Shown here: positions 1-64,000 of the stretch, piece after piece
How the letters are laid out: each line of letters begins with the position of its first letter
How positions within the stretch are numbered: the first letter of the stretch is position 1
Source: Haloarcula pelagica
Lineage (GTDB): Archaea > Halobacteriota > Halobacteria > Halobacteriales > Haloarculaceae
Direction of reading: 5' to 3'
Length of the DNA: 64,000 nucleotides
Assembly: GCF_030127105.1 (NCBI RefSeq)
Contig: NZ_CP126162.1
Coordinates: forward strand, 186,001 to 250,000
Notes under the pieces: generated by a model
Told to the model about the DNA's origin: nothing
Databases searched by the model: none
The model's input: only the letters and a program-made list of their open reading frames with translations
Position numbers and translations under genes: made by a program

Positions 1-1062
1 CTCCGGGGGAATGTAGACACGGACGGTCTCGCCGGCGTCGACCTGTTTCATCCCCTCGGTAGTCGCGACGAGGTCCTCTGTTCCCTCCGTCTCACCGGGG
101 AACTCCAGGTGGACGACGTTCTGGTTGCCCATCGGTTCGACGACGGTGGCGGTCATCTCGAACTCGTGGGCGGGGTTGTCGGCGGACTCGCCGATCTCGA
201 TGTCCTCCGGGCGGATGCCAAAGACGAGATCCGTCGCGTCGCCGACGGCGTCGGCGATGTCCATGGGGAGGGGATACTGGATGCGGTCGGTGACGAACGA
301 CGACCCCTCGCGCCTGCCGGTGAGGAAATTCATCGACGGCTCGCCGATGAACTGGGCGACAAAGAGGTTCGCCGGCTCGTGGTACAGCTCCAAGGGCCGA
401 CCGACCTGCTGGAGTTTCCCGTCGTTCATCACGGCGATGCGGTCGGACATCGTCATCGCCTCGGTCTGGTCGTGGGTGACGTAGACGGTCGTCACGCCGA
501 GTTGCTGCTGGAGTTGCTGGAGTTCGGTGCGCATCTCCGCGCGGAGTTTCGCGTCCAGGTTCGAGAGCGGTTCGTCCATCAGGAACACCTCGGGGTCCCG
601 GACGATGGCCCGTCCCAGCGCGACCCGCTGTTGCTGGCCGCCCGACAGTTCGCCGGGGAGGCGATCGAGGAGGCCCTCGATGCCCATCATCGAGGCGGCT
701 TCGGTGACCCGGTCGTCGATCTCGGCGTCCGAGAGGTCGGTCGCCTCCTCCAGCCCGAACGACATGTTCCCGCGGGCGGTCTTGTGCGGGTACAGCGCGT
801 AGGACTGGAACACCATCGCGATGTCCCGATCCTGGGTCCGCACGTCGTTCTGGACCGAATCGTCGAGGCGGATCTCGCCGTCGGTGATCGTCTCCAGCCC
901 GGCGATCATCCGCAGGGTGGTGGACTTCCCACAGCCCGACGGGCCGACCAGCACGAGGAACTCGCCGTCGGGAATCTCGACAGAGATGTCGTCGACCGCG
1001 ACGATCTCCTCGTCGCCGTCCTCGAACACCTTCGTCACGTCGTCGAGTATCAGTCGGGACAT
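1..1062 (-). CDS. xacK: Sugar ABC transporter ATPase (XacK-like), 3' end cut by window
   Basis: This is an ATP-hydrolysing subunit of a CUT1 (MalK/UgpC) carbohydrate importer, acting on the cytoplasmic face of the membrane. Only 354 codons are visible because the gene runs off the left edge. Seen: Walker A GPSGCGKST near residues 40-48, a Q-loop region (MVFQSYALYP), signature LSGGQQQRVALGRA, Walker B VFLMDEPLSNLDAKL, the switch histidine in YVTHDQTEAMTMSD, and a C-terminal MalK-type regulatory region with GIRPEDIEI. The ATG at 1060-1062 overlaps the stop codon of the preceding ATPase gene by one base (TAATG), so the two are translationally coupled. Two ATPases in one importer operon, beside pentonate genes, is the layout of Haloferax xacGHIJK; assignment as xacK is inferred from that order. 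Confidence 0.85.
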   Translation of the reverse strand, partial: MSRLILDDVTKVFEDGDEEIVAVDDISVEIPDGEFLVLVGPSGCGKSTTLRMIAGLETITDGEIRLDDSVQNDVRTQDRDIAMVFQSYALYPHKTARGNMSFGLEEATDLSDAEIDDRVTEAASMMGIEGLLDRLPGELSGGQQQRVALGRAIVRDPEVFLMDEPLSNLDAKLRAEMRTELQQLQQQLGVTTVYVTHDQTEAMTMSDRIAVMNDGKLQQVGRPLELYHEPANLFVAQFIGEPSMNFLTGRREGSSFVTDRIQYPLPMDIADAVGDATDLVFGIRPEDIEIGESADNPAHEFEMTATVVEPMGNQNVVHLEFPGETEGTEDLVATTEGMKQVDAGETVRVYIPPE

Positions 1063-2207
1063 TAGACGTTCGTCACCTCCGTGGCCGCGGCCAGTCGGCG
1101 CGTGTGCAACGCCTCGCCGCTTGCGGCGTCGAAGACGTGGATGTCGTCGGGGTCCAGTGTCGCGACGACCGACTGGCCGGACTCGACGATGTCGGTGCCA
1201 CTGGTCAGGGCGTGCACCAGTTCCGTCCCCTCCGTGTCCGCGGTGTGGTGCAGGTGGACGACGTTCTGGTCGCCGTGTGGCTCGACGACGCTCACCTCCA
1301 TCGGGAACTCGTGATCCTGGAGGGGGGTGTCGTACTCCTCGGCCGGGGCGATGGAAACGTCCTCCGGGCGGATACCCAGCACCACCTCGTCGACACCCCC
1401 AACGGCCTCCCGGATATCGCCGTCGAAGGGGTACTCGACGAACTGGCCGTCGAAGGTCCCGCGCCTGACGGTGCCGGTGAGGAAGTTCATCATCGGCTCG
1501 CCGATAAAGCCCGCGACGAAGCGGTTCGCGGGCGCGTGGTACAGTTCGAGGGGTTTGCCCACCTGCTGGAGTTCCCCGTCGTCCATCACGGCGATGCGGT
1601 CGGACATCGTCATCGCCTCGGTCTGGTTGTGGGTGACGTAGACGGTCGTGACGCCGAACTGCTCCTGGAGTTGCTGGAGTTCGGTGCGCATCTCCGCGCG
1701 GAGTTTCGCGTCCAGGTTCGAGAGCGGCTCGTCCATCAGGAACACCTCGGGGTCCCGGACGATCGCCCGTCCCAGCGCGACCCGCTGTTGTTGCCCGCCC
1801 GAAAGCTCCTCGGGCTTGCGTTCGAGCAGGTCCTCGATGCCCAGCATCGCGGCGATCTCCTCGACGCGCTCCTCGCGCTCGGCGTCGGTGTAGCCCGACT
1901 CTTCCTCCAGCCCGAACCGGACGTTCTCCCGGATGGTCATGTGGGGATAGAGCGCGTAGTCCTGGAACACCATGGCGATGTCGCGGTTCTGGGGCACGCG
2001 GAAGTTCATGTGGTCGTCGGCGATGTAGATGTCACCGGACGTGGGCGTCTCCAGGCCAGCCAGACAGCGAAGCGTGGTGGACTTCCCACAGCCCGACGGG
2101 CCGACTAGCACGAGGAACTCGCCGTCCTCGATCTCGATCGAGAGATCGTCGACGGCGGTGGTATCGCCGAACTGCTTGGTCAGACTGTCGATAGTGATCT
2201 CGCCCAT
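1062..2207 (-). CDS. xacJ: Sugar ABC transporter ATPase (XacJ-like)
   Basis: This is a second CUT1-type ATPase of 381 aa in the same operon. Walker A GPSGCGKST lies near residues 36-44, signature LSGGQQQRVALGRA near 134, and Walker B FLMDEPLSNLDAKL just after it. The switch region reads THNQTEAMTMSD, so the residue after the histidine is Asn rather than the Asp of the partner ATPase. I chose the ATG at 2205-2207 because GGAGGTG (2214-2220) sits six bases upstream; a GTG at 2214-2216 is possible but lies inside that Shine-Dalgarno sequence. The gene follows the permease stop by one base. It probably forms a hetero- or interchangeable ATPase pair with the downstream gene product, as reported for XacJ/XacK. 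Confidence 0.88.
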   Translation of the reverse strand: MGEITIDSLTKQFGDTTAVDDLSIEIEDGEFLVLVGPSGCGKSTTLRCLAGLETPTSGDIYIADDHMNFRVPQNRDIAMVFQDYALYPHMTIRENVRFGLEEESGYTDAEREERVEEIAAMLGIEDLLERKPEELSGGQQQRVALGRAIVRDPEVFLMDEPLSNLDAKLRAEMRTELQQLQEQFGVTTVYVTHNQTEAMTMSDRIAVMDDGELQQVGKPLELYHAPANRFVAGFIGEPMMNFLTGTVRRGTFDGQFVEYPFDGDIREAVGGVDEVVLGIRPEDVSIAPAEEYDTPLQDHEFPMEVSVVEPHGDQNVVHLHHTADTEGTELVHALTSGTDIVESGQSVVATLDPDDIHVFDAASGEALHTRRLAAATEVTNV

Positions 2208-2208
2208 C

Positions 2209-3144
2209 TCAGGCACCTCCCTCCGTCTGCAGACCCTTCGCGAACTGCTCGGCGAACGCGACGTAGATGAGCAGCGTCGGGATCGCCGCGAGGAACGACG
2301 CGGACATCCGGATCCCGAAGTCGACGCCGGAGGTCGACGCCCCGACGGCGGGGAGGATGAGCGTCACGACGGCCTCGGGCGTGTCCGACCCGGTGATGAG
2401 CGTGAACGCGAACAGGAACTCGTTGTATATCTGGGTGAACTGGTAGATGAAGACGACACCGAACATCGGCTTCGAGATGGGGAGGATGACACGGCGGTAG
2501 ATCTTCGAGATCGAGGCGCCGTCGATCTTCGCCGCCTCGACCAGCGAACTGGGGAGGCTCTGGTAGTACGACCGGAACAGGATCGTACAGATGGGAATGC
2601 CGTACGCGATGTGGGTGATCATCAGTGGGACCAGGTTCGCGTGGTACGACTGGACGACCGGGAGAGAGCCAAACGTCGGTGCCAGCATGGACGCGAGCGG
2701 GAAGATGTTGTTCCAGAACCGCGCGAGCGGGACCAGCACGGCCTGGTAGGGCAGGAAGATACCGACGAGGAACAGGATCAGGACCGCCATCTGTCCGCGC
2801 CAGCGGACCATCGTCAGGCCGTAGGCGGCCATACTCCCGAACAGGACGCTCCCGATGGTGGCCGGGATCGCCATGAACAGCGAGTTGAAGAAGGCGCCCG
2901 AGAGTTGTTCGAGCGCGAACTCAAGGTTCCCGAGCGTGAAGCCGGTCGCGCTCGGCGGTGCGAGCGGGATCGACCGCGCGACGGCCTCGTTGGTCTTGAA
3001 CGCGGTCATGAGACCGGTCTGTAGCGGCGAGAGGAAGAAGCCGATGAAGACGATGACCAGTACGTACTGGCCGATGCGTTTCAGGCTCACGTCCTCGACG
3101 AGCGATGCAACGTCGAAGGTCGAATCAGGTGTTGACTGTGACAT
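2209..3144 (-). CDS. xacI: Sugar ABC permease, MalG type (XacI-like)
   Basis: Integral membrane subunit of the pentose importer, 311 aa, binding-protein-dependent transport (BPD) permease family. It has an N-terminal membrane segment (VLVIVFIGFFLSPLQTGL), further hydrophobic helices, and the cytoplasmic EAA loop EAAKIDGASISKIYRRVILP that docks on the ATPases. The ATG at 3142-3144 follows the TGA of the upstream permease by one base; longer in-frame extension upstream reads as low-complexity Ser/Arg sequence inside the neighbouring gene and was not used. It ends in QTEGGA, whose codons carry the ribosome-binding site of the next gene. Operon order is binding protein, MalF type, MalG type, ATPase, ATPase. 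Confidence 0.88.
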   Translation of the reverse strand: MSQSTPDSTFDVASLVEDVSLKRIGQYVLVIVFIGFFLSPLQTGLMTAFKTNEAVARSIPLAPPSATGFTLGNLEFALEQLSGAFFNSLFMAIPATIGSVLFGSMAAYGLTMVRWRGQMAVLILFLVGIFLPYQAVLVPLARFWNNIFPLASMLAPTFGSLPVVQSYHANLVPLMITHIAYGIPICTILFRSYYQSLPSSLVEAAKIDGASISKIYRRVILPISKPMFGVVFIYQFTQIYNEFLFAFTLITGSDTPEAVVTLILPAVGASTSGVDFGIRMSASFLAAIPTLLIYVAFAEQFAKGLQTEGGA

Positions 3145-3145
3145 A

Positions 3146-4096
3146 TCAGAGGCTCCCCTGTCTGTACTGGTAGTAGAGATACGGCGCGATGACCCCGAGC
3201 GCGAGGATGAGGAGGTACGTCGCGATGCTGGCGGCGTAGGCCCACTTCCCGAACTTGAACGCTTCACGGACCATCAGCGTCGCCAGGATGTCCGTCCCGT
3301 TGGGTGGCCGGTAGCGTCCGGTCAGCGAGTACAGGAAGGTAAAGGCCTTCAGCGCGAAGACCATCAAGACTACGGCCGCGCTGACCGAGGCTTCCTTCAT
3401 CTGGGGGACGATGATACGGAGGTAGGTCTTGATCGTGCTCGCGCCGTCGACGCGAGCGGCCTCGAACTGGTCGTCGGGCAGGGACCGCAGCCCCGCGAGG
3501 TAGACGACCATCGTGTAGCCGCTGAACTGCCAGATGAGGGCGAAGATGACCGATCCCAGCGCGATGCTCGGGTTCCCGATCCACTGGACCGGTTCGAACC
3601 CGAGTGTCGTCACGATGATGTTCAACAGCCCGTTGTTGGTGTTGAACATCCAGAGCCACATCTGTGCCGTGATGACGAACGAGAGGCTCATCGGCAGCAG
3701 GTAGATGGTCTGTACGGTGTTGTTGTAACGGATGCCCTGATCGAGCAGGATGGCGAGGAACAGCCCGAGGAACAGACAGATCGTGGTAAAGACCACGAGC
3801 AAGACGAGGTTGTTCTGTGCGGCCGTGAGGAAGGCCTCGTTGCCCAGGACCTGTCCGTACATCTCCAGATCGAGGTTGCTGTAGTCCGGCGGGGTCAACC
3901 CTCTGGCGTCGGTCAGCGAGATGGCGATGTTGAACCCCATCCCACCGTAGACGGCGACTCCCATGATGAAGAGGGGGATGCCCCAGAACGGCGACGACCG
4001 GACGAAGTCGCTGTTGAGGAAGTACCTGAGTCTCGTCTCCCAGTCGACTTCCTCGGACGACTGTGTCGTCGTCTCTGTGGTTTCGTGCGTACCCAT
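3146..4096 (-). CDS. xacH: Sugar ABC permease, MalF type (XacH-like)
   Basis: First permease subunit of the importer, 316 aa. The N-terminus is hydrophilic and Thr/Glu rich, then about six hydrophobic helices follow, including FWGIPLFIMGVAVYGG and LLVVFTTICLFLGLFLAILL. The EAA loop reads EAARVDGASTIKTYLRIIVP. The start ATG (4094-4096) lies 51 bases after the binding-protein stop. That gap carries a TATA-like TTTTATTAC and an AGGAG, so the permease genes may also have an internal start of transcription or translation. A hairpin at the end of the preceding gene (4138-4156) could allow the binding protein to be made in excess of the membrane parts. Confidence 0.88.
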   Translation of the reverse strand: MGTHETTETTTQSSEEVDWETRLRYFLNSDFVRSSPFWGIPLFIMGVAVYGGMGFNIAISLTDARGLTPPDYSNLDLEMYGQVLGNEAFLTAAQNNLVLLVVFTTICLFLGLFLAILLDQGIRYNNTVQTIYLLPMSLSFVITAQMWLWMFNTNNGLLNIIVTTLGFEPVQWIGNPSIALGSVIFALIWQFSGYTMVVYLAGLRSLPDDQFEAARVDGASTIKTYLRIIVPQMKEASVSAAVVLMVFALKAFTFLYSLTGRYRPPNGTDILATLMVREAFKFGKWAYAASIATYLLILALGVIAPYLYYQYRQGSL

Positions 4097-4137
4097 AGCT
4101 GTAGTGGATTCACTCCTATGTAATAAAACGTGTAGGT

Positions 4138-4156
4138 ACCGGATCGACTATCCGGT
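4138..4156 (-). promoter_or_regulatory. Hairpin at the stop codon of the binding-protein gene
   Basis: ACCGGAT, five bases, ATCCGGT: a perfect 7-base-pair inverted repeat that includes the TAG stop of the solute-binding-protein gene. Its position between a binding-protein gene and its permease genes suggests an mRNA-stabilising or partial-termination hairpin, as in bacterial maltose operons. Its arms also resemble the TCCGGTA half-site found in promoters of the 13-30 kb module, so a protein-binding role cannot be excluded. Confidence 0.5.
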
Positions 4157-5533
4157 GACGGCGTCCAGCAGCGCGTCGGCAGCGGCTTCAACGTCGTACG
4201 GCCCCATCATGTTGTTGCTCAGCGCCGTCCGGCACGCCCCGAGTTGCTCCGGCGGTACCGCCAGTCCGTGGGCGATGGTCGGCGGGTAGCGGTCCGAACT
4301 GGTCAGGTCCTCGTAGGTCATCGCGATGAAGTCGCCCAGTTCGCCCGGGTCCACGTCGGTCCGCAGCGGGACGGAGCCTTTGAGGTTGTTGTAGGCGATC
4401 TGGGCCTCCTTCGTCCCGACGAACTTCTGCCACGCGATTGTCTCTTCCCGAGTCGGGTTGTTCGCGGGCGCGACGATGGAGTCGATGTGGTAGGTGTAGG
4501 TGCCCTCGGTTCCCGGGAAGGGGACCCAGTCCCAGTGTTCCTGATAGTTGAACGAGTCGTCGACGCGGAACTGGCCCGCGAGCCAGTTGCCCTGGTGCAT
4601 ACAGGCGACCTCGCCGTTGATCATCTTCCCGCCCATGTCGGTGAAACTGGACGTGGACGCGTCGTCGGTGATGTAGTTCTGTTGGATGTCACGGACGGTC
4701 TCCAGGGCCTCGATCATCATCCCGCGGTCACCGTTGCCCTCGATGAAGTCCATGTAGGCGTCGATACCAGACTGTCCCATGAGCACCTGTGCCCACAGTT
4801 GGAGCACCGTCCATGGGGCAACCATCGCCTGCCCCATCGGGACGATATCGGTTTCGGACTGGAGGGTGTCGAGCGCGCTCATCAACGCCTCGACGCTGTC
4901 GAGGCTGTCGGGATCGATACCGGCCTCTTCGAACGCCGAGATGTTGTAGAAAAGGTTGTTCATCCGGTGGGAACCGAGCGGCACGGCGGGCATCTTCCCG
5001 TTGAAGGTGTTGAGTTCGATGGCCCGCTGTTGCATCACGTCCTTGTACCCCTCGGCGTCCCAGACATCCGCTTCGAGGTCCATGAGGTTCCCGCGGTACC
5101 GTTCGAGGTTCTGCCCCGGCCAGTTGGCGAAGGAACTCATCGGGTTGCCGTTGACCATCCGCCGGAGGATTGTCGCGTTCAGGTTGACGTTCGCGCTGGC
5201 CCCGACAGCCTGGAAGTTCGTCGACATCTCGGGGTACGCCTCCTGGAACACCTCGATGAGAGCGTTGACTGCCGCCTCGCCGTCACCGCCGGCCCAGCCG
5301 TGGAGGACTTCGAGTTCGCCGTCCCACTGCTGACCGCTCGACCCGTCGGAACTGCCACTTCCGCCGTCAGAACCACCGGACCCACCCGAGCCGCCGTCGC
5401 CACCCGAGCCGCCTGAACCGCCCGAACCCCCGTCGCCGCCACAGCCAGCGATACTGGCTGCGGCACCGACACCGAGTGCGGCGAGGTACTTCCGTCGGTC
5501 CATCGACACGTCTGAACTGTCACGTTTTACCAT
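4148..5533 (-). CDS. xacG: Sugar ABC transporter substrate-binding lipoprotein (XacG-like)
   Basis: Extracellular sugar-binding protein, 461 aa, delivering substrate to the permease pair downstream. The N-terminus has a Tat-like motif (DRRKYLAALG) and a lipobox SIAGC with the acceptor Cys near residue 31, followed by a long Gly/Ser/Asp linker typical of haloarchaeal surface lipoproteins. The rest matches the family 1 extracellular solute-binding fold. ATG at 5531-5533 fits the TATA box at 5561-5565; a start at Met11 (MDRRKYL) is also possible. First gene of the operon. The substrate is inferred as xylose and/or arabinose from the neighbouring pentonate genes, not from the protein itself. Confidence 0.88.
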   Translation of the reverse strand: MVKRDSSDVSMDRRKYLAALGVGAAASIAGCGGDGGSGGSGGSGGDGGSGGSGGSDGGSGSSDGSSGQQWDGELEVLHGWAGGDGEAAVNALIEVFQEAYPEMSTNFQAVGASANVNLNATILRRMVNGNPMSSFANWPGQNLERYRGNLMDLEADVWDAEGYKDVMQQRAIELNTFNGKMPAVPLGSHRMNNLFYNISAFEEAGIDPDSLDSVEALMSALDTLQSETDIVPMGQAMVAPWTVLQLWAQVLMGQSGIDAYMDFIEGNGDRGMMIEALETVRDIQQNYITDDASTSSFTDMGGKMINGEVACMHQGNWLAGQFRVDDSFNYQEHWDWVPFPGTEGTYTYHIDSIVAPANNPTREETIAWQKFVGTKEAQIAYNNLKGSVPLRTDVDPGELGDFIAMTYEDLTSSDRYPPTIAHGLAVPPEQLGACRTALSNNMMGPYDVEAAADALLDAVTG

Positions 5534-5556
5534 ACACTATCCGAGTACACCTAATA

Positions 5557-5567
5557 GTACATAAAGG
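5557..5567 (-). promoter_or_regulatory. TATA box of the xacG-like operon
   Basis: On the coding strand the sequence reads CCTTTATGTAC about 24-34 bases before the ATG at 5533. This is the archaeal TATA position for a leaderless or very short-leader mRNA. The 287-base gap up to 5820 holds no other feature I can support. Confidence 0.55.
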
Positions 5568-5820
5568 TAACGCAAATCGTGTGAGAACCAGTCATGCAGC
5601 TCCGTCGAAAGAACGGTCTGCCGGGTGCCGGAGCAACGTAACGTGAGTGAGAGACGTGGTGTTCGATTCTACCGCCACGTATCGGATGCCACCCAGCGCG
5701 GGCCGCGTCGAATCGGGTTCGCCGGGCCGGGTCCGCAGAACGCCTACAACGAGGCGTGTGGGTGTGTGGGCTGCTCGGAGTCCCTGGTCGTGTGGAATGG
5801 GGTGTGTCTGCCTGCTCGTG

Positions 5821-7056
5821 TCACGCCTCGTCGAACAGTTCCTGACCGTCGGCGAGATGAGCCTCGACGGCGTCTAGATCCAGGGTCAGTCCCAGCCCGG
5901 GCTCTTCGGGGATCCCCATGTAACCGCCCTCGATGAGATTGTCCTCCTCGACGAGGTCTTCCCACCAGCCCAGTTCGTAGGAGTGGTACTCGACGGCCAG
6001 AGAGTTGGGGATGGCCGCACCGACGTGGGCCGACGCCATCGTCCCGATCGGCGAGGAGACGTTGTGCATCGCCACCGGGATGTAGAACATGTCCGCGAGC
6101 GTGGCGATCTTCGCCGTCTCGCGCATCCCGCCGACCTTCGGGCAGTCGGGCGCGACGATGTCCACGGCCTGTTCGGTGAGCAGTCGACGCTGGCCGTGGG
6201 TTCGGTAGACGTTCTCCCCGACAGCGATGGGCGTGCCCGTCGACTGTGTCACCTCACGCTGGACATCGTGATTCTCCGGGGGGACTGGGTCTTCGAGCCA
6301 CCAGACATCGTACTGTTCGAGTTCGCGCGCGAGTCGTTTGGCGCTCCCGCTGGCGAACGCCCAGTGACAGTCGAAAGCGGCGTCGGCCTTGTCGCCGACG
6401 CGCTCTGTGACACGCCGGACGATCTCGGCCTTGTGGTCGATCTCGGGCTGGCGGAGGTGGCGGTTCGCGCGGTCTTTCTCGTGTCCGGAGGGCACGTCGA
6501 GGTCGAACTTCAGCGCGTCGTAGCCCAGTTCTTCGACCACGCGCTCGGCCTCGTCGGCACAGGCCTCCGGGTCGGCCTCGTCCTCGGTGTGACAGTCACA
6601 GTAGGTGCGGACCTCGTCGCGGTACTTGCCGCCCAGCAGTTGGTACGCCGGGACATCGAGAATCTTGCCGGCCGCGTCGTGGAGGGCGATCTCGACGCCG
6701 GAGATCGCCGCGATGTCTTTCCCGCCGATAGAGCCCTCACCGGACATCTTCTGGACCATGTGCTCGTAGAGGCGGTCGATGTCCAGCGGATTCTCGCCGA
6801 CGACGAAGGGTTTGAGCCGGTCGATGATCTCCGGGAGCGCACCCCCCCAGTAGGCCTCGCCGTTCCCGACGACGCCGGCATCGGTGTACACTCGGACCAG
6901 CGTCCACGGGTAGTTGCCGTCAACGATGACCGTCTGTACGTCGGTGATCTCCACGTCGCGCCGCTCGTCCCGGGACTGGGTGAGGCCCATCGTCTCGGCC
7001 GAGAGGTCACGCATGGTGTATTCAGCGTTGGGGTCTCGCAGGTCTGCGTAGTTCAT
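5821..7056 (-). CDS. xacD: Pentonate dehydratase, enolase superfamily (XacD-like)
   Basis: Mandelate racemase/muconate lactonizing enzyme family dehydratase, 411 aa, predicted to convert D-xylonate and L-arabinonate to 2-keto-3-deoxypentonate in the cytoplasm. Metal-ligand motifs are visible in order: AAFDCHWAF (Asp), WWLEDPVPP (Glu), AVGENVYRTHG (Glu); then APDCPKVGG and the catalytic-type His in PVAMHNVSSP. An ATG at 7054-7056 was chosen over an upstream GTG-type extension (reading SVCIPRC) because family members start near NYADLRDP. The length matches the roughly 410 aa of the Haloferax enzyme. Family and neighbourhood (importer, 2-keto-3-deoxypentonate dehydratase, semialdehyde dehydrogenase) support the role; other sugar acids remain possible substrates. 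Confidence 0.8.
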   Translation of the reverse strand: MNYADLRDPNAEYTMRDLSAETMGLTQSRDERRDVEITDVQTVIVDGNYPWTLVRVYTDAGVVGNGEAYWGGALPEIIDRLKPFVVGENPLDIDRLYEHMVQKMSGEGSIGGKDIAAISGVEIALHDAAGKILDVPAYQLLGGKYRDEVRTYCDCHTEDEADPEACADEAERVVEELGYDALKFDLDVPSGHEKDRANRHLRQPEIDHKAEIVRRVTERVGDKADAAFDCHWAFASGSAKRLARELEQYDVWWLEDPVPPENHDVQREVTQSTGTPIAVGENVYRTHGQRRLLTEQAVDIVAPDCPKVGGMRETAKIATLADMFYIPVAMHNVSSPIGTMASAHVGAAIPNSLAVEYHSYELGWWEDLVEEDNLIEGGYMGIPEEPGLGLTLDLDAVEAHLADGQELFDEA

Positions 7057-7184
7057 GCGACACCGGGGAATACACACCGACACTCAAAACGTTTTCGAGA
7101 GTGAGAGCCGAAAACCGGCGCAGACAACGCGCTATCGCCCGTTCGCGCCGCTGACCGGACGGCCTGCGACCACCCCCGACCTGC

Positions 7185-8048
7185 TCACACCGTCGTGACT
7201 TCGTTGTGAAGCTCTCCGATATCTTCGATCGCGATCTCGACGTGGTCGCCCTCCTGAAGCGTGAACCCGTCTTCCGGGACCAACGAGGTCCCGGTGAGCA
7301 GCACCGAAACCTCCGGGACGGCGTTGTGGTCTCGGTAGCACGAGACCAGCTCTTCACAGCTCCGTATCATCTCCCCGGTGTTCGTCTCGTCGCTGTAGAC
7401 CGTCTCACCGTCCCGGTGGATCGACATCGACAGCGACAGCGAGTGGGGGTCCTCGATGTCGGTCACCACGCTCGGCCCGAGGGAACAACACCGGTCGTAG
7501 ACCTTCGCCTGTGGCAGGTACAGCGGATTCCGTCCTTCGAGGGACCGGCTGCTCATATCGTTGCCGACGGTGTAGCCGACCGTCTCGCCCTCGTAGAGGA
7601 CCACACCGAGTTCGGGTTCGGGAACGTCCCACTCCGAGTCCGCCCTGATGCCGACCTGCTCGCCCGGACCCACCGTCCGACTCGGCGTCGATTTGAAGAA
7701 TATCTCCGGCCGGTCGGCATCGTACACGTCGAGATAAATCTCCGGCATCGTACTCTCCTGCCGGCGGGCCTGTTCGCTGATTTCGTAGGTCACGCCGGCC
7801 GCCCACACCTCGTCGGCGTCGACGGGTACCCGTCGCTGTTCTTCGAGACGCTGGGGCGACAGCTCCGTCGCGTCGTCGAGCTGCCGGGACGCGATGGCGT
7901 CGGGTGACTGGTCGGCGAGGCTTGCTGCCCGGAAGAGATCGCGGAGCGACGACAGTCGCGGTTTCGCGGCTGTCAGGTCGTAGATCCCCTGCTCGCCGGA
8001 GACCGCCAGCCGGCTGTCGGAACCGTCGCTTAACTGGTGATACCTCAT
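7185..8048 (-). CDS. xacE: 2-keto-3-deoxypentonate dehydratase, FAH family (XacE-like)
   Basis: Fumarylacetoacetate hydrolase-family protein, 287 aa. In the haloarchaeal pentose pathway such enzymes dehydrate 2-keto-3-deoxyxylonate/arabinonate to alpha-ketoglutarate semialdehyde. Seen: metal-binding Glu pair in PEPELGVVLYEG, NDMSSRSLEGRNPLYLPQAK with the conserved Asp, and a C-terminal LLTGTSLVPEDGFTLQEGD segment typical of this subfamily. The long N-terminal domain (about 90 aa) precedes the catalytic domain. It sits between the pentonate dehydratase and the semialdehyde dehydrogenase on the same strand, with 128 bases to the former. A TATA-like ATTTTTGTA lies about 25-33 bases before the ATG, consistent with its own leaderless promoter. 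Confidence 0.8.
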   Translation of the reverse strand: MRYHQLSDGSDSRLAVSGEQGIYDLTAAKPRLSSLRDLFRAASLADQSPDAIASRQLDDATELSPQRLEEQRRVPVDADEVWAAGVTYEISEQARRQESTMPEIYLDVYDADRPEIFFKSTPSRTVGPGEQVGIRADSEWDVPEPELGVVLYEGETVGYTVGNDMSSRSLEGRNPLYLPQAKVYDRCCSLGPSVVTDIEDPHSLSLSMSIHRDGETVYSDETNTGEMIRSCEELVSCYRDHNAVPEVSVLLTGTSLVPEDGFTLQEGDHVEIAIEDIGELHNEVTTV

Positions 8049-8469
8049 ACTGTCAGAGTGATAGCCAATGTTACAAAAATATTGTGGTCACGGCAGCCCG
8101 CTCGCCAGTTCCGACCCCGGCCACGCTTCGACGTAGGTGGATTCTATTGCGACATGGTAGCATTACGTTCCAGATTGTGGAACGCTTTGAATAACAAGCG
8201 TACATTCGTTACTCTCTTCGGCATGTACATTGTTCACACGGGAGTTGCACCCGCTATCGAGCTAATTCGGCGTTCTCAGAGACACGTCGGCTCCCCCCTG
8301 GCACGGTTCGTTTCGTGCCGCAATGACGGAAGTCGTCCCACAATATCGAACAGTAATTCGGTAATCGAGTACTAGTGGCCACGATAGATGAACGACTAGT
8401 CGACAATGACGACGAACGGCGGACCGAGACACTGCGAAACGGAAAACGGCAGTCGACCGCGGGAGCGGC
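8049..8469. other. 421-base intergenic region upstream of the XacE-like gene
   Basis: AT-richer than the genes around it. It holds the promoter of the gene ending at 7185 (TATA-like element near 8072-8081), a perfect inverted repeat TTCCA-N5-TGGAA at 8168-8182, and a 17-base element at 8192-8208 that recurs at 27670-27686 with one mismatch. A 112-codon reading frame on the plus strand (8037-8375) has no recognisable features and overlaps these elements; I do not call it. Confidence 0.5.
8168..8182. promoter_or_regulatory. Inverted repeat, candidate regulator site
   Basis: TTCCA, five bases, TGGAA: a perfect palindrome 120 bases upstream of the XacE-like gene. IclR-family regulators commonly bind short palindromes of this kind, and the haloarchaeal pentose regulator XacR belongs to that family, but the link is inferred only. 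Confidence 0.35.
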
Positions 8470-9918
8470 TCAGTAGTTGAGGTAGACCGTCTTGGTGATG
8501 GTGTAGAAGTCTAGTCCCGCGTCGCCCTGTTCGCGGTAGGTCTCACTCGACGACGCCTTCATGCCGCCGAAGGGGACGTGGAGTTCGAGTCCGGTCGTCT
8601 TCTCGTTGGTTTTCACCACACCGGCCTCCGCCTCGTCGACGAAGCGGTGGGCCTTCCGGAGGTTCTCGGTCACGATGCTGGCCGAGAGCCCCTGCTCGAC
8701 GCCGTTGGCCACGTCCAGCGCCTCCTCGAAACCACTGACGGGAATAACCGACAGCACCGGGCCGAACACCTCTTCCTGGGCAATGCGCATCTCTGGGTCT
8801 ACGTCGCTAAAGACCGTCGGCTCGACGAAGTACCCGTCGTCGTAGTCGCCGCCGGTGAGCCGCGAGCCGCCGGTAGCGAGCTGTGCACCCTCCTCCCGGG
8901 CGATGTCGATGTACTCAAGCGTCCCGTCAAGTTCGGCCTGGGTGACCTGTGGCCCCATGTCGGGGTCTGTCAGCCCCGGCCCGACATCGAGCGACTCGGC
9001 GTACTCGACGATACCGGACACGAACTCGTCGTAGACCGACTCGTGGACGATCGCCCGCGAGCAGGCGGTACAGGCCTGACCGGTGACGCCGAAGGCGCCG
9101 GCGCCGACGATCTCGACGGCCTCGTCGATGTCGGCGTCCTCGGCGACCACCGTCGGGTTCTTCCCGCCCATCTCCAGTTGCACGCGCTTCTGGTCGTCGG
9201 CGGCGTCCTGATACACGATGTCGCCGACCGTCTCCGACCCGGTGAACGAGACGGCGTCGACGCGCTCGTCGGTAGAGAGTTCCCCGCCGACGACACTGCC
9301 CGATCCCGTGACGAAGTTGAGCACACCGTCGGGGAGTCCCGCGTCGTCGAGTGCCTCGACCAGTTTCGAGCCGGTGATCCCCGCGACCGTCGCGGGTTTG
9401 AGGACGACGGTGTTGCCCGCCGCAAGCGCCGGTGCGACCTTCCACGCGGGGATGGCGATGGGGTAGTTCCACGGCGTGATGGCCGCGACCACGCCGACCG
9501 GTTCCTCACGGACAGACAGCGTGGTATCGCGCGCGCTGCTCTCCTTGATCTCGCCACCGATGTCGGCCGCCTTGCCCGCGTAGTAGTGGAAGATATCGAT
9601 CGCACGCTGGACCTCACCAGCGGCCTCGGCCCGAGTCTTTCCCTCCTCGCTGACGAGGGTTTCGACCAGCGACTCCTTTCGTTCTGCCAGCAGGTCGCCC
9701 GTCTCGCGCAACACGGCACCGCGTTCCGGACCCGGCGTGGCCGCCCACTCGCTGGCTGCCTCGTCCGCAGCGGCGATCGCGCGCTGGGCGTCGGCGGCCG
9801 TCGACGACTGTACCTCCCCGATAGCCGCTGTCGTGTCCGCCGGATTGTAGTTCGTGTGAGTCTCCCCGCTCTCGGATTCTGTCCACTCTCCGTTAATGTA
9901 GTTCAGTGTTGTTGCCAT
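8470..9918 (-). CDS. xacF: Alpha-ketoglutarate semialdehyde dehydrogenase (XacF-like)
   Basis: NAD(P)+-dependent aldehyde dehydrogenase, 482 aa, predicted to oxidise alpha-ketoglutarate semialdehyde to 2-oxoglutarate, the last step of oxidative pentose degradation. Seen: cofactor-binding TPWNYPIAIPAWKVAPALA, the FTGSETVG turn, general-base Glu in QLEMGGKNP, and the catalytic Cys in GQACTACSRAIV. The C-terminal VKTNEKTTGLELHVPFGG stretch is typical of the ketoglutaric-semialdehyde subgroup. Length is normal for the family. ATG at 9916-9918 is preceded by no clear Shine-Dalgarno. The gene lies upstream of the FAH-family dehydratase on the same strand but is separated by 421 bases, so it is probably transcribed on its own. 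Confidence 0.82.
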   Translation of the reverse strand: MATTLNYINGEWTESESGETHTNYNPADTTAAIGEVQSSTAADAQRAIAAADEAASEWAATPGPERGAVLRETGDLLAERKESLVETLVSEEGKTRAEAAGEVQRAIDIFHYYAGKAADIGGEIKESSARDTTLSVREEPVGVVAAITPWNYPIAIPAWKVAPALAAGNTVVLKPATVAGITGSKLVEALDDAGLPDGVLNFVTGSGSVVGGELSTDERVDAVSFTGSETVGDIVYQDAADDQKRVQLEMGGKNPTVVAEDADIDEAVEIVGAGAFGVTGQACTACSRAIVHESVYDEFVSGIVEYAESLDVGPGLTDPDMGPQVTQAELDGTLEYIDIAREEGAQLATGGSRLTGGDYDDGYFVEPTVFSDVDPEMRIAQEEVFGPVLSVIPVSGFEEALDVANGVEQGLSASIVTENLRKAHRFVDEAEAGVVKTNEKTTGLELHVPFGGMKASSSETYREQGDAGLDFYTITKTVYLNY

Positions 9919-10033
9919 CCCGCGAAAGACGGTCTGCCACCCTTACATCTCTTTCGGTGAACCGCCACAGCGGCGTCTGCTAGCTCTGACGGCTGTCGCC
10001 GCTCGGCGAACGATTTCGACGATTGTCTTACAA

Positions 10034-10044
10034 AAATATATGTA
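10034..10044 (+). promoter_or_regulatory. TATA-like element of the zinc-ribbon gene
   Basis: AAATATATGT lies about 25-34 bases before the ATG at 10068, the expected archaeal TATA position for a leaderless transcript. The AT-rich stretch 10025-10062 contrasts with the GC-rich flanks. Confidence 0.45.
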
Positions 10045-10067
10045 TTGTCGAAATATATGATCTCGTG

Positions 10068-10175
10068 ATGCGGTGCCCAAACTGTGACGCCACCATGTCA
10101 GTCGCAACAGTGTACAACAATTTCGAGTTCTCGTGTGAGGAGTGTGGTCAGTACTATCCGAAAGGATCAGATTGA
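10068..10175 (+). CDS. Tiny zinc-ribbon protein (35 aa)
   Basis: A 35-codon gene. It reads MRCPNCDATMSVATVYNN, then FEFSCEECGQYYPKGSD, with two CxxC knuckles (CPNC and CEEC) about 20 residues apart. That spacing and the short aromatic-rich linker match a single zinc ribbon. Haloarchaea encode many such one-domain zinc-finger microproteins, some reported to affect stress or swarming phenotypes. The start is supported by a TATA-like element 25-34 bases upstream; there is no Shine-Dalgarno. It lies divergent to the semialdehyde dehydrogenase gene and convergent towards the pirin gene. No specific function can be assigned. Coding status is supported by the paired cysteine motifs rather than length. 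Confidence 0.7.
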   Translation: MRCPNCDATMSVATVYNNFEFSCEECGQYYPKGSD

Positions 10176-10408
10176 CGCTGTATCGAGCGAGAGCTGTCGG
10201 CTACTCACACCAGTAGGGACGAATTTGTGAGTGGATTCCCGGTACGAGTTTCGGTTTTCGGTGTCTACATCTCGAACACGGCTATCGTCTACACTTCTTC
10301 GCAGATTTGGATTCGATATTCCCTGTAGAAAATTCTTTTTCGAGGGTTTGCGTCGGCTTTCGGCCCAAGAGCGGGTATTCGACGTTCGGTGTGCGGTTCC
10401 TGAGTGGC

Positions 10409-11173
10409 TCAGCGACCGATCGTCCCCTGGCGCGTGACCGGGGCGTCGGGGTCGATACCGAACGCGACGACGGTCGCGGCCTCGGTTGCGGTGACGGTTA
10501 CGTCGCGACCGTCGGTCACGACTGCGCTCTCGGTGTACCCGACGGACTCGTCGCCGATGGCGACCGCTCCGTCGAAGACGTACAGGTAAGTGTGCCAGCC
10601 CGACCGAGAGGGGAGCGTGACCGTCGCACCGGCGTCGAGTCGGCAGTCGTAGCACTCGACAGCGTTACGAACGGTCAGCGGAGCGTCGGTCCCCTCGGGG
10701 CCGAACAGCTGGCGCCACTCGTTCGCGGCGGGGTCGGGGATCGGCTCGTGCTGGATGTCCGGTTCGAGGCCGAGGCTGTCCGGGCGGACGAAGATCTGGA
10801 GCATCCGCAACGGTGGATCGTCCGCGAGCGTCTCCTCGGCGTGCCAGAAGCCGCTGCCGGCGTTCATCACCAGCAGGTGGTCGGAGTCGGTGACCAACTC
10901 GTTGCCCTGGCGATCGTCGTGGCGCATCACACCGTCGGGCACCCACGAGACGATCTCCTCGTTGCGGTGCTGGTGCATCCGGATCAGTGTCCCCGGATCC
11001 ATGAACGACTCGACGACAGTCGCCAGCGGTCCGTAGCCGTGATCCTCGTGGTTGGGGACCGCTCGGCCGGGAAAGTTGAAGTGGATCCGAAACCCCCCCT
11101 GATCGTGCGAAATATCCGTCCGGGGGGCCGTGTAGACGTGTGGTTCGGTCTGTTCGGAAAGCGAATCGTCCAT
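10409..11173 (-). CDS. Pirin-family cupin protein
   Basis: Bicupin of the pirin family, 254 aa from the chosen ATG (11171-11173); a longer reading frame upstream is possible but its extension lacks family similarity. Seen in the N-terminal cupin: HYG-type context GRAVPNHEDHGYGPLATV, then the iron-site motif MHQHRNEEIVSWVPDGVMRH and MNAGSGFWHAEE, which supply His/His/His/Glu ligands. The second cupin includes WHTYLYVFDGAVAIG. Pirins bind iron and some have quercetin dioxygenase activity; others act as regulators. The gene stands alone, convergent with the zinc-ribbon gene, and nothing nearby gives a substrate. Confidence 0.82.
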   Translation of the reverse strand: MDDSLSEQTEPHVYTAPRTDISHDQGGFRIHFNFPGRAVPNHEDHGYGPLATVVESFMDPGTLIRMHQHRNEEIVSWVPDGVMRHDDRQGNELVTDSDHLLVMNAGSGFWHAEETLADDPPLRMLQIFVRPDSLGLEPDIQHEPIPDPAANEWRQLFGPEGTDAPLTVRNAVECYDCRLDAGATVTLPSRSGWHTYLYVFDGAVAIGDESVGYTESAVVTDGRDVTVTATEAATVVAFGIDPDAPVTRQGTIGR

Positions 11174-12122
11174 CGGCTCTCCGCTAGTCGCTTCGTCGCT
11201 ATAGGGGTTGTGCGATCGAGATAGGAGCGGTGCGGGCGAGCGCAGACCGTCGATCCCGTGCGACGGGTAGGTCACGACACACCCCTATCGAACTGTTCGC
11301 GTTCACTGTCACCCCCGAAAAACAGTAGCTAGCGACCCGTTCGAGTACGGTTTCGGTCGCGGGCTGGGTTCCTGCGAATCGATACGCGGGCGGCAAGCAC
11401 GGCTCATAACGGTCGCCGGCCCCATCGCCCCGGTCGATAGGGCCAGTCCCCGTGTGCCTCTGACAGCACTGCCAGGCAGAACACGGTGCCCTGCTCTGGC
11501 AGGTGCCTCTACGCGGCCCAGCGTAGATGTAATTGCTGCATCACGTCCTCGATCGAACACCGGTCCGAGAGACGGTAAGAAGGGGCTGCTTCGAGTCCAG
11601 TCACGACTGAGAGACACTCGGAAACCGGAGATGGAGTCGCCGAACCACGGGCACGCCATGCTACCGTCGCGCCCGTGGCCGGCGCTGAAACGGGTGGTCA
11701 GTCGGGCCCCGGCGGGTGCGCACAGGGGATGGGAGGGGACTGCGGAGCGGGAACCGGGACCCATCACTGTGGTGTGACCAGTTTCGGTATAAGTTTTCTG
11801 GACCGCCAGACAGCGGTCCGGCGGGAGACGACTGTGTGCGTAGTCGCGGCGATGTTGCCGGTTATATTTATCTTCCGCCTCTCTGCACAGATCACCGTGG
11901 GGTCGGCGACCACTTCTGGGAGGTATTCGCCAAAATAGTGTCACGAGTATCCATCGAAAATCAGATATCGAAAATCTACGTTCATATTTACGCTCACTAG
12001 ACTTTTTCAAGAGTTTTTGAGTTTATATTTCTCGGACCTCGCTCTCCCATCTACAGGGTCTGTCACCGACACGTGACTCACGTGAATACTGCCGTCGGAG
12101 ACTGCCCGCCGGTACGCAGTGG
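11174..12122. other. 949-base region without a supported gene
   Basis: Holds the pirin promoter side, a strong hairpin at 11469-11502, and a low-GC stretch at roughly 11790-12045 with TTATATTTATC and several T-runs. Open frames here (for example 11309-12010 minus) have no domain features and an unusual Arg/Ser-rich composition. This could be a decayed mobile element or house an uncalled RNA. Confidence 0.4.
11469..11502. ncRNA. Stem-loop, possible RNA structure
   Basis: CTGCCAGGCAG (11469-11479), an 11-base loop, then CTGCTCTGGCAG (11491-11502). The arms pair over 11 base pairs with one bulged T. No T-run follows, so it is not a typical terminator. It could be part of a small RNA or a relic of a mobile-element end. 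Confidence 0.25.
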
Positions 12123-12968
12123 TCAGTCTCTGGCGACGACGGGGTTGGTCAGCGTCCCGATGCCGTCGATCTCTACGTCGACGGTGTCGCCGGGTTCGAG
12201 CAGTTCCGGCGGGTCACGGAAGATGCCGACCCCACCGGGCGTGCCCGTCGAGATGACATCCCCGGGCCGCAGCGTCGTGATACCGCTGATGTAGGAGACG
12301 ACTTCTTCGACGCCGAAGATGAACTCCTCGGTGTTCGAGGCCTGCATCGTCTCGCCGTTGACCCGACACGCTACGTCCAGATTCCCCGGGTCGAGTCGGT
12401 CGTCCGGCACCAGCGTCGGCCCCATCGGTGCGAAGGTGTCGTAGCTCTTGCCCCGGAAGAACTGTCCGTCGTCGAACTGCGCGTCACGTCCGCTCACGTC
12501 GTTGATCGCCGTGTAGCCCGCGACGTACTCGCGCGCCTCCTCGGTCGAGACATCCTTCGCCGTCCGGCCGATAACCACGCCGAGTTCGACCTCGAAGTCC
12601 ACTTCGTCGAGTTCTTCGGGGTGGACGATGGGATCGCCGGGATTGGTGACCGCAGTGGCGGACTTGCCGAACAGCAGCGGCCGCTCGGGGATGTCTTCGT
12701 CCTGTTCTTCGGCGTGGTCGTGGTAGTTCAGCCCGACACAGATGATCTTGCCCGGCCGGGGAACCGGCGCGAGCAGTTTCGCGTCCGCGACGGGGACGGC
12801 GTGGTCGGCCATCGCGTCGACAGCGTCCTCGACGACCCGGAGGAATCCAGGATCGGTGAGCTGTTGGTACGTCACGTCCTCTCTGAGCCCCGACAGCGGG
12901 ACGATCTCCTCGTCACGGCGGACGCCCCACTCCGGGCCGCTACCGGTGGTGTATCGAACGAACTGCAT
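12123..12968 (-). CDS. FAH-family hydrolase, likely 2,4-diketo-3-deoxy-L-rhamnonate hydrolase
   Basis: Fumarylacetoacetate hydrolase-family protein of 281 aa, shorter than the XacE-like paralogue and closer to the ureidoglycolate-lyase/diketo-acid hydrolase branch. Seen: PGKIICVGLNYHDHAEE, metal ligands in DFEVELGVVIG, INDVSGRDAQF, RGKSYDTFAPMGP, and the DVISTGTPGGVG motif near the C-terminus. In the diketo-hydrolase pathway this enzyme splits 2,4-diketo-3-deoxy-L-rhamnonate into pyruvate and L-lactate. That role is inferred from the rhamnonate dehydratase, rhamnose mutarotase and lactate-oxidation genes in the next 18 kb. It lies just downstream of the IclR gene, 49 bases apart, and may share its transcript. 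Confidence 0.72.
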   Translation of the reverse strand: MQFVRYTTGSGPEWGVRRDEEIVPLSGLREDVTYQQLTDPGFLRVVEDAVDAMADHAVPVADAKLLAPVPRPGKIICVGLNYHDHAEEQDEDIPERPLLFGKSATAVTNPGDPIVHPEELDEVDFEVELGVVIGRTAKDVSTEEAREYVAGYTAINDVSGRDAQFDDGQFFRGKSYDTFAPMGPTLVPDDRLDPGNLDVACRVNGETMQASNTEEFIFGVEEVVSYISGITTLRPGDVISTGTPGGVGIFRDPPELLEPGDTVDVEIDGIGTLTNPVVARD

Positions 12969-13017
12969 CGACGTGTACTGCCGATCCCTCGAACCTAACT
13001 GTTGTGATTCCAGCCAG

Positions 13018-13776
13018 CTACGAATACGTCAGGTTCACTTCGATGACGTTCGCGCTGCGTAAGATCTGGGAGGGGATCTCGTCGGTAAAGCGGTCCTCCT
13101 GCATCCGGCTTTTCGGTCCGGAGACGCTCACGGCGGCGATCGCACGGTCGTTCTGGTCCATGATCGGGGCCGCGACACACCGCATCCCCTTGACTCGCTC
13201 CTCGTCGTCGTACGCGTACCCTCGCTCTCGGACCTGTTCGAGTGTCTCGTACAGGTCGGCCTCGTCGGTGATCGTCTCGGCCGTGACCGCCGGGAGTCCG
13301 TGTCGGTCGACGATCGCCTCGACTTCGGCTCGGGGGCGAAACGCCATGATCGTCTTGCCGAGCGCCGTAGTCTGGAGTGGAACCCGCATCCCCGCGTGGG
13401 TGTCCAGTTGGACCGCATCGGGCCCGCGTACCCGGTAGAGGAACACACCGAGTCCGTGTTCTTCTATCATCAGATTCGAGTGCTCGCCGGTTTTCTCTGC
13501 CAGTTCCTCCACCTCCGGACGGGCGATCTTGAACACCTTCTTTCGGGACCGAGCCTGGTCACCCAACTGCAGGAACCGAGTGCTCACGTGGTACTGATCC
13601 CCCTCCTTGACCAGATACTGCTCGTGTTCCAGCGTCCGGAGGTGGTCGTGGACAGTGCTGGTGGGTTTGTCCAGAGCGTCCGCTACCTCCGAGACACCGG
13701 CACCGTCGCGCTCGCGAAGTGTCTCGACGATCTCCAGCGAGACTTTCGCCGCTTTGACCGGGACATCTGTGCTCAT
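13018..13776 (-). CDS. IclR-family transcriptional regulator (module 12-31 kb)
   Basis: Helix-turn-helix regulator of 252 aa. The N-terminal winged helix reads VKAAKVSLEIVETLRERDG, then GVSEVADALDKPTSTVHDHL. The effector domain includes ARPEVEELAEKTGEHSNLMI, THAGMRVPLQTTALGKTIMA and the C-terminal MRCVAAPIMDQNDRAIAAVS. ATG at 13774-13776 (MSTDVPVK) fits a TATA-like TTTTGTA 22-28 bases upstream. A 17-base palindrome (13809-13825) sits directly upstream of that TATA element, suggesting autoregulation. Related sites occur in front of the importer and dehydrogenase genes farther on, so it is the best candidate for regulator of the rhamnose-type module. Whether it activates or represses cannot be read from sequence. 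Confidence 0.82.
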   Translation of the reverse strand: MSTDVPVKAAKVSLEIVETLRERDGAGVSEVADALDKPTSTVHDHLRTLEHEQYLVKEGDQYHVSTRFLQLGDQARSRKKVFKIARPEVEELAEKTGEHSNLMIEEHGLGVFLYRVRGPDAVQLDTHAGMRVPLQTTALGKTIMAFRPRAEVEAIVDRHGLPAVTAETITDEADLYETLEQVRERGYAYDDEERVKGMRCVAAPIMDQNDRAIAAVSVSGPKSRMQEDRFTDEIPSQILRSANVIEVNLTYS

Positions 13777-13808
13777 ACCACATGTCTCGAACGCTTCTAC
13801 AAAACCTT

Positions 13809-13825
13809 TTCCGCTACTACCGGAA
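13809..13825. promoter_or_regulatory. 17-base palindrome upstream of the iclR gene, candidate operator
   Basis: TTCCG-CTACTAC-CGGAA on the plus strand (TTCCGGTAGTAGCGGAA on the minus strand), placed directly upstream of the TATA-like element of the IclR gene. Related full palindromes are at 27179-27195 and 27342-27358, and half-sites WTCCGGTA at 22172-22179 and 30346-30353. Confidence 0.5.
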
Positions 13826-14083
13826 GCAGTCCGGGTATATCGTACTAGTGGACTCGATTCCAGCGTCCGACGCGCTCTACGCTCCGGCAGACCAAACTGC
13901 AGCGATCGAGAGAGACGGGCCGGTGCCCGATGGGTGACTGGGCCTGCGGGGCCCGCCAGAACCGGAACGGCGAGAGAGCGGTTCACCCGGACACTGGGTG
14001 TGCTTCCACCTCGACGGGGACGGTGACACGGCGTCAACCCGGATCCTCCCCGCGCTCGACGAGGATCGCTGACCGAAGCGTCG
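13826..14083. other. 258-base gap with no supported gene
   Basis: Lies upstream of the IclR gene and downstream of the oxidoreductase gene. Apart from the promoter elements next to 13825 I see nothing in it; the reading frames are Arg/Pro/Gly rich and lack features. Confidence 0.4.
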
Positions 14084-15115
14084 TCACCGGAACTCCGGCA
14101 TGACCTCGTCGGCGAACAGTTCCATCCCCTCGGTGTCCGGGAAGTCGATGAACCAACACTGGAACTTGGTGACGCCGGCCTCGATCCGCGCTTCGATTGC
14201 CTCCGCACACTCTTCGGGCGTTCCCATGACGAAGTACTCGCGGGCGTCCTCCTCGGTCCGTATCGGCGCCTGGTCCTGATACTCCGCCTCGAACTGGATC
14301 GGTGTCATCAGGTCGACGAGGCGGTCGAACTTCTCTTCGTCGCGGGTACAGATGACGTGACCGTCCCAGGAGTATTCGATGTCGGCGGGGTCACGCCCGA
14401 CGGTCTCACAGTGGTCTTCGATGACGCCGATCTTGTGTTCCAGCGTCTCGACATCGCCGTTGAACACGTCCGTGTTCCAGCCATCCGCGTGTTTCGCGAC
14501 CAGTTTCAGCGTCACCTGCTCGCCCTGCCCGCCGACCAGAATCTCGGGATGTGGGTCCTGAACGGGTGTCGGCGCACAGGCGGCGTCCTCGATCTGGTAG
14601 TGGTCGCCGTCGAAACTCGCGCCGTCGCCGCCGGCGTCCCACATCCGTTTCATCAGCCGGATCGACTCGTCCAGCCGCATCAGCCGCTCGAACCCGTCGC
14701 GGTACTCCCAGCCGTAGGCGTCGTACTCCGGTTCGTGCCAGCCCGCACCGAGGCCCAGTTCGAGCCGCCCTTCGGAGATTACGTCCAGCGTGGCCGCCAT
14801 CTTCGCGACCAGCGCGGGGTTACGGTAGTCGTTACAGAGCACGAGTGAGCCGATGTTCATCTCGTCGGTGAAGCCGGCCATCGCCGACAGGAGCGTCCAG
14901 CACTCGTACTCCGCGCGGTCCCGGCCCAGCATCAGGTGGTCGGGCGCCCACGCGGCGTCGAAGCCCAGTTCCTCGGCTTTCTCGATACCGCGACGGGTCG
15001 TCTCCCAGTCCAGCGCCTCGTATTCGGGCGTGTCTCGGTGAACCGGCTCGTCGTCGCCAGCGTCGGGCGCACCCGCGAAGACGGGAACGTTGTACTCGAA
15101 TTTGATGTCCGTCAT
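14084..15115 (-). CDS. LLM-class flavin/F420-dependent oxidoreductase
   Basis: Luciferase-like monooxygenase family protein, 343 aa, predicted TIM barrel using FMN or coenzyme F420 (haloarchaea make F420). Seen: EKAEELGFDAAWAPDHLML, ECWTLLSAMAGFTDEMNIGS, a MAATLDVISEGRLELGLGAG segment typical of the family, and PHPEILVGGQGEQVTLKLVA. The ATG (15113-15115) lies two bases after the stop of the rhamnonate dehydratase gene, so both are one transcript. No such enzyme belongs to the known rhamnose pathway; it could oxidise an aldehyde or sugar-acid intermediate. The substrate is unknown. Confidence 0.78.
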   Translation of the reverse strand: MTDIKFEYNVPVFAGAPDAGDDEPVHRDTPEYEALDWETTRRGIEKAEELGFDAAWAPDHLMLGRDRAEYECWTLLSAMAGFTDEMNIGSLVLCNDYRNPALVAKMAATLDVISEGRLELGLGAGWHEPEYDAYGWEYRDGFERLMRLDESIRLMKRMWDAGGDGASFDGDHYQIEDAACAPTPVQDPHPEILVGGQGEQVTLKLVAKHADGWNTDVFNGDVETLEHKIGVIEDHCETVGRDPADIEYSWDGHVICTRDEEKFDRLVDLMTPIQFEAEYQDQAPIRTEEDAREYFVMGTPEECAEAIEARIEAGVTKFQCWFIDFPDTEGMELFADEVMPEFR

Positions 15116-15117
15116 CG

Positions 15118-16323
15118 TTACTCGATCGCGAAGTGGTCCAGCGCCTCGTGGTTCAGTTGCGTGCTGACACCGGGGTCGTCGGGCAGCGGGATCGACCCGT
15201 CCTCGGGCGAGGGCGGATTCTGGAAGATGGCGTCGGCGTACGTCGACTCCTGTTGCTCCTGTCGCTCCTGGAACCACTCGGGCGTCGGGAAGTACTCGGC
15301 CATCGGCATGTTGGTGTGGCCCGCGATGGCGTGGAGCGTCGGGTTCGTCCCGGCGTGGGGGATCACCGGCACGTCGTGGACCTCGGCCATGTCCGCGACC
15401 TTCCGGAGTTCCGTGATCCCGCCGACCCGGCCCACGTCGGGCTGGAGGATATCGACGGCGTCGCGTTCGAGCAGTTCCTCGTGGCCCCAACGGGTGAACT
15501 CGTGTTCGCCGCCGGAGATGGGCATCGGCGCGGCCTCCCGGACCTCGGCGTAGCCGTCGATGTCGTCGGCGATGACCGGCTCCTCGACCCAGGCCATGTC
15601 GTACTTCCCGAGGCGCTGGGTCATCTCCTTAGCATACTTCACCGACCAGCCCATGTATGCGTCGCCCGCGATGTCGATCTCGTGGCCGACGGCATCACGC
15701 ACTGTGGCGACGATCTCCTCGTTTTTCTCCATGCCCGACCGGCCGTCCTCGGGGCCGTGGAGGAAGCGGAGTTTCATCGCGTCGAACCCTGCTTCGGCGT
15801 ACTGGATGGCCTCGCGCTCTAACTTGTCCATGTCGACGGGGTGGAGGTTCGACGCGTAGGCCGGGATCTCGTCTTTGGTGGGGCCGCCCAGTAGCTCGTA
15901 GACGGGCTTGCCGGCCTCCTTGCCGGCGATGTCCCACAGCGCCTGGTCGACAGCGCTGATCGCCATGACGGCGACGCCCTTGCGGCCGAAGGGCAGGGTC
16001 GCGCGGTACATCTGCTCCCAGAGGTGCTCACGGCGCATCGGGTCTTCGCCGACGACGAGTTTCGAGAGGGTCTCCTCGACGACGGTGGCGATGGCGCCAC
16101 TGCCCCAGTTGCCGACGCCGACGCCGGTGATGCCCGCGTCGGTCTCGACTTCGACGACGACATCCCCGACCGGCCCCATCCACTTCCGGCGGGCCTGTGG
16201 GTTCTCGCCGTCGACGTTCCTGTACTCCTCGTACTTCGACATGATCGTGACGAGGGGGAACTCGATGAACTCGCCCCAGGACTCGTTGCTGACTTTCGTG
16301 GCTGAAACGCCTGTAATCTCCAT
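15118..16323 (-). CDS. L-rhamnonate dehydratase-like enolase-superfamily enzyme
   Basis: Mandelate racemase-family acid-sugar dehydratase, 401 aa, predicted to convert L-rhamnonate (possibly L-mannonate or L-lyxonate) to the 2-keto-3-deoxy acid. Features characteristic of the rhamnonate subgroup: KWMGPVGDVVVEVET, FGRKGVAVMAISAVDQALWD, and the metal ligands in DIAGDAYMGW (Asp), DMAWVEEPV (Glu) and SGGEHEFTRWG (Glu). DILQPDVGRVGG and the His of VPVIPHAGTNPTLH complete the active site. First gene of a two-gene unit with the LLM oxidoreductase. ATG at 16321-16323; an ACTTTAGCC TATA-like element lies about 40 bases upstream. Confidence 0.82.
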   Translation of the reverse strand: MEITGVSATKVSNESWGEFIEFPLVTIMSKYEEYRNVDGENPQARRKWMGPVGDVVVEVETDAGITGVGVGNWGSGAIATVVEETLSKLVVGEDPMRREHLWEQMYRATLPFGRKGVAVMAISAVDQALWDIAGKEAGKPVYELLGGPTKDEIPAYASNLHPVDMDKLEREAIQYAEAGFDAMKLRFLHGPEDGRSGMEKNEEIVATVRDAVGHEIDIAGDAYMGWSVKYAKEMTQRLGKYDMAWVEEPVIADDIDGYAEVREAAPMPISGGEHEFTRWGHEELLERDAVDILQPDVGRVGGITELRKVADMAEVHDVPVIPHAGTNPTLHAIAGHTNMPMAEYFPTPEWFQERQEQQESTYADAIFQNPPSPEDGSIPLPDDPGVSTQLNHEALDHFAIE

Positions 16324-16433
16324 CGTACGCTAGTACGACCGTGCGATGTGGCTAAAGTCTTTCTGTCAGAGCTGACCGATCGAATGAAAGAGTTGCCACT
16401 GTTCGTCCGCGTTCGCCACTGCCGGTGTCGTGG

Positions 16434-17462
16434 TCAGCTGAACTGGAAGACGGGTTTACAGGTCTCGGAGGCGAGAAACGCCTCGAACGCCGCCGACGGG
16501 TCGTCGACCGAGTAGGACGTATCGAGGATCTCCTCGACCGCGATCTCGCCGCGCTCCATCAGCCGGAGCGCCTGTTCGAAGTTGGTCCACGTCGACCCGT
16601 AGGACGTGTTGATGTCGATCTCACCCCGGACGGTCGAGGTCAGCGTCACCTGGCTGGTGTCGTTGGGAATGCCGACGACGACGACCTGCCCGCCCTTCCG
16701 GACGTGGTCGTTCGCCGTCCCGATACCGGAGTGGTGACCGGTCGAATCGAACACGACATCGAACCCGATCCCGTCGGTGTGGCGCTCGGTCACCTCACCG
16801 AGATCCACCGACTGCGCGTTGACCGTCGAAATACCCAGATCGTCGAGCAACGGCAGGCGGTAGCTGGCGTCCTGATCGAGCCCCGAGACCACGACGTTGG
16901 CGCCCAGCGAGTCCGCGACCGCAGCCACGAGGACCCCGATCGGGCCGGGACCCTCGACGAGCACGTTGTCGCCCGGCGTCGTCACCGACTGGTCGAGCAC
17001 CGCACGCGTCGCGATACTCGTCGGTTCCGTGATGGCGGCGTGACGAAGCGGGACGCCGTCCGGGACCGCGTGGATGTGCTCGGGTGCCACGGCGACGTAC
17101 TCGGCGTAGGCCCCGTCACGGTGCATCCCCGTGATCGAGAAGTTCTGGCAGACGTTGGGCTGGCCGTTCTTACACTGGAAACAGTGGCCACAGTCGTGGA
17201 TCGGTTCCTCGATCACGTTGTCGCCTTCGGCGAACCCCTCGACATCGTCGCCGACCGCCGCGACCTCACCCGAGTACTCGTGGCCCATGATCCGCGGAAT
17301 CGGGATCCACTCGTACCCGCCGTCGTACTTGTATGCGTGTGCATCACTGCCACAGAGGCCCGCAGTGTGGACTTTCACCAGTACCTCGTCGGCGGCCACT
17401 GTCGGTCGCTCGCGCTCCTGGATCTCCACTGACTTGGGGCCTGTCTGGACGATTGCTTTCAT
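16434..17462 (-). CDS. Zinc-dependent medium-chain dehydrogenase
   Basis: Medium-chain dehydrogenase/reductase of 342 aa, of the threonine/sorbitol dehydrogenase branch. Catalytic zinc residues appear in AGLCGSDAHAY and MGHEYSGEV; the structural zinc loop is CGHCFQCKNGQPNVC. The nucleotide-binding segment is VLVEGPGPIGVLVAAVA, a variant of GxGxxG. The likely reaction is NAD(P)+-dependent oxidation of a sugar, polyol or sugar acid; the substrate cannot be read from the sequence. It lies 27 bases after the ABC ATPase stop on the same strand, so it is probably the last gene of the importer transcript. Confidence 0.82.
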   Translation of the reverse strand: MKAIVQTGPKSVEIQERERPTVAADEVLVKVHTAGLCGSDAHAYKYDGGYEWIPIPRIMGHEYSGEVAAVGDDVEGFAEGDNVIEEPIHDCGHCFQCKNGQPNVCQNFSITGMHRDGAYAEYVAVAPEHIHAVPDGVPLRHAAITEPTSIATRAVLDQSVTTPGDNVLVEGPGPIGVLVAAVADSLGANVVVSGLDQDASYRLPLLDDLGISTVNAQSVDLGEVTERHTDGIGFDVVFDSTGHHSGIGTANDHVRKGGQVVVVGIPNDTSQVTLTSTVRGEIDINTSYGSTWTNFEQALRLMERGEIAVEEILDTSYSVDDPSAAFEAFLASETCKPVFQFS

Positions 17463-17489
17463 GATTGGTAGTGTGTAAGAGTCGGACTG

Positions 17490-18656
17490 TTAGGCTTCGA
17501 CGCTGTCGGCCGTGGTCTCAGTGTCACCCCGTTCGCTGACCAGACGGCCTTTCAGCAGCTCCTCCGTCTCGGCGTCGAACAGGTAGACGTGCTCGGGGGC
17601 GATCGTGAGCGACAGTTCGTCTTTCGCGTCGATGTCGTGGAAGTTACCGACCTTCGCGGTCACGTCACCGAGAAACGACGTGGTGTGAACGATCGCTTCC
17701 GTCCCGACGGGCTCGACGACGCGGACAGTCGTGTCGAACTCCGGTCCGTCGGTCACTCGCCGCCGCGACTGATAGAGGTCCTGCGGGCGAAAGCCCACGA
17801 GGACGTTCTCGGTCGTGATCTCCGTCTCGACGAGTGTCTTCGGGATCTCGAACGAGAGCATATCCATGTCGACGCGGTAGGCGTCCCCGTCGTCGTCGAG
17901 CGTCGCGTCGAAGAGGTTCATGTCGGGGCTCCCGACGAACTGCGCGACGAAGAGGTTCGCGGGCTCGTTGAACACCTGGTCGGGCGTCCCGAGTTGCTGT
18001 AACTGCCCGTCGTTCAGGATCGCGATCTTGTCCGCGATCGTCATCGCCTCCTCCTGGTTGTGGGTCACGTACGCGGACGTGATCCCGACTTCCGACTGCA
18101 GTTCGTCGATCTCCGTCCGCATCGTCTTCCGGAGTTTCGCGTCCAAGTTCGCCAGCGGCTCGTCGAACAGGAACAACCGGGGCTCCCTGATGATCGCGCG
18201 GCCCAGCGCGACACGCTGTTTCTGTCCGCCCGAGAGCTGTGCCGGTTTGTTGTTCAGCAGTTCCTCGATCTCCAGCATCTCGGCGACCTCCGTGACTCGG
18301 TCATCGATCTCTTCGTTGGACATGCCGTTGTCCTCGCGTTTGAGCCCGAACCCGAGGTTCTCCCGCACGGTCATGTGCGGGTACAGCGCGAAGTCCTGGA
18401 ACACCATCGCCACGTCGCGGTTGCGGGCTTTCACCTCGTTGACCACGGTGCCGTCGAACCGGACCTCGCCCTCCGTCGGGTCTTCGAGCCCGCCGATCAT
18501 CCGCAGGGTCGTCGTCTTCCCACAGCCCGAGGGACCCAACAGGACGAGAAACTCCCCGTCCGCAACGTCGATGTCTAGGTCGTTTACGGCGACGACACCG
18601 TCCTTTGACGGGTCGCCGAACACTTTCGTGACACTATCTAGCTCGAGGTGTGTCAT
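17490..18656 (-). CDS. Sugar ABC transporter ATPase, UgpC/MalK type
   Basis: CUT1 family ATPase, 388 aa. Walker A LLGPSGCGKTTTLRM, Q-loop VFQDFALYPHMT, signature LSGGQKQRVALGRAI, Walker B LFLFDEPLANLDAKL, and switch THNQEEAMTIAD are all present. A C-terminal regulatory domain contains GFRPQDLYQ. Last ATPase of the binding protein-permease-permease-ATPase operon starting at 22130. A 63-base gap separates it from the MalG-type permease; the DNA just before its ATG carries GGTACC and an A/T run but no convincing TATA box. Confidence 0.87.
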   Translation of the reverse strand: MTHLELDSVTKVFGDPSKDGVVAVNDLDIDVADGEFLVLLGPSGCGKTTTLRMIGGLEDPTEGEVRFDGTVVNEVKARNRDVAMVFQDFALYPHMTVRENLGFGLKREDNGMSNEEIDDRVTEVAEMLEIEELLNNKPAQLSGGQKQRVALGRAIIREPRLFLFDEPLANLDAKLRKTMRTEIDELQSEVGITSAYVTHNQEEAMTIADKIAILNDGQLQQLGTPDQVFNEPANLFVAQFVGSPDMNLFDATLDDDGDAYRVDMDMLSFEIPKTLVETEITTENVLVGFRPQDLYQSRRRVTDGPEFDTTVRVVEPVGTEAIVHTTSFLGDVTAKVGNFHDIDAKDELSLTIAPEHVYLFDAETEELLKGRLVSERGDTETTADSVEA

Positions 18657-18719
18657 TGAAAAATGGTACCGTCCAACGCACCTTAAAGCTAGCGTCCTGT
18701 CGGTGGGTCGAGCGGGGAG

Positions 18720-19685
18720 TTACCCCTTGATCGCCCCGCCGGTGAGGCCCTGGACGAAGTACCGCTGGATGTACGCTAAGCCAGCGAGCACCGGGATCGA
18801 GACGATGATCGACGCCGCCGCGACGACGTTCCACTGCGTGTTGAACCCCTGGACGAACGTCAGCAGCCCTGGCGGGACGGTGAACTTCGAGTTGTCCAAC
18901 AGCGTCAGCGCGAACACCAGTTCGTTCCACGCGAGCAAGAACGCGAAGATGAACGAGGCGATCAGCGAGTTGCGCGCCATCGGCACGAGCACGTACCAGA
19001 ACGTCTCGAAGGCCGAACACTGGTCGATTCGCGAGGCCTCGATGATCGAATCCGGGAAATCGTCGAAGAAGCCTTTCATCAGCCAGACGACGAACGGCGC
19101 GGTCATCGCCCCGTAGATCAGGATCAGCGCCAGATGCGTGTTGAACAGCCCCAGCGTCGAAATGAGTTCCCACTCGGGCACCATGATGGCAGTCCCGGGG
19201 AACATCAGCGACGCCAGCAGCAGACTCATCAGGAGGTTCTTCCCGCGGAAGTCCCGGCGCGAGAGGACGTACGACGCCCCCGTCCCGAGGACGACCGCGA
19301 TGAGGCCGGCCCCGACAGCGACCTTGAGGCTACTGACGACCAGGCCGAGCAGGTTGATGTCGATCGCCGACGACACCGTCACCCCGAAGAGGTTCTGGAC
19401 CAGTCCGGCGTAGCCGCCCGCCTGGATCGACGACTCGATGACGAGTCGGAACCCTTCCAGCGAGAAGTTCTCGGGGAAGACCGTCGGCGGGATCTGCTGG
19501 ATCTCCGCGGTCGTCTTGAACGCCGTGACGACCATCCAGTACAGCGGGAACAGGATGAACGCCCCGACGACGAGCGTCAGGAGGCCGATCGCGGTCTTCC
19601 TGACGTAGGCTCCCGGTTTCGAGTCGTAGAGCCACGACTGATTCTTGCGGAACTCTGCGGTCGGGTCTGTGTCTTGAGTCGCCAT
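18720..19685 (-). CDS. Sugar ABC permease, MalG type
   Basis: Inner-membrane permease of 321 aa with an N-terminal segment VVGAFILFPLYWMVVTAFKT and at least five more helices. The EAA loop is EASRIDQCSAFETFWYVLVP, in which the usual Gly-Ala after Asp is replaced by Gln-Cys, a mild departure from consensus. Its ATG overlaps the TAA of the preceding permease (TAATG), indicating translational coupling. It pairs with the MalF-type permease next door; the substrate is inferred as L-rhamnose or a rhamnose-containing saccharide from context. Confidence 0.87.
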   Translation of the reverse strand: MATQDTDPTAEFRKNQSWLYDSKPGAYVRKTAIGLLTLVVGAFILFPLYWMVVTAFKTTAEIQQIPPTVFPENFSLEGFRLVIESSIQAGGYAGLVQNLFGVTVSSAIDINLLGLVVSSLKVAVGAGLIAVVLGTGASYVLSRRDFRGKNLLMSLLLASLMFPGTAIMVPEWELISTLGLFNTHLALILIYGAMTAPFVVWLMKGFFDDFPDSIIEASRIDQCSAFETFWYVLVPMARNSLIASFIFAFLLAWNELVFALTLLDNSKFTVPPGLLTFVQGFNTQWNVVAAASIIVSIPVLAGLAYIQRYFVQGLTGGAIKG

Positions 19686-20611
19686 TACATTTCACCTTGG
19701 ACTTTGTCGTAGAACTGGATGTAGTAGTACGAGAACACCAGCAACACGACGAACAGCATCACCGAGAGCGCGGACGCGAAGCCGACCTCGAAGTCGATAA
19801 AGGCCGCGCGGTAGATCATCACCGGGAGCGTGCTGCTGGAGACGCCGGGACCGCCCTTGGTCATCACCCACACCATCGAGAAGTTCCTGACGTTATAAAT
19901 GAGCATCAGGAGGAAGCCGATGGCGAGGTTGTACTTCATCATCGGGATGGTGATGTACCGGAACTGCTCCCACGGCGTCGCACCGTCCATCCGCGCGGCC
20001 TCGTAGAGGTGTTCGTCGATCCCCTGCAACGAGGTCAGCGTCAGCAGTGCGAACAGCGGCGCGAGCCGCCAGATCATCCCGATGATGGGCGGCCACAGCG
20101 ACAGTTCCGTCGAGCCCAGCATGACGATGTACTCGTCGACGAACCCCAGTTGCACGAGCAGTTCGTTGATGATGCCCTGAGAGCCGCCGAACATGAACTG
20201 CCAGATCGACGCGCCGACGACGCGGGGGAGCACCCACGGGATCAACACGATGGCGCTGGCGACGCTCGTGTAGGGGAGTTTCTCGTCTAAGAGCCACCCC
20301 ATCAGGAAGCCGAGGACGATCGCGGCCAGACTGCCGACGCTCACCCAGATGGCCGTGTTCCAGAGCACTTGGTGGATGTCGGGGTCGGTCCAGATCTCCA
20401 CGTAGTTGGCCAGCCCGACGAACTCGGCCTGGTCGGGCTGGAGCAGGCTCTTCGCGAAGAAACTGGAGTAGATCGCCTGCGCGATGGGGTAGAGGATGAA
20501 CACCCCGACCAGCGTCATCACTGGCAGGATCGGCAGGTACACCCGGAGGCTCTCCGGGACGTGCTTGCTCACGTTCTCGTAGGACGACTGTGCGTGGTCT
20601 ACGTAACTCAT
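19685..20611 (-). CDS. Sugar ABC permease, MalF type
   Basis: Inner-membrane permease, 308 aa, BPD family. Hydrophobic helices include YLPILPVMTLVGVFILYPIA and VSVGSLAAIVLGFLMGWLL; the EAA loop reads EAARMDGATPWEQFRYITIP, close to consensus. The start ATG (20609-20611) lies 58 bases after the binding-protein stop. Second gene of the operon. The stop overlaps the next start codon. Confidence 0.87.
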   Translation of the reverse strand: MSYVDHAQSSYENVSKHVPESLRVYLPILPVMTLVGVFILYPIAQAIYSSFFAKSLLQPDQAEFVGLANYVEIWTDPDIHQVLWNTAIWVSVGSLAAIVLGFLMGWLLDEKLPYTSVASAIVLIPWVLPRVVGASIWQFMFGGSQGIINELLVQLGFVDEYIVMLGSTELSLWPPIIGMIWRLAPLFALLTLTSLQGIDEHLYEAARMDGATPWEQFRYITIPMMKYNLAIGFLLMLIYNVRNFSMVWVMTKGGPGVSSSTLPVMIYRAAFIDFEVGFASALSVMLFVVLLVFSYYYIQFYDKVQGEM

Positions 20612-20669
20612 GGTTGAATCGTGTCTACTGCCACTATGAATGATCTACAATAAGAAGATTTCCGTCGAT

Positions 20670-22130
20670 TCAGGCGATCTCTTCGTCGACGACTTCCTGA
20701 ATCTGGGAGTTGGCGTTCTGACAGGCCTCCTCGGCGGTGGCGTTACCGAGCACCACCGGCTGGATGACCTGCGTGTTGATGATACTCTGCATCTGTGCGA
20801 TGCCCGAGAAGGAGGGGAACCGGGAAGTCCGGGTGAACAGGTCGTCGTTCTCGTAGAGGGTGACGAGGTCACCGAACTGGCTCTGGAACAGGTCGCTTGG
20901 CTCTTCGAACGCGCTCTGGAGCGTGGGGACGCGCCCGCGGATGCCGACATCGGCGTCCGCGCTGTACGTCCAGGGGGCGAGCTGTTCGGGCTGGTTCCAC
21001 CAGCTGATGTAGTCGAACGCGGCGTCCTGCTGTGCGCCGCTTCCCGAGCCGGCACCCATCATGAACCCCTGTGCGTTCTGCAAGAGGAGGTCCTGGGGCT
21101 GGAAGCTGCCCGACGGTGACTCGGGCAGCGGGGCACGGGTGACGGTGTGTCCCTCGCCGTCGAGCCACGCCTGGGGTGCGCCGGTGGTCTGATACACCGC
21201 GTTCGCGTGTGAGTACGTGATGAAGATACCCGACTCACCCTCTCGGAGGAGGCGACCGGCGGCGATGTGGTTGTTCTCGGCCATCGAGTCGGGGAACAGG
21301 CCTGCATCGGCGATGTCCTGGTACAGCTTTACCGCGTCGACGAAGCCGGGTTCGTCGACAGTGGCCTCCATGGTTTCGGGATCGAAGTAGCGGCCGCCGT
21401 TGGCGTAGACGAAGCCGATGAAGTAGCCGGTGGTGAGCCCGAAGTCGGTTCCGGGCGCGGTGATGGCGGCGGAGACTTCGTCGATCTCCTGCATCTCCTG
21501 GCCGAGTTGGATGAGTTCGGGCCAGTTCCGCGGGGGGGCGTCGAAGCTGGTCTGTTCGAGGTAGTCGGTTCGGATGTCGATGAATGGACCGAGGTCGGCG
21601 TAGCCGCCGGGGAGTCCCCACTGGCGTTCGCCGCTGGTCTCGCCGAGGCCCTCGTAGACGACAGTGTCGATGTTGGCCTGGATGAAGTGGCTGTTGACCT
21701 CTTCGAGCTGGTCGGCGTAGGCGTCCTGGTCGAGAGGCTGGATAGCGCCCGCGCCGACGTAGTCGGGGATCTGCTGGCACTGGCCGGCCATCACGTGTGG
21801 CAGGTTGTCGTTGGCGGCCGCGGAGGCGATGATCTGGTACTTCTGGCCCCACTCCTGGTGTTGGTAGCTGACGTTGTGTGTTTCGTAGGCGTCGTAGTGG
21901 CCGCTGATGTACTCCCGTTCGGCCGGGATGCCGCCGAACAGCCAGAAATCGAGGTTCTGTGTCCCGGAGCCGCCGTCGCCACCACTGCCTCCATCGCCGC
22001 CACCGCTGCCGCCGCCCCCGCCACTACCGCCGTCACCGCCACACCCGGCGAGCCCCGCGGCCATCGCGGTACCGAGTCCAGTCAGATATCGTCGCCTGTC
22101 GAGTCGAGAGGCTGAGCCATCGTTTGTCAT
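20670..22130 (-). CDS. Sugar ABC transporter substrate-binding lipoprotein
   Basis: Extracellular binding protein, 486 aa, first gene of the importer operon. A Tat-type motif (LDRRRYLTGLG) is followed by a lipobox GLAGC with Cys near residue 30 and a Gly/Ser/Asp linker. The mature part has the family 1 solute-binding pattern, for example HVMAGQCQQIPDYVGAGAI. The promoter is clear: TTTATTATAT at 22161-22170, preceded immediately by the half-operator TTCCGGTA (22172-22179, minus strand). Lactate-oxidation genes start divergently at 22321. Substrate inferred from context as L-rhamnose. Confidence 0.87.
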   Translation of the reverse strand: MTNDGSASRLDRRRYLTGLGTAMAAGLAGCGGDGGSGGGGGSGGGDGGSGGDGGSGTQNLDFWLFGGIPAEREYISGHYDAYETHNVSYQHQEWGQKYQIIASAAANDNLPHVMAGQCQQIPDYVGAGAIQPLDQDAYADQLEEVNSHFIQANIDTVVYEGLGETSGERQWGLPGGYADLGPFIDIRTDYLEQTSFDAPPRNWPELIQLGQEMQEIDEVSAAITAPGTDFGLTTGYFIGFVYANGGRYFDPETMEATVDEPGFVDAVKLYQDIADAGLFPDSMAENNHIAAGRLLREGESGIFITYSHANAVYQTTGAPQAWLDGEGHTVTRAPLPESPSGSFQPQDLLLQNAQGFMMGAGSGSGAQQDAAFDYISWWNQPEQLAPWTYSADADVGIRGRVPTLQSAFEEPSDLFQSQFGDLVTLYENDDLFTRTSRFPSFSGIAQMQSIINTQVIQPVVLGNATAEEACQNANSQIQEVVDEEIA

Positions 22131-22159
22131 GATCCGCTACGTTGTAGAACGGGTATCGT

Positions 22160-22179
22160 ATATAATAAATTTACCGGAA
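22160..22179 (-). promoter_or_regulatory. TATA box and half-operator of the importer operon
   Basis: On the minus strand TTCCGGTA (22172-22179) abuts AATTTATTATATA, a strong TATA box 30-40 bases before the ATG. The half-site equals one arm of the palindrome in the iclR promoter at 13809-13825. Confidence 0.5.
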
Positions 22180-22265
22180 TATTCGATGCCTATTTCAAAG
22201 ATCAGTCATCCCTCCGCAGAGAGATACCCCACGCCACGGGCTAACGCCCGGTTCAACGGGAGTTG

Positions 22266-22290
22266 TTCCGGGATGGCAACCAAAGCTAAA
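22266..22290 (+). promoter_or_regulatory. Promoter elements of the lactate-oxidation operon
   Basis: TTCCGGGA (22266-22273), one base different from the TTCCGGTA half-site, is followed by AAAGCTAAA, a plausible TATA element about 30-38 bases before the ATG at 22321. A very similar AAAGCTAAG precedes the rhamnose mutarotase gene near 25963. Confidence 0.35.
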
Positions 22291-22320
22291 TGACGGAGCG
22301 GTCCCACAGAACAGACACAG

Positions 22321-22842
22321 ATGACCGAAACCGACGCCACCTTCGAAGCGTCTCTCGACGAGTTAGGTGTGTCAGTAACCCGCACAGCCGCCTCGGAAGT
22401 CGGTGCGGCCCTCGACGAAGCAGTCCGCGAGCCGGCCGTCGGGGTCGCCCCGGAGGACGAGTTCACGGAGACGAGTCTCCCGTTCACGGAGGCCGGGGTG
22501 GAGCTCGATCCGACGCCTGCCGCACTCGACGAGGCCCGGACTGGCGTCTCCACTGCCGACCTCGGGGTGGCCGACTACGGCTCGCTCGTGTTGACCCAGA
22601 CGGATCGAGGGAGCGAGTTGGTGACGCTCTTCGTCGAACACCACGTCGTCCTCGTTCACGAGGCCGATATCGCTCCGGATATGGACACCGCCGTCGAGAC
22701 GCTCGAAGCGACACTCAACCGGACCCGGGGGAGCGTGATCCTCGCGACCGGGCCGAGCGCGACGGCGGACATGGGAGCGCTCGTCAGGGGTGCACACGGC
22801 CCGGAATCGGTCCACGTTATCGTCATCGAGGAGGGGACGTGA
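22321..22842 (+). CDS. lutC: LutC/LldG-type LUD-domain protein
   Basis: LUD-domain protein of 173 aa, matching LutC/LldG subunits of the non-flavin L-lactate oxidation complex. Diagnostic segments are GVSTADLGVADYGSLVLTQT, VVLVHEADIAPDMDTAVE and the C-terminal ILATGPSATADMGALVRGAH. It is cytoplasmic and probably works with the iron-sulfur protein encoded three bases downstream to oxidise L-lactate to pyruvate. In the diketo-hydrolase route L-rhamnose yields pyruvate plus L-lactate, so this enzyme would complete the pathway. The ATG is supported by AAAGCTAAA about 30-38 bases upstream; it is divergent from the importer operon. Confidence 0.85.
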   Translation: MTETDATFEASLDELGVSVTRTAASEVGAALDEAVREPAVGVAPEDEFTETSLPFTEAGVELDPTPAALDEARTGVSTADLGVADYGSLVLTQTDRGSELVTLFVEHHVVLVHEADIAPDMDTAVETLEATLNRTRGSVILATGPSATADMGALVRGAHGPESVHVIVIEEGT

Positions 22843-22845
22843 ACG

Positions 22846-25026
22846 ATGGCGTCCGCCGACGAACTCCGTGAACTGATGCGGACCGAGGGTGCGGCAGTCG
22901 CACAGAACACCCAGGGATTCAACGAAGGGCGGTATCGGTCGGTCGCCGATCTGTCCGACTACGAGGAGCTGAAATCCGAGGCACGGGCGATCAAGGAGGA
23001 CGCGATCGAGCGGCTCCCGGACCTCCTCGATCAACTGACCGACGCCGTCGAGGAAAACGGCGGAACGGTCTACATCGCCGACGACGCAGCCGACGCGAAC
23101 GACTACATCCGCGAGGTCGTCGCGGACCGCGACGCCGACCGCCTGGTCAAGAGCAAGTCGATGACCAGCGAGGAGATCGAAGTGAACGACGCCCTCGAAG
23201 CCGACGGCGTCGATGTCGTCGAGACGGACCTCGGCGAGTGGGTCCTGCAGGTCGCCGACGAGGCGCCGTCTCACATCGTCGCGCCGGCGATCCACAAGTC
23301 ACGCGAGAGCATCGCGGAGCTGTTCAACGAGGTGTTCGATCCCGACCAACCGCTCGAAACCGCCGAAGAACTGACGCGCTTCGCGCGCGGGAAACTGGGT
23401 GAACAGATCGTCGATGCCGAGGTCGGCCTCACCGGTGCGAACTTCGTCACGGCCGATACAGGGACGATGGCGTTGGTCACGAGCGAGGGCAACGCCCGCA
23501 AGACCGTCGCGGCCACGGACACCCACATCGCGGTCGCCGGCGTCGAGAAGGTGATCCCGACGGTCGGCGACCTCCACCCGTTCGTCGAACTCATCGGCCG
23601 GTCCGGGACCGGACAGGACATCACGTCGTACGTCTCGCTGTTGACCCCGCCCGTCGACACGCCCGTCGTCGACTTCGAGGACGACGAGACGCCGCTGTCG
23701 GAGCACGACACCGACCGGGACTTTCACCTCGTTCTCATCGACAACGGCCGACTGGCGATGCGCGAGGACGAACACCTCAAGGAGACGCTGTACTGCATCC
23801 GCTGTTCGGCCTGTTCGAACTCCTGTGCGAACTTCCAGAGCGTGGGCGGCCACGCCTTCGGCGGCGAGACGTACTCGGGTGGCATCGCCACCGGCTGGGA
23901 GGCCGGCATCGAGGGACTGGACGTGGCAGCGGAGTTCAACGACCTCTGTACGGGCTGTAGCCGCTGTGTGAACGCCTGTCCGGTCGGTATCGACATCCCG
24001 TGGATCAACACCGTGGTCCGCGATCGGGTCAACCGCGAGGACGACCGACCGGCGGAGTGGCTGGTCGACGGGCTCACGCCCGACGAGGAGGACAAGGGCG
24101 CACCGCTCCAGAAGCGCTTTTTCGGCAACTTCGAGACGGTGGCGAAACTGGGGAGCGCGACCGCGCCGCTGTCGAACTGGCTCGCCGACGCCGGCCCGTC
24201 ACGGTGGGCGATGGCCCGGTTCCTGGACATCGACCCGCGGCGTGAGCTGCCGACCTTCGAGCGTGAGACGTTCGTCGACTGGGCCGAGCGACGCGACTCG
24301 ACAGTTGACGATCCCGACCGACGAGCCGTTGTCTACCCGGACCTGTACACGAACCACGTCCAGGTCGAGCGGGGGAAAGCGACCGTGAAGGCCCTCGAAG
24401 CTCTCGGTGTCGACGTGACCGTTCCGTCCGTCGCCTCCAGCGGCCGGGCACCACTATCCCAGGGGATGGTCGCGACCGCCGAAGACCACGCCGAACGGGT
24501 CACGGAGGCGCTGGCACCACACGTCGCCGACGGGCGGGACGTGGTCGTCATCGAGCCCAGCGACCACGCGATGTTCCAGCGCGAGTACGAGAAACTGCTG
24601 GACGAGGCGACGTTCACGGAGCTGGCCGAGAACAGCTACGAAGTGTTCGAGTACGTCTACGGCCTCGTCGAGAACGGGACAGACACGGATGCGCTTCCGA
24701 CTGTCGAGGACGGTCGACTCGCCTACCACAGCCACTGCCAGCAGCGAACTCTCGGTCTCGAAGCACACACGGTCGCCGTCCTGGAACTGTGCGGGTACGA
24801 CGTGACGACCTCGGATGTCGAGTGTTGCGGGATGGCCGGGAGTTTCGGCTACAAGTCGGACTACTACGAACTCAGCATGGATGTTGGGGATCGGCTCCGG
24901 GACCAACTCGAAGCGGACGGCGTCGAGGACAGACAGGTCGTCGCCAGCGGCACCTCCTGTCTCGAACAGATCGACGCACTCCTCGAACGACAGCCGCGCC
25001 ACCCGATCGAACTGCTCGCCGAATAG
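22846..25026 (+). CDS. LutB-LutA fusion: LUD, two 4Fe-4S and CCG-type domains
   Basis: A 726-aa fusion that looks like LutB (LldF) joined to LutA (LldE). Residues 1-300 form a LUD domain (VGLTGANFVTADTGTMALVT). Around 315-390 are two ferredoxin-type clusters: CIRCSACSNSC and CTGCSRCVNACPVGIDIP. From about 485 onward is a CCG (heterodisulfide-reductase-like) region; the second motif is intact (HSHCQQRTLGLEAHTVAVLE then VECCGMAGSFGYKSDYY), but the first repeat (VVYPDLYTNHVQVERG) has lost its Cys pair, with SSGRAPLSQG in place of the usual CCGRP. Likely role: electron-transferring part of L-lactate dehydrogenase. Three bases separate it from lutC. The gene ends 16 bases from the convergent amidohydrolase gene. 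Confidence 0.85.
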   Translation: MASADELRELMRTEGAAVAQNTQGFNEGRYRSVADLSDYEELKSEARAIKEDAIERLPDLLDQLTDAVEENGGTVYIADDAADANDYIREVVADRDADRLVKSKSMTSEEIEVNDALEADGVDVVETDLGEWVLQVADEAPSHIVAPAIHKSRESIAELFNEVFDPDQPLETAEELTRFARGKLGEQIVDAEVGLTGANFVTADTGTMALVTSEGNARKTVAATDTHIAVAGVEKVIPTVGDLHPFVELIGRSGTGQDITSYVSLLTPPVDTPVVDFEDDETPLSEHDTDRDFHLVLIDNGRLAMREDEHLKETLYCIRCSACSNSCANFQSVGGHAFGGETYSGGIATGWEAGIEGLDVAAEFNDLCTGCSRCVNACPVGIDIPWINTVVRDRVNREDDRPAEWLVDGLTPDEEDKGAPLQKRFFGNFETVAKLGSATAPLSNWLADAGPSRWAMARFLDIDPRRELPTFERETFVDWAERRDSTVDDPDRRAVVYPDLYTNHVQVERGKATVKALEALGVDVTVPSVASSGRAPLSQGMVATAEDHAERVTEALAPHVADGRDVVVIEPSDHAMFQREYEKLLDEATFTELAENSYEVFEYVYGLVENGTDTDALPTVEDGRLAYHSHCQQRTLGLEAHTVAVLELCGYDVTTSDVECCGMAGSFGYKSDYYELSMDVGDRLRDQLEADGVEDRQVVASGTSCLEQIDALLERQPRHPIELLAE

Positions 25027-25042
25027 CCAGGCCCCCCGGCGC

Positions 25043-25912
25043 TCAGTCGAGGCCGACGTGGCGTCTGAACGAGGTTCCCGTGATCCACTGCCGGTCTTTC
25101 TTCGACACCGAATCGACCTGCCGGAGCCAGTTGTAGGTCTCGGGGTACGTGGCGACATCGCTGACGTTGGGGTAGTCGGACCCCCAGACGACACGCTCCC
25201 GGCCGAAAGTGTCGAGATACCAGCGGACGTGGTCGTGCATGTCCGCGTAGGGAAACGCCGAGTCGGACATGTGTGGCATCTCCGAGACCTTCACCGCGAC
25301 ACCGTCGTATTGGGCGAGGTCGGCGAACTGCGCGAACGTCCCCTCGTCCGTGGGCGTCTCCGGGTCCGCGTGCGCGAAGTGGTCGAACAGGTAGGTCAAC
25401 TCCGGATACGCCTCGACGAGTTCGAGCGCCTGGTCCAGTTGGCGGTGATCGCAGAGAATCTGGACGACAGCGTCCGTCTCGACCGCGGCTTCCCAGAATT
25501 CGGTCTCCTCGATGGCCGCCCGGAGCCAACTCACGTCCGGATCGAACGTCTCCCACATCCGGTCGTACGGACAGGCTGCACCCAGGCGAAACCCGAGGAC
25601 GCCGTCGGTGTCCATGCAGCGTCGAAGATGGACCGCCGCGTCGTCGGCGAACGGGTCGAGCATCACGATCCCGTGGAGTCGGTCGTACTCGGCCGCCGTC
25701 TCCACCGTGTACCAGTTGTCCGTCCAGTCACAGATCGGATAGCCGACCACGACGGCCTCGTCGATCCCGTTTCGGTCCATGTCGGCCAGCAGGCGGTCGG
25801 CCGTGTAGACGGTGTGAACGTCGAACGAGTCGACGAGGTCGACGATCGGGCCGTTCACCCACGGATGGTCGGCGCTCGGTTTGTCCCAGGCGTGGGTATG
25901 GGTATCAAACAT
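25043..25912 (-). CDS. Amidohydrolase-family protein, likely sugar lactonase
   Basis: Amidohydrolase-2 family TIM-barrel hydrolase, 289 aa. Metal-binding HxH is at the very N-terminus (MFDTHTHAW), with further His/Asp motifs in YLFDHFAHADPETP and VVWGSDYPNVSD. Such proteins act as L-rhamnono- or L-fucono-lactonases in sugar-acid pathways, hydrolysing the aldonolactone made by the sugar dehydrogenase. ATG at 25910-25912 was chosen because family members start right at the HxH strand; upstream in-frame sequence overlaps the divergent mutarotase promoter. The role as L-rhamnonolactonase rests on the adjacent mutarotase gene 78 bases away. Confidence 0.75.
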   Translation of the reverse strand: MFDTHTHAWDKPSADHPWVNGPIVDLVDSFDVHTVYTADRLLADMDRNGIDEAVVVGYPICDWTDNWYTVETAAEYDRLHGIVMLDPFADDAAVHLRRCMDTDGVLGFRLGAACPYDRMWETFDPDVSWLRAAIEETEFWEAAVETDAVVQILCDHRQLDQALELVEAYPELTYLFDHFAHADPETPTDEGTFAQFADLAQYDGVAVKVSEMPHMSDSAFPYADMHDHVRWYLDTFGRERVVWGSDYPNVSDVATYPETYNWLRQVDSVSKKDRQWITGTSFRRHVGLD

Positions 25913-25990
25913 GTCCAGTGGTTCGTCAGTGGGCCTACTAAATCTTGCCGCAGAAAAGCTAAGCCCGAGGGGGGTGCTACTGTGAACCGC

Positions 25991-26293
25991 ATGGCGCGAA
26001 TAGCGTTCCACCTCCGTATCAAAGAGGGGCAACGAGAGGCGTACCGCGAGGAACACGAGGACGTACCCGAGGCACTGGAGTCGGCGTATCTCGACTCCGA
26101 AGCGGGCATCGAGACGTACAGCGTCTTCGAGAAGGGCGGCCACGTGTTCGGGTTCCTGGAGGTCGAAGACCCGGCGGTGATCAAAGAGGCCATGGCCGAA
26201 AGCGAGGCGCAGGCAGCGTGGAACGAGGTGATGGACCCCATCCTCGTCGAGGAGGACGACCAGTGGATGGACGAGGTCTACCGGATGGTCTGA
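25991..26293 (+). CDS. rhaM: L-rhamnose mutarotase
   Basis: Small ferredoxin-like-fold epimerase of the RhaM/YiiL (DUF718) family, 100 aa, interconverting alpha and beta anomers of L-rhamnose. Family landmarks: RIAFHLRIKEGQREAYREEH near the N-terminus, SVFEKGGHVFGFLEVED in the middle, and the terminal WMDEVYRMV. The length is typical (about 100-105 aa). It lies divergent from the lactonase-like gene; the 78-base gap carries AAAAGCTAAG as a possible TATA element. It ends two bases from the convergent short-chain dehydrogenase gene. This gene is the strongest single pointer to rhamnose as the substrate of the module. Confidence 0.83.
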   Translation: MARIAFHLRIKEGQREAYREEHEDVPEALESAYLDSEAGIETYSVFEKGGHVFGFLEVEDPAVIKEAMAESEAQAAWNEVMDPILVEEDDQWMDEVYRMV

Positions 26294-26294
26294 A

Positions 26295-27110
26295 TCAGGC
26301 TTTGAGATACCCGCCGTCGACGGCGATCGACTCGCCGGTTATCCACTCGCCCTCCGCCGAGAGCAACAGCACGGCGACGTGCCCGATCTCCGCCGGCTGT
26401 GCCGGCCTGTCGAGGATGTGCGTGTCGAGCGACTCCGACAGGACCTCCTCGGGCGACTGGTCGCTCTGTGCCGCCTTCTCCGTGAGCCACTGGTCGACCA
26501 TCGGGGTCTCGACCGTCCCCGGTTTGATCGCGTTCGCCGTGATGTCGTGCTCGGCGAGTTCCTTCGCCAGGACCGTCGTCAGCGCCAGTACTGCGGCCTT
26601 CGACGCACCGTACGCTCCCTGTCCGGTGAACGGTCGTTCTGCCCCCACGGAGGAGATGTTGACGATGCTCCCCGCGACATCGTCGGCGATCATCTGCGCA
26701 GCGATCCGCTTTGCGACGAGGAACGTCCCTTTCGTGTTGACCGCGAAGTGTCGGTCCCACTCGGCTTCGGTCGTCTCGAGGAGCGGGATCGACTGCTGGA
26801 TGCCGGCGTTGTTGACGACGCCGTGGATCGGCCCGAGCGCCTCGACGGCCGCTTCGACGCCACTGTCGACGGACGCCGCGTCGGCCACGTCGACCTCGAC
26901 CACGGTCGCCCCACTCCCCGTCTCCCTGACCTGATCGGCCGTCACGTCGGCGTCCTCGGTGTTCGTGTCGAAGACAGTAACGTCGGCACCTGCGCGCGCA
27001 CATCTCACCGCGATGCCGCGGCCGATTCCCTGCGCACCGCCGGTGACGACGACGTGGCGATCGGTAAGCCGTGTGTCGGTGGAACCGCTGTCTGGCCCTT
27101 GTGCAGACAT
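26295..27110 (-). CDS. Short-chain dehydrogenase (rhamnose-module)
   Basis: SDR family oxidoreductase, 271 aa. Cofactor motif TGGAQGIGRGIAV, NNAGIQQSIPLL, catalytic Ser in VNISSVGAERPF and Tyr-x3-Lys in YGASKAAVLALT are all present; the C-terminus ends ITGESIAVDGGYLKA. In the L-rhamnose diketo-hydrolase pathway two SDRs act: the L-rhamnose 1-dehydrogenase and the 2-keto-3-deoxy-L-rhamnonate 4-dehydrogenase. This gene and the one at 30405 could fill these two steps, but sequence alone does not say which is which. ATG at 27108-27110 chosen over a GTG three codons earlier. A full 17-base palindrome lies 70-85 bases upstream. Confidence 0.82.
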   Translation of the reverse strand: MSAQGPDSGSTDTRLTDRHVVVTGGAQGIGRGIAVRCARAGADVTVFDTNTEDADVTADQVRETGSGATVVEVDVADAASVDSGVEAAVEALGPIHGVVNNAGIQQSIPLLETTEAEWDRHFAVNTKGTFLVAKRIAAQMIADDVAGSIVNISSVGAERPFTGQGAYGASKAAVLALTTVLAKELAEHDITANAIKPGTVETPMVDQWLTEKAAQSDQSPEEVLSESLDTHILDRPAQPAEIGHVAVLLLSAEGEWITGESIAVDGGYLKA

Positions 27111-27178
27111 ATCGGTCACTCAGTCGGGGGGATACGTAAACCTGTAGGTGTAACTCGGTCCAACGCACGCGAGCAGCT

Positions 27179-27195
27179 GTCCGGTATTGCCGGAC
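27179..27195. promoter_or_regulatory. 17-base palindrome upstream of the SDR gene, candidate operator
   Basis: GTCCGG-TATTG-CCGGAC, perfect 6-base arms. It shares TCCGGTA and CGGA spacing with the palindrome in the iclR promoter and lies 69-85 bases before the ATG of the gene ending at 26295. Confidence 0.5.
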
Positions 27196-27341
27196 CAATA
27201 TTTGTCAGGTGAACTGGTGACAAGCATAGTGGTAATAGTTAACATATATTTTATTCCGGAGTATAGCCGAGATATTTGGCCGCCCCCCGGTTTAGTCCCA
27301 CACACAGCGGTCGATTCCGACGGCTTGCCGGTACGGACGGA

Positions 27342-27358
27342 ATCCGTTGTTACCGGAT
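27342..27358. promoter_or_regulatory. Second 17-base palindrome in the same region
   Basis: ATCCG-TTGTTAC-CGGAT on the plus strand (ATCCGGTAACAACGGAT on the minus strand). Arm length and spacer match the site at 13809-13825; 12 of 17 positions are identical to it. It is 147 bases beyond the first site, measured start to end. Confidence 0.45.
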
Positions 27359-28064
27359 GGGATTCGCTATAATCGGACAGACGGTTCCCGTCGCGGGGAG
27401 CCCACGAACTGGTTGCACAAGCCGGGACATCGGCGATTCGAGCGCGGAACCGAGTGTAAACCGGCTCGATCGCCGCTCCTGGCCGATATGACGACGGTCT
27501 ATGCTATCCCAGCGAGCGCTCGCCGACACGCCCCACGCTCGGGACGAGCGTGTGTTCGTCGCGCAGCGTCTCGATACCCAATCGGTATAGCCGGCAAGTA
27601 TCCGACATGAGCGGAAACACCTGTCCCGTAGCGACATCGGGAGGGTGATTCCCCGTCAGGGGGTTCTTCTAACAAGTGTACATTCGATATTGACTCCGGT
27701 CGATATTGGACACCCACTACTAACAGCCGTACATCAGTTATCCCCAGATTTAGATTTCGAAATTCCGTTAATAGCACCGTATCTATTTTTCTAATGTTAC
27801 TTGTCCGATATCTCGAACCATATTGCTGCAAATAGCATAGTTATGGCGAGTATTCGGACCAGATCTGGGTATAGAAGGGTCAGTATCGCGAATATATGGC
27901 TATAAAATTCCGTCTGGCGCTACCGTTCCCCTATTGTTCGAGAGACGGGATACTGTCGTCGCGAGGGAGTGGGCACGACAGCGGTGGCAGATGCTGCCGA
28001 CAGACGTGGAGAAGACGAGCCCGACGGTGCGGCGGAGACAACAGGGAGATGTCGTCTTCGGGGC

Positions 28065-29096
28065 TCAGCCGTCGAACGTGATCATCCCCTTGACTGCCGT
28101 CGGGTCCATCGCACGGCCGAAGGCGTCGTCGATCCCGTCGAGCGGCGCCTCGAAATCGATCAGCCCCTCGACATCGACGCTCCCGTCCGCGAGGAGGGCG
28201 ACGGCAGCGTCGTACGTGTTCTTGTACCGAAACGAGCCGGCGACATCGATCTCGTTGTCGATGAGTTCCAGCACGTCGACCGGGACGGTCGCTTCGTCCG
28301 CCAGCCCCACGAGGACGACAGTTCCGCCGCGACGGACGGCATCGAACGTCGACTGGATAGAGGGCGTGGCGCCAGAGGCTTCGACGACGACATCCGCGCC
28401 GACGCCGTCGGTGTACTCGTCGACCGCCGTTTCGAGGTCCGCCTCGGTGACATCGATAGCCAGATCCGCCCCTCTCGCCTCCGCGCGGGTCAGTTTCTCC
28501 GCGACAACGTCGGTGACGAGCACGTCAGTCGCGCCGGCGGCGCGGGCGGCTTCCATCACGAGCAGGCCGATTGGGCCGGCCCCCGTGACGAGCACCGTGT
28601 CGCCGGTCCCGATGTCACCCCGACGGCACGCGTGGATGCCGACCGAAAGCGGTTCACAGAGCGCGCCCGCCGCGGTCGAGACGCTGTCGGGGAGTTTGTA
28701 CGCAAAGTCGGCCGGCCACGCGACGTACTCGGCGAAGGCGCCGTCGTGTGGCGGCGTCGCCATAAACGTGACATCCTCACAGAGGTGGTAGTCCCCGCGC
28801 TTGCAGTGGGCACACCGCCGACAGGGGACACCGGGTTCGAGCGCGACACGGTCGCCGGGGGCCAGTCCCGTGACGTTCTCGCCGACCGCCGCGACCTCCC
28901 CGGCGCTCTCGTGGCCGAGGACGAGCGGCTCCTCGACGACGTAGTCGCCGATGCGACCGTGTTCGTAGTAGTGGATGTCCGACCCGCAGATGCCGACATC
29001 GCGGACGGCGACGAGGACATCGTCGGGACCGGGCGACGGTCTGGGACGCTCTTCGAGTTCGAACTCCGTGGGCTCGACTAACACTGCAGCACGCAT
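28065..29096 (-). CDS. Zinc-dependent sorbitol/iditol dehydrogenase-type protein
   Basis: Medium-chain zinc dehydrogenase, 343 aa. Catalytic zinc: VGICGSDIHYYEHG and LGHESAGEV; structural zinc: CRRCAHCKRGDYHLC; nucleotide fold: VLVTGAGPIGLLVMEAARAA. The GSDIHYYEHGRIGDY context is typical of the sorbitol/xylitol dehydrogenase branch (iditol 2-dehydrogenase family), which interconverts polyols and ketoses. ATG at 29094-29096 was preferred over a GTG four codons earlier. It lies 44 bases after the galactonate-type dehydratase stop on the same strand, so the two are likely one transcript. The natural substrate is unknown. Confidence 0.83.
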   Translation of the reverse strand: MRAAVLVEPTEFELEERPRPSPGPDDVLVAVRDVGICGSDIHYYEHGRIGDYVVEEPLVLGHESAGEVAAVGENVTGLAPGDRVALEPGVPCRRCAHCKRGDYHLCEDVTFMATPPHDGAFAEYVAWPADFAYKLPDSVSTAAGALCEPLSVGIHACRRGDIGTGDTVLVTGAGPIGLLVMEAARAAGATDVLVTDVVAEKLTRAEARGADLAIDVTEADLETAVDEYTDGVGADVVVEASGATPSIQSTFDAVRRGGTVVLVGLADEATVPVDVLELIDNEIDVAGSFRYKNTYDAAVALLADGSVDVEGLIDFEAPLDGIDDAFGRAMDPTAVKGMITFDG

Positions 29097-29140
29097 GCGT
29101 GACGACACGTCGTACGGCTACAAAAAACAGGGGGGTGCCG

Positions 29141-30292
29141 TCACCACTCGGCGACGCTCCCGTCCTCGTGGTGCCACACCGGGTTGTACCAGTTCACGTC
29201 GGACTGGGCCTTCTCGCGAAGGTACGCCTCGTCGACTTCGATCCCGAGGCCGGGACCGGTCGGCCGTTCGACGTAACCGTCCTCGAACTCGAAGGTCGCC
29301 GGGTCTTCGAGGAGTGCGAGGCCCTGACTCGACGCCGGATCGTGGAGTGTGAGGTCCTGTTCCTGCATGACGACGTTCTGGGAGGCGAACCCGACCTGCA
29401 AGCTGGCGGCGAACGCGATCGGACCGAGCGGGCAGTGCGGGACGACCGCCACGTCGAACGCCTGAGCCATCGACGCCACTTTCCGCATCTCGCTGATGCC
29501 GCCGACGTGTGTGACATCGGGCTGGATGACGGAGACGGCGTTCTCCGTCAGCAGTGGCTTGAAATCGTACCGTGAGTAGTGCCGTTCGCCGGTCGAGACC
29601 GGCACGCTGGTCTGCTGGTTGAGCGCGCCGAAGGCCTCGCCGTGTTCGGGCGTCAGCGGCTGATCGGCGAACATCAGGTTGAACGGTTCGAGCCTGCGGA
29701 GGAGTTCCAGCGCCATCGGCTTCGAGACGCGGCCGTGGAAGTCCACGCCGACGAGTGCGTCGCTCCCGACGGCGTCCCGGAGTGCCGCGACCCGGTCGAC
29801 GACCCGCTCGACGGCCCGGGTCGTCTCCATCGGCCGGAACTTCCGCGGGTTGTTGAGTTTGAACGCGCGGTAGCCTCGCTCTGAATGCTGTCGTGCGGAG
29901 TCAGCGATCTTGTCGGGATCGGCGCCCCCGATCCACTGATAGACGAGCATCCGGTCCCGGACGTGGCCACCGAGCAGGTCGTGGATCGGGGCGTCGTAGT
30001 GGCGACCCTTGATGTCCCACAGTGCCTGGTCGATGCCGGCGAGCGCACTCATCAGCACCGGCCCACCACGGAAGTAACCGCTCTGATACAGCTTCCGCCA
30101 GTGGTACTCGATCCGCAACGGGTCCATCCCCAGCAGGTACCCCTCGACGAGTTCGGACACCGCCGTCCGAACCGTCTCCAGTCGCCCCTGGATGATCGGC
30201 TCACCCCAGCCGACGACCCCCTCGTCGGTCTCCAGTTTGAGCAGTAACCACCGGGGCGGAATCGCGAACAGTTCGTAGTCGGTGATTTGCAT
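29141..30292 (-). CDS. Galactonate/gluconate dehydratase-like enolase-superfamily enzyme
   Basis: DgoD-type sugar-acid dehydratase, 383 aa. Strong family features: PPRWLLLKLETDEGVVGWGE, FRGGPVLMSALAGIDQALWD, Glu ligand in STGERHYSRYDFKPLL, and the His of VVPHCPLGPIAFAAS. The first ligand is Asp in GVDFHGRV. At the second ligand strand it reads LMFADQPL, giving Asp where most relatives have Glu-Glu-Pro or Glu-Gln-Pro. Galactonate and gluconate dehydratases of haloarchaeal semiphosphorylative pathways belong here, so the substrate may be D-galactonate, D-gluconate or another aldonate. ATG at 30290-30292 is supported by family N-termini; an in-frame extension upstream overlaps the divergent SDR gene and was not used. 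Confidence 0.8.
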   Translation of the reverse strand: MQITDYELFAIPPRWLLLKLETDEGVVGWGEPIIQGRLETVRTAVSELVEGYLLGMDPLRIEYHWRKLYQSGYFRGGPVLMSALAGIDQALWDIKGRHYDAPIHDLLGGHVRDRMLVYQWIGGADPDKIADSARQHSERGYRAFKLNNPRKFRPMETTRAVERVVDRVAALRDAVGSDALVGVDFHGRVSKPMALELLRRLEPFNLMFADQPLTPEHGEAFGALNQQTSVPVSTGERHYSRYDFKPLLTENAVSVIQPDVTHVGGISEMRKVASMAQAFDVAVVPHCPLGPIAFAASLQVGFASQNVVMQEQDLTLHDPASSQGLALLEDPATFEFEDGYVERPTGPGLGIEVDEAYLREKAQSDVNWYNPVWHHEDGSVAEW

Positions 30293-30345
30293 GGATGCTA
30301 CGTAGGCAAGCGCACACTTGAAACGCCAGGTCGGCGAGAACCCCG

Positions 30346-30376
30346 ATCCGGTACAGTCGAGGTATAGTTTTATCAT
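30346..30376 (+). promoter_or_regulatory. Half-operator and TATA box of the SDR gene
   Basis: ATCCGGTA (30346-30353) equals one arm of the shared palindrome. It precedes TAGTTTTATC, a TATA-like element about 33-40 bases before the ATG at 30405. Confidence 0.4.
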
Positions 30377-30404
30377 CGTGGAAGCCGCGTGCGTGAACGT
30401 ACGT

Positions 30405-31178
30405 ATGAGTGTACGCGAGAGTTTCTCCCTCGACGGAGAGACGGCTATCGTCACCGGTGCAGCACAGGGACTCGGAAAGCAGATGGCGAGCGGGCTCGCG
30501 GAGATGGGCGCCGATGTCGCCATCGCCGACGTGAACGAGGAGAAAGCCGAGCGGGCCGCGGCCGAACTCGACGGCGAGACGACGGTCATCGCGACCGAGG
30601 TCGACGTGACAGACGAGGCCTCCGTCGAGGCGATGGTCGAGGACGTGACCGACCGCCTCGGCCCCATCGACGTGCTGGTCAACAACGCGGGGATCGTCGA
30701 GAACTCGCCGGCCGAGGAGACCAGCATCGAGTCCTGGCGGCGTATCGTCGCCGTCAACTTAGACGGCGTCTTCCTCTGTGCCAAACACGTCGGCCAGCAG
30801 ATGCTAGAGCGGGGCGAAGGGCGGATCGTCAACATCTCCTCGATGTCCGGGTTCGATGTCAACGTCCCGCAGAAACAGGCCAGCTACAACACGACGAAAG
30901 CCGGCGTCAGGATGTTGACCCAGTCGCTCGCCGTCGAGTGGGGGGACCGCGGCGTCCGTGTCAACGCCATCGCGCCGGGGTACATGCGCACCGAGCTGGT
31001 CGACGAGGTGCTGGCCGAGAACCCCGAGATGGAGGAGACGTGGCTGGAGAACACGCCGATGGGACGGCTCGGCCGTCCGGAGGAACTCAAGGAACTCGTC
31101 GTCTATCTCGCCTCGGACGCCTCCTCGTACATGACCGGGTCGACGGTCGTCATGGACGGCGGCTACACCTCCCGATAG
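30405..31178 (+). CDS. Short-chain dehydrogenase, glucose/rhamnose 1-dehydrogenase type
   Basis: SDR oxidoreductase, 257 aa. TGAAQGLGKQMASGL cofactor motif, NNAGIVENSPAEE, Ser in IVNISSMSGFDVN, and catalytic Tyr-x3-Lys in SYNTTKAGVRML. C-terminal MTGSTVVMDGGYTS is typical of classical SDRs. Candidate L-rhamnose dehydrogenase or 2-keto-3-deoxyrhamnonate dehydrogenase, partner to the gene at 26295. Start: the ATG of MSVRESFSL at 30405, in line with SDR N-termini; earlier in-frame codons overlap the promoter. Divergent from the galactonate-type dehydratase and convergent with the rhamnulokinase gene, 45 bases away. Confidence 0.82.
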   Translation: MSVRESFSLDGETAIVTGAAQGLGKQMASGLAEMGADVAIADVNEEKAERAAAELDGETTVIATEVDVTDEASVEAMVEDVTDRLGPIDVLVNNAGIVENSPAEETSIESWRRIVAVNLDGVFLCAKHVGQQMLERGEGRIVNISSMSGFDVNVPQKQASYNTTKAGVRMLTQSLAVEWGDRGVRVNAIAPGYMRTELVDEVLAENPEMEETWLENTPMGRLGRPEELKELVVYLASDASSYMTGSTVVMDGGYTSR

Positions 31179-31223
31179 GGGATCGGTCGCTCTTTTCGAG
31201 GACGGTGGGTCGGTCGCCGGGAG

Positions 31224-32684
31224 CTACGCCGACGGGAGGTCGGTCAGCCGTTCTTTCGCCCGCTCCCACTCGCCCGTGTCGGTGGGCTCGTACCGCGTCG
31301 TCTCGAACGCCGAGGCGACGAGTCGGCGCCCGGCCGCGAGATCCGGGAGGGTGTCGACGGCGAGCGCCTGTGTCAGGAGGTTCCCGATCGCCGTCGCCTC
31401 GACCGGACCGGCGACGACCGGGCGGTCGGTCGCGTCCGCGAGCAACTGACAGAACAGGTCGTTGCGGACGCCGCCACCGCCCAGGTTGATGCTTTCGGGC
31501 CGATCGTCGGTGACGGCCGCGAGCGCGTCCAGCTCCAGCGCCGTCTTCGTCACCAGGCTGTCGAGGAGACAGCGGACGATCTCCCCCTGGCCGGTCGGGA
31601 CCGGCTGGTCGGTCCGCCGACAGTAGGCGCGGAGCTGGTCGGGCATCGAGCCGTCGATGTCGAAGCTCTCGGCGTCGGGGTCGACGAGCGCGGCCCGGGC
31701 AGGGGCGTCGCGGGCCGCCGACAGGAGATGGTCGTACCCGGCCGGCTCGCCGTTCGCCCGCCAGGCTTCGCGGCACTCTTCGAGCAGGAAGAAGCCGTTG
31801 ACGTTCGTCAGGAGGCGGACGGTCCCGTCGACGCCGAGTTCGTTCGAGACGCCGTGCTCGAAGCCCGCGTCGGTACGAACCGGGGCGTCGCGCTCGACAC
31901 CGAGGATGAACCACGACCCCGTGTTGAGGAAGGCCCCGTCTTCGGCCAGCGGGAGCCCAGCGACGGCCGCCGCCGTGTCGTGGCTCGCCGGCGTGACGAG
32001 TTCGGGCGTTTCCGAAACCCGCTCGGCCACGTCGTCGGCGACCGGCCCCAGCCGCCGGCCGGGCTCTTCGAGCGACGGGAGGAGAGCAGTCGGCACCCCC
32101 AGGTCGTCGAGCAGGTCGGTCGCCCACGCGCGCTCGCTCGGATCGACCATCTGCGTGGTCGAGGCGACGGTCACTTCACCACACTGATCGCCGCCCAACA
32201 GGGTCGTCAGGAGCTGTGGCATCATGAGCAGGCTGTCGGCCCGTTCGAGGAGGGCCGGGTCGCGCTCGGCGAGCGTGTGGAGTTGCCAGAGCGTGTTCGG
32301 CGTGTTCCAGTTGGTGATCCCGGTCGCCGCGAAGAGCCGGCGCTTGCCGACCGACGCGAACAGCTCCTCGCGTGTCGCCGTCGCCTCCGGATCGCGGTAG
32401 GAGACGGGGTCCCGGAGGACCTCGCCGTCCGCGAGGAGACCGAAGTCCAGCCCCCAGGTGTCGACGCCGACGGTGTCGAGTCCGTCGGCCCGTTCGGCGG
32501 CGGCTTCCAGGCCGTCGACCATCCGCTCGCGGAGCGCCGCGAGGTCCCAGACGTACCGTCCGTCCCGTCGGACCGGCCGGTTCTCGAACCGGTGGACCTC
32601 CCGAACGTCGAAGTCGGTCGGCGTCACGCGACCGAGATACACCGTGCCGCCGCTGGCGCCGATATCGATGGCGACGTGGTTCAT
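31224..32684 (-). CDS. rhaB: Rhamnulokinase-like FGGY carbohydrate kinase
   Basis: FGGY-family kinase, 486 aa, predicted to phosphorylate a ketose (L-rhamnulose or a relative) at C1 with ATP. Rhamnulokinase-like features: AIDIGASGGTVYLGRV, VGVDTWGLDFGLLADG, TVASTTQMVDPSERAW, TPASHDTAAAVAGLPL and the C-terminal INLGGGGVRNDLFCQLLAD. ATG at 32682-32684, four bases after the aldolase stop; a longer frame upstream lies wholly inside the aldolase gene. The operon order importer-aldolase-kinase suggests phosphorylating breakdown of the imported sugar. No rhamnose isomerase gene is visible in the window, so the ketose must arise in another way. Confidence 0.82.
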   Translation of the reverse strand: MNHVAIDIGASGGTVYLGRVTPTDFDVREVHRFENRPVRRDGRYVWDLAALRERMVDGLEAAAERADGLDTVGVDTWGLDFGLLADGEVLRDPVSYRDPEATATREELFASVGKRRLFAATGITNWNTPNTLWQLHTLAERDPALLERADSLLMMPQLLTTLLGGDQCGEVTVASTTQMVDPSERAWATDLLDDLGVPTALLPSLEEPGRRLGPVADDVAERVSETPELVTPASHDTAAAVAGLPLAEDGAFLNTGSWFILGVERDAPVRTDAGFEHGVSNELGVDGTVRLLTNVNGFFLLEECREAWRANGEPAGYDHLLSAARDAPARAALVDPDAESFDIDGSMPDQLRAYCRRTDQPVPTGQGEIVRCLLDSLVTKTALELDALAAVTDDRPESINLGGGGVRNDLFCQLLADATDRPVVAGPVEATAIGNLLTQALAVDTLPDLAAGRRLVASAFETTRYEPTDTGEWERAKERLTDLPSA

Positions 32685-32688
32685 GCGT

Positions 32689-33342
32689 TCACTGTCCGTA
32701 GCTGTCGAGTTTCCCGCGGAGCCGATCGATCTCCTCGTCGGGCAGGATCTCCGGCTCGCCGATGGCACGCGCCTGGTGGTGGATGCGAGCGCAGTACTCG
32801 ACCATCAGCGCCACCGTGTAGGCGTCTTCGAGCGAGCCGTCCGCGGTCAACACGCCGTGGTTGCGCAGGAGCGTCGCGTTGTACGACTCCCCGAGCGCGT
32901 CGACGGCGGCGTCGCCGAGCGCCTGTGTCGCGTGAGTCTCGTACTCGGCGACTGGCACCTCGGTGCCGGTGAACGCGAGCAGGTAGTGTGAGGCCGGGAT
33001 CGCCTCGCCCAGCGAGGCGAACGTGGTCGCGTACGGCGAGTGGGTGTGGACGACACCGCCAACGTCCGGCCGCTGCTCGTACACCTCCAGATGCATCGGC
33101 AGTTCCGTCGAGGGGTCGATCTCCCCCTCGACGACGGTGCCGTCGGTGTGGACGACGGGCACGTCCGCGGGCTCGATCTCCGCGTAGGGGACGCCGGACG
33201 GACTGATCGCGACGTGGTCCTCGTCGAGGCGTGTACTCAAGTTGCCGCCGGTGCCGGTCGTCAGGTCGTCGTCGAGGAGGCTGCGTCCGTACTCGCAGAT
33301 GGCGTTACGTGTCTCGTAGTGGGGGATCGTCTCTGATGACAT
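32689..33342 (-). CDS. Class II ketose-1-phosphate aldolase (FucA/RhaD type)
   Basis: Zinc-dependent class II aldolase/adducin-family protein, 217 aa, close in size to L-fuculose-1-phosphate aldolase. Phosphate-binding TGTGGNLSTRL, catalytic Glu in DPSTELPMHLEVY, zinc ligands HTHSPYATTFA and the distal His in LLRNHGVLTADGS. It would cleave a ketose 1-phosphate into dihydroxyacetone phosphate and L-lactaldehyde or glycolaldehyde, depending on the sugar. It lies 39 bases after the ABC ATPase stop and four bases before the kinase start, so it belongs to the importer operon. Fuculose, rhamnulose or ribulose phosphates cannot be told apart here. Confidence 0.82.
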   Translation of the reverse strand: MSSETIPHYETRNAICEYGRSLLDDDLTTGTGGNLSTRLDEDHVAISPSGVPYAEIEPADVPVVHTDGTVVEGEIDPSTELPMHLEVYEQRPDVGGVVHTHSPYATTFASLGEAIPASHYLLAFTGTEVPVAEYETHATQALGDAAVDALGESYNATLLRNHGVLTADGSLEDAYTVALMVEYCARIHHQARAIGEPEILPDEEIDRLRGKLDSYGQ

Positions 33343-33381
33343 TGGGATCGTAGTGAATCGGGTATCGACGCGGTGTGTCTC

Positions 33382-34554
33382 TCAGTCAGCGGTGCTTCCG
33401 GCGGTCTGCATCCCTTCTTCGAGGGCGACCTCGGCGTCGCTGTCGAGTCGTCGCTGGTGGATCGTCTCGCCGGTGCTGGCGTCGAAGAGATGCACGTCCT
33501 CGTCGGGGATCTCGACGGCGACTACCGCACCCTCGTTGATGAGCCGCTGGCCGTCCGTCTCGGCGATGAACGTCTGGTCGTGGTCCTGCTGTGTTGCCTG
33601 GAGGTAGACGTAGGAGGTGCTCCCCATCGGTTCGACAACGTCGACCTCCGCTTCGAACTCGTGGCCACCGGTCGGGTCGTCGTGGAGCGTGATGTCCTCG
33701 GGTCTGGCCCCCAGGACGAGGTCGCTCCGGTCGTCTGCCGAGGTCTGCATCCGCTCGGTCAGATCGAAGTCGAACCCGTCGGCCCGCAGGGTGCCACCCT
33801 CGACGTGGCCCTCGAAGAAGTTCATCGACGGCGAGCCGAGGAAGCCGGCGACGAACTGGTTCGCCGGCCGGTAGAAACACTCCAGCGGCGTCCCGATCTG
33901 CTGGAGTTCCCCGTAGTTGAGGACGACCAGCCGGTCGCCCATGGTCATCGCCTCGGTCTGGTCGTGGGTGACATACAGCGTCGTGACGCCCAGTTCGCTC
34001 TGCAGGCGGTTGATCTCGGTCCGCATCTCCGCGCGGAGTTTCGCGTCCAGGTTCGAGAGCGGTTCGTCCATCAGGAAGACGTTCGGGTCCCGGACGATCG
34101 CCCGCCCCAGCGCGACGCGCTGTTGCTGGCCGCCCGACAGTTCGCCGGGCGTGTTGTCCAGCAGTTCGCCGATGTCCATCATCTCGGCCGCCGAGGTGAC
34201 CGTCTCCTCGATCTCCTGGTCGGACTGCTCCGTCGACATCTTCAGCCCGAACGACATGTTCTCCTCGACGGTCATGTTCGGATACAGCGCGTAGTTCTGG
34301 AACACCATCGCGATGTCGCGCGCGCGCGGTCCGAGTTGGTTGACGACGGTGTCGCCGATCTTCACGTCGCCTTCGCTCTGGGTTTCGAGCCCCGCGACGA
34401 TCCGCATGAGCGTCGATTTCCCGCTGCCGGACGGTCCGACGAAGACGACGAACTCGCCGTCGTGGATGTCGAGGGACACGTCGTCGACTGCGACGACCGA
34501 TTCGTCGCCCTCTCCGAACCGCTTCGTTACGTCGTCGATCGTGATACTAGCCAT
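33382..34554 (-). CDS. Sugar ABC transporter ATPase, UgpC/MalK type
   Basis: CUT1 family ATPase of 390 aa, fourth gene of the 33-38 kb importer operon. Walker A is GPSGSGKST, with Ser where the other CUT1 ATPases in this window have Cys. Signature LSGGQQQRVALGRAIV, Walker B VFLMDEPLSNLDAKL and switch THDQTEAMTMGD are intact, with a C-terminal regulatory domain (LGARPEDITLHDD). 85 bases separate it from the MalG-type permease. Followed by the aldolase gene on the same transcript. Confidence 0.87.
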   Translation of the reverse strand: MASITIDDVTKRFGEGDESVVAVDDVSLDIHDGEFVVFVGPSGSGKSTLMRIVAGLETQSEGDVKIGDTVVNQLGPRARDIAMVFQNYALYPNMTVEENMSFGLKMSTEQSDQEIEETVTSAAEMMDIGELLDNTPGELSGGQQQRVALGRAIVRDPNVFLMDEPLSNLDAKLRAEMRTEINRLQSELGVTTLYVTHDQTEAMTMGDRLVVLNYGELQQIGTPLECFYRPANQFVAGFLGSPSMNFFEGHVEGGTLRADGFDFDLTERMQTSADDRSDLVLGARPEDITLHDDPTGGHEFEAEVDVVEPMGSTSYVYLQATQQDHDQTFIAETDGQRLINEGAVVAVEIPDEDVHLFDASTGETIHQRRLDSDAEVALEEGMQTAGSTAD

Positions 34555-34639
34555 TAGTGTGTCTCCGTTGTGCGGCTGTTTCTCGCCGCCGCACGGGCGT
34601 GGTCTGCGTGCAGTACGTGTCGTTCGGTGGAACGCGTGT

Positions 34640-35518
34640 TCATTCTTTGATCACCACACCGAAGCTGAGGCCGGCCGCGAGATACTTGTTGACCGCGATC
34701 AGGAAGACGACGACCGGAACGATCATCGCGGTCGAGGCGGCCGCGAGCATCGACCACTCGATGGACCGGGAGCCGATGAACGAGTAGACGAACAGCGTCA
34801 CCGGCACCGCCTCGAAGCTCGTCAACACGAGTCCGAACAGCAGCTCGATCCACGCGAAGATGAAGCTGATGATGGCCACCGAGAAGATGCCCGGTTTGGC
34901 CGCCGGCAGGACGACCTTCCGGAAGCCCTGGAACTGCGTCGCGCCGTCGACACGTGCGGCTTCCTCCAGCGTCTCGGGGATGCCATCGAAGAACGCCTTC
35001 ATCACCCAGACGACAAGCGAGAGGTTGATGCTGACGTACATCAACACCATCCCGATCCGGGTGTCGAACAGGTTCAGCGCCCGGAAGATGACGAAAAACG
35101 GGATGACGACGGCGATCGGCGGGAGCATGCGCGAGGAGAGGATCCACACGAGCACGTCCCGTTCTTTGGGGATGTCGTACCGCGAGAGCACGTACGCCGC
35201 GGGCACGCCGATCAGCAGGACGATCACGACCGACGCCGACACCATCAGCACGCTGTTGGCGAAGGCGGCGACGAAATCGGACTGCTGGACCAACTGGATG
35301 TAGTTGTACACCGTCGGCAGGAAGATCCAGTCCGGCGGCAGCGAGTTGGCCTGTCCCGGCGGTTTCAGCGACATGGAGACGAGCCAGTACAGCGGGAACA
35401 GCACGACGAACGACCAGCCAAGCAGGATGGTGTGTCGAGCGACCCTGACGAGTGTCTCCCGCGTCTCCTTGTCGAGGCGCTGTGAGCCGATGGCAGCCTC
35501 CTCGTCGGATGTCGCCAT
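34640..35518 (-). CDS. Sugar ABC permease, MalG type
   Basis: Permease, 292 aa. After a hydrophilic N-terminus (MATSDEEAAIGSQRL) it has helices such as LLGWSFVVLFPLYWLVSMSL and the EAA loop EAARVDGATQFQGFRKVVLP. The ATG at 35516-35518 overlaps the preceding TGA (ATGA), a sign of translational coupling; an upstream extension of three codons was not used. Partner of the MalF-type permease encoded just upstream. Confidence 0.87.
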   Translation of the reverse strand: MATSDEEAAIGSQRLDKETRETLVRVARHTILLGWSFVVLFPLYWLVSMSLKPPGQANSLPPDWIFLPTVYNYIQLVQQSDFVAAFANSVLMVSASVVIVLLIGVPAAYVLSRYDIPKERDVLVWILSSRMLPPIAVVIPFFVIFRALNLFDTRIGMVLMYVSINLSLVVWVMKAFFDGIPETLEEAARVDGATQFQGFRKVVLPAAKPGIFSVAIISFIFAWIELLFGLVLTSFEAVPVTLFVYSFIGSRSIEWSMLAAASTAMIVPVVVFLIAVNKYLAAGLSFGVVIKE

Positions 35519-36450
35519 CAGTCCCACACCCCCTCGAAGCCGACCTTCGCGATGATGATGTTACACAGCGCCACCACGAGGACGAGGTAGACGATGGCGA
35601 TGGCCGCGGCCACGCCCAGTTGGTTGTTGATGAACATCTGTTCGTAGATGTTGATGCTGACGAGCTGAGTGGCCGTCCCCGGTCCGCCGTTGGTCAGCCC
35701 GTAGACGACGCCGAAGGTCCGGAACAGGTCGATGAGCCGGATGAGCGTGGCGACGAACACCACTGGCTTCATGTACGGGATGATGACGTGGACGTAGCGG
35801 CGCCACAGCGGCGCGCCGTCGACGCGGGAGGCCTCGACGAGCGTGTCGGGCACCGACGAGAGGCCGGCGTAGAAGATGATGAACATGAACGGCGTCCAGT
35901 TCCACGTGTCCAGCAGGATCACCGTCAACAGCGGCACGTCCGAGAGGAACGCGGGGGCCGCAAACGGCGTCGCCGTCTCGATCACGTACGGGATGACACC
36001 GATCTCGCTGTTCAGCATGATCCGGCCGATCGTCGCGAGCGACACGGGCGCGACAGCCATCGGGATGATGAACAGCACCCGGTAGAACCCCTTCATGCGA
36101 CCGGAGTCGACGCCGGCGACCAGTGCCGCCAAGACGAATCCGAGCGCGGTCTCCAGGGCCAGTGCGCTGACGACGACGGTGATCGTGATGACGAACGAGT
36201 GGAACGCGCCGCCCCGGGTGAACGCCGTCTCGAAGTTGCTGAGCCCGACGAACTCCGCCTCGAAGACGTTGAACGTCGGTTCGGCGATCAGGCTGAGATA
36301 GAGGTCGTAGGCACCAGGGAAGAAGGTGATCATCACCATCACCAGCACCATCGGTGCCATGAACCAGTACGGGAGGTAGTCGTTCCAGAGATCCCGGAGT
36401 CTGGCGAGGGTCGTCCGGTTTGCCGACTCTGTTTGGGTAGGTGTGCTCAT
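35518..36450 (-). CDS. Sugar ABC permease, MalF type
   Basis: Permease, 310 aa, with helices including YWFMAPMVLVMVMITFFPG and VVVSALALETALGFVLAALV. The EAA loop is EASRVDGAPLWRRYVHVIIP. It lies 42 bases after the binding-protein stop. Together with the next gene it forms the membrane channel of the third sugar importer in the window. No features indicate which sugar is carried; the aldolase and kinase in the same operon suggest a (deoxy)hexose, pentose or corresponding ketose. Confidence 0.87.
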   Translation of the reverse strand: MSTPTQTESANRTTLARLRDLWNDYLPYWFMAPMVLVMVMITFFPGAYDLYLSLIAEPTFNVFEAEFVGLSNFETAFTRGGAFHSFVITITVVVSALALETALGFVLAALVAGVDSGRMKGFYRVLFIIPMAVAPVSLATIGRIMLNSEIGVIPYVIETATPFAAPAFLSDVPLLTVILLDTWNWTPFMFIIFYAGLSSVPDTLVEASRVDGAPLWRRYVHVIIPYMKPVVFVATLIRLIDLFRTFGVVYGLTNGGPGTATQLVSINIYEQMFINNQLGVAAAIAIVYLVLVVALCNIIIAKVGFEGVWD

Positions 36451-36492
36451 TTGTTGTGGATATGTCTCATGATGCTGGTTCGGGCTGGCACG

Positions 36493-37935
36493 TCAGCCGC
36501 TGTAGATGTCTTCCGCGACCTCCGCGGCCCGCGTCATCGCCGCCTCGGCGGACTTCTGGCCAGCGATAGCGCGCTGGAGTTCCTCGGAGTAGCGCTGGCC
36601 CCACTCGGGGTACTTCCGGTCGAACGGGTCCGGTGCGGCCTCCTGCAGGGATTCGAGCGTGACCTGCGCGAAGTTGTCGCCGACGCGCGAGCGGAACTCG
36701 TCGTTCTCCCAGACCGACTGACGCACCGAGAACGCCGCGCCGTTGTCGAGGTGCATCCAGGTGTTGGTCGGCTCGGAGGACGCCCACAGCATGAACAGGA
36801 ACGCCTGTTCGGAGTTCGAGGCGTTCTTCGACGTGGAGATCTGCCAGTTGAACGCGTTCGGCGAGAACGTCCCGTCGGCCGGTCGCGGCGCCTTCGCGAT
36901 ACCGATGTCTTCGCCGACCTGAGAGTCCTCGCCGGTCAGGCCCGGCCAGAACAGGTTTGCGTCGGCGACGATGTGACCGGCCCGCCCCTCCTGCATCGTC
37001 GCGAGCACGTCGGACCACGTCTGGGTCGACGCGCCCTCGGGACCGTAGTCCTGGAGGAGGCTGGTGTACCACTCGGCCGCCTCGATGACACCGTCGGTGT
37101 CCAGTCCCGAGTCGTTCGGGAACTCGGTCCAGAGCTCGGCGCCGTACTCGCGCAGGAACGTGTTCAGGATGTAGATGTTCATCCCGTAACCCTTCTGGCC
37201 GCGGCCGACCGTCCCGACCACGTCGGACTCGTTCTCGTGGATCGTCTGTGCGTTCTGCCGGAACTGTTCGAGCGTCTCGGCGACTTCGAGGTCGTGTTTC
37301 TCGTAGAGGTCCGTTCGGTAGAACTGGGTCTGGACCTCGACGGTGATGGGGATGCCCGTCCAGGAGTCGCTGTAGCCGCCGCCGTGGGCCTGCCACTTCG
37401 AGGCCTCGAAGAGGTCGTCGGGCTGGTACCACTCCTCGTCGTAGAGACTGCTGTCGTCGAAGTACGGATCGAGGGGTTGAATCCAGCCCTCCTCGCGGAA
37501 CTGATTGACGACCTGATCCATGTAGAAGATGTCGAACTGCCCGGCGCCGGTGCTGACATCGGTCTGTCGCTTGGTCCGGAACTGCTGTTCCGGGAGGATG
37601 TTCCAGACGACATCGATCCCCGTCAGTTCCTCGAAGACGGGCACCGCGGGCTTGATGGCCGACACCCACGGGTGCTGGACGGCACCGATGTTGATCTGTG
37701 ACCCCTCGAACTGCCGCCAGTCGATGTCTGCGCTCTGGTACTCCTCCAGCGGGATGGCGAGGTCGCCGTCGGATCCGGAACTGGACTCGGTCGAATCGCC
37801 GCTGGACCCGTTACCGCCGCTCGATCCGTCGCCACCGCCCGAGCCACTCGACCCGCCTCGCGTACAGCCTGCGAGGCCGCCGAGCAGTCCGACACCTGTC
37901 GCTTTGATAAAGTTCCGCCTGTTGCGCTCTGTCAT
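36493..37935 (-). CDS. Sugar ABC transporter substrate-binding lipoprotein
   Basis: Extracellular binding protein, 480 aa from the ATG at 37933-37935. The N-terminus is a clear Tat lipoprotein signal: RNRRNFIKATG, then GLAGC with the lipid-acceptor Cys near residue 24, then a Gly/Ser/Asp linker. An in-frame upstream start would place about 30 extra residues before the signal and is unlikely. First gene of a six-gene operon (binding protein, two permeases, ATPase, aldolase, kinase). TATA TTTATTAT at 37971-37978 lies 36-43 bases upstream. Confidence 0.87.
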   Translation of the reverse strand: MTERNRRNFIKATGVGLLGGLAGCTRGGSSGSGGGDGSSGGNGSSGDSTESSSGSDGDLAIPLEEYQSADIDWRQFEGSQINIGAVQHPWVSAIKPAVPVFEELTGIDVVWNILPEQQFRTKRQTDVSTGAGQFDIFYMDQVVNQFREEGWIQPLDPYFDDSSLYDEEWYQPDDLFEASKWQAHGGGYSDSWTGIPITVEVQTQFYRTDLYEKHDLEVAETLEQFRQNAQTIHENESDVVGTVGRGQKGYGMNIYILNTFLREYGAELWTEFPNDSGLDTDGVIEAAEWYTSLLQDYGPEGASTQTWSDVLATMQEGRAGHIVADANLFWPGLTGEDSQVGEDIGIAKAPRPADGTFSPNAFNWQISTSKNASNSEQAFLFMLWASSEPTNTWMHLDNGAAFSVRQSVWENDEFRSRVGDNFAQVTLESLQEAAPDPFDRKYPEWGQRYSEELQRAIAGQKSAEAAMTRAAEVAEDIYSG

Positions 37936-38286
37936 ATTGGCTTGCCTCGGTCTAGCAACAACATTCATGCATAATAAAGGTACCCCTTCTTCGAAGCCCA
38001 GCGAGCGGGGGACGATCACGTAAATCGCCACACAGCGAGCGGTTTGCGGTCGAACCGTGGAAAGACTTTAATGGAGTGTCCGACAACAGTTGGGCCGAGG
38101 CCACACGAGAACAGCAGTCGTCGGTCACACGTCGAGTCCTCGTGCGAGCGACGCGCTCCCGACTGACATCGCGACGACACTCACCGACGAGCCTGTTCGG
38201 CCACGATCCACCATGACTGGAGACACCCACACGTCAGCACAGTACCGACCCGTCACACACGTCCGTTCCGCTGTGGGGGGCGAGTG
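37936..38286. other. 351-base divergent promoter region
   Basis: Lies between the divergent binding-protein and dehydrogenase genes. The minus-strand TATA box is TTTATTAT at 37971-37978. For the plus-strand gene I see ACTTTAATGG near 38065 but no clear TATA box close to its start. I did not find the GTTCT/GAAC palindrome of the neighbouring iclR promoter here. Confidence 0.4.
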
Positions 38287-39321
38287 ATGCGAGCGACCAC
38301 ACTCACAGACGTTGGCGAGATCGAAGTCCAGGAACGGGAACGCCCCGAACCGAAGCCGAACGAGGTGCTCGTCGAAGTCGGTGCCTGCAGCGTCTGCATG
38401 ACCGATTATCACATGTACCACGGGACCTTCGCCGCCCCGACGCCGCTGGTGCTCGGTCACGAGAGCGCCGGGACCGTCGTCGATGTCGGGACCGATGTCG
38501 ACACGTTCGCCGCGGGTGACCGTGTCGCGATCAATCCGACTGTCCCCTGTAACGCCTGTTCGTACTGCAAGCGCGGGGAGACACACCTCTGTGAGAACAA
38601 CACGAGCATCGGCGGTGCCGGCGAGACGATCCTCGACGGCGCGTTCGCAGAGTACGTCCGCGTACCGGCCATCAACGTCGAAGACATCGGCGAGATGTCC
38701 TTCGAGCGGGCCGCGTTGGCCGAACCACTGGCCTGCTGTCTCCACGGTGTCGAACAGACGGATCTCACGCCGGGCGACAGCGTCGCCATCATCGGTGCCG
38801 GTCCGATCGGGCTCCTCCTGTTGCAGTCGTTCCGCATCGCCGGCGCCGCACCCATCGTGGTCTCCGAACCGGACGACGAGCGCCGCGAGATCGCCGCCGA
38901 ACTCGGCGCCGACGCCGTCGTCGACCCCGAGGAGGAAGACCCCGAGACGGCGATCCCCGAGGCCGCCGGCGGTGCCGTCGACGTTGGCGCGGAGGCGATC
39001 GGACTCGTACCGACGATCAAACAGGCCAACGCGGTGACTGCCCAGGGCGGCTCGACGCTCGTCTTCGGCGTCCCGGACCAGGAGGCGACCATGGAGGTCA
39101 GCCCCTTCGACATCTTCTTCGACGAGGTCGACTACCGGGGTTCGTTCTCCCTGACGACGGAGGACTTCGAGCGAGCGGTGACGCTGCTCCAGCAGGGTCG
39201 GATCGACGCGGACACCCTCGTCACAGAACGGATCGGACTCGACGACTTGCCGACGGCGTTCGAGCGCATGGAGAACGGCGAGGGACTGAAGAAAGTCGTC
39301 GTCCCGGGCGCCAGCGACTGA
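38287..39321 (+). CDS. Zinc-dependent polyol/alcohol dehydrogenase
   Basis: Medium-chain zinc dehydrogenase, 344 aa. Catalytic zinc region CSVCMTDYHMYHG and LGHESAGTV, structural zinc loop CNACSYCKRGETHLC, nucleotide fold VAIIGAGPIGLLLLQSF. ATG at 38287 was chosen; a GTG one codon upstream is equally in frame. It is divergent from the importer-aldolase-kinase operon. If it oxidises an alditol to a ketose, it would supply the kinase with substrate without an isomerase; this is inference from gene order only. Confidence 0.82.
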   Translation: MRATTLTDVGEIEVQERERPEPKPNEVLVEVGACSVCMTDYHMYHGTFAAPTPLVLGHESAGTVVDVGTDVDTFAAGDRVAINPTVPCNACSYCKRGETHLCENNTSIGGAGETILDGAFAEYVRVPAINVEDIGEMSFERAALAEPLACCLHGVEQTDLTPGDSVAIIGAGPIGLLLLQSFRIAGAAPIVVSEPDDERREIAAELGADAVVDPEEEDPETAIPEAAGGAVDVGAEAIGLVPTIKQANAVTAQGGSTLVFGVPDQEATMEVSPFDIFFDEVDYRGSFSLTTEDFERAVTLLQQGRIDADTLVTERIGLDDLPTAFERMENGEGLKKVVVPGASD

Positions 39322-39429
39322 GGTCGGTCGCCGCGTCACCGCACTGTTCTGGAGCCCTCCCCCCGTCTGCCATTCTGTGTCTAAAACTACGACCAGCGAT
39401 CCGTCCGGTCCGTGGGTCACGTTGTATTC

Positions 39430-39447
39430 GTTCTTCTCTCAAGAACA
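39430..39447. promoter_or_regulatory. Operator-like palindrome, copy 1
   Basis: GTTCTT-CTCTC-AAGAAC, a perfect inverted repeat with 6-base arms, followed by A. 15 of 18 positions are identical to the copy at 39541-39558. Confidence 0.5.
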
Positions 39448-39540
39448 CAAATAGTTCGCGCGTTTTTGAGTGCACAAAAGTAACCTATTTCGTTTTTCGT
39501 GAGGGATACATCGCGTGTGAACAGTTACCAGGGCGAAAGT

Positions 39541-39558
39541 GTTCTGCTCTAACGAACA
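39541..39558. promoter_or_regulatory. Operator-like palindrome, copy 2, next to the TATA box
   Basis: GTTCTGCTCTAACGAACA, with T before it giving TGTTC-N9-GAACA. It abuts the TATA box of the iclR gene, so a bound regulator would compete with or contact the basal transcription factors TBP/TFB. Confidence 0.5.
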
Positions 39559-39591
39559 GAATTATGTACGTGGCACCAGTACACGAAGACA

Positions 39592-40359
39592 ATGAGCGAC
39601 ACACCAAGCTACACCATCGACGCGACGGAAACGTCGCTCGACCTGCTCGAACTCCTGGTGCAATCGGCCGACCCGATGGGCGTGACGGCGCTTGCCGACC
39701 GCCTCGGGGTCGCAAAGAGCGTCGTCTACAACCACCTCGCGACGTTGCGTGAGCGTGGCTACGTCGTCAAGCGTGGCGACCGATACGAACCCTCGCTCAA
39801 ACCCCTGGACGTCGGTTCACAGACGCGTGCGGCGATGCCCATCTACGAGTCCGCGCGCCACCACCTCGACAACCTCGCCGCTGCTTCCGGGGAGACGACA
39901 GTGCTGTTCGTCCTCGAAGCGGGGTCGGGCGTGCCGGTCTACATCGCCGAGGCCAGCGACGGCTGGTCGCCGCGTTTCCACGAGGGCCAGCGCTATCCAC
40001 TCCACGTAAACGCACCGGGGAAGGCGATTCTGGCGTCGCTGCCGGAGGAGCGCGTCGACGAGATTCTGGCGGCCACCGACCTCGTCGCGCCGACCGAGGC
40101 CACGATAACCCGGCGGGACGAACTCAAAGCCACGCTCCGGGGAGTCCGCGAGGACACCGTCGCGTTCTGTAGAGGAGAACAGTACGAGGGGATCGTCGGT
40201 GCCGCCGCCCCGGTGTCGGTCAGCGATGCCGACTGCGTGGCAGCGCTCGGCATCTGTGGTCCGGTAGACCGACTGAGCGGGCGGTACCTCGAAGAGGACA
40301 TCACCGGCCAGGTCGTCAGCACCGCGAAGTCGATTCAGGTCGACCTCCGGAGTCGATGA
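39592..40359 (+). CDS. IclR-family transcriptional regulator (module 31-39 kb)
   Basis: Regulator of 255 aa. Winged helix: SLDLLELLVQSADPMGVTAL, then ADRLGVAKSVVYNHLATLRE. Effector domain: MPIYESARHHLDNLAAASGE, YPLHVNAPGKAILASLPEE, and EGIVGAAAPVSVSDADCVAA. ATG at 39592 fits a TATA box 24-32 bases upstream, so the mRNA is probably leaderless. Two near-identical palindromes upstream suggest autoregulation. By position it is the likely controller of the dehydrogenase and the importer-aldolase-kinase operon. Confidence 0.85.
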   Translation: MSDTPSYTIDATETSLDLLELLVQSADPMGVTALADRLGVAKSVVYNHLATLRERGYVVKRGDRYEPSLKPLDVGSQTRAAMPIYESARHHLDNLAAASGETTVLFVLEAGSGVPVYIAEASDGWSPRFHEGQRYPLHVNAPGKAILASLPEERVDEILAATDLVAPTEATITRRDELKATLRGVREDTVAFCRGEQYEGIVGAAAPVSVSDADCVAALGICGPVDRLSGRYLEEDITGQVVSTAKSIQVDLRSR

Positions 40360-40769
40360 ACCGAATGAGTGGGTGTCGTAACACCAGTACAACTGTTATA
40401 CCACTGGGTTCCACGCCCGTTCGACAGCCGACTCGACCGGAACGGTGGTGTAACGCTAAGGCACGATTAGATGAATTCACAGGTGTATTGGACCACTTGT
40501 TCAAGAATGTGAGTGTATTCGGATTCCTATATTCGCTACAGCCGAGGTGATACCATATTTTGTTTTGAGCCAATAGAAAAAGCTATCTAAGTGTGTTTTA
40601 ATTGTTTTTGGTTATCAAAAGCGGTATTGCGTTTGTGAAATGTCGAGAGCCGAGGAAAAGAGGTCCGAAAGCGTTGTGATAACCTCAAACAACCGATATC
40701 TGACGACAGGTAGCGGGAATCACCGACGAGAGGGTCGCACAGCGCACGGACCGAGACAGCGGGTGCCGG
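40360..40769. other. 410-base convergent region, AT-rich
   Basis: Lies between the ends of the iclR gene and the ACR3 gene. It is AT-rich, with GTTTTAATTGTTTTTGG near 40594-40610 that could terminate plus-strand transcription. Codons 40458-40550 read LDEFTGVLDHLFKNVSVFGF and end at TGA with AT-rich codon usage unlike the neighbours; this may be a gene fragment, but I recognise no family. Confidence 0.4.
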
Positions 40770-41927
40770 TCAGTCGGTCTCCACGGACGGTGGGGTCGTG
40801 TCGGGCTGTTCGGTGGTGGCACCGCTCCAGTCGAACCGCCGCTGGAAGGCCAGTGCGACGTTGACGAGCGCCAGCAGCACGGGCACCTCGATGAGGGGCC
40901 CGACGACGGTGGTGAACGCGACGCCGGAACCGACACCGAACACCGCGACGGCGACCGCGATCGCGAGTTCGAAGTTGTTCGAGGCGGCGGTGAAACCGAT
41001 CGCCGTCGTCGTCGAGTAGTCCGCGCCGACGCCCTTGCCCATCCCGAAGCTCACCAGAAACATCACGACGAAGTAGATGGTCAGCGGGACGGCGATCAGG
41101 AGCACGTCGCCGGGCGAGGCGACGATCGTCTCCCCCTGGGTGGCGAACATCACGACGATCGTAAACAGGAGCGCGATCAGGGTCAGCGGATCGATCGTCG
41201 GGACGAACTGCTCGTCGTACCACGCCTGTCCCTTGGTTCGCGTACCGACGTACCGCGTGAGGAAGCCGCCGGCGAAGGGGATCCCGAGGAAGACGACGAT
41301 GGCCTGGAACACCTGCATCGGCGTCACGTCGAACGTCTCGATGCCGGCGACGAGCGTCTCCATGCCGAGCAGCGGCGGGAGGACGAGCGCGAAGAACCAG
41401 ACGTAGACGCCGTATGTCACGATCTGGAAGAGGCTGTTGAACGCGACCAACCCGGTCACGTACTCGGTCGACCCGTCCGCGAGTTCGTTCCAGACGAGCA
41501 CCATCGCGATGCACCGCGCCATGCCGATGAACACGAGTCCGAGGAAGTACTCCGGGCGGGCAGGCAGCCCGGGGACGAGCCCGCTGAAGAAGATCACGGC
41601 CAGCCCGAACATGAGTGTCGGACCGATCAGCCAGTTCTGGACGAGACTCAGGCCGAGGACGCGCCAGTTGCGGAACACGGCCCGGAGTTGCGAGTACTCG
41701 GCTTTCGCCAGCGGTGGATACATCATGGCGACGAGGCCGATCTCGACCAGATGGAACTGCTGGATCGGGCGCGTGACCGACGGCGCGACGAACCCGAGAC
41801 CGACGCCGACGGCCATCGCGGCGACGATCCAGACGGTGAGGTACTTATCGAGGAAGTCCATCGACCGCGGATCACCACAGCTCTCACAGTCACAGTTCGG
41901 GCCGTGGGACTGCTCGACGCTACTCAT
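40770..41927 (-). CDS. ACR3-type arsenite efflux permease
   Basis: Arsenite/H+ antiporter of the ACR3 (BASS superfamily) type, 385 aa, about ten membrane helices. Family motifs: YPPLAKAEYSQLRAVFRNWR, then MARCIAMVLVWNELADG with the essential Cys, and FTAASNNFELAIAVAVAVFG. The N-terminus has a Cys-rich extension (PNCDCESCGDP) before the first helix, which may bind arsenite. The ATG at 41925-41927 overlaps the end of arsM (ATGAGTAG), so translation is coupled. Last gene of the arsR-arsM-ACR3 operon; it exports As(III) from the cell. Confidence 0.88.
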   Translation of the reverse strand: MSSVEQSHGPNCDCESCGDPRSMDFLDKYLTVWIVAAMAVGVGLGFVAPSVTRPIQQFHLVEIGLVAMMYPPLAKAEYSQLRAVFRNWRVLGLSLVQNWLIGPTLMFGLAVIFFSGLVPGLPARPEYFLGLVFIGMARCIAMVLVWNELADGSTEYVTGLVAFNSLFQIVTYGVYVWFFALVLPPLLGMETLVAGIETFDVTPMQVFQAIVVFLGIPFAGGFLTRYVGTRTKGQAWYDEQFVPTIDPLTLIALLFTIVVMFATQGETIVASPGDVLLIAVPLTIYFVVMFLVSFGMGKGVGADYSTTTAIGFTAASNNFELAIAVAVAVFGVGSGVAFTTVVGPLIEVPVLLALVNVALAFQRRFDWSGATTEQPDTTPPSVETD

Positions 41928-42774
41928 CGTCGCTTTCCGGCTTTCTGGCGGTGATCGTCGCCGAAACCAGGAACTCGCTCACGTCGTACTCGTCGTCCCA
42001 GTCCCGGATGAACTCGTCACTGTCGTCGTTCGGCGAGATACTGATCGATTCGAAGCCCGCGTCGGCGAGGAGCCGGTCGAGCCGGTCGATTGTCGAGGCG
42101 CCGGCGACACAGGACGCGACGGACTCGGGGTCCGCCCGAACGTCGTCAGGCACCGCCGCGGTCAGGACGACATCGGAAATCGCGAGACGCCCACCCTGAC
42201 GGAGGACGCGAAAGGCCTCATGGAACACCTGCTGTTTGTCCGGCGAGAGGTTCACGACGCAGTTCGAGATGATCACGTCGACGCTGGAATCGGAGACCGG
42301 GAGGTGCTCGATCTCGCCCAGGCGGAACTCGACGGTTTCGGCCCCGTTTTCCTCGGCGTTCGCACGCGCTTTCCGGACCATCTCGGGCGTCATGTCGACG
42401 CCGATCACGCGGCCCGTCGGACCGACCTCGTCGGCGGCGAGGAAGCAGTCGAACCCAGCACCCGACCCGAGATCGAGCACCGACTCGCCCGCAGCCAGCG
42501 ACGCGATCGCCTGCGGATTACCGCAGCCAAGCCCCAGGTTCGCGTCGCCGTCGACACGGGCCAACTCGCCGTCGGAGTAGCCGAGTTTCCGGGCCGTCTC
42601 GTCACTGGGAGCCGCCGCGTCCTCAGAACTACAGCAGGAGTCGTCGCTCGAACAGCAGTTGCCGCCGTCCTCGCGCTCGCCGGTCGCGATGCGAGCGTAC
42701 CGTTCCCGGACGACTTCCCGCTGTGTCCGTGCGTCGAGCCCGGACGCTGCCGTGGCATCGTTCGACTCAGGCAT
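41920..42774 (-). CDS. arsM: Arsenite S-adenosylmethionine methyltransferase
   Basis: ArsM-type methyltransferase, 284 aa, converting As(III) to methylated arsenicals with S-adenosylmethionine. SAM-binding motif SVLDLGSGAGFDCFLAADEV, then GVDMTPEMVRKAR; arsenite-binding Cys at DVIISNCVVNLSPDK, VASCVAGAS and an N-terminal cluster NCCSSDDSCCSSED. ATG at 42772-42774 (MPESNDATA) chosen because homologues begin a little before the DxxTQREVVRERYARIA helix. In-frame upstream codons to 42903 exist but read as low-complexity sequence. Separated from arsR by 156 bases, which contain a small overlapping reading frame. Confidence 0.85.
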   Translation of the reverse strand: MPESNDATAASGLDARTQREVVRERYARIATGEREDGGNCCSSDDSCCSSEDAAAPSDETARKLGYSDGELARVDGDANLGLGCGNPQAIASLAAGESVLDLGSGAGFDCFLAADEVGPTGRVIGVDMTPEMVRKARANAEENGAETVEFRLGEIEHLPVSDSSVDVIISNCVVNLSPDKQQVFHEAFRVLRQGGRLAISDVVLTAAVPDDVRADPESVASCVAGASTIDRLDRLLADAGFESISISPNDDSDEFIRDWDDEYDVSEFLVSATITARKPESDDE

Positions 42775-42934
42775 CGATCGGTTCCTCCCCATCGGTCGCG
42801 TCGAACAACGCACGACGGCCGGTTCGACCGTCGTGGCGGCTGTCCCGAACCCGGTCAAGCCCGGATCCGTCGCGCCTGCCGCCTGCCCGACCACCGCCGT
42901 CACCCCCGGGACCGTCCGTAGCGAGTTCGATCAT
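42767..42934 (-). CDS. Possible 55-aa bridging ORF between arsR and arsM
   Basis: Starts ATGATC, where its ATGA overlaps the arsR stop codon, and ends TGA inside the first codons of arsM, so it exactly bridges the two genes. The product would be MIELATDGPGGDGGGRAGG..., rich in Gly, Arg and Asp, ending GEEPIDA. No family recognised. Third-position GC is visibly lower than in the neighbouring genes, which argues against strong coding selection. It may be a translated coupling peptide or chance. Confidence 0.25.
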   Translation of the reverse strand: MIELATDGPGGDGGGRAGGRRDGSGLDRVRDSRHDGRTGRRALFDATDGEEPIDA

Positions 42935-43326
42935 CGGTCGCCCCGCGTCTCGTCGAGGGCCGCCAACAGCGCTTCGGCACGGTCGGTCGCCTCGTAGTAC
43001 CGCCACGTCCCGTCCTTGCGACGGGTGACGAGGCCGGCGTCGTAGAGGTCCGACAGCGCGTGGCTGATCGCACTGTCGCTGACATCGACGACCGGATTGA
43101 TCTCACAGACACACAACTCACGGTCCGCAGCCGTCAGCAGCCGGACGATCGCGTATCGCGTGTCGTTGCCCAGTGTCTTGAGCGCGCTGAGATCGGTGTC
43201 GGCGTCCGCGGGAGCCGCCGACTGGTACGAGCGCAGCGAGTCCAGGCGGTCCTCGATGTCGGCCTCGCAGCACCCGCCGCTTTCCTCGGTGATGAGTCGT
43301 TCGAGTCGGTCCGTCTGTGAGCTCAT
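42931..43326 (-). CDS. arsR: ArsR-family repressor
   Basis: Winged-helix metalloregulator, 131 aa. Core reads LKTLGNDTRYAIVRLLTAAD, then ELCVCEINPVVDVSDSAISH and ALSDLYDAGLVTRRKDGTW. The ELCVCE motif is the classical As(III)/metal site of the alpha3 helix, and an extra Cys pair lies near the N-terminus (GGCCEAD). It would release DNA on binding arsenite and so induce arsM and ACR3 downstream. ATG at 43324-43326, with TATA TTATATGA about 24-31 bases upstream and an inverted repeat between TATA box and start. Confidence 0.88.
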   Translation of the reverse strand: MSSQTDRLERLITEESGGCCEADIEDRLDSLRSYQSAAPADADTDLSALKTLGNDTRYAIVRLLTAADRELCVCEINPVVDVSDSAISHALSDLYDAGLVTRRKDGTWRYYEATDRAEALLAALDETRGDR

Positions 43327-43337
43327 GGATGAGTGGT

Positions 43338-43351
43338 TGAACAGTCATTCA
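43338..43351. promoter_or_regulatory. Candidate ArsR operator
   Basis: TGAA-CAGTCA-TTCA inverted repeat, just downstream of the minus-strand TATA box of arsR, where a bound repressor would block transcription start. Confidence 0.4.
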
Positions 43352-43498
43352 TATAACTGTGTTGGACCGGAACCGATGGCGTAGGTCAACGGAGGCCGGG
43401 TGACTCTGGCTCACCCGCGAATACTTGTGAATGGACTAACAACTATACGGTGCGATACAGCGGTACCGAACGACGGCCGACTCCGACACAGAGCCCCA

Positions 43499-44722
43499 AT
43501 GGATATCCAAAACATCGTTTCGACCGACTACACGGAACTGTCACCAGAGACCCCTGTCTCGAAGCTCGTCGGTGTGTTCGACGACCCTGCGGTCAAAGGC
43601 GTCGTGGTCCACGGCGACGAGTTCGAGGGAGTCGTAACCAGACGCCAGTTGGCGACATCACACCACCAACCCAACGAGAAGCTCCGCTCGCTCCGCTGGC
43701 ACGTGCCACGACTCGCGCCGGACGAGGACATCCGGACGGCCGCCCGGTTGATGCTGGACAGCGACTCGCAGTTGCTTCCCGTGTTCGACGGCCCCGAGCT
43801 GATCGGCGTGGTCACCGCCGAGGACCTCCTCCAGGCGGTGCGTCCCTTCCTCGACGCGGTGACCGTCGCCGACGCCTACACGCCCGAGATGGTGACAGTC
43901 GAACCGGGAACGAGTTTCGGGACGGCACTCAACGTCTTCCGGGAACACCGGATCACACATCTGCCGGTCGTCGACGGCGACACGGCGGTCGGAATCCTGA
44001 GTCTCTACGACGTGACCGGTCTCACCGTCAGGGCCACGACACAGAGCCAGGGGGGCGATCCCGGCGGGACCGACCCGTTCGGCGGTGACATCGCCGCCGG
44101 AAGCGGCCGCGCACGCGGCGGGGGATTCGGCGCGCGGGACGGCGAACTCACGCGGCTGCTTGATCTCCCGGTACGGGACCTGATGATCGAACCGGTCCGG
44201 ACGATCCAGCCGACTGCGACGCTGGACGTGGCGCTCGACGCGATGACAGAGATCGACGCCTCGTCGCTGCTGGTCACGGACGACGGCTCGCCGTACGGCA
44301 TCGTCACGAAGACGGATATCCTCGATTCGCTCACCTGGGAAGCGGGCGGGAACCGCTCCGTCCAGTTGTACGGGGCAGACCTGCTCGACGACATCCAGTA
44401 CGAGGAGATCGTCGCGATGATCGACAAGTTCGACGACAGGGACCACGACATGAACATCCTCGACGCGAAGATCCACATGCACGAACACGACGAAAAACAC
44501 CGCGGCACACCGCTGTTGCTCGCCCGGATCCGCCTGCACACCGACCGCGGGCTGTTCGTCGCGTCGGGAGAGGGGTACGGCGCCAGTCACGCCCTCAACG
44601 AGGCGCGTGACGTGATGGAGCGACAGATCCGGGACGAGAAAACGTACGGACGCAGCAAGAAGCCGCGGGGCGAGGAGTTCTGGGAGAAACGCTTCGGCTG
44701 GCTGCTCGAAGGCGACGGGTGA
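43499..44722 (+). CDS. Four-CBS-domain protein with ribosome-hibernation-like tail
   Basis: 407-aa protein. Four CBS repeats at about residues 5-55, 70-120, 125-180 and 225-280, each with the VVTxxDL/GIVTKTDIL type of ending; repeats 3 and 4 are joined by a Gly-rich linker (TQSQGGDPGGTDPFGG). The last 110 residues (AKIHMHEHDEKHRGTPLLLA, then GYGASHALNEARDVMERQIR) resemble the HPF/RaiA (sigma-54 modulation) fold, ending in a basic stretch KTYGRSKKPRGEEFWEKRFG. CBS repeats bind adenosine nucleotides, so this could be an energy-sensing ribosome-silencing factor. ATG at 43499. It stands alone, divergent from arsR. Confidence 0.82.
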   Translation: MDIQNIVSTDYTELSPETPVSKLVGVFDDPAVKGVVVHGDEFEGVVTRRQLATSHHQPNEKLRSLRWHVPRLAPDEDIRTAARLMLDSDSQLLPVFDGPELIGVVTAEDLLQAVRPFLDAVTVADAYTPEMVTVEPGTSFGTALNVFREHRITHLPVVDGDTAVGILSLYDVTGLTVRATTQSQGGDPGGTDPFGGDIAAGSGRARGGGFGARDGELTRLLDLPVRDLMIEPVRTIQPTATLDVALDAMTEIDASSLLVTDDGSPYGIVTKTDILDSLTWEAGGNRSVQLYGADLLDDIQYEEIVAMIDKFDDRDHDMNILDAKIHMHEHDEKHRGTPLLLARIRLHTDRGLFVASGEGYGASHALNEARDVMERQIRDEKTYGRSKKPRGEEFWEKRFGWLLEGDG

Positions 44723-44769
44723 GGGGACCGGCCAGACAGATTGATGTCAACGGAGACTAATTTACGGGT

Positions 44770-45192
44770 ATGGACTTCGATGCCTTCACCGGCGAGATCC
44801 AGCACCGACTCGGCCTCCCCGGAACCGGTGAGACCGTCCGCGCGATCCGAGCGACGCTCATGACCCTCGGGGAACGCCTGCCGGAAGGACAGGCGGCCGA
44901 CTTCGCCGCGTCGCTGCCGGGCGAGATCCAGTGGTACATGACCGGGGCGGTCCACGAACACGGCCGCCGCTTCGACTGGGCGGAGTTCGTCGACCGTGTC
45001 AGCGAGATCGAAGGCGCCGACCGCGCCGATGCGGCGTATCACGCCCGTGTCATCGTCGACCTGGCACACACGGTGGTCCCGCCGTCGGACTTCCAGCAAC
45101 TGCGGGACGCCCTGCCGGAGAGCGAGGACGACGAGGACTGGCGCAACCTCTTCGAAGTCGTCGACAGCGGTGGCTGGAGCGAGCATTCGTGA
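44770..45192 (+). CDS. DUF2267 protein
   Basis: 140-aa acidic protein matching DUF2267: it contains two copies of a helical repeat, the first reading AIRATLMTLGERLPEGQAAD, then SLPGEIQWYM. Members often occur near stress or CBS-domain proteins, as here (48 bases after the CBS gene, same strand). Function unknown. Start ATG at 44770 preceded by TAATTTACGG, a weak TATA-like stretch too close to the ATG, so it is probably read through from the upstream gene. Confidence 0.8.
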   Translation: MDFDAFTGEIQHRLGLPGTGETVRAIRATLMTLGERLPEGQAADFAASLPGEIQWYMTGAVHEHGRRFDWAEFVDRVSEIEGADRADAAYHARVIVDLAHTVVPPSDFQQLRDALPESEDDEDWRNLFEVVDSGGWSEHS

Positions 45193-45358
45193 CCCCTCGG
45201 GTGGCCGTTCGCGCAAGACAACTCCCGTAGAACAGGGGACAACCTCACCCGCAGTAACCAAAGTCAACTACTCCTCTAGTGGGGTGATGCCGCGGCAACT
45301 ACAAATCGCAGCCGATGTAAGGCAAAATTACTTGCGTCGGAGGCCCGGAACACAACCA

Positions 45359-46174
45359 ATGGCGAAGAACGCGGACGACACCGACGAGTTCGGCGTCCTC
45401 CGGAGCAAGCGAAACGCGACACGGTATCAGATCCTGGTCCAGATCGCGGAGCGACAGCCCGCGGTGAACCAACAGGAGATCGCGGACGCAATCGGGATCA
45501 CCGCCCAGGCAGTGAGCGACTACCTCCAGACCCTGAGCGAGGAGAACTACGTCACCAAACACGGCCGTGGTCGGTACGAAGTGACCAAAGAGGGCGTCGA
45601 CTGGCTGATCTCACAGACGGACGAACTGCGCCACTTCGTGGAACACGTCGCCGAGGACGTGATCGGTCAGGTCGAGGTCGAGACCGCGATCGCGACGACG
45701 GCGATCGACGAGGGCGAAACCGTCTCGCTGACCATGCAAGACGGGGCCTTACGCGCCATGGCCGGCGACACCGGGGACGCGACCGCGGTCGCGGTGACGG
45801 ACGCCGAGGCGGGCCAGGATGTCGGGATCACGAACTTCGAGGGTGTCGTCGATTACGAGCTAGGGTCGGTGACTGTCGTCTCGATCCCGCAGGTCCAGAA
45901 CGGCGGGAGTTCGGCGGTCGACCCCGCGCGGGTCTCGGCGTTGGTCACGGACCACGACCTGCTGGCGGTCGGCGGCGTCGAGGCGATCGCGGTCGCCGAG
46001 GCGGTCGGTCTCGACCCCGACATCCGCTTCGGGAGCGCCGCCGCCGTCCAGGAAGCGGCCGCGAAGGGACTGGACATCCTGTTGCTCTGTGCGACGGATC
46101 GGCTCTCCGAACACACAGACTCCCTCCGGGAACACAACCTCAGCTACGAAGTCGTCGACGTGGTGGACGCGTAA
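45359..46174 (+). CDS. COG1497-type archaeal transcriptional regulator
   Basis: 271 aa. An N-terminal winged helix (TRYQILVQIAERQPAVNQQE, then IADAIGITAQAVSDYLQTLS) is followed by a second domain of about 190 aa with DGALRAMAGDTGDATAVAVT and LLAVGGVEAIAVAEAVGLD, typical of the uncharacterised archaeal COG1497 family. TATA-like AAAATTAC lies about 29-36 bases before the ATG at 45359-45361. It sits upstream of and convergent with the DsrE-like/TusA pair; whether it controls the sulfur genes is unknown. Confidence 0.75.
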   Translation: MAKNADDTDEFGVLRSKRNATRYQILVQIAERQPAVNQQEIADAIGITAQAVSDYLQTLSEENYVTKHGRGRYEVTKEGVDWLISQTDELRHFVEHVAEDVIGQVEVETAIATTAIDEGETVSLTMQDGALRAMAGDTGDATAVAVTDAEAGQDVGITNFEGVVDYELGSVTVVSIPQVQNGGSSAVDPARVSALVTDHDLLAVGGVEAIAVAEAVGLDPDIRFGSAAAVQEAAAKGLDILLLCATDRLSEHTDSLREHNLSYEVVDVVDA

Positions 46175-46236
46175 CGGCTCGATCGGTCTGGGGCGCCCGC
46201 TGTCGTCGACAGCGGCCGGACGAAGTGAGCCGCCGA

Positions 46237-46824
46237 TCAGACCAGCAGTTGGATGTCGGCGTCGGCCATATCCTGCAGGGCAGTGGCCGCGCCGACGCCC
46301 GTGGTGACGCCGTCGTAGAAGTCGTCCTCGTCGTAGCCCATGAGGTCGATCGTCATCTGACAGGCCTGGAACTCCACGCCCATGTCCAGGCTCGTCTCCA
46401 GCAGTTCCTCGATGGTGGCGGTGTCGTTGTCGGCGATCTTCTTCTCCATCATCCGGGTCGTCATCCGGTCCATCCCCGGGAGCGCGGCGACGGCGTTTGG
46501 CACCGGCATGTTGGGGTTGCCGACCGAACTCAGCTTGAGGTCTTTCGACCGCTCCTCGTGGAGGATATCCAGCCCCCAGAACGTGTGAAAGACGGTCACG
46601 TCGTAGCCGAAGGCGGCGGCGGTGCTGGCGAGGATCAACGGCGGGTAGGCCATGTCCAGTGTCCCCTTCGTCGCGATGATCGACAGCTTCCGCTGGTCGT
46701 CGTCCGACTGTGCCTCGGCGAGTGCGGTTTCGAGCTCGTCCACGCGCGCGGCCAGTTCCGCGCGCGAGGGAGCGTCGGCGTCCACCGAATCCGTGCTCTC
46801 GTCGGCCGTCGTATCGGTGCTCAT
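46237..46824 (-). CDS. DsrE2-like sulfurtransferase subunit
   Basis: 195-aa DsrE/DsrF-like protein of the DsrE2 (COG2210) type. After a disordered acidic N-terminus and a short coiled segment (RAELAARVDELETALAEAQS), the core starts LSIIATKGTLDMAYPPLILA and includes DVTVFHTFWGLDIL and the conserved Cys motif EFQACQMTIDLMG. Partner genes encode TusA and a rhodanese, the rhd-tusA-dsrE2 set known from sulfur-oxidising prokaryotes. Start ATG at 46822-46824, two bases after the tusA stop. It would carry protein-bound persulfide in the cytoplasm. Confidence 0.82.
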   Translation of the reverse strand: MSTDTTADESTDSVDADAPSRAELAARVDELETALAEAQSDDDQRKLSIIATKGTLDMAYPPLILASTAAAFGYDVTVFHTFWGLDILHEERSKDLKLSSVGNPNMPVPNAVAALPGMDRMTTRMMEKKIADNDTATIEELLETSLDMGVEFQACQMTIDLMGYDEDDFYDGVTTGVGAATALQDMADADIQLLV

Positions 46825-46826
46825 CG

Positions 46827-47072
46827 TTACTCCGTCTTGCGGACGTAGTGGGTATACACGTCGTCCCCGTCCACCTGATCGAGGAGTTCGACGCCGGGGG
46901 TCCCCGAGGCCCAGCCGTCGATGTCGCTCATGCTGCCCGGGTCCGTGGCGAGGACTTCGAGCACCTCGCCGGCGTCGAGGTCGTCGATCGCCGTCTTCGT
47001 CTTGACCACCGGCATCGGGCACGATGCGCCTTGTACGTCGAGTGTCTCCGCGATGTCGTATTCAGTACTCAT
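46827..47072 (-). CDS. tusA: TusA-family sulfur carrier
   Basis: 81-aa TusA/SirA-like protein with the CPxP sulfur-carrying site in VQGASCPMPVVKTKTAIDDL. Length and fold pattern are typical. ATG at 47070-47072. Upstream on the coding strand lies TATATTGC (47111-47118) and a TACCC-T-GGGTA palindrome. It forms an operon with the DsrE2-like gene and is divergent from the rhodanese/persulfide-dioxygenase operon. Likely role: relay of sulfane sulfur to thiolation or oxidation enzymes. Confidence 0.87.
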   Translation of the reverse strand: MSTEYDIAETLDVQGASCPMPVVKTKTAIDDLDAGEVLEVLATDPGSMSDIDGWASGTPGVELLDQVDGDDVYTHYVRKTE

Positions 47073-47116
47073 TGGGTATCCGCTCCGTTGTATTGTATTG
47101 GAGCTATCGAGCAATA

Positions 47117-47127
47117 TACCCTGGGTA
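47117..47127. promoter_or_regulatory. Palindrome in the divergent sulfur-gene promoter region
   Basis: TACCC-T-GGGTA, an 11-base perfect palindrome overlapping the TATA-like element of tusA, 45-55 bases before its ATG. Candidate operator for a regulator of the tusA-dsrE operon. Confidence 0.35.
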
Positions 47128-47317
47128 GTAAAAAGAATGTTGGTTCTTGTACAATCGTCAAACAACTACGCCCACCACGATCTCGACGTACAGCTCTCGT
47201 CTATGTTTTGAGGGCTGAGCGTCGTCTTTGTGGGCGTTCGGAGGAGGGTGTATTGTGTAGTTAGTGAAAATCTATGAAAACGCTTTAGTATGCCCACCCG
47301 ATACGTGAGTGTACGAG

Positions 47318-48511
47318 ATGAATCCCGAAGACTTCCCGACCCCCGACGCGGACGTGGAGACAGTCGACCCGGTGACGCTGAAAAGCCGCATCGACGACGG
47401 TGAGGACGTAACGTTACTCGACGCCCGCATGGCGTCTGAGTACGAGGAGTGGCACATCGACGGCGACACCGTCACCTCGCTCAACGTTCCGTACTTCGAG
47501 TTCCTCGACGACGACATCGACGACGAGGTCCTCGCGCAGGTCCCCGACGACCGCGAGGTGACCGTCCTCTGTGCGAAAGGCGGCGCCAGCGAGTTCGTCG
47601 CCGGGACCCTGGCCGACCGCGGCTACGATGTCGACCACCTCGACGGCGGGATGAACGGCTGGGCGGAGATCTACGAGGCGGTCGAGGTCACGGACTACGA
47701 GGGCGCGGGGACGCTCCTGCAGTACCAGCGCCCGTCGTCGGGCTGTCTCGGCTACTTCCTCTACGACGACGGCGAGGCCGCGGTGATCGACCCGCTGCGG
47801 GCGTTCACCGACCGGTACCTGGACGACGCCGACGAACTGGGCGTCGACCTCCGGTACGCGCTCGATACGCACATCCACGCCGACCACGTCTCGGGCGTGC
47901 GCAAACTGGACGAGCGGGGTGTCGAGGGCGTCGTCCCGGCGGCGGCGGTCGACCGCGGTGTCACCTACGCCGACGAACTGACGACGGCCGCCGACGGTGA
48001 CGAGTTCCGGGTCGGCGAGGCGACCATCGAGACGGTCCACACACCCGGCCACACCACGGGCATGACTTCCTATCTCGTCGACGGCGGCCTGCTTGCGACC
48101 GGTGACGGCCTCTTCGTCGAGAGCGTCGCCCGCCCGGACCTCGAAGAGGGCGACGACGGTGCCCCCGAAGCCGCACGGCTGCTCTACGAGAGCCTCCAGG
48201 AGCGTGTCCTGTCGCTGCCCGAGGACACGCTGATCGGCGGCGCGCACTTCAGCGACGCCGCAGCGCCGGCCGCCGACGGGACCTACACGGCACCGATCGG
48301 CGACCTCGTCGCGGAGATGGACGCGCTGACGATGGCCGAACAGGAGTTCGTCGACCTGATCCTCTCGGACATGCCGCCGCGGCCGGCCAACTACGAGGAG
48401 ATCATCGCCACCAACCTCGGCCAGAACGCCGTCGACGACGACGAGGCGTTCACGCTCGAACTCGGTCCGAACAACTGTGCAGCGAGCCAGGAGTCGCTGG
48501 CGGGTGACTAA
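47318..48511 (+). CDS. Rhodanese - metallo-beta-lactamase fusion, persulfide dioxygenase type
   Basis: 397-aa fusion. Residues about 15-115 are a rhodanese domain with catalytic Cys in VLCAKGGASEF. From about 130 a metallo-beta-lactamase domain follows: DTHIHADHVSG, VHTPGHTTGMTSYLV, LLATGDGLFVES and a late GGAHFSD supply the metal ligands of glyoxalase II/persulfide-dioxygenase (ETHE1-like) enzymes. It may oxidise or transfer persulfide sulfur delivered by TusA/DsrE. ATG at 47318-47320 was preferred to a GTG three codons upstream. TATA CTTTAGTATG lies about 27-36 bases before it. Confidence 0.83.
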   Translation: MNPEDFPTPDADVETVDPVTLKSRIDDGEDVTLLDARMASEYEEWHIDGDTVTSLNVPYFEFLDDDIDDEVLAQVPDDREVTVLCAKGGASEFVAGTLADRGYDVDHLDGGMNGWAEIYEAVEVTDYEGAGTLLQYQRPSSGCLGYFLYDDGEAAVIDPLRAFTDRYLDDADELGVDLRYALDTHIHADHVSGVRKLDERGVEGVVPAAAVDRGVTYADELTTAADGDEFRVGEATIETVHTPGHTTGMTSYLVDGGLLATGDGLFVESVARPDLEEGDDGAPEAARLLYESLQERVLSLPEDTLIGGAHFSDAAAPAADGTYTAPIGDLVAEMDALTMAEQEFVDLILSDMPPRPANYEEIIATNLGQNAVDDDEAFTLELGPNNCAASQESLAGD

Positions 48512-48517
48512 GTGCCG

Positions 48518-49075
48518 ATGGTAGCAGATACAGCCGTCCTGCAGATCGCCCCGGAGCTGTTTCCCAACGGTATCGGCCGCTACGCCGTCGGTGGTCTGCT
48601 CGTCGGGCTCGGCGTGGTGGTCATCTATCTGGGGACCGGCATCAGCGCCGGCGCGAGCACCTTCCTGGAGTCGACGCTGTCGTACGTCTCCGAGCAGTCC
48701 CGGTTCCAGCGATACGTCGCCTCGCGGGACTGGCGCCTCGTGTTCACCGCCGGGATCGTCCTGGGTGGGTTCCTGTTCGCGCTGACGGTCCAGTCCGGTC
48801 TGCTGTCGAGTTCGCTCTACCAGCCGGGGACCACCGGACAGCTCCACCAGCTCGGCGGGTTCACGTTCTGGACGACGAACGTCCAGCCGTGGCGGCTGTT
48901 CCTCGGCGGGACGCTGGTCGGGATCGGCACCCGGATCGGGAAGGGGTGTACCTCGGGCCACGGCGTCTGTGGCGTCGGTTCGGCCTCCAAGACATCCATC
49001 GTGGGCGTGCTCACGTTCCTCGCGGTCGCCATCGGCACCGCACAGATCGTCGCGGCGCTGGGGGTGAGCCCCTGA
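48518..49075 (+). CDS. YeeE/YedE (TsuA-like) permease half, N-terminal part
   Basis: 185-aa membrane protein with about four or five hydrophobic segments (VGGLLVGLGVVVIYLGTGIS, LVFTAGIVLGGFLFALTV) and the conserved Cys-containing turn IGKGCTSGHGVCGVGSAS. YeeE/YedE proteins take up thiosulfate; bacterial TsuA is one chain of about 330-350 aa, whereas here two adjacent half-size genes carry the motifs. ATG at 48518 preferred over a GTG two codons earlier. The TGA overlaps the next ATG (TGATG). Confidence 0.82.
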   Translation: MVADTAVLQIAPELFPNGIGRYAVGGLLVGLGVVVIYLGTGISAGASTFLESTLSYVSEQSRFQRYVASRDWRLVFTAGIVLGGFLFALTVQSGLLSSSLYQPGTTGQLHQLGGFTFWTTNVQPWRLFLGGTLVGIGTRIGKGCTSGHGVCGVGSASKTSIVGVLTFLAVAIGTAQIVAALGVSP

Positions 49076-49533
49076 TGGCGGACCGCCACCCGCTGTTCAA
49101 GCCGCTGATCTTCGTCGGCGGCCTGATCTTCGGGTTCGGGCTGGGCTTCAGCCACATGGCGCGGCCGGAGGTCGTGCTCCAGTTCCTCCAGTTCGAGGAC
49201 TTCGGGCTGGTGTTCGTGATGTTCGGGGCGGCGATCGTCTCCGGCGTCGCCTTCGCGGTACTGCCCCGGATCAGCGACCGGGCACCGCTGACCGGCGACG
49301 CCTACGAGCGCCGTCTGAAAGCCTTCGACCGGAACGTCCTGATCGGCGGCGGGATCTTCGGCGTGGGCTGGGGGCTGTCCGGGATCTGCCCGGGAGCGGC
49401 CTACGCCAGCCTCGGTGTCGGCAACGTGACGATCCTCTGGGCGCTGGCCGGGATGTTCCTCGGCGCGTACGCACAGGGGTACTGGCGGAGTCGAGCGGCA
49501 GACGCCGGTCCCGCTGTCACGGGGGCGGACTGA
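49075..49533 (+). CDS. YeeE/YedE (TsuA-like) permease half, C-terminal part
   Basis: 152-aa membrane protein with helices FKPLIFVGGLIFGFGLGFSH and LVFVMFGAAIVSGVAFAVL, and a second conserved Cys turn WGLSGICPGAAYASLG. It overlaps the preceding half by one base, so the two subunits are probably made in equal amounts and assemble into one thiosulfate-type transporter. The adjacent TusA gene fits the TsuA-TsuB pairing known in bacteria. Substrate inferred. Confidence 0.82.
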   Translation: MADRHPLFKPLIFVGGLIFGFGLGFSHMARPEVVLQFLQFEDFGLVFVMFGAAIVSGVAFAVLPRISDRAPLTGDAYERRLKAFDRNVLIGGGIFGVGWGLSGICPGAAYASLGVGNVTILWALAGMFLGAYAQGYWRSRAADAGPAVTGAD

Positions 49534-49555
49534 CGCGACAACGCACGATATTCGC

Positions 49556-50736
49556 ATGGAACCCGCAGTAATCGGCCTGTTTCTGGTCGCCGGAGTGGCG
49601 AGTTTCTTCATGGCCTGGGTGATCGGTGCCGGCTCCAGCGGCGCGACGCCGTTCGCTCCCGCAGTCGGTGCGAACGCCATCTCGACGATGCGGGCGGCCT
49701 TCGTCGTCGGCCTGCTCGGGTTCGCCGGCGCTGTCGTCCAGGGGGCGAACGTCTCCCAGGCGATCGGCAGCGGCCTCGTCGGCGGCGTCACCCTGCCGGT
49801 GACCGGCGTCATCGTCGTCCTGCTGATCGGCGCCGGTCTGATGGCGCTTGGGATCAAGACCGGCTACCCGATCGCCACGGCGTTTACCGTCACCGGTGCC
49901 GTCGTCGGCGTCGGGCTGGCGATGGGCGGCTCGCCCGTCTGGTCGAAGTACCTCCAGATCGGGACGGTCTGGGTGTTGACGCCGTTCGTCGGCGGCGGGA
50001 TCGCCTACGGGATCGCCAGTGTCCTGCCCCGGCCGGACGTGCCCGAGCGCTACAGCGTCGCCGTGCTCGCCGGACTCGTCGGCGCCGTGCTCGCGAACGT
50101 CAGGTTCGCGTCGCTCGGACCGGGGGCGCGATGGGGTCGCTGGTCGGAGCCGGCCAGCGGGCGATCGGTGTCGACGGGATGGCGGTCCCGGTCGCACTCT
50201 CGGGGCTGCTGGCGGTCGCGGTCGCCGGCGTCGTCTCCTGGGACATCCGGCGGGACCTGGACGGCGGGCTCCGGCGCGTCCTGCTGGCGCTTGGCTCGCT
50301 CGTGGCCTTCTCGGCGGGCGGGAGCCAGGTCGGGCTCGCCGTCGGGCCGCTCGTCCCGCTGCTCGAACAGGCCGAGGTCGTCTCCCTGCTCGCGGTCCTG
50401 CTCGGTGGCGGGCTCGGCATGCTCGCGGGCTCCTGGACCGGCGCGCCGCGGATGATCAAGTCCCTGTCGCAGGATTACTCCTCGCTCGGGCCGCGCCGTT
50501 CGATCGCCGCGCTGGTCCCGTCCTTCCTGATCGCACAACTGGCGGTGCTTCTGGGCGTCCCGGTGTCGTTCAACGAGATCGTCGTCAGCGCGATCATCGG
50601 CAGCGGGGCCGCCGTCGGCGGTGGCGAGGCGGTGAGCGGCCGGAAGATCGGGCTGACCGTCGGTGCGTGGGCCGGTTCGTTCGGCCTGGCGTTCGTGCTG
50701 GGCTACGGGCTCGCTCACGCCGTGCCGATGGGCTGA
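49556..50736 (+). pseudogene. PiT-type anion permease split by a frameshift
   Basis: Two overlapping frames together encode one PiT (inorganic phosphate/sulfate) permease of about 393 aa. Frame one runs from ATG 49556 through MEPAVIGLFLVAGVASFFMA and GATPFAPAVGANAISTMRAA to LANVRFASLGPG. Frame two resumes AMGSLVGAGQRAIGVDGMAV and continues to the TGA at 50736 with VSFNEIVVSAIIGSGAAVGG. The break lies at a run of five G at 50122-50126; one more G would restore a continuous LGPGGAMGSLV. Both halves keep good codon bias, so the lesion is recent, a sequencing error, or a slippery site. In its place after the YeeE genes it may transport sulfate, thiosulfate or phosphate. Confidence 0.82.
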
Positions 50737-50768
50737 CCGGCCGCCACGGGGTCGGGGCGGCAGTGCGG

Positions 50769-51461
50769 TTACGAGGACTCGTCGGGGAAAGCCCGCGTCG
50801 CGGTCGCCTTGAACGACACGGCGATCGGATCACCGCGCTCCAGTGCCAGCGTCTCGACGCTCGTCTGTGTCACCAGTGCCCCCACGGCGATGTCGGCGCC
50901 GATGTCGACCGTGACGCGCGCGACGGCGTCACCGACAGCGATATCGCCGACTGTGCCCCGAAACCGGTTGCGGGCGCTGGTCTCGGTCTCCGGGACGCTC
51001 CCCGCAGGATGGAGCGTGACGGCGTCTTCCCGGACCGAGAGTCGAACCCGGTCGGTCGCGGCGGGCACCATCGCCCGGACGGGGCCGGCGTCGGTCTCGA
51101 CCGTCCCGAGTTCCCCGTCCCGTTCGACGACGGTCCCGTCCAGTACCGTCTCCTCGACTTCGGTCAACCCGGTGAACTCGGCCCGGACGCGGTCGAACTC
51201 CGCGAGGAGGTCGGTCGCGGTCGCCGTCAGCGAACTGCCGCCGCCGCCGGCCCCGCCGCGCTGTCGGTCGACCAACTGGCCCAGGGCGGCTTCGAGTTCG
51301 ACGACCCGCTGTTGGGACCGCGAGTACGAGCGGTCCAGCGCGGCCGCGGCCCCGTTGAGCGAGCCCTGCTCCCGGACCGCCCTGAGCAGTTCCACGTCCC
51401 GCCGAGTGACCCGCACCTCGTCCGTGTCGAGGTGGGCGTCGAACGCCGCGTCGAGGTCCAT
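50769..51461 (-). CDS. ModE-type regulator with TOBE domains
   Basis: 230-aa regulator. The N-terminal LysR/ModE-type helix-turn-helix is RDVELLRAVREQGSLNGAAA, then ALDRSYSRSQQRVVELEAAL; the C-terminal part holds two TOBE-like (molybdate-binding) segments, ending VGALVTQTSVETLALERGDP. It probably senses molybdate or tungstate and controls the divergent ABC importer. ATG at 51459-51461 was chosen; upstream in-frame sequence overlaps the importer gene. The 64-base intergenic gap carries a 19-base inverted repeat. Confidence 0.82.
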   Translation of the reverse strand: MDLDAAFDAHLDTDEVRVTRRDVELLRAVREQGSLNGAAAALDRSYSRSQQRVVELEAALGQLVDRQRGGAGGGGSSLTATATDLLAEFDRVRAEFTGLTEVEETVLDGTVVERDGELGTVETDAGPVRAMVPAATDRVRLSVREDAVTLHPAGSVPETETSARNRFRGTVGDIAVGDAVARVTVDIGADIAVGALVTQTSVETLALERGDPIAVSFKATATRAFPDESS

Positions 51462-51505
51462 ACGGGCGTCTCGCGGCCCACGAGCAAAACGGTTATGCCG
51501 CTGTC

Positions 51506-51524
51506 GACACAACGCCGATGTGTC
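51506..51524. promoter_or_regulatory. Inverted repeat at the start of the Mo/W importer operon
   Basis: GACACA-ACGCCGA-TGTGTC, perfect 6-base arms, ending one base before the binding-protein ATG and downstream of a TATA-like GGTTATGCC (51491-51499). Its position over the transcription start suggests a repressor site, possibly for the ModE-TOBE protein. Confidence 0.45.
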
Positions 51525-51525
51525 T

Positions 51526-52470
51526 ATGGGGAAACAACGGAGGGAAACACCGCATCGATCCCGCCGGGGGTTCCTCCGGACGGCCGGCGCCGCGGCCGGC
51601 GTCGCGCTCGCGGGCTGTCTCACCAGCGGACGGCCCGCGACCGGTTCGCCCGTGACGGTCCTCGCGGCCGGCAGTCTCCAGCACGCCCTGGAGACCGGTC
51701 TGAAACCTGCGGTCGACGCGTCGCTCCGGGTCGAAGCACACGGCTCGGCGACGGTCGCCCGACTGGTGGCGGAGGGCCAGCGCGACCCCGACATCGTCGC
51801 CGTCGCCGACACCGCGCTGTTCGGGGAACCGCTGTCGGTGCCGTGGTACGCGGTCTTCGCGAGCAACGCGGTCGTCCTCGCGTACAACCCGGACACCGAC
51901 GGCGGGGAGCGGGTCGAAGCGGCGGGGAGCGACCGGTGGTACGAACCGCTGCTCGCGGGGGAAGTCGCGCTCGGCCGGACGGACCCGGACCAGGACCCAC
52001 TGGGCTACCGGACCCTGTTCGCGCTCGAACTCGCGTCGCGGTACTACGACGACGCGCCCGACCTCCGGGCGACGCTGCCGGCCCGCGACCAGGTGTATCC
52101 GGAGACGGGGTTGCTCAGCCAGTTCGAGACCGGGAGCGTCGACGCCGCCTTCGCCTACCGGAACATGGCCGTCGAGCGCGGCTACGACTACGTCGAGCTC
52201 CCAGGGCAGATCGACCTCGGCGACCCGGCGTACGTCGATGAGTGGTATTCGACGGTGTCGTACGAACTGGCCGGCGGCCGGCGGATCGACGGCGGGCTCA
52301 TCGGCTACGGCGCGACGATCCGAACGTCCGATGGGCCGGCCCGTGCGGTGTTCGACCGCCTCGTGGCCGGGTCCTACCTGGCCGATTCGGGATTCCTGCT
52401 ACGCGAACAGTTCCCCCGGTACGCGGGCGACGTGCCGGCGGCCGTCGACACGGCAACCGGAGGTGGGTAA
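51526..52470 (+). CDS. Molybdate/tungstate ABC transporter binding lipoprotein
   Basis: 314-aa extracellular oxyanion-binding protein. Tat lipoprotein signal SRRGFLRTAGAAAGVALAGC with the acceptor Cys near 31. Mature domain begins VTVLAAGSLQHALETGLKPA, typical of ModA/WtpA; further on are GSATVARLVAEGQRDPDIVA and YRTLFALELASRYY. Archaeal members bind tungstate and molybdate, and which of the two is not visible here. First gene of a three-gene operon, three bases before the permease start. Divergent from the ModE-TOBE regulator. Confidence 0.83.
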   Translation: MGKQRRETPHRSRRGFLRTAGAAAGVALAGCLTSGRPATGSPVTVLAAGSLQHALETGLKPAVDASLRVEAHGSATVARLVAEGQRDPDIVAVADTALFGEPLSVPWYAVFASNAVVLAYNPDTDGGERVEAAGSDRWYEPLLAGEVALGRTDPDQDPLGYRTLFALELASRYYDDAPDLRATLPARDQVYPETGLLSQFETGSVDAAFAYRNMAVERGYDYVELPGQIDLGDPAYVDEWYSTVSYELAGGRRIDGGLIGYGATIRTSDGPARAVFDRLVAGSYLADSGFLLREQFPRYAGDVPAAVDTATGGG

Positions 52471-52473
52471 CCG

Positions 52474-53277
52474 ATGGCGACACGCACACACGCCGGCCGG
52501 CTGCAGTCGCGCGACTGGCTCTCGGTGGCGCTCGTCCTCGGCGGACTGTTGGTCCTCTACTACCTCGTCCCGCTCGCGTCGCTGCTCCTGTCGGCTTCGC
52601 CGGGGGCTGTCCTCGGGCGGCTGGCCGACCCCGCCGTCCGGAGCGCCGCGGGAACGTCGCTGCTGTCGGCGTCGATCACGACCGTCCTGGCCACGGTGTT
52701 CGGGCTCCCGCTCGCGTACTGGCTGGCCCGCACGTCGACTCCCTGGAAGCCGCTCGTCCTCGCGGTCGTCGTCCTGCCGCTGGTCGTCCCGCCGACCGTC
52801 GGCGGGGTCGTGTTGCTCACCGTCGTCGGCCCGAACACGCTCGTCGGCGGGACGGCGGCGGCGCTGGGGCTCCCGCTGACCCGCTCGCTGGCCGGCGTGG
52901 TACTCGCCCAGACGTTCGTGGCGTCGCCGTTCGTCGTCGTGACGGCCAAAGCCGCCTTCGAGAGCGTCGACCGGACGCTGGAACACGCCTCCCGGTCGCT
53001 GGGTAAGAGCAGGCTGGCGACCGCCAGGAACGTCACCCTCCCGCTGGCCGGCCCGGGCATCGCCGCCGGGGTGACCCTCGCGTTTGCGCGGTCGATCGGC
53101 GAGTTCGGCGCCACGATGATGGTCGCGTACTACCCGCGGACGCTGCCGGTCGAGATCTGGGTCTCGTTCGTCTCGACCGGCCTGGACGCGGCGTATCCGG
53201 TCGCGATCCTCCTGGTCGTCGTCGCGGTCGGCGCACTGCTCGTCCTCAACACCGTCGCGGCCAATCCCTGGGAATGA
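52474..53277 (+). CDS. Molybdate/tungstate ABC permease
   Basis: ModB/WtpB-like permease, 267 aa. Helices include SVALVLGGLLVLYYLVPLAS and LVLAVVVLPLVVPPTVGGVV; the cytoplasmic EAA-type loop reads EHASRSLGKSRLATARNVTL, followed by FARSIGEFGATMMVAYYPRT, which is characteristic of molybdate/tungstate permeases. The ATG overlaps nothing upstream (three-base gap) but its end overlaps the ATPase start by four bases (ATGA). Confidence 0.85.
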   Translation: MATRTHAGRLQSRDWLSVALVLGGLLVLYYLVPLASLLLSASPGAVLGRLADPAVRSAAGTSLLSASITTVLATVFGLPLAYWLARTSTPWKPLVLAVVVLPLVVPPTVGGVVLLTVVGPNTLVGGTAAALGLPLTRSLAGVVLAQTFVASPFVVVTAKAAFESVDRTLEHASRSLGKSRLATARNVTLPLAGPGIAAGVTLAFARSIGEFGATMMVAYYPRTLPVEIWVSFVSTGLDAAYPVAILLVVVAVGALLVLNTVAANPWE

Positions 53278-54356
53278 CACTGGAACTCACACGGCTCGCG
53301 AAGTCCTACGGCAGCTTCGACTTCGGCCCGGTCGATCTGACGGTCGGGCAGGAGGTCCTCGCGCTGCTTGGCCCCTCCGGGAGCGGGAAGACGACGCTGC
53401 TCTCGTTGATCACCGGGATCACGAGCCCCGATACGGGCTCGATCAGCCTCGACGGCCGGGCGCTGTCGGGGGTCCCACTGGAGGCGCGACGGGTCGGGAT
53501 GGTGTTCCAGGACGGGGCGCTGTTCCCGCACATGACGGCTCGCGAGAACGTCGCGTACGCGGGGGCCGACGGCGACCGTATCCGCGAACTGGCGGCCCTG
53601 CTCGAACTCGACGGCGTCCTGGATCGCACCCCCGACACCCTCTCCGGCGGGGAACGCCAGCGGGTCGCGCTCGCGCGGACGCTGGCGGCCGACCCGGACG
53701 CCCTGTTGCTGGACGAACCGCTGTCGAGCCTCGACGCACCGATCCGGCGCCGTCTCCGGGAGGAACTCCACGGGCTGTTCGACTCGCTTTCGATCCCGGT
53801 CGTCTACGTCACCCACGACCAGCGGACGGCGACGGCCCTGGGGGACCGACTCGCCATCCTCCGGGACGGCGGCCTCGAACAGGTCGGGCCGCCGCCGAGC
53901 GTGCTGGACCGACCGGCCAACCGGTTCGTCGCCCGCTTTACCGGGAACGAGAACCGCTTCGACGGCCACGTGACCGAGCGGACCGACGATGGGGCACTCG
54001 TTCAGGTCGGCGAGAAGACGCTCCGGACCGCCGTCGTCGACCCGCCTGCGGACGCCGTCACCGTCTGTCTCCACCCGTCGCGGGTGACACTCCACACTCC
54101 CGGCGCGGCCCCCGACCCCGAGGCGGCCGGCAAGGCCGACGGCTTCGGCACAGCGAACGTCCTCACCGGCACGGTCACGCGTTGGTTGAACGAGGGGACG
54201 AGCTACCGGGTCGCGGTCGAGTGCGGACCACTCACCGTCACGGCGACCGTCCACCCGCCCGTCTTCGACCGGCTCTCGATCGACACCGGGGAGACGGTTC
54301 GCGTGTCGCTCCCCCGGGAGTCGATCCACCTGCTCGGAGCCGGCGAGGCACCGTGA
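53274..54356 (+). CDS. Molybdate/tungstate ABC transporter ATPase
   Basis: 360-aa ATPase. Walker A LLGPSGSGKTTLLSL, Q-loop VFQDGALFPHMT, signature LSGGERQRVALARTL, Walker B LLLDEPLSSLDAPI, switch THDQRTATALGD. The C-terminal 130 residues form a TOBE-like regulatory region (GNENRFDGHVTERTDDGALV and LTVTATVHPPVFDRLSI). It drives the importer encoded just upstream. The gene ends 10 bases from the convergent nucleoside hydrolase. Confidence 0.86.
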   Translation: MTLELTRLAKSYGSFDFGPVDLTVGQEVLALLGPSGSGKTTLLSLITGITSPDTGSISLDGRALSGVPLEARRVGMVFQDGALFPHMTARENVAYAGADGDRIRELAALLELDGVLDRTPDTLSGGERQRVALARTLAADPDALLLDEPLSSLDAPIRRRLREELHGLFDSLSIPVVYVTHDQRTATALGDRLAILRDGGLEQVGPPPSVLDRPANRFVARFTGNENRFDGHVTERTDDGALVQVGEKTLRTAVVDPPADAVTVCLHPSRVTLHTPGAAPDPEAAGKADGFGTANVLTGTVTRWLNEGTSYRVAVECGPLTVTATVHPPVFDRLSIDTGETVRVSLPRESIHLLGAGEAP

Positions 54357-54366
54357 CGAGTGTCGC

Positions 54367-55314
54367 TCAGGACGGCGCGTCGGCGAGCCAGTCTTCGAGC
54401 GTGTCGGTGAGGAGGCGCCGGAACCCCTCGACATCGAGGTCGAGCGCGACGGTGCCGTTCGGCGCCTCGTCGGACACGCCGTGGAGATCACAGGCCAGCG
54501 CGCCTCGGTCGAGCGCGGAGTCCGTGCCGACTTCCATGTGGCAGTCGGTCGTCTCCAGCAGCCCCCCGTCGAGCAGGTGGGCCACGGCCGCGGCGTCGTG
54601 GATCGGCGCGGCGTCGAGGTCGTAGCGAGCGAGCGCCTCGTCGTCGTAGTAGGTCAGCCACTCGGCGAGCAGTCGGCCGCGGTCGGTGTCGCGGTCGAGC
54701 GCGTCGATCCACGCCGGCCGGAGCGTCGCCTTGAGGGTGGCGTCCAGGCCGACCACGGTCGGCTCACACTCCGCGATCACCTTGCGGGCGGCGTGTGGGT
54801 CCGAGTGAAAGTTCGCCTCCGCGAGCGGCGTCACGTTCCCGTGGGCCGAGACCGTCCCGCCCATGACGACGAACTCGTCGAGCAACTCCGGGAGGGCGGG
54901 TTCGATGGCCGCCGCGAGGGCGACGTTGGTCAGCGGTCCGAGCGCGACCAGCGAGAGGTCGCCGTCGTGTGCTCGGGCCTGGTCGACGATGAACTGCGCG
55001 GCGTGTGTCTCGACCGTGGCCGGCGTCTCGGACGCGTCGGGGAGGTCGCCGCGAATCCCGTCCGGGCCGTGGATGTGCTCGGCGGTCGACCGCGGCACGA
55101 GCAACGGGTCGGTCGCCCCCTGCGCGATCGGCACCGCTTCGACATCGAACAGCGCAGCGAGCGCACGGGCGTTTCGCGTGGTGTTTGCCACCGTGCTGTT
55201 CCCGTGGGTCGTCGTGATGGCCTGGAGATCGAGGGCCGGATGGGTCGTGGCGAGCGCGAGCGCGACGGCGTCGTCACAGCCCGGGTCGGCATCGATCAGG
55301 AGCGGAGTCGACAC
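54367..55314 (-). CDS. Nucleoside hydrolase (inosine-uridine preferring family)
   Basis: 315-aa hydrolase that cleaves ribonucleosides into base and ribose. The calcium-binding motif DADPGCDDAVALALA lies near the N-terminus; VALGPLTNVALAAAI, FVVMGGTVSAHGNVTPLAEA, NFHSDPHAARKV and PIHDAAAVAHLLDGG are all family landmarks. A GTG at 55312-55314 is the only start that fits the family N-terminus (xSTPLLIDADPG); no ATG is near. The gene is convergent with the Mo/W ATPase. Substrate preference unknown; ribose salvage fits a sugar-using organism. Confidence 0.85.
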   Translation of the reverse strand: MSTPLLIDADPGCDDAVALALATTHPALDLQAITTTHGNSTVANTTRNARALAALFDVEAVPIAQGATDPLLVPRSTAEHIHGPDGIRGDLPDASETPATVETHAAQFIVDQARAHDGDLSLVALGPLTNVALAAAIEPALPELLDEFVVMGGTVSAHGNVTPLAEANFHSDPHAARKVIAECEPTVVGLDATLKATLRPAWIDALDRDTDRGRLLAEWLTYYDDEALARYDLDAAPIHDAAAVAHLLDGGLLETTDCHMEVGTDSALDRGALACDLHGVSDEAPNGTVALDLDVEGFRRLLTDTLEDWLADAPS

Positions 55315-55431
55315 ACACGGTCTCTCGCCTCCAGTGACTAAACGACGGCGACCAGTGGGAGAGACGCCGGAGGGGACTGCGTGCCGGCCGGTCACCCGGT
55401 GTCTATCGGCGGGGTGTCCCGTCCCGGAGCC

Positions 55432-55857
55432 TCACTCGGCGTCGACGACGGACGCGAACGCGACGTTCTGTTTCACGCGTTCGACCTCGACGGTCGGTTC
55501 CTGACCGGGTTCCGTCTCCGGAACGATGACGACGTAGCCGCGTTCGACCTTCGCGATACCGTCGCCCTGATCGCCGATAGACTCGATCGTCACCGTCCGG
55601 ACTTCGCCCTCGTCGACGGGCGGGGACGGTGGTCCGGGTTCGCGGTCGATCTCCGCCAGTTCGGCCGTGTCCGGATCGGGAGTGGACTCCGCCGGTTCGC
55701 CGCTGGGATGGGGGAGAACGCCGATTCGATACGTCCGGCCGGCCTCGATCGCGTCGACTTCGATCTCGTCTTCGGGGACTTCGATGACGAACCGACCGTT
55801 CCGTTCCTCGACAGTTCCGCTGAACAGCGACGTGAGTCGTTCGGGAATCTCGACCAT
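55432..55857 (-). CDS. TRAM-domain protein
   Basis: 141-aa haloarchaeal protein. A short N-terminal region (MVEIPERLTSLFSGTVEERN) and a Pro/Asp-rich linker precede a C-terminal TRAM domain: VTIESIGDQGDGIAKVERGY, then VVIVPETEPG and VKQNVAFASVV. TRAM domains bind RNA; archaeal TRAM proteins act as RNA chaperones. ATG at 55855-55857. It stands alone, 126 bases upstream of the divergent DUF1059 gene. Confidence 0.82.
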   Translation of the reverse strand: MVEIPERLTSLFSGTVEERNGRFVIEVPEDEIEVDAIEAGRTYRIGVLPHPSGEPAESTPDPDTAELAEIDREPGPPSPPVDEGEVRTVTIESIGDQGDGIAKVERGYVVIVPETEPGQEPTVEVERVKQNVAFASVVDAE

Positions 55858-55983
55858 ACCACACACTGTGTCTCCTGGTAAATAATCGCTGGTAGTCTCC
55901 CCGTCCCGCTGGCGGACCAGCGACACCGGTTCGGTAATCGGCGAATAACTATTCGCGCCCCTCCGAAGGTGAAACTGGTCGAC

Positions 55984-56136
55984 ATGGCTCACCAGTACTC
56001 CTGCTCAGCGTGCGAGTTTCAGGTCCGATCGGAGAACGACGACGAACTCATCGAGCTCGTCCAGCACCACGCACAGGAATATCACGATATGTCGCCCTCC
56101 GCTGGCGACATCCGCGACGGGATGAAGACGGTATAG
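55984..56136 (+). CDS. DUF1059 small protein
   Basis: 50-aa protein reading MAHQYSCSACEFQVRSENDD then ELIELVQHHAQEYHDMS and ending GMKTV. The CxxC pair and the HHAQEYHDM motif are typical of DUF1059, a small archaeal and bacterial family of unknown function, possibly zinc binding. TATA-like CGAATAACTATTCG (an imperfect palindrome) lies about 31-44 bases upstream. Divergent from the TRAM gene. Confidence 0.78.
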   Translation: MAHQYSCSACEFQVRSENDDELIELVQHHAQEYHDMSPSAGDIRDGMKTV

Positions 56137-56153
56137 GCATCCAAAACGCCGAT

Positions 56154-56630
56154 TTAGCGCCGTTCTCGCCGGAGTGGGACGACAGTCCACTCCACTCGTT
56201 CCGGGAGTAACGTCACGACGACTGTGGCCACACCAGCGGGCCGGACCGTTCGCTCGGCCAGTCGTGTCCCCGTCGTGCGGGCGACAGTGATGGTTACGTC
56301 TGCCGTTGCCACGTCGGCGGTCGGGGTACCGCCCGCGTTCCCCGCGGCGACGGCCTCGGGAAATCGCCGACCACGGCCCGCAAGCACGGTCACGGTCCGT
56401 TCGAACTGTCGAGTTCCGTCGCGGGAGCTAGCGAGGACGACGGATCGACGATACGGAGACTCGTTCCTGACGGCGAGGTCGACACCGTCCAGGCGGCGTC
56501 CGGAGTCGGCGGTCGTGGGAACTGGGGCAGGGGTAACCGGTCGCCGAGGACGGTCCGGGCCGACACAGCCGCAGGTACCGCCCGCGAGGACGGCGGAGAG
56601 GAACCGCCGCCGGGACCAGACGGGAGTCAC
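56154..56630 (-). CDS. Secreted lipoprotein with Tat signal, unknown function
   Basis: 158 aa from a GTG at 56628-56630. The start places a Tat signal (SRRRFLSAVLAGG) and a lipobox-like GGTCGC directly at the N-terminus, Cys near 20-22. The rest is a beta-rich, Val/Thr/Arg-rich domain (LAVRNESPYRRSVVLASSRD and TVTVLAGRGRRFPEAV) like haloarchaeal secreted Ig-type domains. A longer upstream frame exists but has no signal features. I do not recognise a family. It ends 17 bases from the convergent DUF1059 gene. Confidence 0.6.
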   Translation of the reverse strand: MTPVWSRRRFLSAVLAGGTCGCVGPDRPRRPVTPAPVPTTADSGRRLDGVDLAVRNESPYRRSVVLASSRDGTRQFERTVTVLAGRGRRFPEAVAAGNAGGTPTADVATADVTITVARTTGTRLAERTVRPAGVATVVVTLLPERVEWTVVPLRRERR

Positions 56631-57653
56631 GTGCCGTCGGTCGGGGGACAGCGACGGTACTCGGTTCGTACCGCTGCGGTGTCCGGCGGTCGGGTCGGTC
56701 TGTGCGTGTCGATCGCAGCGAGGGCGGCCGACATACACACGACGACGGCCGGAACCGGCATAACTGTGCGGGACCGATCACCACCAGTCGATCTGGCGAT
56801 CCAAAATTCGCTTTTACGGGTCCAAAAGATCTAATCCCCGGGTCGGCTGTCGGTTTTCTTTTACGAATATATGCGAGTGGGTCCAGTTACTCGATTAGGT
56901 TCCTACAGTGACGATATTGCGCTATCAATACTTGGTATCCATCGACTAATCAGGGGCTTTCGATTGTTTACTTCGATTACCGAACAGTACTGGGAACAAA
57001 ACGACATCGACGGGAGGGACAAAGTGCAGGCGAGTCGTGCCGTCAACGATCGTACGACGTTCGGGAGTGGCAAACGAGCGTTTCATCACGCCGGGACGGC
57101 GGCCGGACACCCGCAGAAACTGGGAGCGACAGGTATATTGAATAACAGTCGTACACACGGTTGTCGTACCGGAGTGCAGAGGACCACCCCCGATCAGAGG
57201 ATAACACCTGTACAGTCGTTACGTCGAGGCTGCGAGAAGCGGGTACTGCGGAATCCGCGTGCGAACGGCAGGAGTGCCGGTGCAACGTGACTGGTCACGC
57301 ACCCCGTCGACGCTCCCCACCGAGGGATTCGCTCCGACATCGGTGGGTCCGGTCGGGACCGTCCGAACAGTCGGTTCGCGAGTCGCGAACGGCCGGAAAC
57401 ACGGCCGGAACTGGCCCCCAGCACGGGATCGAGTAACGACCTCACACACGAATTGCCGCCCAGCTGTGGGGAGTGGCGACGACGAACGGCGGTCGGATAC
57501 CGCTGTAGCCACACGGTACCAGCTATTTGCGTCTCGCAAACGGGTAGCCACCTCATCGCGGCACGGAGCGCCGCGATCTCTCCCGTCTCGGTCGGGGAAC
57601 AGGTCCCTGGAGAGGAACGCGGAAATCGACAGCGTTTGGCTCCTGCGAACGTT
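56631..57653. other. 1,023-base region without a supported gene
   Basis: Contains an AT-rich core near 56800-56960, a perfect 17-base palindrome at 57374-57390, three copies of ACGGCCGGAA (near 56743, 57389 and 57401) and an element at 57143-57159 resembling those at 8192 and 27670. Open frames on both strands are Arg-rich, overlap each other and carry no domain features. Confidence 0.4.
57374..57390. promoter_or_regulatory. Perfect 17-base palindrome, candidate IclR operator
   Basis: GTTCGCGA-G-TCGCGAAC, 8-base arms. Its left arm plus centre, GTTCGCGAG, recurs at 58465-58473 next to the TATA element of the nearby iclR gene. Confidence 0.45.
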
Positions 57654-58433
57654 TCAGACCTGCGTCGCGTTCACTTCGATCACGTTGGCCGCACCCTGGA
57701 CGATCTCCGGGAGTTCCTCGTGGAACCGGTCGCCCTTGAACCGGCTCGTCGGCCCCGAGATACTGATTGCGCCGCAGATGTCGCCGGTCGGGTGTTCGAT
57801 CGGGGCGGCGATACACCGGAGTCCCTGGAGGATCTCCTCGTCGTCGAAAGCGACCCCCTCCTCACGGATTCGATCGAGGGTCTCGAACAGTTCCGCCCGG
57901 CTGGAGACGGTGTTTTTGGTCCGCGCTGGCAGCCCGTGTCGATCGATGATCTCGTCGATGCGCTCGGTCGAGAGTTGCGAGAGGATCGCCTTCCCCAGTG
58001 CCGTGCAGTGGAGGTCTTTCCGGTTCCCGGTGTAGGAGGCCGTCTGGATCGCGTTCTCGCCGCGCGCCTTGTGGAGGTAGACGCCGCGCCCGTGCTCTTC
58101 GACCATGAACTGCGCGACCTCGCCGGTCTCCTCGGCGAGTCGGTCGACTTCCTCCTTTGCCACCTCGTAGATGTCGACCTGGTTTTTCGCGTACTCGCCG
58201 ATGTCGACGAACCGCAGGCTGATCTCGTATGTGTCGCCCTGTTTCACGACGAACTCGTTGTCCGCCAGCGTCGCGAGGTGACTGTGGATCGTGGCTTTCG
58301 ACCGCCCCAACTGGTCGGCGAGTTCGGAGACTCCTGCCCCGTCGTTCTCACGGAGGGCTTCGAGGATGTCACAGGAGATCTGGACTGCCTGGACGCGTCG
58401 GCCGGACCCGGGCTGGCTCGATGGCTCGCTCAT
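57654..58433 (-). CDS. IclR-family transcriptional regulator (glycoside module)
   Basis: 259-aa regulator. Winged helix: QISCDILEALRENDGAGVSE, then LADQLGRSKATIHSHLATLA. Effector domain: AKEEVDRLAEETGEVAQFMV, DLHCTALGKAILSQLSTER and LQGLRCIAAPIEHPTGDICG. It resembles the regulator at 13018-13776 in domain order and in the C-terminal ANVIEVN motif, suggesting paralogy. ATG at 58431-58433. It lies 54 bases after the ABC ATPase stop on the same strand and may be co-transcribed, with its own promoter: CAGTTAAG (58459-58466) as TATA and GTTCGCGAG overlapping it. Likely regulator of the glycoside-utilisation genes. Confidence 0.85.
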   Translation of the reverse strand: MSEPSSQPGSGRRVQAVQISCDILEALRENDGAGVSELADQLGRSKATIHSHLATLADNEFVVKQGDTYEISLRFVDIGEYAKNQVDIYEVAKEEVDRLAEETGEVAQFMVEEHGRGVYLHKARGENAIQTASYTGNRKDLHCTALGKAILSQLSTERIDEIIDRHGLPARTKNTVSSRAELFETLDRIREEGVAFDDEEILQGLRCIAAPIEHPTGDICGAISISGPTSRFKGDRFHEELPEIVQGAANVIEVNATQV

Positions 58434-58487
58434 GTGCGGCGGTACGGCGAGGAGCCACTTAACTGTTCGCGAGAAACAAACGGGGGG

Positions 58488-59615
58488 TTAGGCCTGCACC
58501 GCGTCGAGGGTCTCGTCGAGTTCGCTGTTCTTGACCGCCTCGCCGCTCCGGCCGTCGAAGATGTGGATCTTCTCTTCCGGGAAGACGACGTTGACCTCGT
58601 CGCCGGCTTCGATCCGGCGTTCGCCGTCGATGCTCGCGGTGTAGTTCTGGTCCCCGATCTCGAAGTACGCGTAGGTCACCTCACCCATGGGTTCGACGAC
58701 CTGAACCGTCGTTTCGACGGCGTTGGTCGCATCGCCGGCCGCCAGTTGGATGTGCTCCGGGCGGATACCCAGCGTCAGGTTCTGGCTGGCGTCGACGAGC
58801 GCGTCCTGCGTGTCGGGCGAGATCTCGTAGGTGAACTGCTCGTGTTCCAGCCGGTCGCCGTCCTGACGGACCGACAGGAAGTTCATCGACGGCGAGCCGA
58901 TGAAGCCCGCGACGAACTGGTTGACCGGGCGGTGATAACACTCCAGGGGCTCGCCGATCTGCTGGAGTTCCCCCTCGTCGAGGATAGCGATGCGGTCGCC
59001 CATCGTCATCGCCTCGGTCTGGTCGTGGGTGACGTAGATCGTCGTGATGTCCATGTCCTGCTGGAGTTGCTGGATCTCCGTGCGCATGGTGGTCCGCAGC
59101 TTCGCGTCCAGATTACTGAGCGGCTCGTCCATCAGGAACACTTCGGGTTCGCGGATGATCGCGCGGCCGAGCGCGACCCGCTGTTGCTGGCCGCCGGAGA
59201 GGTCGCCCGGCTCTTTCGCCAGCAGTTCCTCGATCTCCAGCAGTTCCGCCGTCCGTTCGACGCGTTCGTTGATCTCGTCTTTGCCGAGGTCGGTCGTGAT
59301 CTTCAGCCCGTAGCCGATGTTCTTCCGGACGGACATGTGGGGATACAGCGCGTAGTTCTGGAACACCATCGCCATGTTGCGCTCTTTGGGCTTGCGGTGT
59401 GTGATGTCCCGGTCGTCCAGCAGGATCTGGCCGGATGTCGTCCGTTCCAGGCCGGCGATACAGCGCAGCGTCGTCGACTTCCCACAGCCCGACGGCCCGA
59501 CCAGGACCAGGAACTCCCCGTCCTGGATGTCGATGTTCAGTTCGTTCACCGCGACGATGTCGTTGCCGCCCGATTCGAATACTTTCGTCAGATCGTTCAG
59601 TTGTAGGCGTCCCAT
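58488..59615 (-). CDS. MsmK/UgpC-type ABC ATPase without adjacent permeases
   Basis: 375-aa CUT1 ATPase. Walker A GPSGCGKSTTLRC, signature LSGGQQQRVALGRAI, Walker B VFLMDEPLSNLDAKL, switch THDQTEAMTMGD, and regulatory motif GIRPEHIQL are intact. ATG at 59613-59615, family start GRLQLNDL; in-frame extension upstream is not conserved. TATA TTTATTAAT at 59656-59664. No permease or binding-protein gene lies next to it; it sits between an alpha-xylosidase and an IclR gene. It may serve an importer encoded elsewhere or be shared among several, as MsmK does in bacteria. Confidence 0.85.
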   Translation of the reverse strand: MGRLQLNDLTKVFESGGNDIVAVNELNIDIQDGEFLVLVGPSGCGKSTTLRCIAGLERTTSGQILLDDRDITHRKPKERNMAMVFQNYALYPHMSVRKNIGYGLKITTDLGKDEINERVERTAELLEIEELLAKEPGDLSGGQQQRVALGRAIIREPEVFLMDEPLSNLDAKLRTTMRTEIQQLQQDMDITTIYVTHDQTEAMTMGDRIAILDEGELQQIGEPLECYHRPVNQFVAGFIGSPSMNFLSVRQDGDRLEHEQFTYEISPDTQDALVDASQNLTLGIRPEHIQLAAGDATNAVETTVQVVEPMGEVTYAYFEIGDQNYTASIDGERRIEAGDEVNVVFPEEKIHIFDGRSGEAVKNSELDETLDAVQA

Positions 59616-59655
59616 TGTGTCACCGTGATTCGTTATCGCATCATTCAACAGCTCG

Positions 59656-59664
59656 ATTAATAAA
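59656..59664 (-). promoter_or_regulatory. TATA box of the MsmK-type ATPase gene
   Basis: TTTATTAAT on the coding strand, 41-49 bases before the ATG at 59615, inside the 66-base gap after the GH31 gene. Confidence 0.45.
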
Positions 59665-59681
59665 TCCACCCCTCCTGTGGC

Positions 59682-62024
59682 TCAGACGACGACCGTCACA
59701 CCGACCTCGGTATCGGCCCACGCACCGGCGTCGGGGTCGTCGCCGGTCTCGGTCAGCGCATCGCCGTCGACGACCACGCTCTCGGGCGCCACGTCGCGGA
59801 CAGTCAGCGTCACGCGGTCGGCCGAGCAGTCGCCGAGTTCGATCGAGAGGGTGTCGTCCTCGATAGCGACCGTGACCTCCGCGAGTGCGTCCGCGTCGGC
59901 GTCGTAGAACCGCCCCGCAGCGTGGCCATCGGTCGGCGTCGCGTCCAGTTCCAGCTCGGCAGGCGTCCCGGGCTGGATCGACTGGGTCGGTTCCCGCTCC
60001 GGGATGACGCTGCCGGCCCGGACGAAGACGGGCATCTCGTCGAGTCCGACCTCGACTTCGACGGTCTGACCGCCGGGGTAGCGCTCGCCGGTCCAGTAAT
60101 CGCGCCACTCGCCGTCGGGGAGATACACCGACCGGGTCCCGCTGGCCTCGAAGACGGGCGCGACCAGCAGGTCCTCACCCAGGAGGTACTGGGTGTCCAT
60201 CCGGTGGACCGTCGGATCGTCCTGGTACTCCAGGACGAGGGGCCGGACGACGGGGAGGCCGGTCCGGGCGGCGACTTCCGCGTACGTGTAGAGGTACGGG
60301 AGCAACCGGTAGCGCAGGCGGGCGTACTCCCGGAAGATGTCGAGCGCCTCCTCGCCGAACTCCCAGGGCTCCCGCGGCGTGGTCCCGTGACAGCGGCTGT
60401 TCGACGAGAGCAGGCCGAACTGTGCCCAGCGGGTGTACACGTCGTCGTCGGGCGTCCCCCGGAAGCCGCCGATGTCGTGGCTCCAGAAGGCGATGCCCGA
60501 CAGGGAGGCCGAGAGGCCACCGCGCAGGGCCGCGCTCATCCCGTTCCAGGAGGTCTGTGGGTCCCCGCCCCAGTGCATCGGGAACGCCTGGCTGCCGGTC
60601 CAGGCCGAGCGGCCCCAGACGACGGCCTCCTCGGGGCCGTTGACCTCGCCGACGGCCTCGTAGACCGCCTCGTTGTAGAGGTACGGGTAGAGGTTGTGCA
60701 TCGTCTTCCCGCTCTGGCCGTTCTCGAAGACGGCGTCCTCGGGGACGTACTCGCCGTAGTCGGTCTTGAAGACGGCGACGCCCTGTTCCAGCAGGCGGTG
60801 GTGTTTCGCCTTCCACCACTCGACGGCGTCGGGGTCGGTGAAGTCCACGAGCGCCCCGCGGTAGTCGCCCTGGCAGGTGTTGTCCATCACGTAGGCGTCG
60901 CCGGTGCCGTCGGTGACGAAATAGTCCTCACGGACCCCCTCCTCGAAGGCTTCGGTCCCGACGGGGACGTGAGGGTGTTCCCACAGCGAGAGCCGGAAGT
61001 CGTCCTCGCGCAGTTCGTCGATCATCCCCTCTGGGTCGGGGAACTGCTCGGTGTCCCACTCCAGGTCGGTCGACTTGTTCGCCCGCATCCAGAACGGGTC
61101 GAGGTGGAGCACGTCGCTGGGAATCTCCTCCTCGCGGAGACGCTCTGCCACGTCTGCCAGTTCTTCGCGGGACTCGTAGCCCAGACGGGACATCCAGGTG
61201 CCGAAAGACCACTTGGGCGGCCGGGAGGGTCGGCCCGTGACGGCGGTGTAGCGCTGGAGTATCTCCCGGAAGTCGGGGCCATAGAAGAAGACGAACGCGA
61301 AGTCGTCGTCGGCAACCGACATCGTGCCCGACGCGGTCGATGTCTTCCCGAAGTCGTAGTGGACCCGGGCGGTCGTATCGAGCAAGAGCCCGTAGCCGTT
61401 CGTCGAGAGGTGGAAGGGGATGTTCTTGTAGGCCCGCTCGGTCTCGGTCCCGAGGGGTTCCTGGTGCCAGAGGTCCAGTTCCCGGCCCCGGCGGTCGAAC
61501 TCGACGAACTGCTCGCCGGCGCCGTAGAGCTTCTCGTCCGGCGAGAGCCGGAAGGAAGTACCGGTCTCGGTCACCTTTCGGGGGTTGTGGTTGATCTCCT
61601 CCTGGGAGAAGCCCAGGGCGTCGACGCGCTGGCGGCCGAACACGTCGGGGTCGGCCCGCTGTTCTTCGAAGACCGTCTCACCGGTGTCGGCGTCGGCCAC
61701 GGAGAAGGACCACTCGTCCAGCCCGACCGTGATCGAGAGAGCGCCGGTGTCGACGGTGAGTCGCCCCTCGGCCTCGGCGACATCGAGGGCCACGTCGGTC
61801 TCGACGGCCGCGGTGTCGAGGGGCGGGTACTCGCTGTCGGTGTGGGTCTCGGGGTTCGCGAGCAGTTCGAAGCGGAAGGTCCGCGGGTCGTAGACGGTCA
61901 GTGTCACCGGGACGGTGCGGTCGGTCACCGTCTCCGGGGCGTCGATCTCGCAGTCGAACCGGACCCGCTGTCCGTCGACCTCGTAGTCGGCCACGGCGGC
62001 GACGGTAATGCGTTCGCTGGTCAT
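59682..62024 (-). CDS. GH31 glycoside hydrolase, alpha-xylosidase type
   Basis: 780-aa glycoside hydrolase family 31 enzyme, close in length to the E. coli alpha-xylosidase YicI (772 aa). The nucleophile motif VFKTDYGEYVPED is at about residue 420 and the acid/base Asp in HWGGDPQTSWNGM at about 487; the FKTD[FY]GE form marks alpha-xylosidases, whereas alpha-glucosidases have WxDMNE. Other GH31 features: FGTWMSRLGYESREELADVA, HLDPFWMRANKSTDLEWD and SGIAFWSHDIGGFRG. No signal peptide, so it acts in the cytoplasm on imported oligosaccharides such as isoprimeverose. Its free product, xylose, would enter the pentose pathway at 1-10 kb. TATA GTTTTATT at 62051-62058, 27-34 bases upstream. Confidence 0.87.
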   Translation of the reverse strand: MTSERITVAAVADYEVDGQRVRFDCEIDAPETVTDRTVPVTLTVYDPRTFRFELLANPETHTDSEYPPLDTAAVETDVALDVAEAEGRLTVDTGALSITVGLDEWSFSVADADTGETVFEEQRADPDVFGRQRVDALGFSQEEINHNPRKVTETGTSFRLSPDEKLYGAGEQFVEFDRRGRELDLWHQEPLGTETERAYKNIPFHLSTNGYGLLLDTTARVHYDFGKTSTASGTMSVADDDFAFVFFYGPDFREILQRYTAVTGRPSRPPKWSFGTWMSRLGYESREELADVAERLREEEIPSDVLHLDPFWMRANKSTDLEWDTEQFPDPEGMIDELREDDFRLSLWEHPHVPVGTEAFEEGVREDYFVTDGTGDAYVMDNTCQGDYRGALVDFTDPDAVEWWKAKHHRLLEQGVAVFKTDYGEYVPEDAVFENGQSGKTMHNLYPYLYNEAVYEAVGEVNGPEEAVVWGRSAWTGSQAFPMHWGGDPQTSWNGMSAALRGGLSASLSGIAFWSHDIGGFRGTPDDDVYTRWAQFGLLSSNSRCHGTTPREPWEFGEEALDIFREYARLRYRLLPYLYTYAEVAARTGLPVVRPLVLEYQDDPTVHRMDTQYLLGEDLLVAPVFEASGTRSVYLPDGEWRDYWTGERYPGGQTVEVEVGLDEMPVFVRAGSVIPEREPTQSIQPGTPAELELDATPTDGHAAGRFYDADADALAEVTVAIEDDTLSIELGDCSADRVTLTVRDVAPESVVVDGDALTETGDDPDAGAWADTEVGVTVVV

Positions 62025-62049
62025 CCTATCGGGTGGGGGCGTCTCTCGG

Positions 62050-62059
62050 TAATAAAACT
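62050..62059 (-). promoter_or_regulatory. TATA box of the GH31 gene
   Basis: GTTTTATTAC on the coding strand about 26-35 bases before the ATG at 62024, in the 93-base gap shared with the divergent GH3 gene. Confidence 0.5.
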
Positions 62060-62117
62060 ACCCCGTCGTGCGTGGCTTTTTCTCGATGGGCGTCGACTCA
62101 CCGAGTCAGAACCTCAC

Positions 62118-64000
62118 ATGACAGCCCCATCCATCGACGACCTCGTCGCCGAGATGTCCCTCGACGCGAAGGTCGCACAACTCGGGACCGTCCGGATCGG
62201 CACGCTGCTGGAGGACGGCGCGTTCTCGCCCGAGCGCGCCCGGGCGGAGATTTCACACGGCATCGGCCGCGTGACTCGGGTCGGGCGCGAGAGCGGCCTC
62301 GACCCCACCGAACTCGCCGGCGTCGTCGCCGACATCCAGTCGTTCCTCCGGACGGAGACGCCCCACGGGATTCCGGCGTTCGTCCGCGAGGAGAGCCTCT
62401 GTGGCTACGCTGGCCGCCGCGGGGCGACGGTCCCGCAGGCCATCGGACTGGCAAGTAGCTGGGACCCCGAACTGGCACGGGAGGTCGCGGCGGCGGTCGG
62501 TGAGCAACTGCGGGCCGTGGGCTGTCAAGCGACCCTCTCGCCCGTCGCGGACCTGGGCGTGGATCCGCGCTGGGGCAGGATCGAGGAGACGTTCGGCGAG
62601 GATCCGGCGCTTTCGGCCGCGTTCACAGAGGCCGTCGTCACGGGGCTGGGAGACAGCGGAGTCGACGCCACGCTCAAGCACTTCGTCGGCCACGGGCGGC
62701 CCGCGGGCGGGCGCAACCGTGCGCGGCCCACAGCCTGCCTCGGCGAGATGTGCGACGCCGACCTGCTCCCCTTCCGCGCCGGTATCAACGCCGGCGCGCC
62801 GTCGGTGATGGCGGCGTACAACACCGTCGGCGGGGTCCCCTGTCACGCGAACGGTGAACTGCTGACCGGGCTGCTCCGCGAGGAGTGGGGGTTCGAGGGG
62901 ACCGTCGTCTCGGACGGCCGGGGCATCGAGATGCTGGCCGACGACTACGGCGTCGCTCCCGACAGGACCGCGGCCGGTGTCCAGGCCATCGAAGCCGGTA
63001 TCGACGTGGAACTCCCCGAGACCGAGTGTTTCGGCGACCGCCTCGTCGGCGCAGTCCGGGACGGGCAGGTCGACGAATCGACGGTCGACCGCGCCGTGAC
63101 GCGCCATATCCGTCAGAAGGCCGAAGCGGGGCTGTTCGGGGCGGCCAGGACAACCGCCGAGCCTGAACGCGCGGACGAGGCCTTCGAGACAGACGCGGTC
63201 CGCTCGCTGGCCCGGCGGGCCGCCCGTCGGTCGCTGGTCCTGCTGGAGAACGACGGCCTCCTCCCGCTGTCGGCGTCGTCGACGGTCGCCGTCGTCGGTC
63301 CCAACGCCGACGCCGGCCGGAACCTGCTGGGGAACTACTCCTACGCGGGCGCGGAGAACGAAGCCGGGGGCATCGACGTGGTGACCCCGCGGGCGGCCCT
63401 GCGCGAGCGCGTGGCCGGGGTCGAGTACGCCCACGGCTGTGGGATCAGAGCGGACCCGGGCGATGACATCGAGGCCGCAGTGGCGGCCGCCCGCGACGCC
63501 GACGTGGCGGTCGCCTGCGTCGGCGGCCAGTCGGGGATCGACGTTGAGCGGGACTCGCCGGGAACCGCCGGCGAAGCACTCGACCGGGCCGAACTGGGCC
63601 TCCCTGGCCGGCAGTCGGAACTGATCGAACGGGTCGCGGCGACGGGGACGCCGATGGTGGTCGTCCTCGTCAGCGGGCGCCCGCTCGCGGTCCCGGACGT
63701 TGTCGAACGGGCCGACGCGACGGTGGCGGCGTGGCTCCCCGGCCAAGAGGGCGGCGCGGCCATCGCGGACGTGTTGCTGGGAACCGACCCCGGCGGTCGA
63801 CTCCCCGTCTCGCTCCCGCGGTCGGTGGGACAGCTTCCGGTCCACTACCGCCAGGACGACCTCTCGCGGGGCGAGTACGTCTTCACCGAGGGCGCGCCGC
63901 TGTTCCCGTTCGGCCACGGGGAGAGCTACGCCGCCTTCGAGTACAGCGGGGTCGGAGTCGAGCAGGAGGAGGTCGGGACCGACGGCTCGCTCACCGCCAC
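62118..64000 (+). CDS. GH3 beta-glycosidase, 3' end cut by window
   Basis: Open from ATG 62118 to the window end (over 627 codons) with no stop. It is a glycoside hydrolase family 3 enzyme: VAQLGTVRIGTLLEDGAF, SPVADLGVDPRWGRIEETFG, the catalytic nucleophile Asp in GTVVSDGRGIEML at about 266, LPGRQSELIERVAATG and FPFGHGESYAAFEYS. The nucleophile motif is SDGRG in place of the usual SDW. Beta-glucosidases and beta-xylosidases share this architecture and cannot be separated here. No signal peptide is seen, so it probably works in the cytoplasm with the divergent alpha-xylosidase to dismantle xyloglucan- or xylan-type oligosaccharides. Confidence 0.87.
   Translation, partial: MTAPSIDDLVAEMSLDAKVAQLGTVRIGTLLEDGAFSPERARAEISHGIGRVTRVGRESGLDPTELAGVVADIQSFLRTETPHGIPAFVREESLCGYAGRRGATVPQAIGLASSWDPELAREVAAAVGEQLRAVGCQATLSPVADLGVDPRWGRIEETFGEDPALSAAFTEAVVTGLGDSGVDATLKHFVGHGRPAGGRNRARPTACLGEMCDADLLPFRAGINAGAPSVMAAYNTVGGVPCHANGELLTGLLREEWGFEGTVVSDGRGIEMLADDYGVAPDRTAAGVQAIEAGIDVELPETECFGDRLVGAVRDGQVDESTVDRAVTRHIRQKAEAGLFGAARTTAEPERADEAFETDAVRSLARRAARRSLVLLENDGLLPLSASSTVAVVGPNADAGRNLLGNYSYAGAENEAGGIDVVTPRAALRERVAGVEYAHGCGIRADPGDDIEAAVAAARDADVAVACVGGQSGIDVERDSPGTAGEALDRAELGLPGRQSELIERVAATGTPMVVVLVSGRPLAVPDVVERADATVAAWLPGQEGGAAIADVLLGTDPGGRLPVSLPRSVGQLPVHYRQDDLSRGEYVFTEGAPLFPFGHGESYAAFEYSGVGVEQEEVGTDGSLTA

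Follow-up and report, generated by a model that had tools for sequence, protein, structure and literature searches.

The window analysed here, a 64,000-nucleotide stretch of DNA from Haloarcula pelagica, lies on a secondary contig of 479 kb (C2) and carries an uninterrupted reading frame on its forward strand at 43499..44722, running from an ATG at 43499 to a stop codon at 44720-44722. The encoded protein of 407 amino acids, whose gene is called hibA2 below, is assigned from the open reading frames, Pfam, phmmer and a phylogenetic tree to an accessory HibA paralogue with four CBS domains and an HPF/RaiA domain. A GTG at 43400 offers an alternative upstream start and a longer frame, but the ATG at 43499 is preferred because all homologue alignments, that of PDB chain 9l96_a included, begin there.

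Pfam recognizes CBS in four stretches of the protein (E 1.6e-35), and together with a structure model and a motif check these resolve into four tandem N-terminal domains, all on the forward strand. CBS1 (approximately residues 1-55, 43499..43663) has the motif GVVTRRQ, in which the Asp of the nucleotide motif GhhT/SxxD is missing, and CBS2 (approximately residues 60-118, 43676..43852) has GVVTAED. The nucleotide motif is intact in CBS3 (GILSLYD, approximately residues 120-177, 43856..44029) and in CBS4 (GIVTKTD, approximately residues 221-282, 44159..44344), and between these two domains alignments place a Gly-rich loop at residues 180-220 (44036..44158). An HPF/RaiA-like domain is predicted by modelling and fold search at residues 286-380 (44354..44638), and is followed by a basic, clade-specific C-terminal tail, KK...EEFWEKRFGW, at residues 381-407 (44639..44719, alignment and charge count). 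The basic stretch noticed in the first-pass annotation is real: residues 378-398 have a net charge of +3 in a protein whose net charge is -30, and the tail is conserved.

The same annotation had proposed that four CBS domains are fused to an HPF/RaiA-like tail, and both parts have been borne out, the second by structure prediction. With residues 288-407 alone, Pfam Ribosomal_S30AE remained sub-threshold (E 0.0049; 18.0 bits, where 23.7 are required), so that sequence by itself was rejected as proof of the domain and a fold test was needed. In the full-length model (pLDDT 69) all fold matches were taken by CBS structures, leaving the HPF half unprobed, and residues 282-407 were for this reason folded separately. 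The resulting model has a pLDDT of about 91-96 across most of its core and the C-terminal b-a-b-b-b-a topology of HibA proteins, and its top matches in Foldseek and VIA-align are HPF/YfiA/RaiA structures. The best of these is Vibrio cholerae HPF (Z 12.1 over 91 residues, 2.4 A), tied with HPF of the Escherichia coli hibernating ribosome, whereas the first unrelated fold, a dsRBD, scores Z 7.9 and further dsRBDs score lower. The comparison with HPF/RaiA that had been suggested for this segment thus came out in favor of an HPF fold, and we hold with high confidence that the predicted C-terminal domain has it.

This architecture is already known: it is that of HibA, an archaeal hibernation factor described in April 2026 as a fusion of four CBS domains with HPF/RaiA (PMC13324472). 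On the 70S ribosome of Pyrococcus abyssi, the HPF domain of HibA sits in the 30S channel, while the CBS module takes three positions on the 50S subunit, in one of which loop 190-207 is inserted into the peptidyl-transferase centre (PTC); binding has been seen both with material from cells and in reconstitution (PMC13324472). HibA has been shown to inhibit translation and to aid the return from stationary phase in P. abyssi and Thermococcus barophilus, with deletion of hibA in the latter delaying recovery and lowering 70S, although the isolated CBS domain of the P. abyssi protein gave no significant inhibition (PMC13324472). The hibA2 protein is related to P. abyssi HibA across both halves (phmmer 7.3e-34, in two stretches covering 2-190 and 210-383; 29% identity across 371 aligned residues), and the HPF core residues and motifs are common to it, canonical haloarchaeal HibA and P. 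abyssi HibA. It shares with the Pyrococcus and Thermococcus proteins (PMC13324472; PDB 9sr9 and others) the four CBS domains, the CBS3-CBS4 or PTC loop and the C-terminal HPF/RaiA domain; the P. abyssi protein differs in its short PTC loop (residues 190-207) without a Gly-rich insertion and in its tail, and has been studied on 70S.

Other CBS proteins of archaeal ribosomes, Dri of Pyrobaculum and SriA-D of Methanosarcina, are some of the best fold matches to the CBS half, but they lack an HPF/RaiA domain. Dri consists of two CBS modules (eight CBS domains), compared with only four CBS domains detected by Pfam in the hibA2 protein, and SriA-D and the CM families consist of a CBS module alone. 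Bacterial long HPF has its HPF domain at the N-terminus followed by a C-terminal dimerisation domain, while in the hibA2 protein the HPF domain is C-terminal and only a 27-residue tail comes after it.

What the first-pass annotation missed is that hibA2 is an accessory paralogue and not the main HibA gene of its genome. A second protein with four CBS domains and HPF, of 380 amino acids and 37% identical to the hibA2 protein, is encoded on the chromosome (C1:447024-448163, L010). Of 382 haloarchaeal genomes, 377 have relatives of this canonical form at E <= 1e-110; the accessory clade of hibA2, counted at E <= 1e-80, spans 139 of the 391 genomes searched (60 of the 86 genera), and occurs also on 38 plasmid records. 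With P. abyssi HibA as its root, a tree gives the accessory clade, 9l96_a included, a support of 0.988 and sets it apart from the canonical clade (support 1.0). The canonical protein, a near-universal chromosomal gene product, has the same domain order and HPF core motif but a shorter CBS3-CBS4 linker and another tail. Haloferax volcanii HVO_2384, a protein with CBS and hibernation domains that co-purified with a Pat2 variant (PMC12607858), appears from its description to be of the canonical kind.

There is also a second accessory type, with an identity of about 50%, and Haloferax mediterranei has one gene of each type, on pHME505 and pHME132; the second-type gene on pHME132 (L181:7001-8209) adjoins sodium:calcium antiporter and magnesium transporter genes. 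The match to a Natronosalvus hydrolyticus copy (L086) is limited to query residues 164-404, possibly the mark of a decaying or truncated gene. In the H. pelagica genome, the CBS matches at C1:62240-62581 and C1:3498679-3499020, and those at C3:17477-17614 and C3:232762-232899, are pairwise identical in score and ORF length, which points to a long duplication or to untrimmed overlap at the ends of circular contigs. An origin of hibA2 as phage or virus cargo was rejected, there being no match to it in 50,697 phage records.

The features that set the accessory clade apart are its loop and its tail. The CBS3-CBS4 linker has 43 residues in the hibA2 protein, 42-43 in almost every close relative (one has 29) and 37-41 in the second accessory type, as against 18 in canonical haloarchaeal HibA. 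The clade has a Gly-rich insertion of 19-25 residues, SQGG...GGFGxREGE, whose pattern SqGG ... GGfGaReGe is kept in 32 sequences and which aligns inside the P. abyssi PTC loop at residues 190-207; the loop of the hibA2 protein is enlarged by about 25 residues. Likewise, the tail KKp..eefWekRFGW is conserved in the accessory clade and absent in canonical HibA.

The gene neighborhood is distinctive as well. A DUF2267 gene (44770..45192) follows hibA2 after 47 bp in the same orientation, is likely co-transcribed with it and, from window ORFs and a neighborhood survey, is a recurrent neighbor in the clade. On the other side, hibA2 is divergent from an arsenic resistance cluster on the reverse strand (40770-43326) that comprises an ACR3/SBF-type transporter, a Cys-rich methyltransferase (probable ArsM) and an ArsR-type regulator. 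A probable sulfur/persulfide module of DsrE-like, TusA, rhodanese and metallo-beta-lactamase genes adjoins the locus at 46237-48511. Neighbors were counted at 38 accessory loci, at 20 canonical loci and in 20 arbitrary stretches of chromosome, with these results in the same order: Usp 27, 0 and 4; phosphoribosyltransferase 20, 0 and 0; DUF2267 20, 0 and 0; P-type ATPase 11, 1 and 0; dienelactone-hydrolase-like proteins 10, 0 and 0; nitroreductase 8, 0 and 0; and Hsp20 6, 0 and 0, a contrast that is somewhat inflated because the query proteins were taken from the accessory loci themselves. Usp is a large family, yet its contrast with both comparison sets persists. These seven families form a recurrent island around accessory hibA (L050-L086 and the window), which we take to resemble the mycobacterial DosR dormancy regulon. 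That regulon contains Usp, Hsp20, CBS, HPF, nitroreductase and P-type ATPase genes. The accessory long-loop form in stress islands is a variant of the known HibA family, and a search of the HibA paper's text (PMC13324472) turned up no description of it.

Structural evidence comes from deposited entries. PDB chain 9l96_a is identical over 406 of 406 residues to WP_004060604.1, encoded on H. mediterranei pHME505, and is 69% identical to the hibA2 protein over its full length (phmmer 1.2e-193). It belongs to the accessory clade and has both the Gly-rich loop and the WEKRFGW tail, and comes from another family of haloarchaea. A haloarchaeal uL3 of the same set, possibly from H. mediterranei itself, was found in eight entries (9l94, 9l95, 9l96, 9l98, 9l9c, 9l9j, 9l9k and 9l9v), of which four (9l96, 9l98, 9l9c and 9l9v) hold the accessory HibA chain and three (9l9c, 9l9j and 9l9v) hold aIF6, two of them (9l9c and 9l9v) both, as read from chain sequence searches. 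Sequence searches of PDB chains found no haloarchaeal uS7, uS12 or aSBDS, and canonical HibA was absent from the 9l94-9l9v set. We infer that these entries are large-subunit particles, some with accessory HibA, some with aIF6 and some with both. A literature search for publications on 9L96, or on comparable haloarchaeal ribosomes, found none.

The suggestion that the fusion silences ribosomes is therefore supported by the membership in HibA, the cryo-EM of HibA on ribosomes and the Thermococcales deletion phenotype (PMC13324472), and by the presence of the H. mediterranei relative in large-subunit entries. Overall, it is very probable that hibA2 encodes an accessory HibA paralogue and ribosome hibernation factor, most likely deployed under stress and acting on the large subunit. 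By analogy with its relatives, the hibA2 protein should bind ribosomes, with its HPF/RaiA domain occupying the mRNA/tRNA channel of the small subunit, its four-CBS disk covering the tRNA sites on the large subunit and its enlarged Gly-rich loop entering the PTC. Most likely, the enlarged loop suits the protein to cover the PTC, on free 50S as well; the loop placement, the protection of 50S and a control by nucleotides are all inferred for the hibA2 protein. HPF domains usually anchor on 30S, and binding to free 50S would be unusual. Judging from the H. mediterranei relative, accessory HibA could hold free 50S, in some particles with aIF6, an anti-association factor, and would probably keep it inactive and protected until growth restarts.

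The first-pass annotation also envisaged a sensor of energy charge, a role that is plausible for the hibA2 protein. CBS3 and CBS4, in which the nucleotide motif is intact, correspond to the nucleotide site of P. abyssi HibA, and AMP or ATP may bind there and tune the action of the protein. In P. abyssi HibA, AMP (Kd 12 uM) is bound better than ATP (113 uM), and neither clearly changed ribosome binding (PMC13324472).

The strongest alternative is plain redundancy, in which the extra copy does the very same job on 70S as chromosomal HibA and differs from it only in the growth conditions under which it acts. The longer loop and the tail would then be of no particular importance, and the entries with 50S only would stem from subunits that came apart while the samples were prepared. 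The shared domain order and HPF core motifs and the binding of P. abyssi HibA to 70S (PMC13324472) give this reading some weight, but it is brought into doubt by the separate clade with a loop and tail conserved across many genera, by a neighborhood different from that of canonical hibA and by PDB entries that hold the accessory protein and not canonical HibA; we consider it possible, though clearly the less probable outcome. That aIF6 accompanies the CBS chain in two of its four entries, and that no 30S protein was found, might instead indicate a factor for assembly or quality control of the large subunit that works with aIF6 on pre-50S rather than in hibernation. This is improbable, since the gene is missing in about two thirds of haloarchaea and can therefore be no core assembly factor, its context is one of stress genes, and it encodes an HPF/RaiA domain, which to our knowledge binds the small-subunit channel in all characterised relatives. 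A CBS-domain stress regulator, which would control transcription as HhpR does or act on other proteins and whose HPF-like domain no longer binds ribosomes, is most improbable, given that the 69%-identical relative sits in ribosome entries and that the protein and P. abyssi HibA have the HPF core residues in common. In its favor there is a sub-threshold NCBIfam match to HhpR (37.7 bits against a cut-off of 520), which reflects shared CBS domains.

For the accessory hibernation factor, a broader proposal can be offered tentatively, at somewhat less than even likelihood. Haloarchaeal hibernation may be divided between two paralogues of HibA, the first chromosomal and near-universal, the second accessory, carried in stress-gene islands and often megaplasmid-borne. 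The enlarged Gly-rich loop of the second would lock the PTC of free 50S with aIF6, instead of or besides stored 70S. The hibA2 form travels with stress genes, in contrast to the housekeeping copy in its genome. Studies of bacterial HPF-type factors and of P. abyssi HibA have dealt chiefly with whole ribosomes. The question of a split is directly testable, as H. mediterranei carries the accessory protein, which is also in the deposited structures. If true, a HibA paralogue that holds free large subunits with aIF6 would show the adaptation of one fold to another state of the ribosome and contribute to explaining why many haloarchaea have two or more hibernation factors.

Follow-up and report, generated by a model that had tools for sequence, protein, structure and literature searches.

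The six genes at positions 46237-50736 of the window, the 64,000-nucleotide stretch of Haloarcula pelagica DNA that was analysed, probably form the core of a haloarchaeal module for the import and oxidation of sulfane sulfur that works in the same way as BigR/Pmp and Cst in bacteria. Genes for a DsrE2-like protein and TusA lie on the reverse strand, and genes for a rhodanese/metallo-beta-lactamase fusion (rhd), two half-size YeeE/YedE permeases and a PiT-family permease on the forward strand. As judged by protein families and gene context, zero-valent sulfur (poly- or persulfide) would enter via the YedE1E2-like half-permease pair and be passed to TusA. The rhodanese domain would transfer it to a small thiol, whose persulfide the metallo-beta-lactamase domain would oxidise to sulfite. 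Sulfite would exit via TauE, perhaps also via an intact PiT, and sulfide would join via the SQR of a chromosomal copy of the gene set. Expression is probably governed by a putative TrmB-type repressor, which would sense thiols and bind a 21-bp operator at each promoter.

Gene content and recurrence of the locus

The arrangement was compared in 82 loci retrieved via the fusion gene, namely 80 named haloarchaeal loci, the window and its paralogue L105. All six genes are present in 52 of the 82 loci, TusA in 79, the YeeE pair in 76 and DsrE2 in 74, all of these counts being lower bounds because several loci end at contig edges. Wherever tusA was found (79/79 loci), it is divergent from the fusion gene. 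Given this recurrence, the arrangement is not due to chance, and the six-gene set is common in haloarchaea, the genera with the locus including Halobacterium (L041 and L145). The layout described in the first-pass annotation, with dsrE2-tusA divergent from the fusion gene, two half-size yeeE genes and the PiT gene, was confirmed in the window except that the PiT gene is not intact, owing to a one-base deletion. The sulfur gene set is duplicated in the H. pelagica genome, with the window copy on contig C2 and L105 on the chromosome. The copy in the window provides the core a second time, with both operators retained and PiT broken.

None of the core proteins reached an NCBIfam equivalog cut-off in the profile search. 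The ModABC/ModE genes adjoining the window copy were dropped as part of the system because they are not next to the core in other loci. Also rejected were an ArsR-type gene (42931-43326) as an equivalent of BigR, given 32.3 of 155 bits with the BigR model, and a convergent DUF7839 regulator gene (45302-46174), whose place beside the core is confined to loci of the H. pelagica genome itself.

Proposed import, transfer and oxidation of sulfane sulfur

The two permease genes, both on the forward strand, encode proteins of 187 and 152 aa that score barely above the Sulf_transp cut-off of 27 (29.9 bits for 48512-49075 and 28.0 bits for 49075-49533). The first is of the C-terminal-half type (PmpA/YedE1-like; profile positions 179-306 of 310) and the second of the N-terminal-half type (PmpB/YedE2-like; positions 12-103 of 310, DUF6691 1.2e-18). 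They are thus adjacent half-size proteins covering opposite halves of Sulf_transp, which is the pattern of YedE1E2/PmpAB. Cys146 and Cys153 of YeeE1 are invariant in 33 sequences, giving two conserved cysteines, and Cys105 of YeeE2 is invariant in 29; the YedE1E2/PmpAB type would have one conserved Cys per half. TsuA, as described in PMC11582611, is a full-length protein of 330-350 aa with three conserved Cys, and the half-size pair does not have these features. In PMC10812762, half-size YedE pairs sped polysulfide uptake in Cupriavidus and Sinorhizobium, whereas full-length YedE3 did not. From their sequences, the half-permeases appear to be of the PmpAB/YedE1E2 type (zero-valent sulfur import) and not TsuA (thiosulfate import). 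PDB sequence searches with the half-permeases found no match, solved TsuA included, and a poor AlphaFold model of the first (pLDDT 47.6) was discarded.

The fusion gene (47318-48511, forward strand, with a possible alternative GTG start at 47309) encodes an N-terminal rhodanese domain (PF00581, 4e-12) and a Lactamase_B domain (5e-12). The metal ligands of the HxHxDH motif (H185, H187, D189 and H190) are found in 80 of the 82 loci, and the further ligands H245, D263 and H310 in 78, the remainder being gaps; rhodanese Cys85 is conserved among the fusion copies. The nearest solved structures (3TP9, 2GCU, 4CHL and 5VE3) are persulfide dioxygenases (PDOs) or PDO-rhodanese proteins, and BpPRF was among the structural-database matches. 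With the ligands and closest solved relatives of the ETHE1/PRF/CstB type, the fusion is a probable persulfide dioxygenase. It falls below the cut-off of NCBIfam NF040641 for Blh of the bigR operon (37.6 of 625 bits), and Blh has a DUF442-ETHE1 architecture in place of the N-terminal PF00581 rhodanese seen here.

The tusA gene (46827-47072, reverse strand) encodes a sulfur carrier (Pfam TusA, 2.3e-20) with a CPMP motif and a single Cys, and a CPxP motif is present in 79/79 TusA copies. Its score with the TsuB/YeeD model NCBIfam NF041048 was below the cut-off (18.9 of 147.5 bits). The product of the DsrE2-like gene (46237-46824, reverse strand; Pfam DrsE_2, 1.7e-52) is DsrE2B-like with one conserved Cys, and scored 160.7 of the 210 bits set as the NCBIfam DsrE2 equivalog cut-off. 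A single Cys is found in 73 of 74 DsrE2 copies, in contrast to the two strictly conserved Cys that define DsrE2A in PMC4175335. The best PDB match by sequence was 2QS7 (SSO1126, a Sulfolobus DsrE2B; 4.9e-12), and according to the same paper Mcup_0682, a Metallosphaera relative of Sulfolobus DsrE2B, did not react with any of the sulfur compounds tried.

The families found, the conserved metal ligands and the conserved Cys residues of rhodanese, TusA and YeeE bear out the earlier description of a locus for importing and handling sulfane sulfur, which has transferase and dioxygenase parts. Protein-persulfide transfer was also proposed there; its passage through DsrE2 is doubtful given the one Cys of that protein and its best match to 2QS7. 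Import and oxidation of thiosulfate, in which the YeeE pair would import thiosulfate, TusA and DsrE2 relay its sulfane sulfur and the fusion oxidise it, was the earlier reading of the locus and is now unlikely. Members of the YeeE/YedE superfamily and TusA are present, and rhodaneses can use thiosulfate, but DsrE2 is of the one-Cys kind. The proposed TsuA-type thiosulfate importer is not supported, since the permeases are a half-size pair, TusA is far from TsuB-like and there is a polysulfide precedent in PMC10812762, in which the thiosulfate type is YedE3 and not YedE1E2.

The neighbours of the chromosomal copy encode a type III SQR (336 of 525 bits), a CoA-disulfide reductase-like protein (445 of 579), a SufS-like desulfurase (173 of 475), a thioredoxin, TauE and a second TusA. 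With such neighbours, sulfide/persulfide oxidation and detoxification fits best. A biosynthetic sulfur supply (tRNA thiolation, Moco or Fe-S), in which import and the TusA relay would be assimilatory and the dioxygenase would trim excess, could draw on the desulfurase-like and tusA2 genes, but it is quite improbable given that SQR and TauE belong to the same set and that the molybdate transporter is a neighbour of the core only at the window copy. Least probable of all is a lithotrophic role, in which sulfur oxidation of the rhd-tusA-dsrE2 type would feed a dissimilatory pathway for energy, as, despite the similar gene names and the SQR on the chromosome, no match to DsrC was found in the genome and the neighbours are detoxification and thiol-reduction genes.

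The PiT gene of the window (49556-50736, forward strand) is broken into frames 49556-about 50130 and 50131-50736, with PHO4 in both halves. Aligned with the chromosomal PiT paralogue, the gene shows a single internal gap, where one base is lacking (alignment position 563, near window position 50118), and 47 of 53 related copies are in one frame; the break may be a sequencing error. PiT phosphate transporters such as 6L85 carry GAND in both repeats, whereas this signature is found in none of the 47 intact relatives, all of which contain IGAGSSGA and FSAGxSQVGL. With the CysP model NCBIfam NF053884, the broken window copy, the only one scanned, scored 49 and 31 of 400 bits for its two halves.

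Operator-like motif and candidate regulator

The operator-like motif between tusA and rhd is new here. In the window, a predicted 21-bp operator, TATTG-N11-CAATA (47096-47116), lies 23 nt upstream of tusA, and a second, WNTTKSN8YACAATA (47251-47271, reverse strand), lies 46 nt upstream of the fusion gene and is one of 10 genome matches. TATTG-N11-CAATA is exact in 69 of 79 tusA-rhd intergenic regions and has at most two mismatches in the remaining ten, and shuffled regions contained it in no more than 2 of 79. On the rhd side the site is weaker, with 25 of 78 regions (L104 left out for its 3271-nt gap).

The generalised pattern had 10 matches in the 4.46-Mb genome (reversed control, 2), 10/10 adjoining sulfur genes; six sites from the chromosomal locus had served to tune it and are therefore not independent, and three of the 10 sites were unused in its design. 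Such rarity and exclusive placement at sulfur genes led to rejection of the motif as a general promoter element. Among the 80 named loci, 150 of 157 sites are near module genes (reversed control, 1), and in four annotated plasmid regions 9/9 strict sites are upstream of module genes (control, 0). In 24 relatives, 53 of 83 matches fall no further than 15 kb from a fusion-gene match, an area that makes up ~1.4% of bases (reversed control, 27), and 30 are far from any fusion gene. At L105, like sites were found, by motif, at the tusA, rhd, tusA2-SQR and TauE/Usp promoters. When 200-nt upstream regions were tested, 1 of 36 passed for TauE and 1 of 20 for SQR, probably because the sites precede a gene further upstream in the operon; for CoADR, no more than 16 of 22 upstream regions have a site, with L032 and L044 left out. 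The palindrome-only pattern has three genome sites, at the two tusA copies and at C2:110978, the last taken as a chance match beside what is presumably a fumarylacetoacetate-hydrolase-like gene. The recurrence of the motif at other sulfur genes points to an undescribed sulfur-sensing regulon.

The likely regulator of the module is an OxsR-related but distinct protein of the TrmB family, which has two invariant cysteines and would bind the operator. Cys15 and Cys21 are invariant in 17 regulator sequences, in which Cys32 is nearly invariant, and the pair is present in 37/37. Two strong copies are encoded in the genome (280 and 252 bits, the next scoring 48.5), and both adjoin operator-like sites. 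At the regulator's own promoter only an ACAATT variant is seen, with 0/32 passing the 99% shuffle limit, and a different regulator could bind the motif.

OxsR of Haloferax volcanii is likewise a single winged-helix, thiol-based TrmB protein, and its C24 was aligned in PMC9426492 to a cysteine of 3R0A, with which Cys21 of the candidate module regulator also aligns. However, C24 is the single Cys of OxsR, and its motif is CG-rich (PMC9426492), whereas the motif tentatively assigned to the module regulator is an AT-rich inverted repeat. The H. pelagica genome also has a separate homologue with a single Cys (L140).

The chances appear even that haloarchaea at large share a hitherto undescribed reactive-sulfur regulon, in which a TrmB-family protein with an invariant CX5C pair senses persulfide or polysulfide and controls sulfur genes via TWTTG-N10-ACAATA inverted repeats, and in which a PiT-family permease lacking the phosphate signature would be the sulfur-oxyanion transporter. 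Members of the proposed regulon would import zero-valent sulfur, oxidise persulfide, reduce CoA-disulfide/persulfide and export sulfite, and would also include SQR and thioredoxin.

Comparison with known systems

Haloarchaeal sensing and detoxification of sulfide and persulfides are hardly described in the literature searched. The locus-wide operator and the named candidate sensor make the regulon directly testable, and, if true, it would place thiol switches of the TrmB type, a regulator family without an earlier tie to sulfane-sulfur sensing, alongside CstR, BigR/SqrR and SurR.

TsuA/TsuB (YeeE/YeeD) shares the permease superfamily and a TusA-fold partner with the haloarchaeal locus, which differs in its half-size permease pair and in a TusA that is not TsuB-like. 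As in the rhd-tusA-dsrE2 clusters of sulfur oxidisers, TusA and DsrE2 are adjacent and a rhodanese domain is nearby, but the haloarchaeal DsrE2 has one Cys, DsrC is absent and the dioxygenase is fused to the rhodanese. A pair of half-size YeeE/YedE proteins is likewise encoded together with a persulfide dioxygenase in the BigR-controlled yeeE-yedE-pdo2 operon (PMC7315123) and in the pmpAB/YedE1E2 plus PDO operons of Proteobacteria (PMC10812762). The haloarchaeal module differs in a fusion with rhodanese PF00581 rather than DUF442, in the addition of divergent tusA-dsrE2 and PiT, in a candidate regulator of the TrmB type rather than the ArsR type, and in its archaeal host. The cst operon of Staphylococcus aureus (PMC5480029) places a persulfide dioxygenase-transferase together with SQR and TauE under the control of a single sulfur-sensing repressor, CstR, and at L105 the genes for the putative PDO, SQR and TauE share a common operator, as judged by the motif. 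Relative to cst, the order of domains in the fusion and the regulator family differ, and the haloarchaeal module adds the YeeE pair and DsrE2.

Core genes, their copies and their surroundings

The window covers C2:186001-250000 in a four-contig haloarchaeal genome. All six genes named in the first-pass annotation as a sulfane-sulfur import and handling set were found in the window. The dsrE2 (46237-46824) and tusA (46827-47072) genes, two bases apart, read leftwards, and those for a rhodanese/metallo-beta-lactamase fusion (rhd, 47318-48511), two half-size YeeE proteins (48512-49075 and 49075-49533) and a PiT-type permease (49556-50736) read rightwards. The PiT gene is split between two frames, and the sole internal gap against its chromosomal paralogue is one missing base near 50118, reflecting either real decay or a sequencing error. 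Among 53 related PiT copies, 47 are in one frame; splits occur at four other loci (L039, L043, L049 and L057), and the L048 copy runs off its contig. Frame splits recur in one core gene, PiT: in the window and at these four loci. Core copies appear to be decaying, judging from four relatives (G003:C4, G009:C6, G015:C3 and G016:C3) in which the match to the fusion gene is fragmented into several open pieces. Directly after PiT, a ModE-like regulator and a molybdate/tungstate-type ABC transporter (50769-54356) are unlinked to the core in other loci. The gene at 42931-43326 encodes a regulator of the ArsR/SmtB family that has a CC pair close to the N-terminus.

A search with the fusion protein yielded 80 named haloarchaeal loci, or 82 with the window and its chromosomal paralogue. 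The fusion is accompanied by TusA in 79, each YeeE in 76, DsrE2 in 74, PiT in 53 and all six genes in 52, counts that express association rather than prevalence because the loci were selected via the fusion. When whole genomes were searched, a match to the fusion at E <= 0.001 turned up in 40 of 41, in many of them to fusion paralogues only. Similar DNA occurs in 118 plasmid records, 43 of which cover at least 80% of the locus. Public annotation labels the parts singly, e.g. as 'MBL fold metallo-hydrolase' or 'helix-turn-helix domain-containing protein'.

The chromosomal copy in the same genome (L105, C1:1571000-1590000) shares 81-91% identity per protein across the five intact proteins. It is flanked on one side by CoA-disulfide-reductase-like (CoADR-like), M20, methyltransferase, SQR, TusA2, thioredoxin and SufS-like genes, and on the other by MFS, Usp, TauE and TrmB-type regulator genes. 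In 81 loci, the window excluded, the neighbours include TauE (38), Usp (35), thioredoxin (33), TrmB (33), CoADR-like (24), aminotransferase (22) and SQR (20) genes, a neighbourhood typical of sulfide and persulfide homeostasis. A third sulfur locus (L107, 6173-8858) carries TusA, a type III SQR, a 206-aa protein and a YgaP-like membrane gene with a predicted operator.

Features of the encoded proteins

The fusion has the metal ligands of persulfide dioxygenases (H185, H187, D189, H190, H245, D263 and H310), with no substitution in 82 copies, gaps apart, and its rhodanese Cys85 is present in 82/82. Its closest solved structures are 3TP9, ETHE1-type proteins and BpPRF. The two half-size YeeE proteins match opposite halves of Sulf_transp, a layout described for PmpA and PmpB in PMC11582611. 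According to PMC10812762, a persulfide dioxygenase oxidised added polysulfide faster with half-size pairs, not with full-length YedE3.

The CPxP cysteine of TusA is found in 79/79 copies. DsrE2 has a single cysteine in 73 of 74 copies, whereas DsrE2A has two, and its best solved match is 2QS7, a protein named DsrE2B in PMC4175335, where Metallosphaera DsrE2B reacted with no compound tested. Therefore, no firm role is given to DsrE2. The GAND signature was found in none of the 47 intact PiT copies; the phosphate transporter 6L85 carries it at the first aligned position and once more in its second repeat. For the PiT substrate, a sulfur oxyanion is the likelier guess. The chromosome has one more PiT gene of this non-GAND kind at a separate position (C1:1919746-1920822).

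A predicted operator at sulfur promoters

The palindrome TATTG-N11-CAATA, a predicted operator, is present in the tusA-rhd intergenic region of 69 of 79 loci, 13-25 nt from the tusA start, and the remaining ten have at most two mismatches. In 500 shuffles, the mean was 0.028 and the maximum 2 of 79 regions. The tusA palindrome is preceded, at ~11 nt, by a TATA-like stretch that would place the transcription start inside the palindrome, as for a repressor.

A one-mismatch scan of the loci revealed similar sites at other sulfur promoters. The pattern WNTTKSN8YACAATA, derived from six sites of the chromosomal locus L105, has ten matches in the whole genome (reversed control, 2). Besides those six, they are the window rhd promoter, the site before the YgaP-like gene beside the TusA-SQR pair of L107, and two sites at L136 (C2:281-284 kb), one in the gap separating a TrmB-type gene from a thioredoxin gene and the other ahead of a TauE gene; the L107 and L136 sites played no part in writing the pattern. 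Among 24 relatives, the pattern has 83 matches: 53 fall no more than 15 kb from a match to the fusion gene, in zones amounting to at most 1.4% of bases (reversed control, 27), and 30 lie outside these zones. The 80 named loci hold 157 sites, 150 of them near module genes (reversed control, 1). With the strict pattern, nine sites were found across four annotated plasmid regions, each lying upstream of a module gene (control, 0); L145 had none.

When upstream regions were scored with a matrix built from tusA sites alone, the fraction passing the 99% shuffle limit was 25/35 for Usp, at most 16/22 for CoADR, 9/22 for aminotransferase, 7/30 for Trx and 25/78 for the rhd side, but 1/36 for TauE, 1/20 for SQR and 0/32 for TrmB. 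The low TauE and SQR fractions fit sites before an earlier gene of the operon; the L146 site lies 87 nt before a small gene and 239 nt before TauE.

Candidate thiol sensor and comparison with known systems

The genome encodes two strong copies of a TrmB-type protein (C1:1570875 and C2:280792), each adjoining predicted operator sites, after which scores fall from 252 to 48.5 bits. Its segment CEGLLECFHGL includes two cysteines invariant in 37/37 sequences, and a third cysteine occurs in 34/37. The next homologue (L140) has one cysteine, like OxsR of Haloferax volcanii in PMC9426492, which also aligns the cysteine of 3R0A with OxsR C24; regulator Cys21 aligns with that 3R0A cysteine. The predicted operator of L104 stands directly between tusA and the regulator gene, and the regulator's own promoter has a variant ending ACAATT, 39 nt from the start. 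The TrmB-type protein is the candidate thiol sensor of the predicted regulon.

No description of the regulon was found in the literature searched, where subscription papers were mostly absent. The predicted regulon and candidate sensor are testable, and they are the new part. The gene set itself is a variant on known systems: the module would work like the Pmp/BigR and Cst systems, yet by the tests made it appears to be a member of neither.
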